Assembly: GCF_903913935.1 (NCBI RefSeq)
Contig: NZ_CAIWNH010000217.1
Location: forward strand, 1 to 43,608
Direction of reading: 5' to 3'
DNA length: 43,608 bases
Source of the DNA: an uncultured Mucilaginibacter sp.
GTDB taxonomy: Bacteria > Bacteroidota > Bacteroidia > Sphingobacteriales > Sphingobacteriaceae
Position numbers and translations under genes: made by a program. Each line of letters starts with the position of its first letter. Within the stretch, counting starts at the first letter, position 1. Below the pieces are notes generated by a model. The model saw only the letters and a list, made by a program, of their open reading frames with translations. It was not told the DNA's origin and searched no databases. Of the stretch, positions 1-43,608 are shown in pieces.

Positions 1-144
1 GATTATTTTTTAATGATAAAAAATTATATTGATGAAAATGACCTTGATAACCTGTTAACAAGCCTTAATAAGATACAAGAAATTGTTGCCGCAGTAAAGA
101 TTGATCCGAAAAAAATAAAATCACGCGAAAATCTCTTATTTTAG
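1..144 (+). CDS. C-terminal end of an IPExxxVDY-type protein (partial)
   Basis: The frame is open from the first base and stops at 142-144, giving about 47 residues that start DYFLMIKNY. The 5' part lies outside the window. In Bacteroidota a small protein of the IPExxxVDY family commonly sits just before pyruvate kinase, and the DYFL start fits the end of that motif; the identification rests on this context. An internal ATG at 13 would give a 43-residue product, but a longer gene entering from the left is more likely. Function is unknown. Confidence 0.55.
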   Translation, partial: DYFLMIKNYIDENDLDNLLTSLNKIQEIVAAVKIDPKKIKSRENLLF

Positions 145-211
145 CGCAAATTTTTGAGGTGTCATCGTTACACTATTTACAGCCGATTAAGCCTGTTTTA
201 ACCAGATAAAT

Positions 212-1648
212 ATGAAATTACAACATAACCGAACTAAGATTGTCGCCACAATGGGGCCCGCATCGGCAAAAAAAGATGTTTTATTAGCCATGATAAGGGC
301 CGGTGTTAATATTTGCCGCCTTAATTTTTCACACGGAAAAGCCCAGGACCATAAGGCAGTAATCGATACCATTCGCGAAATTAATGACCAGTATAAAACC
401 AATGTAGGTATCCTTGCTGACCTGCAGGGCCCGAAAATCCGTATCGGGTTGGTAAAAGATGGCGGTATACACCTGGTTAATGGTACACGTATTAATATTA
501 CAACGCACGAATGCATAGGGAGTGAAAATGGTATATATATCACTTATGAAACCTTTCCGCAGGATGTGCAGCCGGATGAAATTATTTTGCTGGATGACGG
601 AAAAATCCAGATGCGGGTGATTGAAACCAACAGGCAGGATACAGTAGTTTGTGAAGTGGTGCATGGCGGGATTTTAACCAGCCGTAAAGGTGTAAACCTT
701 CCCAATACCAAAGTATCTATCCCAAGCTTAACCGAAGAAGATCTTGAAAATTTAAAATATGCCCTTGAATGGGATGTGGACTGGATCGGCCTTTCATTTG
801 TACGTACCGGTCAGGATATTTTAGACCTGAAACGCATTATCAGCGAAAGTGGAAAAGCGGCTAAAGTGATCGCCAAGGTTGAAAAGCCCGAAGCGATTGA
901 TAATATCGATGCTATTATAGCCGCTACCGACGGTGTAATGGTTGCCCGTGGCGACCTGGGCGTTGAAATGCCTTTGGAAGAAGTTCCGCTACTGCAAAAG
1001 ATGATCGCCCGCAAATGCCGCGAGGCCTCAAAACCGGTAATTGTTGCCACCCAGATGCTGGAATCAATGATCACTACCCCGCGCCCAACCCGTGCCGAAG
1101 TAAACGACGTTGCCAATTCAGTACTTGATGGCGCTGACGCCGTGATGCTGAGCGGTGAAACATCTGTTGGCGAGTTCCCGGTGATCGTTATTGAAACAAT
1201 GGCCAAAATTGTGCGAAATGTGGAAGAGCTTGGCTATCCGTTTAATATGGATAAATCAAGCAAAAAAGATCCGTCTTCACCTGATTACCTTATCGACGCC
1301 GTTTGCGGTTCGGCAGTTTATTTAGCTGAACACACCAATGCCGCCGGTATAGTTTCCATGACATCGTCGGGTTATACAGCCTTTGAAATATCAAGCTACA
1401 GGCCTAAAGCCGGCACTTATATTTTTACTTCAAACAAACACCTGTTAAATGCCTTAAGCCTGCTTTGGGGCGTAAAAACATTTTATTACGATAAGTTAGA
1501 AAGCACCGATCAAACCATAAGCGACGTAAACAATATCCTTAAGCAAGCTAACCTGGTACAGGAAGGTGATGTGGTGATCAATACCGCCGCTATCCCTATC
1601 AGGAAACAGGGAAAAACCAATATGCTTAAGGTGGCGATTATTGAGTAG
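212..1648 (+). CDS. pyk: Pyruvate kinase
   Basis: Pyruvate kinase transfers phosphate from phosphoenolpyruvate to ADP in the last step of glycolysis, in the cytoplasm. The 478-residue length is normal for the bacterial enzyme. Visible family motifs are KIVATMGPAS near residue 9, NICRLNFSHG near 33, ADLQGPKIRIG near 69, the signature VIAKVEKPEAI with the catalytic Lys at about 222, VARGDLGVE near 244 and MLSGETSVGEFPV in the second half. The ATG at 212 follows the IPExxxVDY-type stop by 67 bp, so the two may be co-transcribed. A large imperfect palindrome follows the stop codon. No damage is seen. Confidence 0.97.
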   Translation: MKLQHNRTKIVATMGPASAKKDVLLAMIRAGVNICRLNFSHGKAQDHKAVIDTIREINDQYKTNVGILADLQGPKIRIGLVKDGGIHLVNGTRINITTHECIGSENGIYITYETFPQDVQPDEIILLDDGKIQMRVIETNRQDTVVCEVVHGGILTSRKGVNLPNTKVSIPSLTEEDLENLKYALEWDVDWIGLSFVRTGQDILDLKRIISESGKAAKVIAKVEKPEAIDNIDAIIAATDGVMVARGDLGVEMPLEEVPLLQKMIARKCREASKPVIVATQMLESMITTPRPTRAEVNDVANSVLDGADAVMLSGETSVGEFPVIVIETMAKIVRNVEELGYPFNMDKSSKKDPSSPDYLIDAVCGSAVYLAEHTNAAGIVSMTSSGYTAFEISSYRPKAGTYIFTSNKHLLNALSLLWGVKTFYYDKLESTDQTISDVNNILKQANLVQEGDVVINTAAIPIRKQGKTNMLKVAIIE

Positions 1649-1649
1649 T

Positions 1650-1732
1650 TCTAAGTCTAAAGTCCTAAGTCTTGAGTCTAAAGCCTGATTTTATTGGCGA
1701 TATCGACTTAAGACTCCGGACTTAAGACTTTA
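1650..1732. repeat. Imperfect palindrome of AAGTCT/TAAGTC words
   Basis: Left arm 1650-1684 and right arm 1704-1732 are imperfect reverse complements, each made of repeated words such as TAAGTCT and AAAGTCC. It lies just after pyk and before the 3' end of a minus-strand gene. As RNA it would fold into a long hairpin from either strand, so it could end transcription for both convergent genes. Confidence 0.6.
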
Positions 1733-1908
1733 AAAAACACCTGCCTCACATACCTTTAAAAATAAATTATCAAGGTTGGCAAAATAATAATCCCAATAAT
1801 TCCTGATCTTTTTCATAGCCGTAATTTTTTGTCAATCTATTTTTTAGACAAAATTAAAAACGATTAGTTTAAAGCTTTTTTATGGGGGGCTGTAAATACT
1901 CCCCGGTA

Positions 1909-2469
1909 TTACCTGGCACGTTCATAATCCAGGATAACAATCCCCGACCGTAGCGCGTTGGCGGATTTAAGTTTTAAAGGGTGCCGGGTGGTGATGCCAT
2001 TAAACAATGGTTTTCCCTGGCCGAAAATTACCGGGTTAACAATAAACCGATATTCATCAACCAGGTCGGCTTGCGATAAAGCGCTTACGATGCCGCTGCT
2101 GGCGAATATGACGATGTTTTTTCCTGATTCTTCCTTTAATTTAGCCACCGTTGTTACCATGTCATCCTTCGCCAGCGAGATATTATCCCATTTTCCCCAG
2201 GGTACTTCGGTCAATGTTTTTGAGAAAACTATTTTGGTTGATTTATTCATAAAATCCGCCGCCGGGTCATCGGCAATGGTTTTGCCGGGCCAGTAGGCCG
2301 AAAAAAATTCGTACGTAACCCGTCCCATTAAAACGGTGTCCGACCTGTCAAAGATAGATTCCATCGGCTCGAATAGCTGGCTATCGAAAGTGAAGCCTGA
2401 AAGATCCCTGTTTGGCCCTTCAAAAAAACCGTCGACAGAAATGGTATTGGAGATGATTAGTTTTCGCAT
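1909..2469 (-). CDS. RibD C-terminal / dihydrofolate reductase-like family protein
   Basis: This is a 186-residue cytoplasmic protein of the RibD C-terminal (DHFR-like) superfamily, presumably an NADPH-dependent reductase with unknown substrate. It opens with MRKLIISNTISVDGFFEG, the usual strand-turn start of these proteins. The nucleotide-side motif TVLMGRVTYEFFSAYWPG follows near residue 46. A second half FASSGIVSALSQADLVDEY and FGQGKPLF matches the conserved G-S and G-x-G-x-P-LF pattern. The ATG at 2469 is the only sensible start. Its 3' end faces pyk across the palindrome. This is not the riboflavin-pathway RibD, which is longer and carries a deaminase domain. Confidence 0.85.
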   Translation of the reverse strand: MRKLIISNTISVDGFFEGPNRDLSGFTFDSQLFEPMESIFDRSDTVLMGRVTYEFFSAYWPGKTIADDPAADFMNKSTKIVFSKTLTEVPWGKWDNISLAKDDMVTTVAKLKEESGKNIVIFASSGIVSALSQADLVDEYRFIVNPVIFGQGKPLFNGITTRHPLKLKSANALRSGIVILDYERAR

Positions 2470-2772
2470 AGATAAATAATACTTTATTTAAAGCTATAAA
2501 AATTAATGGGTTGGCCGTGATCTTGCTCAATAAAAATTTCAGCCGATAGATTTTATGGCGTGTCTTTCAAAGTGATTCTCCTGTTATCTTCGTTAAATTT
2601 TGTTAAACCCGGCAGGTTTATCACCCCTCTGCAATAATAATAACAGATAAACTTTTACCTTTAGGCCAAGGTTTCTTATTTTCGCAACATAACATGGTAA
2701 AATGTGAGTTTGAATGGTGAGCTGAAAGGCATTCACTAATTATAACTAACTAATAACCAATGACAAAACAAC
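2470..2772. other. Intergenic region between divergent genes
   Basis: These 303 bp separate the RibD-like gene (minus) from ftsX (plus), so promoters for both are expected here. Weak -7-like boxes on the plus strand are TATCTTCG near 2587 and TATTTTCG near 2674; neither has a clear TTTG partner. The last 40 bp before ftsX carry TTCACTAATTATAACTAACTAATAA, words like those in other intergenic palindromes, but the partner arm is missing. No ORF or RNA gene is recognised. Confidence 0.4.
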
Positions 2773-3651
2773 ATGGAAGAGTTCGAAGAAAGTGCATCGG
2801 CAAAAAAAACAAAAACGATATATATATCTACCGTTTTTGGCATTGCCATGGTATTATCAATGGTTGGCTTACTGGGCCTTATTTTGGTTGAAGCCAACAA
2901 CCTGTCGAACTATGTGAAGGAAAACATCGTATTGAATGTGTACGTGGATGATGCCGCGCATGAATCAGATGTAATGCAGTTGCAGAAACAGATTGAAACC
3001 AACCCCGTGGTAAAACAGGCGCAATATGTAAGCAAAGAGCTTGCGGCCCGCAACCTGCAAAAAGACCTGGGCGAAGATTTTGTAAAGTTTTTAGGCTATA
3101 ACCCCCTTTCCCAATCAATAGACGTTTATTTAAAGGCCGAATACGCCAACAACACTGATATTGGAAAGTTTAAGGCTGAACTGTTGAAAAACCCTGTGAT
3201 CAAAGAAGTGAAGTATCAAAAATCACTGGTCGACCAGATGAACGAGAATATCACCACTATCAGCCTGGTGATTTTGGTTTTTGCAGGGATCTTTGTGGTG
3301 CTGTCGGTGGCGTTGATCAACAATACTATCCGCCTGGCCATTTACTCCCAGCGCTTCCTCATTAAATCGATGCAGTTGGTAGGCGCTACGAAGGGTTTTA
3401 TCCGGAAACCGTTTTTGCTTTATGGTATCTGGCATGGGATATTAGGTGCGCTGATCGCTATCCTCATTTTGGTGGGTACCCTCAGCCTGGCTTATAAAGA
3501 AATACCAGATCTGGTGATATTGCGCAATTACACCGAATTTGGCCTTATCTTTTTCGTGCTCATTGGCCTTGGAATCTTTATTTCGGGCTTCAGCACGTTT
3601 TTGGCAGTTAATAAGTTTTTACGTTTAAAAATATATAATCTTTATAGGTAA
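2773..3651 (+). CDS. ftsX: FtsX-like cell division permease
   Basis: FtsX is the membrane partner of the ATPase FtsE and transmits ATP hydrolysis to periplasmic cell-wall hydrolases during division. The 292-residue product has the family layout: a short charged N-terminus, TM1 at about 17-39, an extracytoplasmic domain at about 45-155, and three further TM helices at about 160-185, 215-240 and 255-280. The cytoplasmic loop contains MQLVGATKGFIRKPFLLYG, the conserved LxGAxxxFIrxPF pattern. FtsE is not adjacent, as is common in Bacteroidota. DUF3098 and uppP follow in the same direction. Confidence 0.93.
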   Translation: MEEFEESASAKKTKTIYISTVFGIAMVLSMVGLLGLILVEANNLSNYVKENIVLNVYVDDAAHESDVMQLQKQIETNPVVKQAQYVSKELAARNLQKDLGEDFVKFLGYNPLSQSIDVYLKAEYANNTDIGKFKAELLKNPVIKEVKYQKSLVDQMNENITTISLVILVFAGIFVVLSVALINNTIRLAIYSQRFLIKSMQLVGATKGFIRKPFLLYGIWHGILGALIAILILVGTLSLAYKEIPDLVILRNYTEFGLIFFVLIGLGIFISGFSTFLAVNKFLRLKIYNLYR

Positions 3652-3653
3652 AA

Positions 3654-3665
3654 CCTGCCGGCAGG
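3654..3665. repeat. 12-bp perfect palindrome after ftsX
   Basis: CCTGCCGGCAGG is perfectly self-complementary and starts 3 bp after the ftsX stop. It is followed by GGCGAAAGGTAAAAGCTGAAAGG, words of the GAAAGG family that forms full palindromes at 16625 and 17885. No U-rich tail follows, so termination is not assured. Confidence 0.4.
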
Positions 3666-3751
3666 CAGGGGCGAAAGGTAAAAGCTGAAAGGTTTTGTTT
3701 GAGCTTTAAATCGCTAATTCACTAATTTAACAATTCAATTATTAATAAGAT

Positions 3752-4036
3752 ATGGCACAACAACCTGCTAAACCGGTAACGCCGGTTAAAATAACTGCTC
3801 CGGCAAAGCCCGTAGTAAAAGCACCTGATACTAATTCATTGCATTTTATATTTGATAAAGGCAATTACCGCCTGCTGATCATTAGTATCGCGGTGGTGGC
3901 TTTCGGTTTTATCCTGATGTCAGGCAATACCGATATTTACAGCACCACCAAAATTGTGATCGCCCCTTTAGTGGTACTTGGCGGTTTTGCAATCGGTTTT
4001 TTCGCGATATTTAAGAAACCGTCGGTTAATAGTTAA
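3752..4036 (+). CDS. DUF3098 family membrane protein
   Basis: This is a 94-residue protein with a proline- and lysine-rich N-terminus (about 1-27) and two TM helices at about 40-58 and 68-86, ending in a short basic tail. The motif FIFDKGNYRLLIISI followed by LMSGNTDIY is typical of DUF3098, a Bacteroidota family of unknown function found between ftsX and uppP. The context suggests a role in envelope growth or division. It starts at the ATG at 3752, about 100 bp after ftsX, and is probably in the same operon. Confidence 0.85.
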   Translation: MAQQPAKPVTPVKITAPAKPVVKAPDTNSLHFIFDKGNYRLLIISIAVVAFGFILMSGNTDIYSTTKIVIAPLVVLGGFAIGFFAIFKKPSVNS

Positions 4037-4039
4037 TAA

Positions 4040-4137
4040 AAGTTATAAGCGTTGTAAGGGTTAGAAAGGTTGCAATGCGACTTTTTTTAACTTGTGCAAC
4101 ACTTACAACATCTGCAACCTTTACAACTTATTCAACC
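4040..4137. repeat. Imperfect palindrome of TTACAAC/GTTGTAA words
   Basis: Left arm 4040-4075 carries GTTGTAAGGGTT and AAGGTTGC. Right arm 4092-4137 carries GCAACACTTACAAC and GCAACCTTTACAAC. It separates DUF3098 from uppP. Its right arm happens to be open in the uppP frame, producing a false N-terminal stretch of repeated Gln, His and Leu. Confidence 0.6.
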
Positions 4138-4144
4138 AATTCAC

Positions 4145-4948
4145 ATGAACATCATCCAGGTTATCGTCCTTGCAATTATTGAAGGATTAACTGAATTTTT
4201 GCCGGTTTCTTCAACCGGGCACATGGTTATTACCAGCTCACTAATGGGCATAAGCAAAGACGAGTTTGTTAAACTTTTTGAGATTGTTATCCAACTGGGT
4301 GCTATATTGGCTGTAGTGGTGCTTTACTTTAAACGCTTCTTTCGTTCGGTTGATTTTTATGTAAAGCTGGTAATTGGGGTAATCCCTGCGGTTATTTTAG
4401 GCCTTTTGCTTAAAAAGTATATCGATAAATTACTTGAGAGCCCGCTCGTGGTTGCTTTTGCATTTGTTATCGGTGGCTTCATCCTGCTTTTTGTGGATGA
4501 ATGGTTTAATAAACCAACCATCGATGATGAAAGAGAAATCAAACACATGACTGCTTTTAAGATCGGTATTTTTCAATGTTTGGCAATGATTCCGGGGGTA
4601 TCACGGTCTGCGGCATCCATTGTGGGCGGGATGACACAAAAGTTGAGCCGCAAGGCCGCTGCCGAATTTTCATTCTTCCTGGCGGTACCCACCATGTTTG
4701 GTGCAACGGTAAAAGACCTTTGGGATTTTCATAAAGCCAATACCTTAACTGCCGACCAGATGCATGATGATATTAAATACCTGGTTATTGGCAGCGTAAT
4801 TGCATTTTTTGTAGCCTTATTAGCTATTAAAAGTTTTATAACGTTTTTGGAAAAGAAAGGCTTTAAGCTTTTCGGATATTACCGGATCCTTGCCGGAATA
4901 GTGATTATCATCTTATATTTTGCAACTACTGCGCTACATAACGGTTAA
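4145..4948 (+). CDS. uppP: Undecaprenyl-diphosphate phosphatase
   Basis: UppP removes a phosphate from undecaprenyl diphosphate, recycling the lipid carrier used for peptidoglycan and other polymers. It is an integral membrane protein with about eight helices. The conserved motifs are [15 protein letters not shown] near residue 11 and [10 protein letters not shown] near 155, both part of the active site. I chose the ATG at 4145 (267 residues). The longer frame from 4094 would add 17 residues translated from an intergenic palindrome, which UppP proteins do not have. Confidence 0.95.
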
Positions 4949-4994
4949 TCAAACCGTAGAGCTGCGCCGAATATTCGGGGCGGCTCTACCAATT

Positions 4995-6179
4995 TCAATA
5001 TAACAACCGGTCGTAAGGGTATCTTTCAATATGAATAGCCTTCACTTCTTCATATAAAAGCGACCTGAATTCTTCTATATTTTCCTTTTTAGTGGCTGAT
5101 ATAAAAATGGCGGGACTGTTGTTTTTAGCCATCCAGCTGTTTTTAAAATCGTGCAGGGTTAGTGGCTCCGCCTGCGCTTCCATGTCATGCTGAAGCGGCT
5201 TAAAAGCATCTATTTTATTGAATACCGTAATGGTCTTTTTATCGATAGCGCCAATATCTTTCAGGGTTTCGCTTACCGTGCGGATCTGGTCCTCAAAATT
5301 AGGGTGCGAAATATCCACCACATGAACCAGGATGTCCGCTTCGCGTACCTCGTCCAGCGTCGATTTAAAACACTCCACCAAGTCGTGTGGCAATTTGCGG
5401 ATAAACCCTACAGTATCTGACAACAAGAAAGGCACGTTTTCGATCACTACTTTCCTTACGGTTGTATCCAGCGTAGCAAACAGTTTATTCTCGGCAAAGA
5501 CCTCCGATTTGGAGATCATATTCATAATGGTTGATTTCCCCACGTTGGTATAACCCACCAAAGCCACGCGGATCTGCTGGCTCCGGTTTTTACGCTGTGT
5601 GGCGTTTTGTTTATCTATCAGCTTCAGCTTATCCTTCAGCAGATCTATCTTGTTTAAGATCAAACGACGGTCAGTCTCGATCTGTGATTCACCCGGGCCG
5701 CGCATCCCGATACCGCCTTTCTGGCGTTCAAGGTGGGTCCATAAGCGGGTCAAACGGGGCAGTAAATATTGTAACTGCGCCAGCTCCACCTGCGATTTTG
5801 CCTGGGCAGTTTGTGCCCGGCCCGCAAAAATGTCCAGGATGAGGTTATTCCGGTCCAGGATCTTTACCTGTAATTCATTTTCAATGTTACGCAACTGCGA
5901 GGGGGTGAGTTCGTCATCAAAAACCACCATATCTATCTCTTCAGCCGTAACAAATGCTTTGATATCTTCCAGCCTGCCCGAGCCGACAAAGGTGGCCCTG
6001 TCAGGTCGCGTCAATTTCTGCGTAAAACTTTTTACTGTTTCCGCGCCGGCGGTGGCCACTAAAAACTCCAGCTCCTCCAAATATTCTTTCGCTTGTTCAT
6101 CTGTTTCACCCTGGGTGATCACCCCAACCAAAACAGCACGTTCCTGCTTCACAGCAGTATCATAAAATTTTTGTTTCAT
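4995..6179 (-). CDS. hflX: GTPase HflX
   Basis: HflX is a ribosome-associated GTPase that can split stalled ribosomes. The 394-residue protein shows the N-terminal HflX domain (about 10-110, VGSGRLEDIKAF), the glycine-rich linker KGGIGMRGPGESQIETDRR near 155, and the GTPase domain from about 205. That domain has GYTNVGKST (P-loop), DTVGFIRKLPHDLVECFKSTL (switch II and HflX signature) and FNKID (guanine specificity). It is convergent with uppP, leaving 46 bp between stops. The ATG at 6179 has a -7-like box 27 bp upstream. Confidence 0.95.
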   Translation of the reverse strand: MKQKFYDTAVKQERAVLVGVITQGETDEQAKEYLEELEFLVATAGAETVKSFTQKLTRPDRATFVGSGRLEDIKAFVTAEEIDMVVFDDELTPSQLRNIENELQVKILDRNNLILDIFAGRAQTAQAKSQVELAQLQYLLPRLTRLWTHLERQKGGIGMRGPGESQIETDRRLILNKIDLLKDKLKLIDKQNATQRKNRSQQIRVALVGYTNVGKSTIMNMISKSEVFAENKLFATLDTTVRKVVIENVPFLLSDTVGFIRKLPHDLVECFKSTLDEVREADILVHVVDISHPNFEDQIRTVSETLKDIGAIDKKTITVFNKIDAFKPLQHDMEAQAEPLTLHDFKNSWMAKNNSPAIFISATKKENIEEFRSLLYEEVKAIHIERYPYDRLLY

Positions 6180-6206
6180 TAAGTAAATGATTTAACAATC
6201 AGGGTG

Positions 6207-6214
6207 CAAATTTA
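6207..6214 (-). promoter_or_regulatory. -7-like box upstream of hflX
   Basis: The minus strand reads TAAATTTG, matching the Bacteroidota -7 consensus TAnnTTTG. It would give a 5' leader of roughly 20 nt for hflX. No TTTG is found about 20 nt further upstream, so support is only partial. Confidence 0.4.
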
Positions 6215-6260
6215 GTGAAATGCAGGGGAATAGAAGCGTATCTGACGTTCGGTTTATTTT

Positions 6261-6356
6261 TAACACAGAGAGAACGCAAAGAATTCGCGGTGTACACAGA
6301 GGATTTTATTTCTCTCCGCGCCCTCAGTGTCTCCTTCGTGACCTCTGCGGTTATTT
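6261..6356. repeat. Imperfect palindrome of CACAGAG/CTCTGTG words
   Basis: Left arm 6261-6302 begins AACACAGAGAGAACGCAAAG. Right arm 6312-6356 holds CTCCGCG, CAGTGTCTCC and GACCTCTGCGGTT, followed by eight T. Together they form a long imperfect hairpin. The element sits between the 3' end of the M20 gene and the 5' end of hflX, both on the minus strand. CACAGAG-type palindromes of this kind recur between genes in several bacterial groups. Confidence 0.55.
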
Positions 6357-6369
6357 TTTTTGCAATTTA

Positions 6370-7671
6370 TTACTTACTATGCATATCCATATAATCCAAA
6401 GTTAAATTACACAATGCCTTTACCCCCAATGCAAATCCGCTTTCATCAATAAAAAAATCGGGCGAATGGTTTGCGGGTGTAGTTTTTGGGTCACCGCCTT
6501 TGGGCATGCCGCCTAAAAAGAAAAACAAACCCGGTACTTTTTGCTGGTAAAAACTAAAGTCTTCAGCGCCGGTTACCGGCGGGCCTGTACTTACATTTGC
6601 GGCGCCTGCGGTTTGCTGCAAAGTAGCAGCCATTTTAGCGGTTAGCGCAGGGTCGTTATAGGTAACCGGGTAATTATTGCCCATGGTTACTTTTGCAGTT
6701 GCGCCCTGCATTTCGGCTGTTTTAGTGGCAATTTCATTTACCTTATCCCAAAGCAGTTTTTTATCCGCATCGGTGAACGACCGCAAGGTGCCGTCCATTT
6801 CCACGGAATCAGGGATGATATTGCCGCGGTTGCCGCCTTTGATGGCCCCGACGGTAACAACAGCCGGGTTTTCAGTAAGGTTTATATTGCGGCTTACGAT
6901 GGTTTGCAGGTTATTAATGATCTGTGCCGAGATCACTATCGGGTCGGTACCCATCCAGGGCATAGCGCCGTGCGACGATTTACCCTTTACCACCATATGG
7001 AAGCCATTTACCCCCGCCATCTCGCCACCGGGCCGGTAAACAATAGTGCCCGTTGGGATATAAGAAATAATGTGCTGTCCGAAGATCACATCCACCTTTG
7101 GATTTTCAAGCACGCCTTCCTTAACCATTTCTTCGGCGCCGCCAACTTCTCCCGGCGCCAAACCTTCCTCGGCAGGCTGAAAAATAAATTTTACAGTGCC
7201 GTGCAGCTGGCTTTTCATTGAGGCGAGTATTTCAGCAACGGCCATCAGCATCGCCATGTGCGAGTCATGCCCGCAGGCATGCATCACCCCCACGGTTTGG
7301 CCCATATAGGTCGTCTTAGCTGTTGAAGCGAATGCAACGGGTGTACGTTCGGTAACCGGCAAGGCATCCATTTCGGAGCGGAGAGCAACCACCGGACCGG
7401 GCTTGCCGCCGCGCAGGATACCAACTACGCCAGTTGTAGCTATGCCCGTTTTCACTTCGAGTCCAAGTGCCCGCAAATGTTTGGCGATGATCTCCGCTGT
7501 ACGTACTTCATTGTTGCCCAGTTCGGGGTGTTCATGAAAATCCCTGCGCCAGCTGATCACCTGGTTTTCCAGGGAATCAGCCTTTCGTATCACTTCCTTT
7601 TTAAGCAGAGTGGTTTGCGCAAAAGCAGGAATTGATAAAGTACAAAAGAGGAGCAGGCAAAGTTTTTTCAT
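6370..7671 (-). CDS. Secreted M20-family amidohydrolase
   Basis: This 433-residue protein belongs to the M20D amidohydrolase/carboxypeptidase group (IAA-amino-acid hydrolase or hippurate hydrolase type), zinc enzymes that cleave N-acyl amino acids. A signal peptide (about 1-18, ending AFAQ) points to the periplasm. Visible metal-site motifs are MHACGHDSHMAML near 131, FQPAEEG near 165 and TGAEDFSFY in the last fifth. The inserted dimerisation domain lies around 215-325 (VVKGKSSHGAMPW). The true substrate cannot be told from sequence. Confidence 0.9.
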   Translation of the reverse strand: MKKLCLLLFCTLSIPAFAQTTLLKKEVIRKADSLENQVISWRRDFHEHPELGNNEVRTAEIIAKHLRALGLEVKTGIATTGVVGILRGGKPGPVVALRSEMDALPVTERTPVAFASTAKTTYMGQTVGVMHACGHDSHMAMLMAVAEILASMKSQLHGTVKFIFQPAEEGLAPGEVGGAEEMVKEGVLENPKVDVIFGQHIISYIPTGTIVYRPGGEMAGVNGFHMVVKGKSSHGAMPWMGTDPIVISAQIINNLQTIVSRNINLTENPAVVTVGAIKGGNRGNIIPDSVEMDGTLRSFTDADKKLLWDKVNEIATKTAEMQGATAKVTMGNNYPVTYNDPALTAKMAATLQQTAGAANVSTGPPVTGAEDFSFYQQKVPGLFFFLGGMPKGGDPKTTPANHSPDFFIDESGFALGVKALCNLTLDYMDMHSK

Positions 7672-7929
7672 CCCGGAGATTTTTCACTAAGATAAAAAGA
7701 AGGTGCTGTATTGGAAGCACACCGGTATAAAAAACGAATAGCGTGGCCTTACAAATAAATTAAGCAATATATTTATAAGGATTTTTCTTTATAAATCCAA
7801 GTAAATCACAGAAAAAATTACTGTGCCGGGTGTCCCGGGTGTATTCATCCGTGCCGGGTGGTTCATGCGGCCTAAGCGCTTTAGCAGCTGGCGCAGCGAT
7901 AGTCCGCCGGCCGGTGGGGTCGCATCCAC

Positions 7930-8754
7930 TCAATTTTTTCGCCCGCAAACCATCATGTGGGGGCTAAATGCCAGCAGTTCGCGGTTCTGTTCGTTGGTTT
8001 TAAGCAGGTTCATCATGGCGGCCTTCTTTTCGGGGTTCGACCGGCTTTCAAAGTATTTACTATCGAGCCAGATCATCCCTTCCACGGCAAACAATTCCAG
8101 GCTGGAGAAGCCCGCCTCCTTTACTTCCTCCAGCAGCTCATTTGGTTTATGAAAAAAGGCCTCGGGCAAAATACCGGGCCAGCTGGCAGGCGGGTTATGG
8201 ATGCCGGTTTGCAGTTCGCTCAGGCACATGGCATAAAACTGCGGATCGTGGATCATGCCGTTCAACAGGCCGGTTAATGTGGATACGGTATGGTTAATGG
8301 CAAAGCCCAGCAAAACGCCATTGGGTTTAAGTACGCGGTAAGCTTCCTGCATTGCTTTAAGCCGGTCCTCCTTTTTTTGTAAGTGATATAATGGGCCGTG
8401 TAAGATCACCACATCGGCAGCGCGGTCTGGAAAGTCCAGCTGCCTTGCTTCACCCAGCATGGACTTAAATGGCTTTTTAAGTTTTGCTGCGCGCTTTTGG
8501 GCCTGCTGGATATGTTTATGTACCGGATCGATGAGGTGAACGGTATGCCCCAAGCCGGCCAGCCATTCGGCATAAACGCCCGGGCCGCCGCCAACATCCA
8601 TAATGACCCCGCTTTTTGCCGGCAAATGGCGGGCAATCAGCTCCTGGTTCCGCTCCAACTCCAAAGGGCCGAGGCCATAAGTTAATCGTTTATCTTCGGC
8701 AGCGCCGGCGTAAAATGCATCTATGTCGCTGCTGATGAGCTTATTTTGGGGCAT
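7930..8754 (-). CDS. Class I SAM-dependent methyltransferase
   Basis: This 274-residue cytoplasmic protein has a Rossmann-like methyltransferase fold. The SAM-binding loop IMDVGGGPGVYAEWLAGLG is near residue 50, with the acidic end of strand 2 in HLIDP. Motif ADVVILHGPLYHLQKKEDR (about 112-130) and LKPNGVLLGF (about 142-151) follow in the usual order. The substrate is unknown. Upstream lies the oppositely oriented DUF4870-like gene, so it is probably transcribed alone. A GC-rich stretch with three GCCGGGTG or CCGGGTG copies follows the stop at about 7831-7862. Confidence 0.85.
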   Translation of the reverse strand: MPQNKLISSDIDAFYAGAAEDKRLTYGLGPLELERNQELIARHLPAKSGVIMDVGGGPGVYAEWLAGLGHTVHLIDPVHKHIQQAQKRAAKLKKPFKSMLGEARQLDFPDRAADVVILHGPLYHLQKKEDRLKAMQEAYRVLKPNGVLLGFAINHTVSTLTGLLNGMIHDPQFYAMCLSELQTGIHNPPASWPGILPEAFFHKPNELLEEVKEAGFSSLELFAVEGMIWLDSKYFESRSNPEKKAAMMNLLKTNEQNRELLAFSPHMMVCGRKN

Positions 8755-8853
8755 ATAATATAAATAGCTTATTTATTAAATATTTTGGCACAATTTACTT
8801 GTTTTCAATAAATTACCTTAAATTTAATTTCTCAACCAGTAAATCTTAAATTT

Positions 8854-9219
8854 ATGGAACCATTAGTAAACCAGGACAACGGTAAAACCGTTGGTATTGT
8901 TAGCTATCTCACTTTCATTGGATGGCTCATCGCCTATTTCGGCATGCATCAAAGCAACAAAACAAGTTTAGGCAGTTATCAACTGAGGCAAACGCTGCTG
9001 CTGCACATTATCTCAACAGGATTATGGATTTTAATGACTTTTGTCTTTGGCGCCATGTTTTTTGTCGGTGGCTTTTGGGCGTTGTATTACCTTTACAGGT
9101 TACTTGAACTTGCCCTTTTTGTGCTATGGATCATCGGCCTTATCGGCGCTATAAACGCCGAGGAAAAACCTATCCCCCTAATAGGTAAAATGGCACAGGG
9201 TATGTTTGCAGGGATATGA
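8854..9219 (+). CDS. DUF4870-like small membrane protein
   Basis: The 121-residue protein has three or four predicted TM stretches: about 14-30, 48-70 and 75-100, the last possibly two helices. The pattern VGIVSYLTFIGWLIAYF, then a soluble turn, SYQLRQTLLLHI and a C-terminal FVLWIIGLIGAINAEEKPIPLIG, is typical of DUF4870/Tic20-like proteins, whose role is unknown. It starts at the ATG at 8854, with no clear promoter and no Shine-Dalgarno. It is convergent with the next gene. Confidence 0.75.
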   Translation: MEPLVNQDNGKTVGIVSYLTFIGWLIAYFGMHQSNKTSLGSYQLRQTLLLHIISTGLWILMTFVFGAMFFVGGFWALYYLYRLLELALFVLWIIGLIGAINAEEKPIPLIGKMAQGMFAGI

Positions 9220-9222
9220 TCG

Positions 9223-9288
9223 GTTCATAGTTCATGGTTGATAGTTCATAGAAGGAACTTTTACCATCGACCATGGTCTATAGATCAT
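9223..9288. repeat. Imperfect palindrome of GTTCATA/TATGAAC-like words
   Basis: Left arm 9223-9251 (GGTTCATAGTTCATGGTTGATAG) and right arm 9262-9288 (ACCATCGACCATGGTCTATAG) are imperfect reverse complements. They lie between two convergent stop codons, where they could terminate transcription in both directions. Confidence 0.5.
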
Positions 9289-9292
9289 TGCC

Positions 9293-10438
9293 CTACAGCA
9301 GCAAAGCGTCCACGTAATGCGCATGCACGATCCCCTCGCATGGCGACCATGAAAACACGGTAAACCTGCCGTCCTGGGATGAAACCAGGGCGACGGCATC
9401 ACGTTGGTTAAACACAAATTGCGCCGCCGAGAGGTGCCTGGTACCTCCATTTTGTGAAGGATGGATAACCATGCCGATATTACCTATTACAGGTTCGGTC
9501 ACCAGCATTTGTTCAACTGAGCCGCCGTTTGACGACAGCCCTATTTTAGCGCCGAAGGCAAGCAATTCCATTTCGTCGTTAATGATCGTAGCGCCGTCCA
9601 CCGCGGTAAGGCCTGCAACATTTTCAACGGTACGGTTAACTTCCTCCTGCCAGTGTACCAGGTCGTGGCCGCTTACTTTTTGTTCCATCAATTTCCTGAG
9701 CTCATCAAAGGCAGGGGTAACAGGATAGGTGATGGGGTGAATAATGGAATCGCGCCAGGTATCATTATCTTTCGGCACTACTAACAATATGCCGCCATGC
9801 CCGTGTGCCCGCATGGAAGCAGCCAATTGCACCAGCATATTTACCGAATCGTTCCACCCGGTTGGGGAATTATAATCAATTAGCGACGTTAGCATGGCGG
9901 GGCAGTCGGGCAGGCTCTTACTGTCTTCATCAATGATCTTTATTTCATCTCCTTTTAACACAGCAACGTTGATGAATTTTCCAAAACCTTTAATGCGGCG
10001 GTGCTTTACAACTAACAAACCGGGTTCAATAACCTCCAGCACAAAGCAGCAATCGGGTATGGAACGTGTGGTGCCCCAAACATAAAGGTCGCCATTTTCA
10101 TCATCCCAGATGCCCAGGTGAATGCCCGATCGCTCAACCGCCGGCGCTAGTTTGGTAAGTACATAAGGGGTTAATAATATGCGTTCTTGAAAGACGAGCG
10201 GCTGCCCCGCGAGTTGCGGCGGCAAATAAGCCAGTGATATTTTGGGCGACCGGCTCTCTTCCTTTCGCAAACTGGCCCAAAAAGCCACGTCAATTACCGA
10301 GCTGATCACCCCGATGGATGGCGCGGGTGCAAGCTCATCGCCCCCTTGCAGCAAAGCGGCCTGCAGCAAACGTTCAAAATGGCTTTCAATGGCGGGAGCG
10401 ACAGTTGCCGCAGCCTGGTAGGTTGATCTGTAGGTCAT
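9293..10438 (-). CDS. Diadenylate-cyclase-fold protein, possibly DACNV type
   Basis: The 381-residue protein has no signal peptide or TM helix. Its last third resembles the DisA_N/DAC domain that makes or binds c-di-AMP: TAVDGATIIND at 278-288 contains the DGA motif (281-283), and GGTRHLSAAQF at 331-341 matches the G-T-R-H-x-x-A motif that contacts ATP in diadenylate cyclases, followed by AVALVSSQDGRFTVFSW. The N-terminal ~230 residues are a separate region with strands and the phrase ISLAYLPPQ. Computational surveys have described DAC-like predicted nucleotide sensors in bacteria (names such as DACNV), and this fits that description. Whether it is catalytic is unknown. It is a stand-alone gene. 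Confidence 0.6.
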   Translation of the reverse strand: MTYRSTYQAAATVAPAIESHFERLLQAALLQGGDELAPAPSIGVISSVIDVAFWASLRKEESRSPKISLAYLPPQLAGQPLVFQERILLTPYVLTKLAPAVERSGIHLGIWDDENGDLYVWGTTRSIPDCCFVLEVIEPGLLVVKHRRIKGFGKFINVAVLKGDEIKIIDEDSKSLPDCPAMLTSLIDYNSPTGWNDSVNMLVQLAASMRAHGHGGILLVVPKDNDTWRDSIIHPITYPVTPAFDELRKLMEQKVSGHDLVHWQEEVNRTVENVAGLTAVDGATIINDEMELLAFGAKIGLSSNGGSVEQMLVTEPVIGNIGMVIHPSQNGGTRHLSAAQFVFNQRDAVALVSSQDGRFTVFSWSPCEGIVHAHYVDALLL

Positions 10439-10766
10439 TTATACTGGATACAATTTAATATGCCCCTAAATTACCGCTATTATATTTTCAACGCTAAAAT
10501 TAGTAGGAAGTATTACATAAGGATGGTTATTTAGTGAATGGTTGATTGGGTTAGATTGAGTTGATTAGGTCAGCTAATCAACTACTCACTTAATCAACCC
10601 AATCAACTAACTCTCCATAGTATAAAAACCAATATTCGTCGGTATATTCGAGATATCTGTCTGTTTATTTTCTTTTTTAAAAAATATTATTTACAATTGT
10701 GTATTATTGACACAATGACCAATTGTATTTAGAACCAATTATCAATTAAACTTTTAAATCATAAAA
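10439..10766. other. Intergenic region between divergent genes
   Basis: This 328-bp gap separates the start of the DAC-like gene from the start of the GH3 gene. It contains a long imperfect palindrome at 10536-10612 and, nearer GH3, an AT-rich stretch with the dyad TTGTGT(7)ACACAA at 10697-10715 and the 8-bp palindrome ACAATTGT at 10693-10700. No ORF is seen. The dyad could be an operator for the GH3 gene, but this is a guess. Confidence 0.4.
10536..10612. repeat. Imperfect palindrome of TTGATTGGGTTAG words
   Basis: Left arm 10536-10569 (GGTTGATTGGGTTAG then GAGTTGATTAGG) pairs imperfectly with right arm 10573-10612 (CTAATCAACT, TTAATCAACCCAATCAACT). It lies between two divergent 5' ends, where a terminator is not expected. 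Confidence 0.6.
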
Positions 10767-13178
10767 ATGAGAATTACTCACAAACCAATGACTGCGTTAT
10801 TGGTATTGCTCAGTGCATTTGTGCTGACATCCCATGCGCAGGTTAAAAAACCACTACCCAAACTGGGCAAAAGCAGCCTGAAAGAGGTTGTAGACGCGAT
10901 GACCGTCGAAGAAAAAGCAAAACTGGTAGTAGGCATGGGCTTTAAGATGCCCGGTATGCCGCCACCTGTAAAAGGCGAAAAGCCAAAACCTATCAATATT
11001 GGTGGTTTTACACTCCCTCCTTCTGACCCCGAAGCCTATGATGTACCTGAAAAAGTTGCCGGTACTGCCGGCCGCACTCATGCTATCCTTCGTTTAGGTA
11101 TCCCGTCCATCACCGTTTCTGACGGCCCGGCCGGATTAAGGATAGACCCCACCCGCCCGAATGATAAAAACACCTATTATGCAACTGCATTCCCGGTAGC
11201 TACTTTGCTGGCTTCTTCATGGGATACCGCTTTGGTAAAAAAAGTGGGCGTCGCTTTCGGTAATGAGATCCGCGAGTACGGCGTAGACGTAATATTGGGC
11301 CCGGCGCTTAACATTCACCGCAACCCGCTTGGTGGCCGTAATTTTGAGTATTACTCTGAAGACCCATTAGTAGCAGGCAGCATGACAGCCGCCATTGTTA
11401 ACGGCATCCAAAGCCAGGGCGTTGGTACCTCCATCAAACACTTTGCTGCCAATAACCAGGAAACTAACAGAAACAGCGTTAATACCATTGTAAGTGAAAG
11501 GGCGATGCGCGAGATCTACCTGAAAGGTTTCGAAATTGCTGTTAAAGCTTCACAGCCCTGGACAGTGATGTCTTCCTACAACAGAGTAAATGGCACTTAT
11601 ACTTCGGAAAGGCGCGACCTGCAAACTGACATTTTGAAAAGAGAATGGGGTTTTAAAGGCTTTGTGATGACCGACTGGTTCGGCGGCAGTGATGCTGTTG
11701 CCCAGATGAACGCTGGGAACGATTTGCTGATGCCGGGTAATCCCGACCAGTCAGATGCTATCGTTGCTGCTGTAAAGACCGGTACTTTAAGCATAGCACA
11801 ACTGGATGCAAATGTAACCCGGATGCTGAAGATCATCCTTAAATCACCTACTTTTAAAGGCTATAAATATTCTGACAAACCCGACCTGAAAGGCCACGCA
11901 GCGGTTTCGCGTATGGCTGCCGCACAGGGCATGGTACTGCTTAAAAACGAAGGCGCCGCCCTACCACTGGCAAAAGGCAAAAAAGTTGCTGTATTCGGCA
12001 ATACTTCCTATGCCCTGATAGCAGGCGGCACAGGCAGCGGCGATGTGCATAAGGCTTATACCGTAATGTTGCCACAGGGACTGGCCAATGCAGGCATTAA
12101 GGTGCAACCTGCGTTAGCTAAAGCGTATGCTGATTACATGGTTGACGCAAAGGCCAAACAACCTAAAAACCCTAATTTCTTTATGGCTCCGCCACCGATC
12201 CCTGAAATGGATGCAACCAACCTGGTTGAAAAAGAGGCTGACGGCGCGGATGCAGCGATCATCACCGTAGGCAGAAATGCCGGCGAAGGCGCTGACCGTA
12301 AAGTAGAAAACGATTTTACGTTAACTGATGCTGAAAAAGCATTGATCAACAGTGTTTCCAATGCTTTTCATGCCAAAGGCAAAAAAGTAGTGGTTGTGTT
12401 AAACATCGGCGGTGTAATTGAAGTTGCCAGCTGGCGCGATAGTGTTGACGGCATATTATTAGCATGGCAGCCTGGCCTAGAAGGCGGCAACGCGATAGCT
12501 GATGTATTAAGCGGCAAAGTAAATCCTTCAGGTAAACTGGCATCTACATTCCCGGTTGCTTACCAGGATGTATCGTCAGCAAAAAATTTCCCGGGTAAAG
12601 AGTTCCCTCGGCCGGCTGGCCAGGCGCCTAACCCAATGGTTGGAGCTCCTTCAGAAGTGGTTTACCAGGAAGGCGTTTATGTTGGATACCGCTATTACGA
12701 CTCGTTTAAAATTAAACCGGCTTATGAATTTGGTTACGGCTTATCATACACCAAATTTAAGTTAAGTGATGTAAAAGTGAGCACACCGGAGTTTAAAGGC
12801 AGCATCAGCATTAGTGTTACGGTTAAAAATACCGGAAAAGCTGCCGGTAAGGAAGTGGTTCAGCTTTACTTAACTGCGCCAAACCAAACGCTTGACAAAC
12901 CTGCACAGGAGCTGAAAGCATTTGCCAAAACCGGTTTGCTGGCCCCAGGACAATCGCAAATGGTTACATTAACCCTGCATGCGGGCGACCTGGCCTCATT
13001 CTATACTGATAAATCAGCATGGGTAGCGGATGCCGGTGAATATAAAGTACAAATCGGTACATCTTCAAGGGAGATCGCAAAATCTGCGAGCTTTAAATTA
13101 GCCAAAGAAATTGTTACCGAAAAAACACACAAATCATTAACACCACAGGTGGCAATTGATGAAGTAATCAACAAATAA
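10767..13178 (+). CDS. Glycoside hydrolase family 3 (beta-glucosidase-like)
   Basis: GH3 enzymes release terminal beta-linked sugars such as glucose or xylose. The 803-residue protein has a signal peptide (1-24, ending SHAQ) and is probably periplasmic. The N-terminal barrel shows VSDGPAGLRID near 118, SIKHFAANNQETNR near 222 and GFVMTDWFGG near 298, where Asp303 is the expected nucleophile. The second sandwich domain spans about 385-620, and a C-terminal fibronectin-like domain begins after YEFGYGLSYTKF near 655. A proline-rich insert lies at about 60-90. No SusC/D pair is adjacent, so the substrate is unclear. A terminator follows. Confidence 0.92.
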   Translation: MRITHKPMTALLVLLSAFVLTSHAQVKKPLPKLGKSSLKEVVDAMTVEEKAKLVVGMGFKMPGMPPPVKGEKPKPINIGGFTLPPSDPEAYDVPEKVAGTAGRTHAILRLGIPSITVSDGPAGLRIDPTRPNDKNTYYATAFPVATLLASSWDTALVKKVGVAFGNEIREYGVDVILGPALNIHRNPLGGRNFEYYSEDPLVAGSMTAAIVNGIQSQGVGTSIKHFAANNQETNRNSVNTIVSERAMREIYLKGFEIAVKASQPWTVMSSYNRVNGTYTSERRDLQTDILKREWGFKGFVMTDWFGGSDAVAQMNAGNDLLMPGNPDQSDAIVAAVKTGTLSIAQLDANVTRMLKIILKSPTFKGYKYSDKPDLKGHAAVSRMAAAQGMVLLKNEGAALPLAKGKKVAVFGNTSYALIAGGTGSGDVHKAYTVMLPQGLANAGIKVQPALAKAYADYMVDAKAKQPKNPNFFMAPPPIPEMDATNLVEKEADGADAAIITVGRNAGEGADRKVENDFTLTDAEKALINSVSNAFHAKGKKVVVVLNIGGVIEVASWRDSVDGILLAWQPGLEGGNAIADVLSGKVNPSGKLASTFPVAYQDVSSAKNFPGKEFPRPAGQAPNPMVGAPSEVVYQEGVYVGYRYYDSFKIKPAYEFGYGLSYTKFKLSDVKVSTPEFKGSISISVTVKNTGKAAGKEVVQLYLTAPNQTLDKPAQELKAFAKTGLLAPGQSQMVTLTLHAGDLASFYTDKSAWVADAGEYKVQIGTSSREIAKSASFKLAKEIVTEKTHKSLTPQVAIDEVINK

Positions 13179-13210
13179 GCAATAAACTAAAATAAACTAT
13201 AAACTAAGCT

Positions 13211-13245
13211 GAGTCCCGCGACAATTTGTTGCGGGGCTTTTTTTG
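13211..13245 (+). terminator. Rho-independent terminator after GH3
   Basis: AGTCCCGCGACAA and TTGTTGCGGGGCT form a GC-rich hairpin, followed directly by a run of T at 13238-13244. It starts about 30 bp after the GH3 stop codon. Confidence 0.8.
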
Positions 13246-13249
13246 TTGG

Positions 13250-13350
13250 AACCAGGATTTGTAGGATTAAAGGATGACAGGATTAATCCGGCTACTTTTT
13301 ATACCTTCTGCCGGGCATCCTATAATCTTAAATCTTATAAATCCTAGTTT
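13250..13350. repeat. Imperfect palindrome of AGGATTT/AAATCCT words
   Basis: Left arm 13250-13286 (ACCAGGATTTGTAGGATT, AAAGGATGACAGGATT) pairs imperfectly with right arm 13317-13350 (CATCCTATAATC, TTATAAATCCTAG). With the terminator before it and the promoter after it, this accounts for most of the 313-bp gap between GH3 and the next gene. Confidence 0.55.
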
Positions 13351-13380
13351 AGACAATTAATATTTTTATTTTCAATATTT

Positions 13381-13412
13381 ATTGAAAGTTTAAATAATTA
13401 CATTTACATTTG
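13381..13412 (+). promoter_or_regulatory. Bacteroidota-type promoter for the DUF393/TIGR01777 pair
   Basis: ATTG at 13381-13384 (3 of 4 matches to TTTG) is followed after 20 nt by TACATTTG at 13405-13412, a full match to the TAnnTTTG -7 box. Transcription would start near 13416, leaving a leader of about 75 nt that contains a small GC hairpin near 13440-13453. Confidence 0.55.
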
Positions 13413-13491
13413 TATACTACAAAAAAAAATCAATCACACCGGCGCAACCCGGTATATTTTTTAAGATTATGTTTCATTAATTATTGAAAAT

Positions 13492-14313
13492 ATGAAAACA
13501 TTAGAAAACCACATCATCCTGTTTGACGGTGAATGCCCAATGTGCAAAGCGTACACCCAGGCCTTCGTCAGCACCGGCATGCTTCCCGCAGATGGCCGCG
13601 CTGCTTATCAAAACAATATGGATAGTGTTTGCCCGGTAATTGACAAACAAAGAGCTGTTAACGAGATCGCTTTGATCAACCTCAACAATGGTGAAGTAAC
13701 CTATGGCATACAAAGCCTTTTTAAAGTGATTGGCAATACCTGCCCGGTATTAAAACCATTTTTCAATTTTAAGCCATTCGCCTGCCTAATGAGTAAGTTT
13801 TATGCGTTTATATCCTATAACCGCAGGGTCATCATTCCTGCAGGCACTGCAGGCGATAGTTACCCCTACCAGCCAACTTTTAAATTGCAATACCGCATCG
13901 CCTACCTATTGTTCACCTGGTTATGTACCGGGCTTATTCTAACCGGCTATGCGTACCTGCTCACCGGCGTTGTACCATTGGGTGGCCCGTTAAGGGAATA
14001 TTTCATCTGCGGCGGGCAGCTCATTTTCCAGGGGATCATTATCAGCATTTATGCACCTGACAAATTGTGGGCATACCTGGGCAATATGATGACCATCTCC
14101 TTTGCAGGAAGTTTGCTGCTTGCAATTGTGATGATCCTGAACCACTGGATCGCCTTTCCTGCCATAGCCTTCCCCTTATACTTTATGGCAGTAGCCGGCG
14201 TGATGTTTTTGGAACACTTCCGCAGAACAAAATTGCTTGGGCTTGGATGGACATTAACCATTACCTGGATTTTGTACAGGCTAATATTGCTGGCTGTAAT
14301 ATTAGCTGCTTAA
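13492..14313 (+). CDS. DCC1-like thiol-disulfide oxidoreductase (DUF393) fused to membrane domain
   Basis: The first ~115 residues resemble the DUF393/DCC family: FDGECPMCKAY places a CxxC-type redox pair at Cys15 and Cys18 after the DGxC start. From about residue 135 there are four or five TM helices (LLFTWLCTGLILTGYAYLL and onward), so the redox part should face the cytoplasm at the membrane. Substrates of this family are not known. The next gene starts 29 bp downstream on the same strand, and both share the promoter at 13381. The ATG at 13492 gives the complete redox motif. Confidence 0.8.
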   Translation: MKTLENHIILFDGECPMCKAYTQAFVSTGMLPADGRAAYQNNMDSVCPVIDKQRAVNEIALINLNNGEVTYGIQSLFKVIGNTCPVLKPFFNFKPFACLMSKFYAFISYNRRVIIPAGTAGDSYPYQPTFKLQYRIAYLLFTWLCTGLILTGYAYLLTGVVPLGGPLREYFICGGQLIFQGIIISIYAPDKLWAYLGNMMTISFAGSLLLAIVMILNHWIAFPAIAFPLYFMAVAGVMFLEHFRRTKLLGLGWTLTITWILYRLILLAVILAA

Positions 14314-14341
14314 ATTGAATTAGTTTTTAAAAAAAAATGAA

Positions 14342-15331
14342 ATGAAATACAAAAAGATAGTCCTTGCAGGCGGTAACGGTTACCTGGGCAGGGTATTTGC
14401 AAATTATTATAAAGACAAAGCCAGCGAAATAATCATATTAAGCCGGCACGAAAAACAAACTGACGCAAACATCCGCACAGTGGTTTGGGATGGTAAAACC
14501 TGGGGTAAATGGGCTGCAGAACTGGTAAATGCAGATATCCTCATTAACCTTTGCGGTAAAAATGTGAATTGCCGATACACCGATAAAAACAAGAAAGAAA
14601 TATTTGCATCAAGATTGCTGCCAACCGAAATATTGGGCAAAACAATCCATGACCTGGTTGAACCTCCCAAACTTTGGATTAACTTATCTTCAGCAACCAT
14701 TTACCGGCACGCCGAAGATCACCCGCAGGATGAAGAAACCGGTGAAATCGGCAATGGTTTTTCTGTCGACGTTTGCAATGCATGGGAAGCGGCGTCCAAC
14801 AAATATGATACCCCAAAAACACGTAAAGTTGCCTTGCGGATGGGTATAGTGCTCGGCCGAAGCGACAGTGTTTTCCCGAGGCTGCTTAACCTGGTAAAAC
14901 TGGGCCTGGGTGGCAAACAGGGTGACGGCAAACAATACGTAAGTTGGGTACATGAGCACGATGCGGCGAGAAGTATTGAATGGCTTGCCGACCACCCGGA
15001 ACTACAGGGCATATTTAATTGCACAGCACCCTACCCGGTTAAAAATACGGAGTTAATGAAAGTAATACGGAATATTAATGGAAACCTGATCGGGCTGCCT
15101 GCACCAAAATGGCTACTGGAAGCGGGCGCCGTTTTTATCGGAACAGAAACCGAATTGATCCTGAAAAGCCGATGGGTATTGCCAAAAAGGTTAATGGATG
15201 CTGGTTTTAAATTTGAATTCAGGCACGTTAAGGATGCAGTCAGCGAAATTTTAGGTATTGGAGATTATGCTTTTTTCGATTTTCCGTCACCGTTAAAAAC
15301 AGCCGATAAACACGCCCGGGTTATAAGTTAA
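14342..15331 (+). CDS. TIGR01777 family NAD(P)-dependent epimerase-like oxidoreductase
   Basis: The 329-residue protein is an atypical short-chain dehydrogenase/epimerase of the TIGR01777 (YfcH-like) family. The nucleotide-binding loop GGNGYLGR lies at about residues 10-17. NLCGKNVNCRYTDKNKKEI near 70 and VALRMGIVLGR near 162 are family-typical, and VSWVHEHDAARSIEWL near 201 marks the C-terminal substrate region. The last ~60 residues match the DUF1731 tail in style. The reaction is unknown. It is probably co-transcribed with the DUF393 gene, suggesting a joint redox role. Confidence 0.85.
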   Translation: MKYKKIVLAGGNGYLGRVFANYYKDKASEIIILSRHEKQTDANIRTVVWDGKTWGKWAAELVNADILINLCGKNVNCRYTDKNKKEIFASRLLPTEILGKTIHDLVEPPKLWINLSSATIYRHAEDHPQDEETGEIGNGFSVDVCNAWEAASNKYDTPKTRKVALRMGIVLGRSDSVFPRLLNLVKLGLGGKQGDGKQYVSWVHEHDAARSIEWLADHPELQGIFNCTAPYPVKNTELMKVIRNINGNLIGLPAPKWLLEAGAVFIGTETELILKSRWVLPKRLMDAGFKFEFRHVKDAVSEILGIGDYAFFDFPSPLKTADKHARVIS

Positions 15332-15477
15332 CATCTAAAGTATTAAAGAATGTTACGTTGCCGTAAATCATTTTACATCCGGGTAACACTATTCCCGTAA
15401 ATTGCTGTTAAACTTGCAGTCGCGAATTCAGAAAAAAAGTCGCGGCAGTAACCAATTAATAATAGCATATCAAGTAA

Positions 15478-16620
15478 ATGAAAATCGGAATAGTTTGTTA
15501 CCCAACCTTCGGCGGCAGCGGGGTTGTAGCCACCGAACTGGGCAAGGGCTTAGCAGACCGTGGCCACCAGGTGCATTTTGTCACCTATAACCAACCTGCC
15601 AGGCTCGACCTGTTTTCAGAAAACCTGTTTTACCATGAGGTTTCGGTATCCAACTATCCCCTTTTCGACTTTCCACCGTACGAATTGGCGCTGGCAAGCC
15701 GCCTGGTTGACGTGGTGAGGTTTGAAAAACTGGATGTACTGCATGTACATTATGCTATCCCCCATGCTTCTGCTGCTTTTATGGCCAAACAGATCCTGAT
15801 GACCTACGGCATCTATATCCCTGTAGTAACTACGCTGCATGGTACAGATATTACGCTGGTAGGGCGCGATCGTACCTTTAAACCAGTGGTTACCTTTTCC
15901 ATTAATAAGTCTGACGGGGTAACGGCCGTTTCGGAACATTTGAGAAACGATACTTACCAGTTTTTTGAAATTGAAAATGACATTAAAGTAATCCCCAATT
16001 TTATCGACCTTAAACGATTCAATCTTAAGCCAAAGGATCACTTTAAAAAGGCTATCGCGCCTTTCGGTGAAAAAATAGTAGTTCACACTTCCAACTTCCG
16101 CAAGGTGAAACGCACAGAAGACGTAATCAAAATATTTGCGCGGCTGGTTGAATCTATCCCGGCTAAATTACTAATGGTTGGCGATGGCCCGGAACGCTCA
16201 TACTGCGAGCAATTGAGCCGCGACCTGGGCGTAAATGATAATGTGCGGTTTTTGGGAAAACAGGATGCGATCGAGGAGATCCTTTCTGTATCCGACCTTT
16301 TTTTAATGCCTTCTGAATCGGAAAGCTTTGGTTTAGCTGCTCTTGAGGCAATGGCCTGTAAGGTTCCGGTGATTACTTCAAACGCGGGGGGCTTACCCGA
16401 ACTAAATATTGACGGCGTAACTGGTTTCTTAAAAGATGTGGGTGATATTGAAGGCATGGCTGAAAAAGCCATTTACGTACTGGAAGATGAAGAGCGCCTG
16501 AATACTTTTAAAGAAAATGCCCTTGCCCGTGCCAAAGAATTCGACCTCGCCAATATACTGCCGCTTTACGAAAATTATTATGTTGAGGTGATTGAAAAAT
16601 GCAGGGAAAAAGCTATTTAA
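15478..16620 (+). CDS. bshA: N-acetyl-alpha-D-glucosaminyl L-malate synthase BshA
   Basis: BshA is a family-4 glycosyltransferase that joins UDP-GlcNAc to L-malate in the first step of bacillithiol synthesis. The 380-residue length and the opening MKIGIVCYPTFGGSGVVA followed by ELGKGLADRGH are characteristic. THLHGTDITLVG-type sequence (TTLHGTDITL) near 121 and the C-terminal nucleotide-sugar site PSESESFGLAALEAMACKVPV near 278 are visible. The ATG at 15478 aligns with the usual N-terminus. The bacillithiol-linked ytxJ lies 23 kb away in this window. A palindrome follows the stop. Confidence 0.93.
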   Translation: MKIGIVCYPTFGGSGVVATELGKGLADRGHQVHFVTYNQPARLDLFSENLFYHEVSVSNYPLFDFPPYELALASRLVDVVRFEKLDVLHVHYAIPHASAAFMAKQILMTYGIYIPVVTTLHGTDITLVGRDRTFKPVVTFSINKSDGVTAVSEHLRNDTYQFFEIENDIKVIPNFIDLKRFNLKPKDHFKKAIAPFGEKIVVHTSNFRKVKRTEDVIKIFARLVESIPAKLLMVGDGPERSYCEQLSRDLGVNDNVRFLGKQDAIEEILSVSDLFLMPSESESFGLAALEAMACKVPVITSNAGGLPELNIDGVTGFLKDVGDIEGMAEKAIYVLEDEERLNTFKENALARAKEFDLANILPLYENYYVEVIEKCREKAI

Positions 16621-16624
16621 GGAC

Positions 16625-16702
16625 GTGAAAGGATAAAGGTAAAAGGCGAAAGGTTTGTCTTAAGTTATTCACTTTTTACCCTTCGCCTTTGGCCTCTCAC
16701 CT
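16625..16702. repeat. GAAAGG-word palindrome between convergent genes
   Basis: Left arm 16625-16653 (GTGAAAGGATAAAGG, AAAAGGCGAAAGG) and right arm 16670-16702 (TTTTTACCCTTCGCCTTTGG) pair over most of their length. It separates the stops of bshA and the lactonase gene and is a plausible bidirectional terminator. The same words recur at 17885-17961, 3666-3690 and 38973-38990. Confidence 0.65.
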
Positions 16703-16707
16703 AAAAC

Positions 16708-17847
16708 TTATTCAGCCGGTGCAAACTTCAAACAAACGGGATTGCCTATTTCGAGGCCGCCTGCCAGTCTGAATAATTTACCTGAAGCTTTATCGATCAG
16801 GTAAACAAAGATCATATCGCTGCCCTGGTTGGCGACTACCATGAATTTGCCCGTAGGGTCAATGGCAAAATCGCGCGGGTTTTTACCATCCGTTGTTACG
16901 CGCTGGCTAAATATCAATTTGCCGTTATCCGGGTCAATTGCATAAACAGATATCTCATTGGTGTCTAAACGATTGGATGCGTATAAAAACCTTCCGTCCG
17001 GCGAAATATGGATTGCAGCTCCCGCAGTTTGCCCTTTAAAACCATCGCGAAGCAAAGTAATGGATTGGGTTTCTTTCAATTTACCGTTATCATAATCGAA
17101 AACATGAACATTTGAACCCATTTCAGTTACCAGGTAAACATGTTTTTTATCATTCGAAAAAACAATATGCCGCGGTCCTTCACCCCCGGGTACGCTTACA
17201 AACGGTTCATCAGCGGGGGTTAATGGCTCAGGGTGCGACGCGTGATAACGCATCACATTCAATTTATCAGTACCCAGATCGCTGTACAAAAGATATTTTT
17301 CATCGGGCGATAACTGGGCAATATGCACATGCGGGCCTTCCTGCCTGTCCTTGTTAACGCCCTGGCCCTTGTCCTGGATCAATTGAGAAACAGGCGCCAG
17401 CGAGCCATCTTTATTAACCGGCAAAACAGCCAGGTTACCGCTGCTGTAGTTGGCAACAAAAATATTTTTTTGGTCTTTATCCACCGAAACGTAGCATGGG
17501 TCGGCGCCTCTTGTTGATTGCTTATTTATAAAAACAAGTTTACCCAGTTTCGGGTCGAAAGTAAATGAGCTCACTGCGCCATCTTTCCCGTCTTCATTTA
17601 CAGCATAAACAAATTTGCTATCACCTGACAAGGTGAGATAGGAAGGATTGCTTACGTCATCAATTTCATTTAAATATGCAAGCTTGCCTTTTTCAGCATA
17701 AAAACGATATACATAAATGCCTTTGCTTTTCCCCTTGGTATAAGTGCCTATAAGCAGGTCGAAAGTGGTTGGGGTAGTTTTTTTATGCTGGGCATAAGTA
17801 AATACCGGGCAGATCAGCGAAATTATTAGCAGGAGCTTTCTCATCAT
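16708..17847 (-). CDS. Lactonase-family beta-propeller (6-phosphogluconolactonase-like)
   Basis: The product belongs to the Pgl/lactonase family of seven-bladed propellers, some of which hydrolyse 6-phosphogluconolactone. A signal peptide (ending FTYAQ) sends this copy to the periplasm, so a role in the cytoplasmic pentose phosphate pathway is doubtful. Blade-like repeats are visible: SYLTLSGDSKFVYAVNE, PCYVSVDKDQKNIFVANY, HIAQLSPDEKYLLYSD, HIVFSNDKKHVYLVTE, HISPDGRFLYASNR and FAIDPTGKFMVVANQ. Possible starts are ATGs at 17856, 17847 and 17844. I prefer 17847 or 17844, which give a normal signal peptide, over the Cys-containing extension. Confidence 0.85.
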   Translation of the reverse strand: MMRKLLLIISLICPVFTYAQHKKTTPTTFDLLIGTYTKGKSKGIYVYRFYAEKGKLAYLNEIDDVSNPSYLTLSGDSKFVYAVNEDGKDGAVSSFTFDPKLGKLVFINKQSTRGADPCYVSVDKDQKNIFVANYSSGNLAVLPVNKDGSLAPVSQLIQDKGQGVNKDRQEGPHVHIAQLSPDEKYLLYSDLGTDKLNVMRYHASHPEPLTPADEPFVSVPGGEGPRHIVFSNDKKHVYLVTEMGSNVHVFDYDNGKLKETQSITLLRDGFKGQTAGAAIHISPDGRFLYASNRLDTNEISVYAIDPDNGKLIFSQRVTTDGKNPRDFAIDPTGKFMVVANQGSDMIFVYLIDKASGKLFRLAGGLEIGNPVCLKFAPAE

Positions 17848-17884
17848 ACAATACATTGGTTATTGCACGCAAGATAGTATTTTG

Positions 17885-17961
17885 AGGTGAAAGGAAAAAG
17901 GTTAAAGGCGAAAGGCAGAACATTAATGATTCTTTTACCTTTCGCCTTTTACCTTTCACCT
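17885..17961. repeat. GAAAGG-word palindrome after the pseudouridine synthase gene
   Basis: Left arm 17885-17916 (AGGTGAAAGGAAAAAGG, AAAGGCGAAAGG) and right arm 17932-17961 (CTTTTACCTTTCGCC, TTTTACCTTTCACCT) are nearly exact reverse complements around a 15-nt loop. This is the best-matched member of the GAAAGG family and lies just past the minus-strand stop at 17964. Confidence 0.7.
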
Positions 17962-17963
17962 AA

Positions 17964-19478
17964 TTAAATAAGGTGTTTCAATTGTATGATCTCGCTTTCG
18001 TCAAGGTACCTCCAGCGTCCGCGGGGAAGGTCCTTTTTGGTAAGGTTGGCGTAAACCACCCGGTCGAGTTTTACTACTTCGTACCCCAAATGTTCGAAGA
18101 TCCGGCGTACAATACGGTTTTTACCGCTGTGGATCTGGATGCCAACTTCTCTTTTTGATCCCCCGGATACATACGAAACCGAATCAGGTTTTATTAAACC
18201 ATCCTCCAGTTCAAGGCCGTAGGTGATCTTGTTAAGGTCGCCTTGGGTAAGGCTTTTGCTTAATTCAACCTGGTATAATTTAACAATATTGTTACGCGGA
18301 TGCGATAGTTTATCAGCAAGATCGCCGTCGTTGGTCATTAAAAGCAGGCCGGTAGTATTCCTATCTAAACGCCCGATAGGGTAGATCCGCTCCTTGCTGG
18401 CTTTTTCAACCAGGTTCATTACCGTGCGGCGCTCATGCGGGTCTTCTGTTGTAGTAATATAATCTTTTGGTTTATTTAACAATACATAAACCATTTTCTC
18501 GCGTTTCAGCATTTCGCCATTATAGCGCACCTCATCTTTCAACGGATCAACTTTATGGCCCAATTCTGATATCACTACACCATTTACGGATACAACGCCG
18601 GCTGCAATCAACTCATCAGCCTTACGGCGCGAACAGATGCCTGCGTTTGAAATATAACGATTCAGCCTGATCAGGCCTGTATCCTTACTTTCTACAGCTT
18701 TTTTACGGCCGCGTAAAGTTTTTGCCGGCGCGTCCTGGTCGGGTGTAATTTTATCGTAGCTTGGTTTTGAACGTTGCGGGCGATCAGCACTAAAGGGCCT
18801 GTCAGCTTCCCGTTTTTTAAATCCTCCGGCGCCGCCTGGTGCAGGCCTGTCAGCTTCCCGTTTTTTAAATCCTCCGGGGCCGCCTGATGCAGGCCTGGCA
18901 GAAAACTTTTTATCTGCGGGTTTACCACCGCCAAAACTTCTTTTCGGTTTTTCGTCACCACTAAATTTTGATGGCGCCGATCTTTCTCTTGATGTAAATG
19001 CTTTTTTGCCTCCTGATGACTCACTGCCGAAGCTCTTTGGCGGGCGGGCATCGTTATCGGCTACGCGACCTGTATAAGGCCTGCTCTTGGGTGCAAATGG
19101 TTTCTTTCCGCCCGATGATTCGCCGCCGAAACTTCTTTTTGGCCGGTCATCATTATCAGCAGGGCGCCCGGTATATGGCCTGCCCTTTGGGGTAAATGAT
19201 TTCTTTTCGCCGCCGCTAAAGCTGCTCGCAGGTTTGTCGCCATCACTTTGCCTGCTTTGATAAGGCTTGCTGCCTGAAGACGAAAAAGATCTTTTCTCGG
19301 CCGGGCGCTCGCTGTAATCTTTGCGGGGTGGTTTGCTGCTATCGGAGCGATCGCTGCTTTTTGCAGAATTTCCCCGTGATGAGGATGCTCTTTTTGGCCT
19401 GTCATCGGACTTTGAAGCCCTGTTTGATGATCTGCCGGATTGGTCGTTACGACTGCTCCCTGGTTTCTTAAATACCAT
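17964..19478 (-). CDS. rluB: RluB-like rRNA pseudouridine synthase with long repetitive N-terminus
   Basis: The catalytic part (about 268-504) has an S4 RNA-binding domain (LIRLNRYISNAGICSRRKAD) and the RsuA/RluB-type synthase domain. The signature GRLDRNTTGLLLMTNDGD holds the catalytic Asp. Such enzymes convert uridine to pseudouridine in 23S rRNA. Residues 1-265 are unlike a folded domain: rich in Ser, Arg, Lys, Gly and Pro, with internal repeats at about 100-131 and 133-164 (RPYTGRxADND, ESSGGKK) and at 201-227 (GGFKKREADRP twice). Basic tails of this kind occur in Bacteroidota homologues and may bind RNA. The exact rRNA target is not proven. Confidence 0.88.
   Translation of the reverse strand: MVFKKPGSSRNDQSGRSSNRASKSDDRPKRASSSRGNSAKSSDRSDSSKPPRKDYSERPAEKRSFSSSGSKPYQSRQSDGDKPASSFSGGEKKSFTPKGRPYTGRPADNDDRPKRSFGGESSGGKKPFAPKSRPYTGRVADNDARPPKSFGSESSGGKKAFTSRERSAPSKFSGDEKPKRSFGGGKPADKKFSARPASGGPGGFKKREADRPAPGGAGGFKKREADRPFSADRPQRSKPSYDKITPDQDAPAKTLRGRKKAVESKDTGLIRLNRYISNAGICSRRKADELIAAGVVSVNGVVISELGHKVDPLKDEVRYNGEMLKREKMVYVLLNKPKDYITTTEDPHERRTVMNLVEKASKERIYPIGRLDRNTTGLLLMTNDGDLADKLSHPRNNIVKLYQVELSKSLTQGDLNKITYGLELEDGLIKPDSVSYVSGGSKREVGIQIHSGKNRIVRRIFEHLGYEVVKLDRVVYANLTKKDLPRGRWRYLDESEIIQLKHLI
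18796..18896. repeat. 48-bp in-frame tandem repeat in the rluB-like gene
   Basis: Two adjacent 48-bp copies (18796-18843 and 18844-18891) plus a few extra bases encode a 16-residue unit containing GGFKKREADRP. The copies differ at only a few bases, indicating recent duplication inside the low-complexity tail. Confidence 0.85.
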
Positions 19479-19513
19479 AGTTTTTAATTTAGCGCTTTCT
19501 CAGCGTGAAGGGT

Positions 19514-19521
19514 CAAAGTTA
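19514..19521 (-). promoter_or_regulatory. -7-like box upstream of the rluB-like gene
   Basis: The minus strand reads TAACTTTG, a full match to TAnnTTTG, 35 bp before the ATG at 19478. No TTTG was found at the expected upstream distance. Confidence 0.4.
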
Positions 19522-19639
19522 CTGTTTTTGGGGCGATAATTATAATTTTTTTCAACCGCTCAAAATCTTGCTTTAGAGCTTTTAAAGCGTGTTTTTGAAC
19601 CAAAAACCAATGTTTTCAAAAGTCACAAAAAGCTAAGTA

Positions 19640-19671
19640 TTTGATAATGTGCTTTATGTAAATTACCTTTG
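19640..19671 (+). promoter_or_regulatory. Complete Bacteroidota promoter for the lytic transglycosylase gene
   Basis: TTTG at 19640-19643, a 20-nt spacer, then TACCTTTG at 19664-19671 match the TTTG-N19-21-TAnnTTTG consensus of the primary Bacteroidota sigma factor. Transcription should begin near 19675. This excludes the TTG at 19669 as a start codon and favours the ATG at 19699. Confidence 0.75.
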
Positions 19672-19698
19672 CAGCACATTCTACCAAATGTACAGCTT

Positions 19699-20499
19699 AT
19701 GATAAAAAAAGAAATGACTAAAAAACACTTGATTACGTGCTCCGTAATAATTGTGCTGGTTATCATTTCAACGCTTAATATTTACAGCGCAATGGGAAGC
19801 AAAATAGCAGTTGAACCGGCATTAAAGCCGGTGGATACTGTGGCCGCCCCCATTATAAAAGCTGTAAATTTTGTCCCAAAAAGCATTGCAGCCGAAAATG
19901 ATTTTAGCTTCGCTAACGAAGCTTTACCTATTAATGATGCCAGTGTAAAACGCAAATTACAGCGTTCGCTTGTTAAGCATAATTTCAGAAATATCAGGAC
20001 AAACATCCTCCAGACAAAAGCCTTGCAATTATTCCCCATCATTGAACCTATTTTAAAAGCTTACGGCATTCCCGAAGACTTTAAATATATCCCTCTGGTT
20101 GAGTCGGGCCTTTGCGAAGGTACATCTCCAAGGGGAGCAAAGGGAATATGGCAGTTTATGCCAGGCACGGCGCGCACTTATGGCCTGAAAGTTCGGGACG
20201 GGGTTGATGAGCGTATGAATACCCGCAAATCTACCATCGCAGCTTGCAAGTACATTAAGGAACTTTATGTAGAGTTTAATAGCTGGACTTTAGCAGCTGC
20301 GGCGTATAACAATGGTGAGAACCAGATTGAAAGGGCTATAAACAGGCAAAACGAGGATAATTATTTCCTGATGCATTTGAATGGCGAAACCGCTGCCTAT
20401 GTTTATAACATTATCGCCATGAAACAAATTATCAGCCAGCCCGGAAAGTATGGCTATAAAACCTATTTAAAACCTAACGAGCTATTTGCGTATAACTGA
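19699..20499 (+). CDS. Membrane-anchored lytic transglycosylase (SLT domain)
   Basis: Lytic transglycosylases cut peptidoglycan glycan strands, forming anhydro-muramic ends. From the ATG at 19699 the product has 266 residues. An N-terminal membrane anchor (about 11-30) precedes a linker, and the SLT domain starts near residue 115: YIPLVESGL carries the catalytic Glu, then SPRGAKGIWQFMPGTARTYG and AAAAYNNGENQIERAI. The spacing is that of MltD-type enzymes, but no LysM repeats are present. An ATG at 19714 is a possible alternative start. Confidence 0.9.
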   Translation: MIKKEMTKKHLITCSVIIVLVIISTLNIYSAMGSKIAVEPALKPVDTVAAPIIKAVNFVPKSIAAENDFSFANEALPINDASVKRKLQRSLVKHNFRNIRTNILQTKALQLFPIIEPILKAYGIPEDFKYIPLVESGLCEGTSPRGAKGIWQFMPGTARTYGLKVRDGVDERMNTRKSTIAACKYIKELYVEFNSWTLAAAAYNNGENQIERAINRQNEDNYFLMHLNGETAAYVYNIIAMKQIISQPGKYGYKTYLKPNELFAYN

Positions 20500-20544
20500 T
20501 CAGTTTACCATTAGCACGTAAAAATTTATATTACGGAGCACTTA

Positions 20545-20583
20545 AAGGCCGGACTTCCAGGTGGGAGCCCGGCCTTTTTTTTA
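20545..20583 (+). terminator. Rho-independent terminator after the lytic transglycosylase gene
   Basis: AAAGGCCGGACTTCC and GGGAGCCCGGCC form a strong GC hairpin with a short loop, followed by eight T at 20575-20582. Confidence 0.85.
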
Positions 20584-20596
20584 TCTTTGCGGGGGC

Positions 20597-20702
20597 TAAT
20601 TATTGAATTAGTGAGTTAGCGAATTATTGAATTGAAATAGCTTTCGATTCCGTATGGGTGCTATATCCTAAATCAATAACTCAGTAATTCAATAATTCAA
20701 TA
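20597..20702. repeat. Imperfect palindrome of TTATTGAATT words before uvrA
   Basis: Left arm 20597-20633 (TAATTATTGAATTAGTGAG, GAATTATTGAATT) pairs with right arm 20668-20702 (CTAAATCAATAACTCAGTAATTC, AATAATTCAAT). The right arm reaches 20702, two bases before the uvrA ATG, so folding would place the ribosome-binding region in a hairpin. Confidence 0.6.
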
Positions 20703-20703
20703 A

Positions 20704-23550
20704 ATGGTAAACAAAACTATCGACCTTGGCGAGCAAAACGAAGTGGAAGTGTACGGAGCCAGGGTACATAATTTAAAAAATATAGATGTTTCTTTTCCGC
20801 GTAACCAGCTGGTGGTCATCACCGGATTGAGCGGCAGCGGTAAGTCTTCGCTGGCCTTTGATACCATTTATGCCGAGGGGCAGCGCCGGTATATGGAAAC
20901 ATTTTCGGCCTACTCACGCCAGTTTATGGGTGGGATGGAACGGCCGGATGTGGATAAAGTTTCGGGGTTGAGCCCGGTTATCGCAATCGAACAAAAAACA
21001 ACCAGTAAAAACCCGCGCTCAACTGTGGGTACCATTACCGAGATCTACGACTTTATGCGTTTACTTTTCGCCCGTACCGGCGAGGCCTACTCCTATGTAA
21101 GCGGCGAAAAAATGGAGCGCATGTCTGAAGATCAGATTTTAAAAACCATTTCCGAAAGATTCAGCGGGCAGCCGGTAAACATTCTTGCGCCTGTGGTTAA
21201 AGCCCGTAAAGGTCATTACCGCGAATTGTTTGAGCAGATCCGTAAACAAGGCTATTTAAAAGTTTACATAGATGGCGCGATGGCCGATGTGGAGCCAAAA
21301 ATGCAGGTGGATCGCTATAAAATTCATGATATTGATATCGTGGTTGATCGGCTGGTGATTGAGGAAAAAGACGCCAAACGCTTGTATACCTCTATCCAAA
21401 CCGCACTGAAGGTAGCTAAAGGGATCATCAGGATTGCCGACAAGGATAGTAACGTTTTCTACTTTAGCAAATACCTGATGGACCCGATCTCGGGGATATC
21501 TTACGACGAGCCTCAGCCAAATACATTTTCATTTAACTCGCCCTATGGGGCATGTGATAAATGCAACGGGCTGGGTTATATTTTTGAGGTGGATGAGGCA
21601 TCGGTTATTCCCAATCCTAAATTGACTATCCTTAATGGAGGCCTTGCCCCAATCGGTGAATTCCGCGAAACCTGGATCTTCCAGGTATTGAAGGCGCTTG
21701 CCAAAAAATACGAGTTCTCGTTATCAACACCGATTGAAAAACTTTCAAGAGATCACCTGGATATCATCCTGAACGGATCAACGGAAATGATAACCGTAGC
21801 CGTTGAGTACAACAAATGGAACGTGCAGAGTTACCAGGTAACATTTGACGGCATTGTGCGCATGCTGGAAGAACAGCAGGAACGCCGCGGCGACGAAGGG
21901 ATGGATGATATGGAAAACTACCGGGTATTAAAAACCTGCCCGGTATGTGAAGGTGCCCGCCTAAAAAAAGAATCACTGCATTTTAAGGTTGATGATAAAA
22001 ACATTTTTGAGCTGGCTTGCATGGACATCCGCACCCTGCAGGAATGGTTTGCCAACCTGGAGGACCGTTTAACAGATCGGCAGAATGTCATCGCCAAAGA
22101 AATATTAAAAGAAATCCGCGCCAGGATAGTTTTTTTACTGGATGTAGGTTTAAGCTATCTGACGCTCGACCGTACCGCTAAAACCCTTTCAGGCGGCGAA
22201 GCGCAGCGGATCAGGCTCGCTACGCAGATCGGGTCGCAGCTAATGAATGTGATGTACATTTTGGACGAACCGAGCATCGGCCTCCACCAGCGGGACAATG
22301 AGCGGCTGATCAATGCACTAAAAAATCTGCGCGACCTGGGTAATACCGTATTAGTGGTTGAACATGATAAGGACATGATCCTGCATGCCGACCATGTAAT
22401 TGATATGGGCCCGGCAGCAGGCGTACACGGCGGTGAAATTGTTGCGCAAGGCACACCTGCCGAATTAATGAAACAGCATACCCTCACTACCTCCTATATC
22501 AATGGCGAGCGCGAAATCGCCATCCCTGAAAAGAGACGTGAAGGGACGGGGAAAATATTGAGCCTGAAAAAGGCAACAGGCCATAATTTAAAGAAAGTAT
22601 CGGTTGATTTTCCCTTAGGCAAGCTGATCGGTATTACCGGTGTATCCGGCAGTGGCAAATCAAGCCTGATCACTGAAACATTATACCCCATACTGAACCA
22701 TCATTTTTTCAGGGCTAAAAAACATCCGCTGCCCTATGAAAAAATTGAAGGTTTGGAGCATATCGACAAGGTAATTGAGATCGATCAAACACCAATCGGC
22801 CGTACACCACGTTCAAACCCGGCTACTTATACCGGGGTGTTTTCAGATATCCGCAACCTATACGTTCAATTACCTGAATCAAGGATCAGGGGTTACAAGC
22901 CTGGCCGCTTTTCGTTCAACGTAAAGGGCGGCCGCTGCGAAACCTGCCAGGGTGCCGGTTTAAAGGTAATTGAAATGAACTTTTTGCCGGACGTACAGGT
23001 TCCCTGCGAAGAATGCGGCGGCAGGCGCTACAACCGCGAGACCCTGGAAGTGCGTTACCGCGGCAAATCCATCAGCGATGTGCTGGATATGAGTATTGAA
23101 GATGCTACCACATTTTTTGAGCATATCCCTGCTATCTACCGCAAAGTAAAAACCCTTTTTGACGTTGGTCTGGGTTATATCACTTTAGGGCAATCGTCCA
23201 CTACACTATCAGGCGGTGAAGCGCAGCGTGTTAAACTGGCGACAGAACTATCTAAAAAAGATACCGGTAATACTTTTTATATTCTTGACGAACCTACTAC
23301 CGGCCTTCATTTTGAAGACATTAACGTATTGCTTGGCGTATTGAACCAACTGGTTGATAAAGGCAATACCGTACTGGTAATTGAGCACAACCTGGATGTA
23401 ATTAAAGTTGTTGACCATGTCATCGATCTTGGCCCCGAAGGCGGCTCAGGCGGCGGTAAAATATTGTTTTCCGGAACGCCGGAGGCGCTGTGTAAAGTTA
23501 AAGAAAGCTTTACCGGGCAGTTTTTGAAAAAGGAGATGAAGATCAAGTAA
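20704..23550 (+). CDS. uvrA: Excinuclease ABC subunit UvrA
   Basis: UvrA recognises DNA damage for nucleotide excision repair as a dimer with two ABC ATPase units. The 948-residue length is normal. The first unit has GLSGSGKSSLAFDTIYAEG near residue 40 and LSGGEAQRIRLATQ near 496. The second has GVSGSGKSSLITETLYP near 650 and LSGGEAQRVKLATELS near 836. Zinc-module cysteines appear as CDKCNGLGY near 280, CPVCEGARL near 418 and CETCQGAGL with CEECGGRRY near 747-772. No uvrB or uvrC is in the window. The start abuts a palindrome arm, and a terminator after the transglycosylase gene separates it from that gene. Confidence 0.97.
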   Translation: MVNKTIDLGEQNEVEVYGARVHNLKNIDVSFPRNQLVVITGLSGSGKSSLAFDTIYAEGQRRYMETFSAYSRQFMGGMERPDVDKVSGLSPVIAIEQKTTSKNPRSTVGTITEIYDFMRLLFARTGEAYSYVSGEKMERMSEDQILKTISERFSGQPVNILAPVVKARKGHYRELFEQIRKQGYLKVYIDGAMADVEPKMQVDRYKIHDIDIVVDRLVIEEKDAKRLYTSIQTALKVAKGIIRIADKDSNVFYFSKYLMDPISGISYDEPQPNTFSFNSPYGACDKCNGLGYIFEVDEASVIPNPKLTILNGGLAPIGEFRETWIFQVLKALAKKYEFSLSTPIEKLSRDHLDIILNGSTEMITVAVEYNKWNVQSYQVTFDGIVRMLEEQQERRGDEGMDDMENYRVLKTCPVCEGARLKKESLHFKVDDKNIFELACMDIRTLQEWFANLEDRLTDRQNVIAKEILKEIRARIVFLLDVGLSYLTLDRTAKTLSGGEAQRIRLATQIGSQLMNVMYILDEPSIGLHQRDNERLINALKNLRDLGNTVLVVEHDKDMILHADHVIDMGPAAGVHGGEIVAQGTPAELMKQHTLTTSYINGEREIAIPEKRREGTGKILSLKKATGHNLKKVSVDFPLGKLIGITGVSGSGKSSLITETLYPILNHHFFRAKKHPLPYEKIEGLEHIDKVIEIDQTPIGRTPRSNPATYTGVFSDIRNLYVQLPESRIRGYKPGRFSFNVKGGRCETCQGAGLKVIEMNFLPDVQVPCEECGGRRYNRETLEVRYRGKSISDVLDMSIEDATTFFEHIPAIYRKVKTLFDVGLGYITLGQSSTTLSGGEAQRVKLATELSKKDTGNTFYILDEPTTGLHFEDINVLLGVLNQLVDKGNTVLVIEHNLDVIKVVDHVIDLGPEGGSGGGKILFSGTPEALCKVKESFTGQFLKKEMKIK

Positions 23551-23592
23551 AAGTACTTGCAAACAAATTTTGCAATCGTAACTTTAAGCATT

Positions 23593-25098
23593 ATGCTGCC
23601 TTTACTAATTGCCACCCAGATCCGCGAAGCGGACGCTTATACTATCGCTCATGAACCCATTGCATCCATTGACTTGATGGAGCGGGCGTCAAAAGCGTTT
23701 GTTGGGTGGTTTATTAACCATTTTCCGGATAAAAACCACGCTATTTCTGTTTATTGCGGCACCGGCAATAATGGCGGCGACGGACTGGCTGTCGCCCGGA
23801 TGCTGCATGATCATCAGTATAAAAAGATCAATGTCAAGGTGGCGCGGTTTTCGGATAAGTCGACACCCGATTTTAATACCAATCTTGAACGGCTAAATAA
23901 AACATCTCTCAACATATCGGAAATACATCCCGGAAGCGGTTTTCCTGTTGAAGAAGGTAATGTAATTATCGACGCCTTGCTGGGTACTGGTTTAACCAAG
24001 CCACTTGAAGGCGATTACAAAAGGCTGGTCGATCATTTAAACAGTTTGGATAAAACAGTTGTGGCGGTTGATGTACCAACCGGCTTTTTTGCCGACGGTG
24101 AAATGCCCCATGGCGGCGGGGTTTTAAAAGCCGACCTGGTAATTGCTTTCCAGCAGCCAAAAATCAACTTTTTACTGCCCGAATCGGGCCCTTATATTAA
24201 ATGTTGGGAGGCGGTTAATATCGGGATTGACGAAAATTTTGTACAATCCCTCCATTCACCCTACCGGGCGGTTGAGGAAAAGGATATCCGCAAAATGCTT
24301 AAACCTCGCCACCGGTTCAGCAATAAAGGCACTTACGGGCATACACTAATCGTCGCGGGGCAGGCGGAAACCATGGGAGCGGCATTGCTCAGTGCCTCTG
24401 CTTGCGTTTATGCGGGATCAGGGTTAACTACGGCCTGTGTGCCGCAAAGCGGGCTACACGCCTTAAATAGTTATATGCCCGAAATTATGGCGGTGGTAAG
24501 GCACGATATGGAATTGCCGGAAATAGAATGGGATAAATTCAGCGCCATTGGTATTGGCCCCGGGTTGGGGAAAGACGAACTTGCTGTAGAACTGATAACA
24601 GATGTTTTTACCAATTACAAAAAACCTATGGTTATTGATGCGGATGCGCTTAATTTGTTAGCGATCCACAGGGAATTGTGGCGGTCTGTACCGCAAAACT
24701 CCATTTTAACGCCGCATATGAAAGAGTTTGACAGGCTTTTTGGCGACCACGGCAACTGGTGGCAACGCATTCAAACCGGCATCGTAAAAGCGAAGGAACA
24801 TGCTATCTATATCCTGTTAAAAAATGATTATACAATAGTGATCAGCCCTGCCGGAAAAGTGTTTTTTAACACCACCAGTAACCCGGCAATGGCTGTAGGC
24901 GGCATGGGCGATGTGCTGACGGGAATCATTTCAGCCCTACTGGCACAACATTATACATCTGAAGAAGCATGTATATTGGGCGCCTTTCTGCACGGGAAGG
25001 CGGGTGATGAACTGGCCTTGCCCAACAAAATGAATGTGGTACCGCCTTCGCAGGTTGCAGCCCGCATACCTTTTACCATGGCAAAGTTAATGGCATAA
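23593..25098 (+). CDS. nnr: Bifunctional NAD(P)H-hydrate repair enzyme Nnr
   Basis: Nnr restores damaged NAD(P)H hydrates. Its N-terminal epimerase half (YjeF_N; GTGNNGGDGLAVARML near 53) interconverts the R and S forms, and its C-terminal dehydratase half (YjeF_C) removes water using ADP or ATP. GIGPGLGKD near 317, IDADALNLLA near 346 and NPAMAVGGMGDVLTGIISALL near 434 identify the second half. I start it at the ATG at 23593 (501 residues). A TTG at 23557 would add 12 residues without family support. It follows uvrA by 42 bp and may be co-transcribed. Confidence 0.93.
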   Translation: MLPLLIATQIREADAYTIAHEPIASIDLMERASKAFVGWFINHFPDKNHAISVYCGTGNNGGDGLAVARMLHDHQYKKINVKVARFSDKSTPDFNTNLERLNKTSLNISEIHPGSGFPVEEGNVIIDALLGTGLTKPLEGDYKRLVDHLNSLDKTVVAVDVPTGFFADGEMPHGGGVLKADLVIAFQQPKINFLLPESGPYIKCWEAVNIGIDENFVQSLHSPYRAVEEKDIRKMLKPRHRFSNKGTYGHTLIVAGQAETMGAALLSASACVYAGSGLTTACVPQSGLHALNSYMPEIMAVVRHDMELPEIEWDKFSAIGIGPGLGKDELAVELITDVFTNYKKPMVIDADALNLLAIHRELWRSVPQNSILTPHMKEFDRLFGDHGNWWQRIQTGIVKAKEHAIYILLKNDYTIVISPAGKVFFNTTSNPAMAVGGMGDVLTGIISALLAQHYTSEEACILGAFLHGKAGDELALPNKMNVVPPSQVAARIPFTMAKLMA

Positions 25099-25130
25099 AA
25101 AAAGCCGCATGTATTGGTGCGGCTTTTTTA
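25098..25130. terminator. Bidirectional terminator after nnr
   Basis: AAAAAAGCCGCA and TGCGGCTTTTTT form a 12-bp perfect stem around an 8-nt loop. A-rich on one side and T-rich on the other, it can stop transcription from both strands. It begins at the last base of the nnr stop codon. Confidence 0.85.
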
Positions 25131-25412
25131 ATTAACTATTAACTGCTCTTATAAGAACAAAATACTCTAAATTTAATTTGCGCAGGTTGTTCACTTTTTC
25201 CTGGTCTATCACTCTTTATTTAACCTGCTACAACTATAAGACATTTTAACTGCCTTTATAGTTACAATTAAAACGTAAAAAATAGTTTTTATTATTTTAA
25301 AAACTATAGATAATAACAAACTGATTTACATTAATGTTTTGTAAATTTTAAATTACGAAGAAATTTTACAGGACTAGCAGGGAGAAATGTTGCCCGGAAA
25401 AACAATCCCGGA
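25131..25412. other. AT-rich gap with repeated AACTAT/ATAGTT dyads
   Basis: No gene is seen in these 282 bp between convergent nnr and the anti-sigma gene. Two nested dyads share one word: AACTATAA at 25232-25239 with TTATAGTT at 25256-25263, and ATAGTTTTTA at 25282-25291 with TAAAAACTAT at 25298-25307 (10-bp perfect arms, 6-nt loop). They may help end transcription of the anti-sigma operon. Confidence 0.45.
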
Positions 25413-26243
25413 TTAAAACTTACCGATAACCATCATTTCGCCCATCGTAGGCGTTGGGCTGCCGCCTTTAGGTTCCAGGGTTACAGCAAAAGCATCGGCC
25501 GAAGCTATAGATTTCATTGGCTTCATGTCGGCAGTGTCTGCATTGGCATCAAATACCCCCAGGTCAACTGGCTTTCCGGCAACAAGCGCCCAAAGCTGGT
25601 ATTGGTGTTCCTTGTCGTTTTCAGGCATTTTCAACGATTTCATATCGATCCACACTTTTTTCCTTGCAGGGCTCCATGCTACCGTGATCTGCGACCCGGT
25701 GGGCGCTTTGGTGGTTGCCTGTAATTTCAGGAATTTAAAAGATGCATCCTGTAATACTTCCAGCTCACCTTCTTTTAAACTAACGGTATTGGCAAAATGC
25801 TGTTTATCTGTTTGCAATGCAGCAATGGTGCTGTTAGAATCCTGCAGTTTGTTGTACATTGATACCAGCGCCACCACGCTGGCTAACAGTAACGCCAGGC
25901 ATGCCGCAAAAGCATATTTATAAAAATTAGTTGCTTTGGGTGCTGTAAAAGCAACCACATTATTTTTAGGCTCTTCTATAACTTCATCAAAAGTGCTGTC
26001 GTCAGCGAAGTTAGTCAGCAGGCTGTTTAAAATCCTGCCGCGCAAATGTTCAGCGGGTTCCACGGCATTTTTTCCAGCATATAATTCCATCGACCGCTCT
26101 ATTTCATCCAGTTCAGCTTTAATGGCCGGATGTTTTAAAGCCATCGCCTCCACCTGCAACTTTTCGTCGGGGGTAACATCCCCCAGAACGTAAAGTTCCA
26201 ATATCCCCGATTCTATATAAGCTTTAATATCTTCCAATTCCAA
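25413..26243 (-). CDS. RskA-type anti-sigma factor
   Basis: The 276-residue protein matches the RskA anti-sigma-K layout. The cytoplasmic N-terminal part (about 1-105) begins DIKAYIESGILELYVLGDVT and would bind the sigma factor. One TM helix lies at about 109-130 (YAFAACLALLLASVVALVS), and a periplasmic domain at about 135-276 contains ITVAWSPARKKVWIDMK and EHQYQLWALVAGKPVDLG, typical of RskA C-termini. It starts 2 bp after the sigma gene stop, the usual arrangement for a sigma/anti-sigma pair. Confidence 0.9.
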   Translation of the reverse strand: MELEDIKAYIESGILELYVLGDVTPDEKLQVEAMALKHPAIKAELDEIERSMELYAGKNAVEPAEHLRGRILNSLLTNFADDSTFDEVIEEPKNNVVAFTAPKATNFYKYAFAACLALLLASVVALVSMYNKLQDSNSTIAALQTDKQHFANTVSLKEGELEVLQDASFKFLKLQATTKAPTGSQITVAWSPARKKVWIDMKSLKMPENDKEHQYQLWALVAGKPVDLGVFDANADTADMKPMKSIASADAFAVTLEPKGGSPTPTMGEMMVIGKF

Positions 26244-26245
26244 AT

Positions 26246-26797
26246 TCAGTTAAAATGTTTTCTGAGTTGCTGAATGGCCATTCTCAACCGCGTTTTTATG
26301 GTGCCCAGGGGGATGCCCAGTTCGTCTGCAGCTTCCACATGAGTATAACCCTTAAAATACACGAGGTCAAGAATTAGCTTTTGTTCGGGTTTTAGTGTCT
26401 CCACCAATTCCTTAATACCCAACAGCTCAGGTTTGTAAACTGTGTTTCTTTGTTCGTCTATGAAAGTTACGTTATTTTCGAGCTCCTGGTTTTTATTCTG
26501 GTTCTTAAAATCTTTTGATCTTAACTTATCAATAGCCAGGTTACGTGCAATGTTTACCATCCATGTAAATAAGCGGCCTTTTTCGGTACTGTAACCCGAA
26601 AAAGAATGCCATATTTTTACAAAAGTTTCCTGTAAAAGATCTTCAGCGGTAGCGGTATCGACAACAATCCTGGAAATCACCCCAAATAAAGAAGCCGAAT
26701 ACATATCATAAAGCGCCTCAATAGCGATCTTTTCATGGTTCCTTAATGCCAGAACCAATTCCTCCTCAGACAGCGATATTTTTCGTTTTTTGCTCAA
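26246..26797 (-). CDS. ECF sigma-70 family RNA polymerase sigma factor
   Basis: This 183-residue extracytoplasmic-function sigma factor is probably controlled by the membrane anti-sigma encoded directly after it. Region 2 is visible from about 25 to 90 (LYDMYSASLFGVISRI, AEDLLQETFVKIW, GRLFTWMVNIARNLAIDKLRS). Region 4 has its helix-turn-helix at about 145-180 (YFKGYTHVEAADELGIPLGTIKTRLR). It starts 24 bp after the lipA stop on the same strand, so its basal expression may depend on the lipA transcript. Confidence 0.93.
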   Translation of the reverse strand: MSKKRKISLSEEELVLALRNHEKIAIEALYDMYSASLFGVISRIVVDTATAEDLLQETFVKIWHSFSGYSTEKGRLFTWMVNIARNLAIDKLRSKDFKNQNKNQELENNVTFIDEQRNTVYKPELLGIKELVETLKPEQKLILDLVYFKGYTHVEAADELGIPLGTIKTRLRMAIQQLRKHFN

Positions 26798-26821
26798 TGG
26801 GCTGAATATATAAAGGAATTA

Positions 26822-27700
26822 TCAGATTTCAAACAAGTGTTTTTCTGCATGGTACGATGAGCGCACCAACGGCCCGCTTTCCACATATCTGAAACCCATA
26901 TCAAGCCCTAATTGTTTGTATTTTGCAAATTGATCCGGATGGATCCAGTCGATCACAGGGTGATGGTTGCGTGTTGGCTGCAAATATTGGCCTAAAGTAA
27001 GTATTTGAACACCTGCGTCCAGCAAATCCTGCATGGCTTCTAATACATCTTCCTCCGTTTCGCCAAGGCCCAGCATGATGCCCGATTTGGTGCGCAAACC
27101 TGCTGCTGCGATATGTTTTAAACATTCAAGGCTGCGGTCATATTTAGCCTGTATGCGCACTTCTTTGGTTAAGCGCCTAACGGTTTCTAAATTATGCGAA
27201 ACTACTTCGGGGCGGGTTTCCAGCACGCGTTCCAGGTTTTCCCAAACGCCTCTAAAATCGGGGAGCAGGGTTTCCAGCGTAGTTTCAGGGCTTTCCCTAC
27301 GGAGGGCATTGATGGTTTCAGCCCAAATAATGGAGCCGCCATCTTTCAGATCATCGCGGTCGACAGAGGTAATCACACAATGTTTCACGCCCATTAATTT
27401 AACTGAATTGGCAACGCGGTTAGGCTCATCTACATCAACAGCCAACGGTCTGCCGGTTGCTACCGCACAAAATGAACAGGAACGGGTGCAAATATTCCCC
27501 AATATCATAAAGGTGGCAGTACCTGCGCCCCAGCATTCGCCCATATTGGGGCAATTGCCGCTTTCGCAAATGGTATGCAACTTGTGTTCATCAACAAGGC
27601 CCCTTACCTGGGCATATTCCTTACCAACGGGCAGCCTCACCCTCAGCCAATCAGGCTTGCGGGACATCTGGTTTACCGGAACTACGGGCAATTCAATCAT
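26822..27700 (-). CDS. lipA: Lipoyl synthase
   Basis: LipA is a radical-SAM enzyme that inserts two sulfurs into protein-bound octanoyl groups to make lipoate for 2-oxoacid dehydrogenases and the glycine cleavage system. The 292-residue protein has the auxiliary cluster cysteines C45, C50 and C56 ([12 protein letters not shown]) and the radical-SAM triad C71, C75 and C78 (CTRSCSFC). The C-terminal RSSY that ligates the auxiliary cluster is present. The ATG at 27700 lies 4 nt after a perfect -7 box, implying a leaderless message. The sigma gene follows. Confidence 0.97.
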
Positions 27701-27704
27701 CGAA

Positions 27705-27712
27705 CAAAAATA
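27705..27712 (-). promoter_or_regulatory. -7 box 4 nt before the lipA start
   Basis: The minus strand reads TATTTTTG, then TTCG, then ATG. The box matches TAnnTTTG exactly. With transcription beginning a few bases after the box, the mRNA would start at or within about 1-2 nt of the start codon. Confidence 0.5.
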
Positions 27713-27833
27713 GGTAAAAATGTTGTAAAGGAGGATGTGCTTGCAACGATTGATATTCCTCCTGGTGTTAAAATGATTTTAGAATTATAATAATTCAGCT
27801 TGATTAAAAAGGATACTCCGTTTGAATATTATT

Positions 27834-29084
27834 TTACATCTTCATCCCCGCCATCCCCTTTTTATCATCCCCGTTTTTAAAAATATATTCGCTGTTTAAT
27901 AAATAAGCGCCATTGGTTACCACTACTTCGCCTGCACTTAAGCCGGAAACAATGGCGACAAATGAGTTGTTCCCTTCTCCCAGGCTCACTTCCCGCATGG
28001 AAAAACTACCGTCGTTATTCCTGATCCATACCGTATTGCCGGATCCTGCCGATAAGACTGCTGATGCAGGGATAGCGAGCGAACGTTTTCCGTCTTTATT
28101 CATAGCGATATAGGCTTGCATCCCCGGCCGGATGAGCCCCTGGTTATTCGGGATGCTGATCCTTACCAGGTCCACTTTGGATGCATCCGACAGTTCCGGG
28201 TTCATAAATTCAACCTTACCCGTAATTACCTGTCCGTTCAGGTCGGGGAAGGCAATACTTACCATCTCGTTCACTTTAAAATAGCCTGTTTCGCTGGCAT
28301 AAACCTGGGCTTGTACCCAAAGGCTGTTCAATGCCTGGGTTTTTAAGATTGTCATGCCCTCGGTTATGTAATCGCCCTCATGAACAGCGATATCGCTCAC
28401 CGTTCCGTTGACCTTGCTGTACACCGTTACCGTTGGCGATACTTTACCAGATGCCGCCAGGTTCCTGATCTGCGCAGGTGTTATCCCCCATAATAAAAGT
28501 TTATTTTCTGCCGCGCTGATGAGTTGGGCGTAGTCCACATCAGGGTTATGCAATAGTTTTTGCTGCTGTTTGGCTAAAAGATATTCTTTTTCCGATTCCT
28601 GCAGGTTTTCGCTATAAATAGCATAGATGGGCTGGCCGGCACGGATCTTTTCGCCGGGGGCACGAACAAACAACTGCTGTATCCGGCCGCCAATTTTGGC
28701 GCTTAATTCTTCGGCTTTGTCTTCATCTGTGGTAACCGTGCCTGATATTGTTTTTTCGCTGCCTGTATTTTCTTCTTTAACCGTATCTGTTTGAATACCA
28801 GCCAGCTGAATTTGGGCGGCAGTTAGCACCAACTTGTTTTTGTCGGGACCTGCCGGCGCACCGGTAAATTCAACTTTGATCAGCTTCATGCCGCAAATAG
28901 GGCAATTGCCGGGGTGCTCTTCATGTACTTGTGGGTGCATAGAACAGGTATAGTAAATTTTGTCCTGCACTTTGACAATGGGTTGCGGTTTTTGTTTGCA
29001 CGATGAAACAAAAACCGCAAGTATTAAAGCTGATAGGCCCGCCGTAATAAAGTATAACCGGGATTTTGTACCGTTGCTATTCAT
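27834..29084 (-). CDS. cusB: CusB-like RND efflux adaptor with N-terminal heavy-metal-binding domain
   Basis: This periplasmic adaptor would link the inner-membrane pump and outer-membrane channel of a copper/silver exporter. The 416-residue product has a lipoprotein signal (lipobox Cys near 29), then a heavy-metal-binding domain (about 43-70: YYTCSMHP, CPICGMKL). The membrane-fusion part follows: SAKIGGRIQQLFVRAPGEKI, a hairpin around LLAKQQQKLLHN, and beta-barrel segments VSIAFPDLNGQVITGKV and GLIRPGMQAYIAM. Its ATG overlaps the stop of the preceding adaptor gene by 4 bp. This copy is intact. Confidence 0.9.
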   Translation of the reverse strand: MNSNGTKSRLYFITAGLSALILAVFVSSCKQKPQPIVKVQDKIYYTCSMHPQVHEEHPGNCPICGMKLIKVEFTGAPAGPDKNKLVLTAAQIQLAGIQTDTVKEENTGSEKTISGTVTTDEDKAEELSAKIGGRIQQLFVRAPGEKIRAGQPIYAIYSENLQESEKEYLLAKQQQKLLHNPDVDYAQLISAAENKLLLWGITPAQIRNLAASGKVSPTVTVYSKVNGTVSDIAVHEGDYITEGMTILKTQALNSLWVQAQVYASETGYFKVNEMVSIAFPDLNGQVITGKVEFMNPELSDASKVDLVRISIPNNQGLIRPGMQAYIAMNKDGKRSLAIPASAVLSAGSGNTVWIRNNDGSFSMREVSLGEGNNSFVAIVSGLSAGEVVVTNGAYLLNSEYIFKNGDDKKGMAGMKM

Positions 29085-30353
29085 TTTCCTTCTGTTTTTA
29101 TAAAACTTTCACTATCTGTTAAATATTGGGCATTGGATGCCAGGCTATCGGTTAGGGATAAACCACTTTTGATCTCAACCTCGTTGCCGGTACTTGTTCC
29201 CGTAATCACTTTATGGGCCGAATAGACTGGCCCGCTTTTCAGCCAAACAATGTTTGTTTGGCCTAAACTGTATATTGATGTACGCGGTATCCAAAGGCCA
29301 TTTGTTTCGCCGGTTTGGATAGTTGCATTGATGATGCTGTTCACTTTCAAGGCATGATCCATATTGTGCACATAAACCCGGATAGTGGTGGTTTTATCGC
29401 CCTTCTGCAAGGTCGGCTCAATAAAATCCACTTTGCCTTGAATGGTTTTACCGGGGAGATCAGGAAAAGTGATCTCAACAGGCTGATTTAACTTTAAGCC
29501 GGCAACTGAGGAATTTTCAATTTTAATCAGCGCCCATAACATATGCGCGTTGGCTACATTAAACAGGGTTTGCCCCTGCTGCACATACATACCTTCTTTG
29601 ATGGAAAGCGGCAGATTAGCGGTGACCCCGGTTGCTACTTTAGGATCAGGAGGGCCGGACATCAGGCTATGCGCAGCATCATGCACATGCCCGTCATAAG
29701 GGCTGTACACAGCGAGGCTGTAAAATGCCTTTCCGGTTTTTACCACCTGGTTTATCTGCGTTTCGGTCATCCCCAGCAATAGTAGTTTTTGCCGTGCGGC
29801 ATAGATCAACCCTGCTTCCTGCGCGGAATTTTTGGTGAGGAAGATCAGATCCTGTTGGGCGTTAACCATATCCGGACTATAAATATCCAGAATGCGCTCG
29901 CCCCGGTGGATTTCTTCGAAGGCAGATTTGATATACAATTTTTCAATCCTCCCCGAAAAAACGGGCGGCTATATTATTAAACGTCCGCGAATCAAAATCG
30001 AGGTAGCCCTGGCCTTTGATTTGGATAGGGATGGCCTTTTCTTCAGGCGTGATGGCCCCAATGGTCGAGATGACAGAAGAATTAACCGGTTTTAATACCG
30101 TGTTTAAACTAATCCTTGCCAATTCGCTTGCTTGTCCTGTTTTTTTCACCAGGGTCATCCCGCAAATAGGGCAGCTGCCGGGATGTTCTTCCAAAATCTG
30201 GTGGTGCATCGGACAGGTATACAGCGTAACGTTTTTTTCCTCCGCTCCATCTTTTGTCTTTTTGGGTTGAGAGCAGGCACTGATCAGCAAAATGCACAAC
30301 AACAAGACAAGTGATATATTATTTATATCAAATATACTTTTAATACTCTTCAT
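29081..30353 (-). pseudogene. Second CusB-like adaptor gene interrupted by a frameshift
   Basis: Two ORFs encode consecutive halves of one adaptor. The first runs from the ATG at 30353: lipobox Cys near 27, then a heavy-metal-binding domain with YTCPMHH and CPICGMTL. It ends prematurely after NNIAARFFGED at 29943. The second covers 29938-29081 and carries the rest of the adaptor. Removing one base from the six-A run at 29956-29961 joins them as IAARFSGRIEKLYIKSAF, the expected family sequence, and the total of 1273 bp minus one is divisible by three (423 residues). It is either a real inactivating mutation or a homopolymer sequencing error. The start overlaps the tolC-like gene by 14 bp. Confidence 0.88.
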
Positions 30354-31575
30354 TTTCCTTTTCATAAGCAACTTGTAATTGTAATAGCTCCTGCAAACGA
30401 TCAAGGGCAACCATTTTATTTTGCTGCATGTCTTTAATTCCATCCAATACGGGTTGCAGGTCGCCCGTATTTTGCTCATAAGCCTGTAGGGCGGTTTTAT
30501 AACTATTTTGTAAAGCCGGGATAATGTTTAACCGGTAATTATTCAATTGCCTTTTTTTGCTGCTCATCTCTGCTTTTATTCCAGCCAATTGGCCACGAGC
30601 CTGGTTCAGGATATCCAGTTTATTTTGCTGCAATTCGGCTACCTCATATTTTATCCCTTTCAAATTGGCTTTGTATTCTTTGGAAGACCAGGAAACTATA
30701 GGTATGGTGACTGACCCCATCAAGATGTACTGATTAGCCATACCGCCGTAACTGAACATGTGGCCCGTCTGGATACCAAAATCGGGTTTACGCTTACTGT
30801 TTTCTACCTGCGCATTGAGTTGCTGCAATTCAATATTCCGGTTGATACTTTTAATATCACTGCGGGAAGCTGCCAATGCAGAGGTATCAGTCAGCGCCGA
30901 CTCGTAATCTTTAACCACTATTGCCGTATCCACCAAAAATTCAGTTTGCTGGTCGCGGTTCATCAGGGTATTCAGCAGTATATTTTTCTGGCGGATGTCG
31001 TTATTAAGCTGCTCCCTGGTATTATCCAGTTCAAAAAGATCAGCTTTTGCTTTGTAGATATTGCTCAGCTTTTCCTTGCCGTAGGTTAACCTGATATTGG
31101 CATCTTTCAGCATATACTCCAGCAGGGTTTGTGTGCTTTTCAGGATATTAAGCTTTTTTTCTAAAACCACCCGGTCGTAGTAAGCCTGTTTAGCCTGGGC
31201 GACCAGCTGGTTTTTCATATAGTTTTTATCGGCAGCGGTTACTTTCGATAAGCCCTGCATGTAATTTTCCTTTGCCCGGAGTTTGGCGCCGTTGGTAAAC
31301 ATCTGTTCGGCGGTGATCATAAACGAACCGGCGGACGGGTTGAAACTGTAAGGCACCTGGTATTGGCCGGCGCTTATTTTGGGCGCATCCAGGTTTTTTG
31401 CACCAGTGGCATAAGCATCCTGCGCCCCGATCTTTGAATCATAGGCTAGCAGGGCCGGGTTGCCCGCCACGCGTGCCAGCACACTATCCAAAGCCAATCG
31501 CTGCTGTGCATTTGCTGCTGAAAATCCTGCCAGCCAAATGGTTGCTACATATATAATTCGATTTCTTGTTTTCAT
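30340..31575 (-). CDS. TolC-family outer membrane channel (CusC-like)
   Basis: TolC-family proteins form the outer-membrane tunnel of tripartite exporters. The 411-residue protein has a signal peptide (ending ANAQ) and two similar halves rich in long helices. Visible stretches are LDSVLARVAGNPALLAYDSKI, QAKQAYYDRVVLEKKL, ELDNTREQLNNDIRQKNILLNTLMNRD and a C-terminal half ending LLQLQVAYEKE. It lies between the pump and the adaptors; its ATG shares one base with the pump stop (TAATG), indicating translational coupling. Confidence 0.88.
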   Translation of the reverse strand: MKTRNRIIYVATIWLAGFSAANAQQRLALDSVLARVAGNPALLAYDSKIGAQDAYATGAKNLDAPKISAGQYQVPYSFNPSAGSFMITAEQMFTNGAKLRAKENYMQGLSKVTAADKNYMKNQLVAQAKQAYYDRVVLEKKLNILKSTQTLLEYMLKDANIRLTYGKEKLSNIYKAKADLFELDNTREQLNNDIRQKNILLNTLMNRDQQTEFLVDTAIVVKDYESALTDTSALAASRSDIKSINRNIELQQLNAQVENSKRKPDFGIQTGHMFSYGGMANQYILMGSVTIPIVSWSSKEYKANLKGIKYEVAELQQNKLDILNQARGQLAGIKAEMSSKKRQLNNYRLNIIPALQNSYKTALQAYEQNTGDLQPVLDGIKDMQQNKMVALDRLQELLQLQVAYEKENEEY

Positions 31576-33467
31576 TATTCTTTCACCTCCAACACATCCA
31601 GTTTTCCGTATTTTTTTAATTCATATTCTTTTACCATCAGGAAGATCAATGGGGTAACCAATAAAATGTGGGTAGACGATGTTAATACACCCCCAATCAT
31701 CGGCAATACAATCGGCACCATTACGTCGCTGCCCGTTCCTGTCGACCATAACACCGGCACCAGGCCGAATAGGGCCACACAAACAGTCATTAATTTCGGT
31801 CTCAGGCGCTTTACCGCGCCGTTCATTACATAAATCCGCAAGTCTTCCCGGGTAATGGTTTCTTTTGAATTTCCTTTTAACGCGACCAATTGCTGCATGG
31901 CGTCATTCAGGTAGATCACCATTACAATCCCTGTTTCTACCGCGATGCCAAACAGGGCGATAAAACCTACCGCGACAGCTACCGATAAATGCACCCCGAA
32001 AAAATAAACCATATAAGCGCCGCCAATCAAAGCAAAAGGAATGCTGATCAAACTAAAAAATGCTTCGCGGATGGAGTGGAAAGCAAAATAAAGGCAGGCG
32101 AAAATGATGATCAACACAATCGGTAAAATCATGATTAAAGTATGCTGCGCCCGTACCATATTTTCATACTGGCCGCTCCATTCAATAAAATAGCCTTTGG
32201 GCAGGGTTTTTACCATGCTGTTCAGCTTGTTTTGCGCTTCGGCAACGGTGCTGCCCAAATCCCTGTCGCGTACGTTAAACAGTACCGTCCCCCGTAACAA
32301 GGCATTTTCAGACTGAATCATCGCCGGGCCATCGCTGATTTTAATGTCCGCTACTGCAGATAAAGGAATTGGGCCGCTTGCCGGGGTCTGCACCAGCGTA
32401 CGTTTGATCTGGTCGAGGTTATTGCGGTAATCCTGTGCGAAACGAAGGTTCACGCTAAAGCGCCTCCGGCCTTCAATGGTTGGCGTAAGGTTCATGCCGC
32501 CCAGGGCGCTTTCTACCACTTCGTTCACATCATCCACGCTTAAACCGTAACGGCCAATGGCATCCTTATTTACCTCGATATCCAGGTATTTGCCGCCGGT
32601 TATCGGGTCAACATATAGATCTTTCACCCCATTAATACCCTGCAATGCCTGTTTCATCTGGTTGGATAGCGCATAAATAGTATCCAGGTTTTGTCCGTAA
32701 ACTTTCAGCCCCACATCGGTACGGATGCCGGTCGACAGCATATTGATGCGGTTAATGATGGGCTGCGTCCAGCCGTTTACTACGCCAGGGATCTGCAGTT
32801 TGGCATTTAGCTCATTAATAATATCTTCCTTTTTAATGCCTTTGCGCCATTCTTCGGCAGGTTTTAGCAGGATGATAGTTTCCACCATACTGATGGGCGA
32901 ATTATCCGTAGCCGTATTCGCCCTGCCTGCTTTGCCCAAAACATTTTTTACTTCGGGGATACTTTTGATGATCTTATCCTGTAACTGCAATAGCTGTTTT
33001 GCTTCAGCATTGGATATATCCGGCAGGGTAACCGGCATAAACAGGATAGTGCCTTCATCCAGCGGCGGCATAAATTCGCTGCCCAGGCTCAATAAAAGCG
33101 GTATACTGATCAACAGCGCGATAATATTAATGGCCAGTGTTGTTTTTCGCCAATGCGTACACCAGTTTAATATAGGGTGATATATTTTTTGTAAACCACT
33201 GTTTAGCGGATTATGTTCATCGGTCCTTAATTTCCCTTTCAGGAAGAAGGAGATCAGCACCGGCGCCAGGGTTACCGCCAGGATGGCATCAATGGCCAGG
33301 ATAAAGGTTTTTGTCCATGCCAGCGGGCCGAACAATTTGCCCTCCTGTCCTTCCAGTAAAAATACCGGCAGGAACGAAGCCACGATAATGAGGGTGGAGA
33401 AAAACACGCCACGCCCCACCTGCTTGCAGGAAGCCTCTATAATTTTTATTCTTTCTGCTGTGGTCAT
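31575..33467 (-). CDS. cusA: CusA-like RND pump, C-terminal part (split gene)
   Basis: This 630-residue ORF carries the second part of a heavy-metal RND pump. It starts inside the TM bundle (GVFFSTLIIVASFLPVFLLEGQEG) and contains the remaining helices and the second periplasmic porter region. The three methionines that bind Cu(I)/Ag(I) in E. coli CusA have counterparts in NRINMLSTGI, ESALGGMNL and DGPAMIQSEN, pointing to a monovalent copper/silver exporter. Its ATG overlaps the stop of the N-terminal ORF by 4 bp in a different frame. A full CusA is about 1050 residues, so the two ORFs are parts of one protein. Confidence 0.88.
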   Translation of the reverse strand: MTTAERIKIIEASCKQVGRGVFFSTLIIVASFLPVFLLEGQEGKLFGPLAWTKTFILAIDAILAVTLAPVLISFFLKGKLRTDEHNPLNSGLQKIYHPILNWCTHWRKTTLAINIIALLISIPLLLSLGSEFMPPLDEGTILFMPVTLPDISNAEAKQLLQLQDKIIKSIPEVKNVLGKAGRANTATDNSPISMVETIILLKPAEEWRKGIKKEDIINELNAKLQIPGVVNGWTQPIINRINMLSTGIRTDVGLKVYGQNLDTIYALSNQMKQALQGINGVKDLYVDPITGGKYLDIEVNKDAIGRYGLSVDDVNEVVESALGGMNLTPTIEGRRRFSVNLRFAQDYRNNLDQIKRTLVQTPASGPIPLSAVADIKISDGPAMIQSENALLRGTVLFNVRDRDLGSTVAEAQNKLNSMVKTLPKGYFIEWSGQYENMVRAQHTLIMILPIVLIIIFACLYFAFHSIREAFFSLISIPFALIGGAYMVYFFGVHLSVAVAVGFIALFGIAVETGIVMVIYLNDAMQQLVALKGNSKETITREDLRIYVMNGAVKRLRPKLMTVCVALFGLVPVLWSTGTGSDVMVPIVLPMIGGVLTSSTHILLVTPLIFLMVKEYELKKYGKLDVLEVKE

Positions 33468-34738
33468 AATCTTTCTTTTTCTTGTGCAATGGATAAATTG
33501 CGGTGTGAGTTCTCTACCATTACAATCCCGTTATCTACAATTACCCCGATTGCAAGGGCAATACCAGTTAAGGACATGATATTTGAGGAAATACCAAAGG
33601 CATTCAGCAATATAAAGCTGGTGGCAACCGTAATGGGAATCTGGATAATAATGCTCAAGGCGCTACGCCAGCTAAACAGGAAGATAATGACGATGATGGA
33701 TACGGTGATCATTTCTTCGATCAGCGTGTGTTTTACGGAGCCAATGGCCCGTTCAATCAGGTCACTTCTGTCGTAAGCTATTTTAAACTTTACCCCGGGC
33801 GGCAGGCCTCTTTGCATCGCGGCCATTTTATCTTTTACCGCGTGGATCACCTTATCGGCATTTTCGCCATAACGCATTACTACAATACCACCGACGGCTT
33901 CGCCTTCGCCGTTTTCGTCAAAAATACCCAGCCGTAAGTCCCCGCCCATTTGCACGGTTGCGATATCCTTTATCCTTACAGGAACGGTATTGATGGTACC
34001 TATGGAGATGTTTTCGACATCCTGGATGCTTTTAATATACCCCAGGCCGCGCACAATATAGCCGGTGCCGTTCATCTCGAACTTGCGGCCGCCCACATCG
34101 TTGTTATTGCTTTTGACGGCTTTCAAAACCTGCGACAGCGGGATATTGTAATAATTAAGTTTGTTTGGGTCGACGCTGATCTGGTATTGCTTTTCAAAGC
34201 CGCCAAAGGAAGCTACTTCGCTTACCCCAGGCACCGTTTGCAGTCCGAATTTTACATACCAGTCCTGCAGGGCGCGTTGTTCGCCCAGGTCGATGCCTTT
34301 GGCGCCGAGGGTATACCACAGGATATGGCCCACGCCGGTGCCATCCGGTCCCAGGGTTGGGGTTATCCCTTCGGGCAACAGGCGCTGGGCGTAGTTTAAC
34401 CTTTCGAGCACACGGCTGCGCGCCCAGTAGATATCTATTTTATCTTCAAAAACAATATAAACAAAACTCATCCCGAACATGGACGTTGCGCGGATGGATT
34501 TTACTTTGGGGATACCCTGCAGGTTGCTTACCAGTGGATAGGTTACCTGGTCCTCCATAATTTGCGGACTGCGGCCCTGCCATTCGGTAAATACGATCAC
34601 CTGGCTCTCGGAAAGATCAGGAATGGCATCAATCGGGTTTTGATTGATGGAGTAAAAGCCCCATGCAAATAAAATGGCTGCGATCAGCAGAACGATGTAC
34701 CTGTTTTTTAAGGACAGGGAAATAAGTTGATTGATCAT
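33464..34738 (-). CDS. cusA: CusA-like RND pump, N-terminal part (split gene)
   Basis: This 424-residue ORF starts like CusA (MINQLISLSLKNRYIVLLIA, TM1) and includes the first periplasmic porter region (PDLSESQVIVFTEWQGR, GTGVGHILWYTLGAKG). It ends after TM4 with the proton-relay Asp in AIGVIVDNGIVMVENSHRN. The frame then stops at 33464 just where the next ORF starts at 33467. The distance from this ATG to the C-terminal stop is 3164 bp; one added base gives 1055 codons, the size of an intact CusA. Whether the halves are made separately through the ATGA overlap is open. Confidence 0.88.
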   Translation of the reverse strand: MINQLISLSLKNRYIVLLIAAILFAWGFYSINQNPIDAIPDLSESQVIVFTEWQGRSPQIMEDQVTYPLVSNLQGIPKVKSIRATSMFGMSFVYIVFEDKIDIYWARSRVLERLNYAQRLLPEGITPTLGPDGTGVGHILWYTLGAKGIDLGEQRALQDWYVKFGLQTVPGVSEVASFGGFEKQYQISVDPNKLNYYNIPLSQVLKAVKSNNNDVGGRKFEMNGTGYIVRGLGYIKSIQDVENISIGTINTVPVRIKDIATVQMGGDLRLGIFDENGEGEAVGGIVVMRYGENADKVIHAVKDKMAAMQRGLPPGVKFKIAYDRSDLIERAIGSVKHTLIEEMITVSIIVIIFLFSWRSALSIIIQIPITVATSFILLNAFGISSNIMSLTGIALAIGVIVDNGIVMVENSHRNLSIAQEKERL

Positions 34739-34755
34739 CTTAAAAAGTTAAATTA

Positions 34756-34778
34756 CCCGGGAGAACAAATCTCCCGGG
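34756..34778. terminator. Perfect hairpin between the small metal-binding gene and cusA
   Basis: CCCGGGAG at 34756-34763 and CTCCCGGG at 34771-34778 form an 8-bp all-perfect GC stem with a 7-nt loop. On the minus strand it follows the small HMBD gene and is succeeded by a T-rich stretch. It could act as a partial terminator, giving more HMBD mRNA than pump mRNA. Confidence 0.6.
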
Positions 34779-34787
34779 GTATTTGAT

Positions 34788-35039
34788 TTACATACTCATT
34801 TTATGCTTCATCGGCATTTTTTTTGATGTATCCTTTTTCACTAAGGTCATGCCGCATTTAGGGCATTTACCGGGTTTATCGCTCAATACTTCAGCATCCA
34901 TCGGGCAGGTGTAAAGCACTTTTGCCGGTTTTACTTTCTTGGTTTTTGTAGTATCGGATACGGTTGTGCTGGTGTTAGCTGCAAAAACGGATGCCGCTGA
35001 AAACAGGATAGCTATTGCCATCAGTGTTACTTTTTTCAT
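34788..35039 (-). CDS. Small secreted heavy-metal-binding-domain protein
   Basis: The 83-residue protein has a signal peptide (about 1-20, ending VFAAN), a short linker, and one heavy-metal-binding domain: LYTCPMDAEV then PGKCPKCGMTLVKKD. A Met/His/Lys-rich tail ends PMKHKMSM. The same domain stands at the N-termini of both adaptors encoded downstream. A role as a periplasmic copper or silver carrier feeding the pump is likely from context. It is the first gene before the pump and is separated from it by a GC hairpin. Confidence 0.85.
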   Translation of the reverse strand: MKKVTLMAIAILFSAASVFAANTSTTVSDTTKTKKVKPAKVLYTCPMDAEVLSDKPGKCPKCGMTLVKKDTSKKMPMKHKMSM

Positions 35040-35168
35040 GGATATTAAATTAAAAATGAATAAATGGCAAACGGCGTAGTAAGCCAGTTGCGCAGGTTAT
35101 AAATTAAGATGATGAATTAAATGTTATAAAAGCCGGAAACAGAAAGTGTGGCTAAAAACAGGTACAGG

Positions 35169-35552
35169 TCAGATCCTGTAGGTGCAGTTAAGAATATAGC
35201 AGGGAGTAGCGTGCCGCCAATCAGGAGGGGCATGGTTGTTAAAATAAACGATCCCCCTGGCAGGAATATTTAAATTAGCAATAAAAGGCAAATAGAGCAC
35301 AGCCATTGCAGGAGCCAGTTTGGTGTACAAACCAAATGCCGAAGGGTTAACATGCTGGTCTTTGACTTTGAAGTATTGCTTTTTTGATTTACAGCAATTC
35401 TTCATCGGCATATTCATTTTGCAACTGGCCTTTGGGCTTTCTGAAAATGAGGTTGACTGCAAAATACCGCAGCAATAATAACTATTAGCGGCGACACCCG
35501 TGCTTGAGAGCAGGTAAATGGCTGATAATAATATAAGTGCAATACGTTTCAC
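35169..35552 (-). CDS. HYC_CC_PP family protein, copy 1 (GTG start)
   Basis: The 127-residue protein has a signal peptide (about 1-22) and the pattern of the HYC_CC_PP family: YYCCG near 25-29, CC at 53-54 and a PP pair in APPDW, ending YILNCTYRI. The function is unknown; the spaced Cys, Met and His residues (CKMNMPMKNCC) and the neighbouring efflux genes suggest metal handling. The start codon is GTG at 35552. No in-frame ATG would keep the signal peptide, and the paralogue at 37994-38380 starts at the same point with ATG. A -7 box lies 4 nt upstream. Confidence 0.75.
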   Translation of the reverse strand: MKRIALILLSAIYLLSSTGVAANSYYCCGILQSTSFSESPKASCKMNMPMKNCCKSKKQYFKVKDQHVNPSAFGLYTKLAPAMAVLYLPFIANLNIPARGIVYFNNHAPPDWRHATPCYILNCTYRI

Positions 35553-35556
35553 AATT

Positions 35557-35564
35557 CAAATATA
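35557..35564 (-). promoter_or_regulatory. -7 box 4 nt before the GTG start of HYC_CC_PP copy 1
   Basis: The minus strand reads TATATTTG, then AATT, then GTG. The box is a full TAnnTTTG match. It supports the GTG as the true start and predicts a leaderless mRNA. Confidence 0.5.
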
Positions 35565-35726
35565 GGTATTAATATTTTTTATTTAATGATTTTTATCACC
35601 GTTTAATTTATACGGATAGCTGGCAACGTTGTTCGTCATCAGTGCTATACATTAAATTACATCGATAGGTCTTTTCTTAATATTTGCCGATATCTTAAAC
35701 CCGACGGGTGTTACAAAACTACTCAC

Positions 35727-35972
35727 TAATGTCGTGTCAACCATAAATTGACCTATCGTCAATCTACAAGTTTATTGAGCGCAAAAAGCACAAAAAGGGT
35801 TTACAAAAGATTTACATATTTCAGGGCTTGCATTTTGCAAATACTTGGTAATAAGTTATTTATACGTTTACGCATTAAAATGGGGGTTACACTATTTTAC
35901 ATAACCTCCTCCCGGTATTCTTAGGCTGTTGTGATCAGGCCTGAACGTCAATTTATTAATGACATGACACTA
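35727..35972. mobile_element. Candidate MITE-like element with 26-bp imperfect inverted repeats
   Basis: The left end 35727-35752 (TAATGTCGTGTCA to ATAAATTGAC) and the reverse complement of 35947-35972 (TAGTGTCATGTCA to ATAAATTGAC) agree at 21 of 26 bases. Similarity continues outward as AAACTAC on both sides, allowing a 4-base gap. The 246-bp unit has no ORF long enough for a transposase, and I found no clear target-site duplication. It could be a non-autonomous element or an IS remnant. Confidence 0.4.
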
Positions 35973-36028
35973 GTAGTTTCCTGCGAATCAGAGAACATAC
36001 TTCCCAGGTAGCATAATCAACGTTCATC

Positions 36029-37084
36029 TCAAACCTTTTTAAATTTAATTTTATTATCCTGCTCCCATACACAAAGTATTTTGTTGCCCGGTATTACAAC
36101 AGATTTTATGAAGGAACCGTTGCCAACAGCAATCCCGTTTTTATTTTTGAGGTCGAGTACTTTAACCGTATCTCTATTCTCAAAGGTCAATACCGGGTTA
36201 GGTCCGCCTGCAGAAATAGCACAGTTTTTCCCGTAACCCATATTAACTTCCTTTTCACCCGGTTGACAAAAGTATACCATACCTTTCCGTTGCCAGGTAG
36301 TGCGGATAACATTTGAAGCATCAATAGTGACGCCACCTCCATCCATCGGGCAGCCATTCAATTTCCAGGTATCTGTACCCAATTTTTGGGCCGCCGCGAA
36401 TGACGCACCGCCATTTGAAGATTTTAAAAGATAAAGGTCCCTTGATCCATTTAACCAATTCCTGAACATAATAGCAACTTCCGAACCCTGTACCGCTATA
36501 TTTGGTTTGCAACACCCGCATACCAGCTTATCGGGCGAACGATATACCAACCGGTTTTTTGACCAGTGAGCTGTTTTAGCTGACAGCGAGGAGAAATAGA
36601 TATTATTGCCGCCACCTGCCCTTGTATCCAGCCAAACCGCATAAAAATGGTCCTTTTTATCAGAAGAAATACCCATCAACCCTTCCGGAGCTGATCCTTT
36701 AAGGTCATTTACAATACCCATGCTTTTCCATTGACCGGATGAATTATTAAGTTGATACCAATGAATATTACCGGTTTCATCCTGAGCGGTGATGATGGAA
36801 TATTGGGTCGAGCTTGTCAACTGCGGTCCGCGCGACATGCCTAAATGCATTTTGGGCACCGTTGCTACCAGTACCGGGTTCGAAAAGGTTTCCCCTTTAT
36901 CAGTTGAGGTAGCACAAAATATCATGTCTTCATGGCCGTAAACCACCCTGATAATCCCCTTTTCGTCAGTGCTGATCTGTGGCTGGTTACCTGCCGCAAT
37001 TGTTTTTTCGCCCGACGGGGCAGTCCAGGATTGCAACGGTAAAAGAAATGCAGCAAATACAAATGCCAAAAGCTTGTGTTTCAT
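36029..37084 (-). CDS. Secreted sialidase-like beta-propeller with CGCC motif
   Basis: From the ATG at 37084 the product has 351 residues with a signal peptide (about 1-21). Repeated blade-like stretches with Asp-box-type turns are visible (STDKGETFSNP, SSDKKDHFYAVW, SSNGGASFAAA). Sialidase catalytic arginines cannot be assigned. Conserved-looking features are MHLGMSRGPQ near 79, CGCCKP at 189-194 and GCPMDGG near 244, a Cys/Met pattern that could bind copper. It lies among metal-related secreted proteins, so a copper role is inferred, not shown. The TTG at 37102 is not used as start, because a -7-like box lies between it and the ATG. Confidence 0.65.
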   Translation of the reverse strand: MKHKLLAFVFAAFLLPLQSWTAPSGEKTIAAGNQPQISTDEKGIIRVVYGHEDMIFCATSTDKGETFSNPVLVATVPKMHLGMSRGPQLTSSTQYSIITAQDETGNIHWYQLNNSSGQWKSMGIVNDLKGSAPEGLMGISSDKKDHFYAVWLDTRAGGGNNIYFSSLSAKTAHWSKNRLVYRSPDKLVCGCCKPNIAVQGSEVAIMFRNWLNGSRDLYLLKSSNGGASFAAAQKLGTDTWKLNGCPMDGGGVTIDASNVIRTTWQRKGMVYFCQPGEKEVNMGYGKNCAISAGGPNPVLTFENRDTVKVLDLKNKNGIAVGNGSFIKSVVIPGNKILCVWEQDNKIKFKKV

Positions 37085-37088
37085 ATGG

Positions 37089-37096
37089 TAAATATA
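37089..37096 (-). promoter_or_regulatory. -7-like box 4 nt before the propeller gene
   Basis: The minus strand reads TATATTTA, then CCAT, then ATG: one mismatch to TAnnTTTG but the same 4-nt spacing as lipA, recF and the HYC_CC_PP genes. Confidence 0.35.
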
Positions 37097-37327
37097 ACCC
37101 AATCCGGGCTAACAGGTTTTAGTATTGAACGGAAATATAACCTAATCATTTCAATCGTTAAACGCCCAAAAGCAATGCGCTATTGATACTGGTCAAAAAA
37201 ATAGGATTAGCCAGGTTTGGTAATCCCGTTTAAAATGGCGGCCGGCAATTTGCATACTTCCGCCATTTATTTTGGATACCCGGTACCACCAACAAATACC
37301 GATTAGCTTTGCAAGGAAATAAAACAA

Positions 37328-37365
37328 GTGATCCATGCGGTTTATATTTTCCCCGCACGGATCAC
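37328..37365 (-). terminator. Hairpin after the flower-repeat gene
   Basis: GTGATCCATGCGG (37328-37340) and CCGCACGGATCAC (37353-37365) pair at 12 of 13 positions around a 12-nt loop. On the minus strand it lies 31 bp after the stop at 37396 and is followed by TTGTTTTATTT, a moderately T-rich tail. Confidence 0.55.
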
Positions 37366-37395
37366 CAAAGCAAATTGAATTCTGCCTGCAACTTA

Positions 37396-37863
37396 TTATT
37401 TTTTCAAACTGTCTGCTTTTGCCTTTTTCAGTTTAGCCTGTTCCAACCAGTAGCAATGAATTGCACAGGCATGTTGCTTGTAATTTTTATGAATAATGCC
37501 AATGTTGTGCCCCTGCGGATCTAAAACTTCGCAACGCTCTTTGTCCAGATCCTTTGTATTAAGCATGGTTTCTCCATTTACATTGTAATACACGCCGTTC
37601 TTTTTCGCCATGCCAAGTTTTTTTCCATCGGCACCAATAACGTTTCCGTCTTTATCAATAAAATACAGTTTTGCACCCTGTGAGTTCCTGACAATATTAT
37701 CTTTATCGATATAGCCCAGTTTAGTGCCTGCGTGGTCGGTAATGCCGCCTTTTTTATTGATATAGAGTTTTGGGATTGAATCTTTATGGGTTTGAGCAAA
37801 GGCATTATCAGTGATGCCTGTTGTAAAGGTTACTATTAATAGCAACAAAAATATCTTTTTCAT
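37396..37863 (-). CDS. Secreted flower-repeat protein with C-terminal Cys/His motif
   Basis: The 155-residue protein has a signal peptide (about 1-23, ending NAFAQ) and about five short repeats of the form x-IDKDGxVxxxxGxKLG: INKKGGITDHAGTKLGY, IDKDNIVRNSQGAKLYF, IDKDGNVIGADGKKLGM, then two more divergent ones. This resembles the '5-fold beta-flower' proteins of Bacteroidota, a fold without known function. After the repeats comes HACAIHCYWLE (131-141), a His/Cys cluster that might bind metal. It is encoded between the two HYC_CC_PP genes on the same strand. Confidence 0.6.
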   Translation of the reverse strand: MKKIFLLLLIVTFTTGITDNAFAQTHKDSIPKLYINKKGGITDHAGTKLGYIDKDNIVRNSQGAKLYFIDKDGNVIGADGKKLGMAKKNGVYYNVNGETMLNTKDLDKERCEVLDPQGHNIGIIHKNYKQHACAIHCYWLEQAKLKKAKADSLKK

Positions 37864-37993
37864 GATCTTTTAATTTAAAATATGTGATGAATTGCATACA
37901 GCCAACGCTATATGAATTGAATTAATAATAGAATTTTAATTATTGCAGCCATACACCTCTATCCGGATTTAGCGGCTGGCGGGAAAGACAAGA

Positions 37994-38380
37994 TCAGATA
38001 CGGTAATTGCAGTTGAGGATATAAGCGGGCGTTATGATACCCTTTGGCGGAGGATTGACATTGCTATCAAAAACCTCTCTGGCGGCAATGTTAACTTTGG
38101 TTTGGGATACCAGGAACAGAACCTGAATTGCAGGAAACATCCTCGTACCCAAACTCAAAGAAGCGGCATAAATATGCAGATCACTAACTTTATAAAATTG
38201 CTTTTTGGTTTTACAGCAATTTTTCATCTGATCATGCATTTTGCAACCCGGAAAGGAGCTATGCTGTATGACTACCGATGTGGATCGTAATTTACCGTGG
38301 CAATAATAGCTATCAGCCACCACACCCAAAGTAGAGAGCATATAAATGGCAGATAGCAAAAACAGCGCGGTGCGTTTCAT
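37994..38380 (-). CDS. HYC_CC_PP family protein, copy 2
   Basis: This 128-residue paralogue of the protein at 35169-35552 has the same signal peptide style (MKRTALFLLSAIYMLSTLGV) and the motifs YYCHG near 25, KNCCKTKKQFYKV near 53, NPPP near 108 and a matching end YILNCNYRI. The CKMHDQMKNCC segment could bind a metal ion. The two copies differ widely in the middle, so the duplication is not recent. A perfect -7 box lies 4 nt before the ATG. The function is unknown; context points to the copper locus. Confidence 0.75.
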   Translation of the reverse strand: MKRTALFLLSAIYMLSTLGVVADSYYCHGKLRSTSVVIQHSSFPGCKMHDQMKNCCKTKKQFYKVSDLHIYAASLSLGTRMFPAIQVLFLVSQTKVNIAAREVFDSNVNPPPKGIITPAYILNCNYRI

Positions 38381-38384
38381 AGTT

Positions 38385-38392
38385 CAAAGATA
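38385..38392 (-). promoter_or_regulatory. -7 box 4 nt before HYC_CC_PP copy 2
   Basis: The minus strand reads TATCTTTG, then AACT, then ATG. The box matches TAnnTTTG fully. CAAA at 38410-38413 could be a -33 element but at 17 nt spacing, shorter than usual. Confidence 0.5.
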
Positions 38393-38522
38393 CTCTTGTT
38401 GCAATCGGACAAAAATGATCTGACTCACATTATCAGGACGCTTTAATCACTATTGCTATCGCAAAGATGTAAAACATGGCCCAAAAATAGGATCGTATAC
38501 TATCGAAATTAAAATTTACAGT

Positions 38523-38530
38523 TAGCTTTG
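38523..38530 (+). promoter_or_regulatory. -7 box upstream of osmC
   Basis: TAGCTTTG matches TAnnTTTG. It overlaps the TTG at 38528, so that codon cannot be the translated start; the ATG at 38549 would have a leader of about 15 nt. Confidence 0.45.
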
Positions 38531-38548
38531 TGTTTATATACAAACATT

Positions 38549-38962
38549 ATGGCAACTATTGAAACTACCTACCTGGGCGATTTAAGAACAGAAGCTACGC
38601 ACCTGCAGTCAGGAACAAAAATAATTACCGATGCACCTGTGGATAACCAGGGCAAAGGCGAAGCATTTTCGCCAACCGACCTGCTGGCCGCATCTTTGGG
38701 CAGCTGTATGCTGACTATTATGGGCATAAAAGCACGCGCAAGCAATATTAATATCGACGGAACAACCATATCCATCACCAAAATAATGGCTGCCGACCCG
38801 CGCCGCGTAAGTGAAATTGTGATCAATTTTAAATTCCCGAAGGCATATACCGAAAAGGAGCAATTGCTTTTAGAACGCTCGGCGCTTACCTGCCCTGTTA
38901 TTTTCAGCCTGAACGAGGATTTGAAAAAAACGGTTACTTTTGGATGGGAAGTTGAAGCGTAA
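38549..38962 (+). CDS. OsmC family peroxiredoxin-like protein
   Basis: OsmC/Ohr proteins reduce organic or lipid hydroperoxides with a pair of cysteines. The 137-residue product has both: Cys in AASLGSCMLTIMG near 57 and in SALTCPVIFSLNE near 116. The start of the fold (TTYLGDLRTEATHLQSG) and FSPTDLLAASLGSC match OsmC rather than Ohr. The start is the ATG at 38549; the upstream TTG at 38528 lies in the promoter box. It is divergent from the HYC_CC_PP copy 2 gene. Its thiol partner in this organism might be bacillithiol, by inference only. Confidence 0.88.
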   Translation: MATIETTYLGDLRTEATHLQSGTKIITDAPVDNQGKGEAFSPTDLLAASLGSCMLTIMGIKARASNINIDGTTISITKIMAADPRRVSEIVINFKFPKAYTEKEQLLLERSALTCPVIFSLNEDLKKTVTFGWEVEA

Positions 38963-39161
38963 TTTTTAAATTAAAAGGCGAAAGGTTTTGCGATAGCTAC
39001 CATACAGCCATTGTACAAGATAAGACGATAAACGCCTCACACTATTTTTGATTGGCTCGTGGGGTGGTAAATTTTATTAGAGAACATATCGCTGAAAACA
39101 CAAAACGCGGGGTTACCTGGATATTAAGGGATGTATCCCATTATCGTTTATAGTCACAAGG

Positions 39162-39530
39162 ATGAGATATTTACTGCCAGAACAACTCAGAGCCAACCTG
39201 TCAATAGGCCGAACTGTTGAACAGTGGCTGGGTTCGGCAATATTCCCCAATTATGTAACCCTCAGAACGCTAACGATCAGTAAAGAGCGAGACTCAACGT
39301 ATACCACCAGCTATGTTGAATATTTTGACGATGGGCATGAAGAGTTCACCGATATGTACGCATTTAGCTATCTGCACCCCGACGAACCTGAGTTGTTAAA
39401 CAATTTTGACTCGGTTGAAGAGGCTTTACAATTCGCTTTGACCAATTACAACGCAAAGCCAGACAAATTTGTAAACCCAGGCATGATCGAGGACGAATAC
39501 AGGGATTATCTTAAAACAAGGAATAAATAA
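39162..39530 (+). CDS. Conserved-looking hypothetical protein
   Basis: I do not recognise this 122-residue protein. It has no signal peptide, TM helix or cysteine. It is acidic in the middle (EYFDDGHEEFTDMYAFSYLHPDEPE) with aromatic residues and ends in FDSVEEALQFALTNYNAKPDKFVN and a helix. Codon use resembles the neighbours and the start has AAGG 1-4 nt upstream, so the gene is probably real. The 199 bp before it hold only one GAAAGG-type word and no clear promoter. Confidence 0.6.
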   Translation: MRYLLPEQLRANLSIGRTVEQWLGSAIFPNYVTLRTLTISKERDSTYTTSYVEYFDDGHEEFTDMYAFSYLHPDEPELLNNFDSVEEALQFALTNYNAKPDKFVNPGMIEDEYRDYLKTRNK

Positions 39531-39585
39531 CGGAAAGATCAACGCAACAAACTAGCCCTGTGTTTAACTAATCTCAAATCACTAA

Positions 39586-39915
39586 TCAACTAATCACTAA
39601 CATCGCTTCCTCCACCGAAACTTCGCCATGCGAAAGATCGAGGATACACTCGCCGTCTTTTATCAGTAATAATTGGGGGGATTCATGGTAAACCTGGAAA
39701 TCTGCAGCGATTTTATTGGAAAGCTCGCGGTATTTGATCAGGTCTAAAAAATATAAAGGTAAGTTGTCAGGTAGTTTATCCCAGTCGAATTCAAAACGCT
39801 TTTTTACCATCATACTGATGGAACAGCGGGTACTGTGCTTAAATATTAAACTATAACCTTGAGTTTGTTTAATTGCGTCAATTTGATCAGCTGACTCCAG
39901 CGGTATCCATTTCAT
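39586..39915 (-). CDS. ytxJ: Bacillithiol system redox-active protein YtxJ
   Basis: YtxJ is a thioredoxin-fold protein that co-occurs with bacillithiol synthesis and is thought to act as a monothiol bacilliredoxin. The 109-residue length and the active-site segment FKHSTRCSISMMVKKRFE (Cys31, no second Cys of a CxxC) are typical, followed by LDLIKYRELSNKIAADFQVYHESPQLLLIKDGE, the thioredoxin-like cis-Pro region. bshA at 15478 shows that the organism makes bacillithiol. A TTTG-N4-ATG arrangement precedes the start. Confidence 0.88.
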   Translation of the reverse strand: MKWIPLESADQIDAIKQTQGYSLIFKHSTRCSISMMVKKRFEFDWDKLPDNLPLYFLDLIKYRELSNKIAADFQVYHESPQLLLIKDGECILDLSHGEVSVEEAMLVIS

Positions 39916-39919
39916 AAAT

Positions 39920-39927
39920 CAAATTTT
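39920..39927 (-). promoter_or_regulatory. Weak -7-like box 4 nt before ytxJ
   Basis: The minus strand reads AAAATTTG, then ATTT, then ATG. TTTG and the 4-nt spacing fit the pattern seen at lipA and recF, but the TA dinucleotide is shifted by one base. Confidence 0.25.
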
Positions 39928-40006
39928 ATTATTTGCTTAAAAAAATGCAAAGCAACGGAAAAAGCCAGCTTATTTTAAGCAAAAGAAAAAATATGACATT
40001 AAACTG

Positions 40007-40117
40007 TTAGCGCCCGGTTTTGGGATAAGTACCGTAAGCAGCGCATAGCTTGTTTGAGCATGAAGAGATGCTGCCTAATACCAGGGCGATTACCGCTATA
40101 TAAATTACTTTTTTCAT
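40007..40117 (-). CDS. 36-residue small lipoprotein
   Basis: Reading the minus strand from the ATG at 40117 to the TAA at 40007 gives 36 residues: a lipoprotein signal peptide MKKVIYIAVIALVLGSISSC with lipobox SISSC, then SNKLCAAYGTYPKTGR. Very short lipoproteins with Cys-x-Ala-Tyr soon after the lipid Cys are widespread in Bacteroidota; I recall forms such as SKxCPAY. The function is unknown. It lies between ytxJ and ribH in a gap otherwise empty. Confidence 0.7.
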   Translation of the reverse strand: MKKVIYIAVIALVLGSISSCSNKLCAAYGTYPKTGR

Positions 40118-40149
40118 CAGAGTATGGTCTTAATGATATTAAACGAAAA

Positions 40150-40644
40150 TTAGCTATTCAAAGTTTCAGCAAGGTACGCCATTTTTATCGCAGTTACAGC
40201 AGCTTCAACACCTTTATTTCCGTGTTTTCCGCCTGCCCTGTCAATAGCCTGTTGCTGGTTGTCTGTTGTTAATACGCCAAATATAACAGGTTTTGAATAT
40301 TTTATAGCAACATTGCTTATTCCGATTGCTACAGCATTGCAAATAAAATCAAAATGCCTTGTTTCGCCCTGTATCACACAGCCCAAACAAATAACCGCAT
40401 CTAATTTACTATTTTTTAATAACAAGTCTGCACCGGTAGTTAATTCAAAACTGCCGGGAACTGAATAAGTGAAAATATGATCGGGTATTGCCCCGTGTTC
40501 AACCAGGCTTTCGTAGGCTCCCTGGTAAAGGGCATTGGTGATTTCGGAATTCCACTCGGCAACCACAATCCCAAAACGATACAAAACCGCTGAAGGTACG
40601 TTGGTGTTACTAAAATCAGATAGATTTTTGAGTTGAGTCGACAT
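40150..40644 (-). CDS. ribH: 6,7-dimethyl-8-ribityllumazine synthase
   Basis: RibH condenses 5-amino-6-ribitylamino-uracil with dihydroxybutanone phosphate, the penultimate step of riboflavin synthesis, usually as an icosahedral shell. The 164-residue protein has FGIVVAEWNSEIT near 24, the substrate loop YSVPGSFELTTGA near 60, GCVIQGETRHFDFIC near 88 with the catalytic His97, and FGVLTTDNQQQAIDRAGGKHGNKG near 121. It is downstream of the TPR gene on the same strand, separated by a palindrome. A second possible start is not needed; the ATG at 40644 fits family length. Confidence 0.96.
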   Translation of the reverse strand: MSTQLKNLSDFSNTNVPSAVLYRFGIVVAEWNSEITNALYQGAYESLVEHGAIPDHIFTYSVPGSFELTTGADLLLKNSKLDAVICLGCVIQGETRHFDFICNAVAIGISNVAIKYSKPVIFGVLTTDNQQQAIDRAGGKHGNKGVEAAVTAIKMAYLAETLNS

Positions 40645-40650
40645 ATCTTT

Positions 40651-40725
40651 ATTTCGGAATTCGGAATTTCGATTTCGGAATTATTTTTCTCGAATCCTAA
40701 ATCCGAAATAGAAATTCCGAAATTC
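40651..40725. repeat. Imperfect palindrome of CGGAATT/AATTCCG words
   Basis: Left arm 40651-40682 (ATTTCGGAATTCGGAATTTCG) pairs with right arm 40696-40725 (AAATCCGAAATAGAAATTCCG). It fills the whole gap between the TPR gene stop and the ribH start on the minus strand, leaving only 6 bp before the ribH ATG. Confidence 0.6.
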
Positions 40726-40727
40726 AA

Positions 40728-41405
40728 TTATCCTTTTGCTTCAGCCCGTGCGATATATTCGTCAATATTCTGGCCCTGCGGGCTGTCTGAATAATCGGCT
40801 TTTATCTTTTTGTAAACATCGTCAGCTGATTTATAATCGTTTTGCGCTTCATAAACTAAACCCAGTTTTTTGAGATACATAGGGGTTAAAAATTTATTAT
40901 TTGCTTTATCAGCTGCTTTTTTATAATAGGTTACTGCTTTGTCATAATCCTTCAGTTCAACATAGGCATCAGCGGTTCCGCCAAGTGCTTCTGCTGCAAC
41001 CATATAATCGTTACCGCTATAGTTGGTAAGGTTATCAATCGCTTTTTGGTAGTTTCCTTTATTTAGATAAGCAATGCCTAAATAAAAATAAGCAAGGTCT
41101 GCTGATTTGGTATTGCTGTATTCATCGGCAATTTTCGCAAACCCAGGGTAACCTGCATCGCCGCTAATGGCTTTGTCCCATTGCTTTTTCTCCCAAAAAT
41201 CCTGCGCAACATGCATCTGGTTAGCCGCGGTAACTTCGCGCGGTGCAATATAAAAACGCTGGTACGCTATATAAATAATTACCATGGCTAAAACAGCCCC
41301 GACAATAAATATCAAACTTTTTTGGTTCTCGCGTACAAACTTACCAGTCTGTCCAATATCGTTGTGGCCGCCTGCAACCTTGGTGTCCGTTTGGGTTTTT
41401 GACAT
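40728..41405 (-). CDS. Membrane-anchored tetratricopeptide repeat protein
   Basis: The 225-residue protein has a short cytoplasmic N-terminus, one TM helix at about 31-49 (SLIFIVGAVLAMVIIYIAY), and a periplasmic helical region with TPR motifs. Examples are SADLAYFYLGIAYLNKGNYQKAIDNL, AEALGGTADAYVELKDYDKAVTYY and PMYLKKLGLVYEAQNDYKSADDVY. The layout resembles YfgM-type anchored TPR proteins, which assist envelope protein biogenesis, but no specific role can be assigned. A -7 box lies 23 bp upstream of the ATG. It is divergent from recF. Confidence 0.85.
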   Translation of the reverse strand: MSKTQTDTKVAGGHNDIGQTGKFVRENQKSLIFIVGAVLAMVIIYIAYQRFYIAPREVTAANQMHVAQDFWEKKQWDKAISGDAGYPGFAKIADEYSNTKSADLAYFYLGIAYLNKGNYQKAIDNLTNYSGNDYMVAAEALGGTADAYVELKDYDKAVTYYKKAADKANNKFLTPMYLKKLGLVYEAQNDYKSADDVYKKIKADYSDSPQGQNIDEYIARAEAKG

Positions 41406-41427
41406 TTCTATTGTAAAATTAAGTTTG

Positions 41428-41435
41428 CAAAAATA
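41428..41435 (-). promoter_or_regulatory. -7-like box upstream of the TPR gene
   Basis: The minus strand reads TATTTTTG, a full TAnnTTTG match, 22 nt before the ATG at 41405. No TTTG is found 19-21 nt further upstream. Confidence 0.4.
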
Positions 41436-41480
41436 CGTTTTTCAAAATTTTTAGCAATAGGTTATTGTAATTAAATATTT

Positions 41481-41678
41481 TAGCCCGAAACTCCGGGAAG
41501 TCATAAAGTCCGAATGATGCAAAATTTGCCTGTAATGGCTTTTATTGCAAGTATTTGCCGGGCCTGACCTGCTTTTTTTGTTTAATAAATTACTTCCGAA
41601 AAACATTTTTCAAACAGCAAACTATCCACCGATCGCTTTTTTCTTGCAGACTTTCTGACTTCCCGGACTTCCGGACTA
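41481..41678. repeat. Inverted repeat with a long internal loop between TPR gene and recF
   Basis: Left arm 41481-41515 (CCGAAACTCCGGGAAGTCAT, AAAGTCCG) and right arm 41646-41678 (GACTTTCTGACTTCCCGGACTTCCGG) are about 80% complementary, separated by 130 nt. It lies between divergent genes, so it is not placed as a terminator. Confidence 0.5.
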
Positions 41679-41689
41679 ATTCTATTCAC

Positions 41690-41697
41690 TACATTTG
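41690..41697 (+). promoter_or_regulatory. -7 box 4 nt before recF
   Basis: TACATTTG, then ACCA, then ATG. The box matches TAnnTTTG fully and the spacing predicts a leaderless recF mRNA. No TTTG at -33 is visible. Confidence 0.5.
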
Positions 41698-41701
41698 ACC
41701 A

Positions 41702-42802
41702 ATGTATTTGCAGCAGCTGACAGTCATCAATTTTAAGAATTACGCGGAGGCCGAACTGAAATTCAGTGAGGGGGTTAACGTATTCACCGGCAACAATGGC
41801 GCCGGCAAAACCAACCTGCTGGATGCAATACATTACCTGTCGCTTTGTAAAAGTTATTTTAACCCGATTGACAGCCAGCAGATCAAACAGGGGGAAGAAT
41901 TCTTTATTATCACCGGCAACTTTAATAAAAACGGTAATCCCGAAGCCGTGGCCTGTTCGGTAAAGCGGAACCAGAAAAAACAATTTAAGCGCAACAAAAA
42001 AGACTACCAGCGTTTAGCAGACCATATCGGTTTGTTCCCGCTGGTAATGGTATCGCCTTATGATATCAGTATCATTATTGAAGGCAGCGAAGAGCGGCGC
42101 AAGTTTATTGATAATGTGATCTCGCAAACGGATAACTCTTACCTGGATGAGCTGATTGCTTATAACAGGGTGCTGGTTAACAGGAACGCCTTATTAAAAC
42201 AAATTGCTGACACCGGCCGGTACGATCCTCATTTAATGGAAGTACTGGACGAGCAGTTAACCCAATCGGGCAACAGGATCTTTGAAAAACGTAAGGCTTT
42301 TATGGAAAGTTTTACGGAAATATTTAACAGGCATTATACGTTTTTGAGCGAAGACGCCGAATTGGTTGAACTGAGCTACGAATCACAGTTGCTGGCTGAT
42401 GACTTTGGCGCCTTATTAAAAAAAGGCATTGAAAGGGACAGGGTATTGGAGCGCACCACTTATGGCATCCATAAGGACGACCTTTTGTTTACCATCCATG
42501 GCATGCCGATGAAAAAGTTTGGGTCCCAGGGGCAGCAAAAGTCTTTTCTCATCGCCCTCAAACTGGCACAGTACAGCTTTTTATACCAGCAAAACGGCTT
42601 TAAGCCCATCCTGTTACTGGATGATATTTTTGATAAGCTTGACGACCTGCGGATAACCAAGCTGATGCAAATGATATCCAATCATGATTTCGGGCAGGTA
42701 TTTATTACCGATACCAATGTGGCAAGGGTTAAAAACGTATTTAAGGAAATTGGGGTGGAGATTAACCTGTTTAAAGTAAAAGGAGGAGAAATAGATGCGT
42801 AA
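41702..42802 (+). CDS. recF: DNA replication and repair protein RecF
   Basis: RecF is an SMC-like ATPase that helps load RecA at gapped DNA. The 366-residue product has the P-loop GNNGAGKTN at 30-38 after YLQQLTVINFKNY, the signature GSQGQQKSFLIALKLAQ near 276, and the Walker B segment PILLLDDIFDKLDDLR near 302. FITDTNVARV near 340 is the usual C-terminal motif. The ATG at 41702 is preceded by a promoter box at only 4 nt. The DUF721 gene overlaps its last 8 bp. Confidence 0.95.
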   Translation: MYLQQLTVINFKNYAEAELKFSEGVNVFTGNNGAGKTNLLDAIHYLSLCKSYFNPIDSQQIKQGEEFFIITGNFNKNGNPEAVACSVKRNQKKQFKRNKKDYQRLADHIGLFPLVMVSPYDISIIIEGSEERRKFIDNVISQTDNSYLDELIAYNRVLVNRNALLKQIADTGRYDPHLMEVLDEQLTQSGNRIFEKRKAFMESFTEIFNRHYTFLSEDAELVELSYESQLLADDFGALLKKGIERDRVLERTTYGIHKDDLLFTIHGMPMKKFGSQGQQKSFLIALKLAQYSFLYQQNGFKPILLLDDIFDKLDDLRITKLMQMISNHDFGQVFITDTNVARVKNVFKEIGVEINLFKVKGGEIDA

Positions 42803-43085
42803 AGCCAATGACAAATCGCTGAAAGAAGCGATTGAGCAAATGATGCAGGTTTACAAGATCAAACGCAAGTTTGATGAAACGGGCATCATCGCGCATTGGC
42901 CCGAGCTGGTGGGCAAACCGGTAGCCAACCGCACCAAGGAGTTGTTTATCCACGATAAAAAACTATTCCTCCGGCTGGAGTCATCAGTAGTAAAAAATGA
43001 ATTGATGAACATGCGTACGCAGATCATTCAAAAAATAAATGAAGAGGCTAACTCAATACTGGTTGAAGAAATTATTTTTCTTTAG
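42795..43085 (+). CDS. DUF721 (DciA-like) protein
   Basis: This 96-residue cytoplasmic protein has the DUF721 pattern: SLKEAIEQMMQVYKIKRKFDET, IIAHWPELVGKPVANRTKEL, then KKLFLRLESSVVKNELMNMRTQIIQKINEEA. DUF721 proteins related to DciA are linked to loading of the replicative helicase DnaB. The gene overlaps recF by 8 bp, with AGGAGG 5-10 nt before the ATG, so it is translationally coupled to recF. A minus-strand gene end overlaps its 3' end by 14 bp. Confidence 0.87.
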   Translation: MRKANDKSLKEAIEQMMQVYKIKRKFDETGIIAHWPELVGKPVANRTKELFIHDKKLFLRLESSVVKNELMNMRTQIIQKINEEANSILVEEIIFL

Positions 43086-43257
43086 TAAAGCGGGGAAGGA
43101 AGGTGCGGAAGTTGAGATCGTCGCTCATGCGGGAAAAAGCGAGGATTAAAATCCCCGGAAGTATGAACACCAATTGCGCTTCGGGGTGCGTCCTGTAAAG
43201 CAATACCGTACCTGAAACCAATACAATTATCAGTAGTGAGTATAAGATAATTACGAG
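43072..43257 (-). pseudogene. C-terminal fragment of a small membrane protein, cut at a sequence junction
   Basis: On the minus strand an open frame of 61 residues ends at 43072 with FRTFLPRFTKEK. It shows two hydrophobic stretches (YSLLIIVLVSGTVLLY and LVFILPGILILAF) separated by RTHPEAQ, and reads as a genuine membrane protein tail. Going upstream it hits a stop at 43258-43260 without any ATG or GTG start for a signal or helix. The upstream part seems replaced by foreign sequence. The family is not recognised. Confidence 0.5.
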
Positions 43258-43347
43258 CTAGAACGCGTGGTTAGACTCTTGCAGGATGAAAACTTCCTAT
43301 CTGTCCTAGAACGCATAGCAGATGCGCTAGAGGAACTTGCGTACTAA
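43246..43347 (+). pseudogene. 3' fragment of an unrecognised gene after the junction
   Basis: The frame preceding the TAA at 43345-43347 encodes ELERVVRLLQDENFLSVLER, then IADALEELAY, an amphipathic helical pattern typical of real small proteins. It opens only after a stop at 43243-43245 and has no start codon, so its 5' end is missing. The next small ORF may start at an overlapping TTG. No family is recognised. Confidence 0.4.
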
Positions 43348-43564
43348 CTTGGAACACATACACAAGTATTTCATCACCTGCCCAAAGTGTAATTGGGAGT
43401 CTGAGCATTACCCATGTCCTAACGGTGTAATGGATGCTTTAGAGATATGGACGAAAGACTTGTTAAGTCATGTCAGAACAAAGCATAAGATTCACTATGC
43501 GTTTTTATCTTTTAGGAGAAATTCAGTTAGAAGTGAAGTGATTTGTACTTGTGACAGGGGCTAA
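43337..43564 (+). CDS. Small zinc-finger-like protein of possible phage or plasmid origin
   Basis: The 75-residue ORF has no ATG; candidate starts are TTG at 43337 (overlapping the previous stop) and TTG at 43349. It contains CPKC, a further Cys in HYPCPNG, and HVRTKHKIH, so a C2H2-like zinc site is possible. Its end VICTCDRG adds two more Cys. Codon use differs from the rest of the window. Small proteins of this type are common in phages and plasmids. The stretch from 43565 to the window end has no recognisable gene. Confidence 0.45.
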   Translation: MRTNLEHIHKYFITCPKCNWESEHYPCPNGVMDALEIWTKDLLSHVRTKHKIHYAFLSFRRNSVRSEVICTCDRG

Positions 43565-43608
43565 CCTACGCGTTGATGTTGAGCGTTGGCGTAAATATGC
43601 CAAGGCAA

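Follow-up and report, generated by a model that had tools for sequence, protein, structure and literature searches.

The window, the whole stretch of 43,608 nucleotides analysed here, is contig 217 of a 603-contig, 5.26 Mb genome (96.6% complete) from a soil bacterium. Its minus strand carries, at 9293..10438, an ORF for a 381-aa protein that joins an N-terminal DACNV domain to a C-terminal part with a predicted diadenylate cyclase (DAC) fold. The sequence-only reading had placed a DGA motif at residues 281-283 and GTRH at 332-335 without naming a strand; both are encoded in this minus-strand ORF. The gene is present once in the genome, and the closest relative is a Mucilaginibacter MAG, at 97% protein identity. 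Pairwise dN/dS was 0.02-0.06 against five of six relatives, with dS saturated against the sixth and already about 2-3 in four of the other five. The ORF is under strong purifying selection. The protein had no match in NCBIfam. Its best 19-residue hydropathy is 1.58, against 2.18 in the CdaA of the same genome, giving no clear transmembrane helix, and Pfam found neither an HhH nor a DisA-linker match up to E 10; the protein does lack, as had been proposed, both the membrane helices of CdaA and the helix-hairpin domains of DisA.

Upstream of the gene is an inverted repeat (10541-10614) with perfect 12-nt arms, whose 18-base core occurs 17 times in the genome at no more than one mismatch (four copies exact; none for the backwards pattern). 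The element is an interspersed repeat. Elsewhere in the window, two minus-strand ORFs at 31575-34738 divide an RND-type permease (ACR_tran) between them, 33464-34738 matching profile positions 2-420 and 31575-33467 positions 420-1020; they share four overlapping end bases, and the gene is either naturally split or broken.

Convergent with the DACNV-DAC gene, on the plus strand at 8854-9219, lies a 121-aa ORF that has no Pfam or NCBIfam match. We compared the neighbourhoods of 68 sequences (55 loci, a further 12 of the 13 from our phylum survey, and the window); the DACNV-DAC gene was picked up in 61 of these, an antisense ORF having been chosen in the other seven. The convergent ORF family adjoins the gene in 15 of the 68, and a GH3 gene is near it in 13, all of them close Mucilaginibacter-type relatives. 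Beyond those relatives the 68 sequences have no general conserved neighbour, other small clades having other neighbours. Nor did a general partner appear in 20 further stretches (17 DACNV, the gene being missed in two, and three of the DACNG type); three related ones have a few genes in common. The survey, which used even samples of two phyla, covered 395 genomes of the window's phylum, 11 of them with DACNV (the genome of the window counted), and 297 genomes of the phylum of the Acidobacteria MAG G395, 22 of them with DACNV (G395 counted). No match to the gene was found among 72,556 plasmid and 50,697 phage records. We conclude that the gene is solitary, patchily retained and chromosomal.

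Fold of the C-terminal domain

Profile and sequence searches gave a divided picture of the C-terminal part. The Pfam DAC model (PF02457) matches residues 320-362 at 20 bits, under its cut-off of 27, and it matches 33 of 35 aligned relatives at E 1 or better, the best value being 5.4e-4. A sequence search of solved structures with the whole protein returned no DAC, and hhalign of the close relatives alone against 28 canonical DACs found nothing. These results would suit the explanation that there is no DAC at all, and that DGA and GTRH are chance motifs within another fold. When the C-terminal part of the wider, 88-row family was set against the same 28 DACs, however, hhalign gave 94.6% (E 7e-8, a single comparison, run with somewhat different settings from the close-relatives search). 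The 28 had been chosen by a DGA-RHR pattern and are therefore unable to test those motifs; L080 (wrong frame), L091 and L098 (no motif by the pattern) are not among them.

Structure prediction points the same way. The AlphaFold2 model of the full protein was built from an alignment of 35 rows (the window and 34 of the 55 loci), and because its pLDDT is 78.8 and its pTM 0.64, the placing of the two domains relative to each other is untrustworthy. All 50 Foldseek matches listed for the full model are DAC structures (E 2e-5 to 3e-4). With VIA-align the first 40 rows are all DACs, at Z 11.2-15.2, and the next row falls to Z 3.0; the best match is Mycobacterium tuberculosis DisA (9y4s; Z 15.2, rmsd 2.0, 132 residues, model residues 180-378), so the overlay on DisA that had been proposed as a check came out in favour of a DAC fold. 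Together with the invariance of the motifs described below, this makes chance motifs in an unrelated fold a very improbable explanation. The C-terminal part has, by prediction, a DAC fold despite its sub-cut-off Pfam score. The domain had been placed in the C-terminal third; it is larger, spanning residues ~180-378 (minus strand, 9305..9901).

The putative nucleotide pocket and the two branches of the family

Our first alignment comprised the window protein and 55 loci (56 rows), of which 55 reach the C-terminal part; L057, which is N-terminal only, was excluded there. In those 55 rows D281, G282, R334, H335 and L336 are constant, A283 is kept in 54, and residue 333 is T in 50 and S in five. 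The wider family has 88 rows (86 distinct), with L118 and L129 (no usable ORF), L126 (a fragment), L130 (below the cut-off) and the repeats L065 and L102-L105 left out. Conservation holds at this breadth also, contrary to the outcome that would have refuted the sequence-only reading: D and G of DGA (residues 281-283, minus strand, 9590..9598) and G, R and H of GTRHL (332-336, 9431..9445, minus strand; canonical GxRHR) stand in 88 of 88 rows, and A of DGA in 84. The motifs had been called intact, which is right for DGA and GTRH themselves but not for the wider canonical signature: RHR has become RHL, and SEE has become SQD (residues 354-356 in the hhalign register, minus strand, 9371..9379), with S354 and D356 in all 88 rows. 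Nine of the 185 DAC columns are invariant over the 88 rows, and eight of them lie in the motifs GALI, DGA, GxRHRxA and SEE (G215, D281, G282, G332, R334, H335, S354 and D356), the ninth being column 364. Of six pocket positions tested, five belong to the invariant nine (hypergeometric p 4e-7, kinship uncorrected).

A review (PMC7288161) gives ten ATP contacts for CdaA, in a construct numbering to which 100 is to be added: side-chain contacts by Leu31, Asp71, Thr102, Arg103, His104, Ser122 and Glu124, and main-chain contacts by Leu88, Gly101 and Glu123. In the hhalign register, Leu31 corresponds to position 217, Asp71 to D281, Gly101 to G332, Thr102 to T333, Arg103 to R334, His104 to H335, Ser122 to S354, Glu123 to Q355 and Glu124 to D356. 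Neither the third Arg of RHR nor the side chain of the first Glu of SEE is in this list of ten, the first Glu touching ATP through its main chain only (PMC7288161), while the metal-binding Glu of SEE is replaced by another acid, D356. The lost Arg and Glu might be taken for the mark of a dead enzyme, but in view of this list they are no proof of one. Mutant studies bear on the same residues. The single mutations D172A and R203A abolish Leptospira CdaA (PMC12974146); their counterparts in this family, D281 and R334, are unchanged across all 88 rows. Changing RHR to AAA kills both DisA of M. tuberculosis (PMC3328451) and CdaM of M. bovis (PMC13022847); because these are triple mutants, they do not show the role of the third Arg alone.

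The remaining contact, Leu88 (Leu188 in full numbering), falls on K298 (minus strand, 9545..9547) by a gapless count from DGA alone, a register that is unsure in that hhalign opens a gap within the hairpin that follows DGA; model strands at 283-287 and 292-297 agree with the gapless count. A lysine here would suit a DAC-fold synthase with a different substrate or product, such as a guanine-containing, mixed-base or linear dinucleotide, whose base pocket would differ from that of CdaA. The main chain of Leu188 reads adenine (PMC10167629), and position 217, which takes the place of the adenine-touching Leu of GALI, varies among L, S, T, I, A and M in the main branch of the family. A contact made through the main chain, however, need not leave the choice of base to the side chain, and the placing of K298 depends on the gapless count. 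We consider a different product improbable, though less so than the absence of a DAC fold.

Residues 298 and 336 divide the family into two branches. In group A (83 rows), which includes the window protein, position 336 is L in 74 rows, F in four, and M, I, V, S and Q once each, the third Arg of RHR being found in none; K298 is present in 82 rows, the exception (L114) having T. The smaller group B (L070, L071, L122, L127 and L128, 5 of the 88 rows) has R at 336, completing RHR, and E or V in place of K298. Position 333 is T or S throughout group A, and in group B T in three rows and M in two. The division corresponds to one change (SH-aLRT 98) in a 45-row tree built without columns 283, 298 and 336, at a point where long branches meet. 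The pattern at 298 and 336 resembles a residue swap, but as a single change in the tree it counts as one event. Both branches occur together in four genomes (G261, G080, G573 and G412). If the protein makes c-di-AMP, this natural RHR/RHL split offers a test of which motif residues a DAC truly requires.

The N-terminal domain

The Pfam family PF21751, 'Probable sensor domain DACNV', matches residues 35-124 (minus strand, 10067..10336) at 107.4 bits (cut-off 27, E 4e-31), and all 35 aligned relatives match it. The subfamily name DACNV that had been offered was right, and of the two profile searches proposed it is this one that exceeds its cut-off, PF02457 falling short. In Pfam, though, DACNV denotes the N-terminal partner domain, so that a c-di-AMP synthase and a DACNV-like protein are not the alternatives they had been taken for. 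Nor is the build unusual: the DACNV-DAC architecture is already catalogued, and the window protein is a member of it. The DACN names reportedly go back to a 2015 comparative-genomics paper. In the literature we searched, which lacks most subscription papers, we found no DACNV protein that had been studied by experiment. The first ~230 residues had been read as a separate partner domain; a separate domain is there, with a smaller extent of ~1-175. It is completed by a beta-strand stretch at residues 125-175 (minus strand, 9914..10066) with strands at 132-138, 141-147, 155-162 and 165-168 in both models. Within the DACNV domain, E60-E61 (minus strand, 10256..10261) are invariant in all 88 rows.

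Residues 1-181 modelled alone gave a confident structure (pLDDT 86.5, pTM 0.85). Foldseek returned nothing significant for it, the top three rows being CdaM, CdaM and DisA at E 0.24-0.49. In VIA-align, which covered Foldseek's top 1000 chains, the first 38 rows are all DACs (Z 5.8-7.7, rmsd 3.1-5.2, 105-119 residues) and the first unrelated row has Z 2.4; by the tool's own note, Z below 8 can reflect a common arrangement. A viral structure library gave nothing notable for this domain. In the models its helices and strands follow one another as they do in the DAC domain, except that the RHR helix is absent. These model comparisons permit a tentative proposal, which we think possible rather than likely: that the DACNV domain is a worn-down DAC, and that the protein holds two DAC folds in tandem on one chain, as a built-in pseudo-dimer. 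A dead N-terminal half, with no DGA, no RHR helix and its own invariant E60-E61, would then replace the second DAC that such enzymes usually require, and would sense a ligand or gate the live C-terminal half. Should DACNV prove to be a DAC in decay, the Pfam family's 'sensor' label would have to be reconsidered.

Three tests gave no support to an internal duplication at the level of sequence. Aligned by hhalign, the N-terminal and C-terminal halves scored 11.7, a value reached in 69 of 100 block shuffles and exceeded by a reversed half (13.2). In a segment test in the secondary-structure register, 14% of random placements scored as high; only the hairpin at 104-123, paired with 278-297, took first rank out of 147, and the other two segments were ordinary. 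In a gapped test, 20% of 60 shuffles reached the score.

A possible second synthase and its relatives

The genome of the window encodes a separate, ordinary CdaA of 263 aa (L002) and, at C599, a 7TMR-HDED domain (PF07697), presumably of the type that the c-di-AMP hydrolase PgpH has. PF07697 was found in 10 of 21 tested DACNV genomes, 9 of 11 in the window's phylum, by a search that also matched in E. coli. Laboratory E. coli reportedly has no DAC of its own (PMC8944544). A DAC above the Pfam cut-off is present in 34 of 36 DACNV genomes (the exceptions, G557 and G683, being of unknown completeness) and in 36 of 61 genomes drawn from the window's phylum; kinship being uncorrected, we claim no association between DACNV and DAC.

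We favour, with moderate confidence, a soluble and regulated synthase of c-di-AMP (or a related product) working beside CdaA, which on the evidence of the predicted fold, the profile match and the pocket residues is the most likely explanation. The C-terminal DAC domain would bind an NTP and metal through D281, R334, H335, S354 and D356. Two chains would pair head-to-head through their DAC domains, an arrangement needed by known DACs (PMC8573169), and the two bound nucleotides would be joined into c-di-AMP or a close cyclic dinucleotide. The DACNV domain would permit or block synthesis on some cue, so that the protein would supplement the housekeeping CdaA under certain conditions. If c-di-AMP is the product, Bacteroidota and Acidobacteriota would have in this protein a second source of it alongside CdaA, soluble and patchily retained.

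Against a synthase stand the incomplete RHR, SQD in place of SEE, the sub-cut-off Pfam DAC score and the variable position 217. As the full RHR and SEE are lacking, we do not assert that the protein is a diadenylate cyclase, only that the pocket supports its being able to work like one. The main rival is a non-catalytic sensor, in which the DAC domain would bind ATP or c-di-AMP without turnover and signal to DACNV or to a partner. It accords with the absence of the third Arg and of a full SEE, and has a precedent in degenerate GGDEF sensor domains (PMC7288161). Moreover, since 34 of the 36 DACNV genomes already have a canonical DAC, a second synthase is not needed. Yet the listed side chains of the ATP and metal pocket are, apart from the Leu of GALI, all conserved or exchanged for a similar one, and a sensor without activity would not be expected to need the ribose- and metal-side Asp so strictly. 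We therefore regard a sensor as a serious but less probable explanation than a synthase.

DisA, the best fold match of the window protein, shares with it the absence of a His before DGA, as is the case for DisA-type enzymes (PMC12974146), but has its DAC at the N terminus, followed by a linker and HhH, whereas in the window protein the DAC ends the chain and neither follows. CdaA/DacA has a C-terminal DAC like the window protein (fold Z up to 12.7), and differs in its TM helices, its His before DGA, and its RHR and SEE where the window protein has RHL and SQD. Archaeal DacZ/CdaZ is soluble, with a regulatory N-terminal domain and a C-terminal DAC (PMC6741144), and is alike in this layout; its N-terminal domain has a PK_C (pyruvate-kinase C-terminal) fold. 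The window protein has no such Pfam match, and no PK_C structure is among the matches listed for its N-terminal domain, which does not argue against such a fold.

The sister architectures DACNG-DACNH-DAC (PF21752, PF21750) also have 'probable sensor' domains ahead of the DAC and a modified SEE (SED), but their N-terminal domains are different, their DAC is above the cut-off, and RHR is RYN. Genes of this type occur in G072 and G387 (L156:4421-6055, plus strand; L157:5277-6728 and L158:5499-7025, minus strand), and G072 has several DAC-fold genes besides a canonical DAC and DACNV. In G023, which also has a canonical DAC, a 591-aa open frame contains a divergent DAC (contig C94:58454-58804, 44.9 bits).
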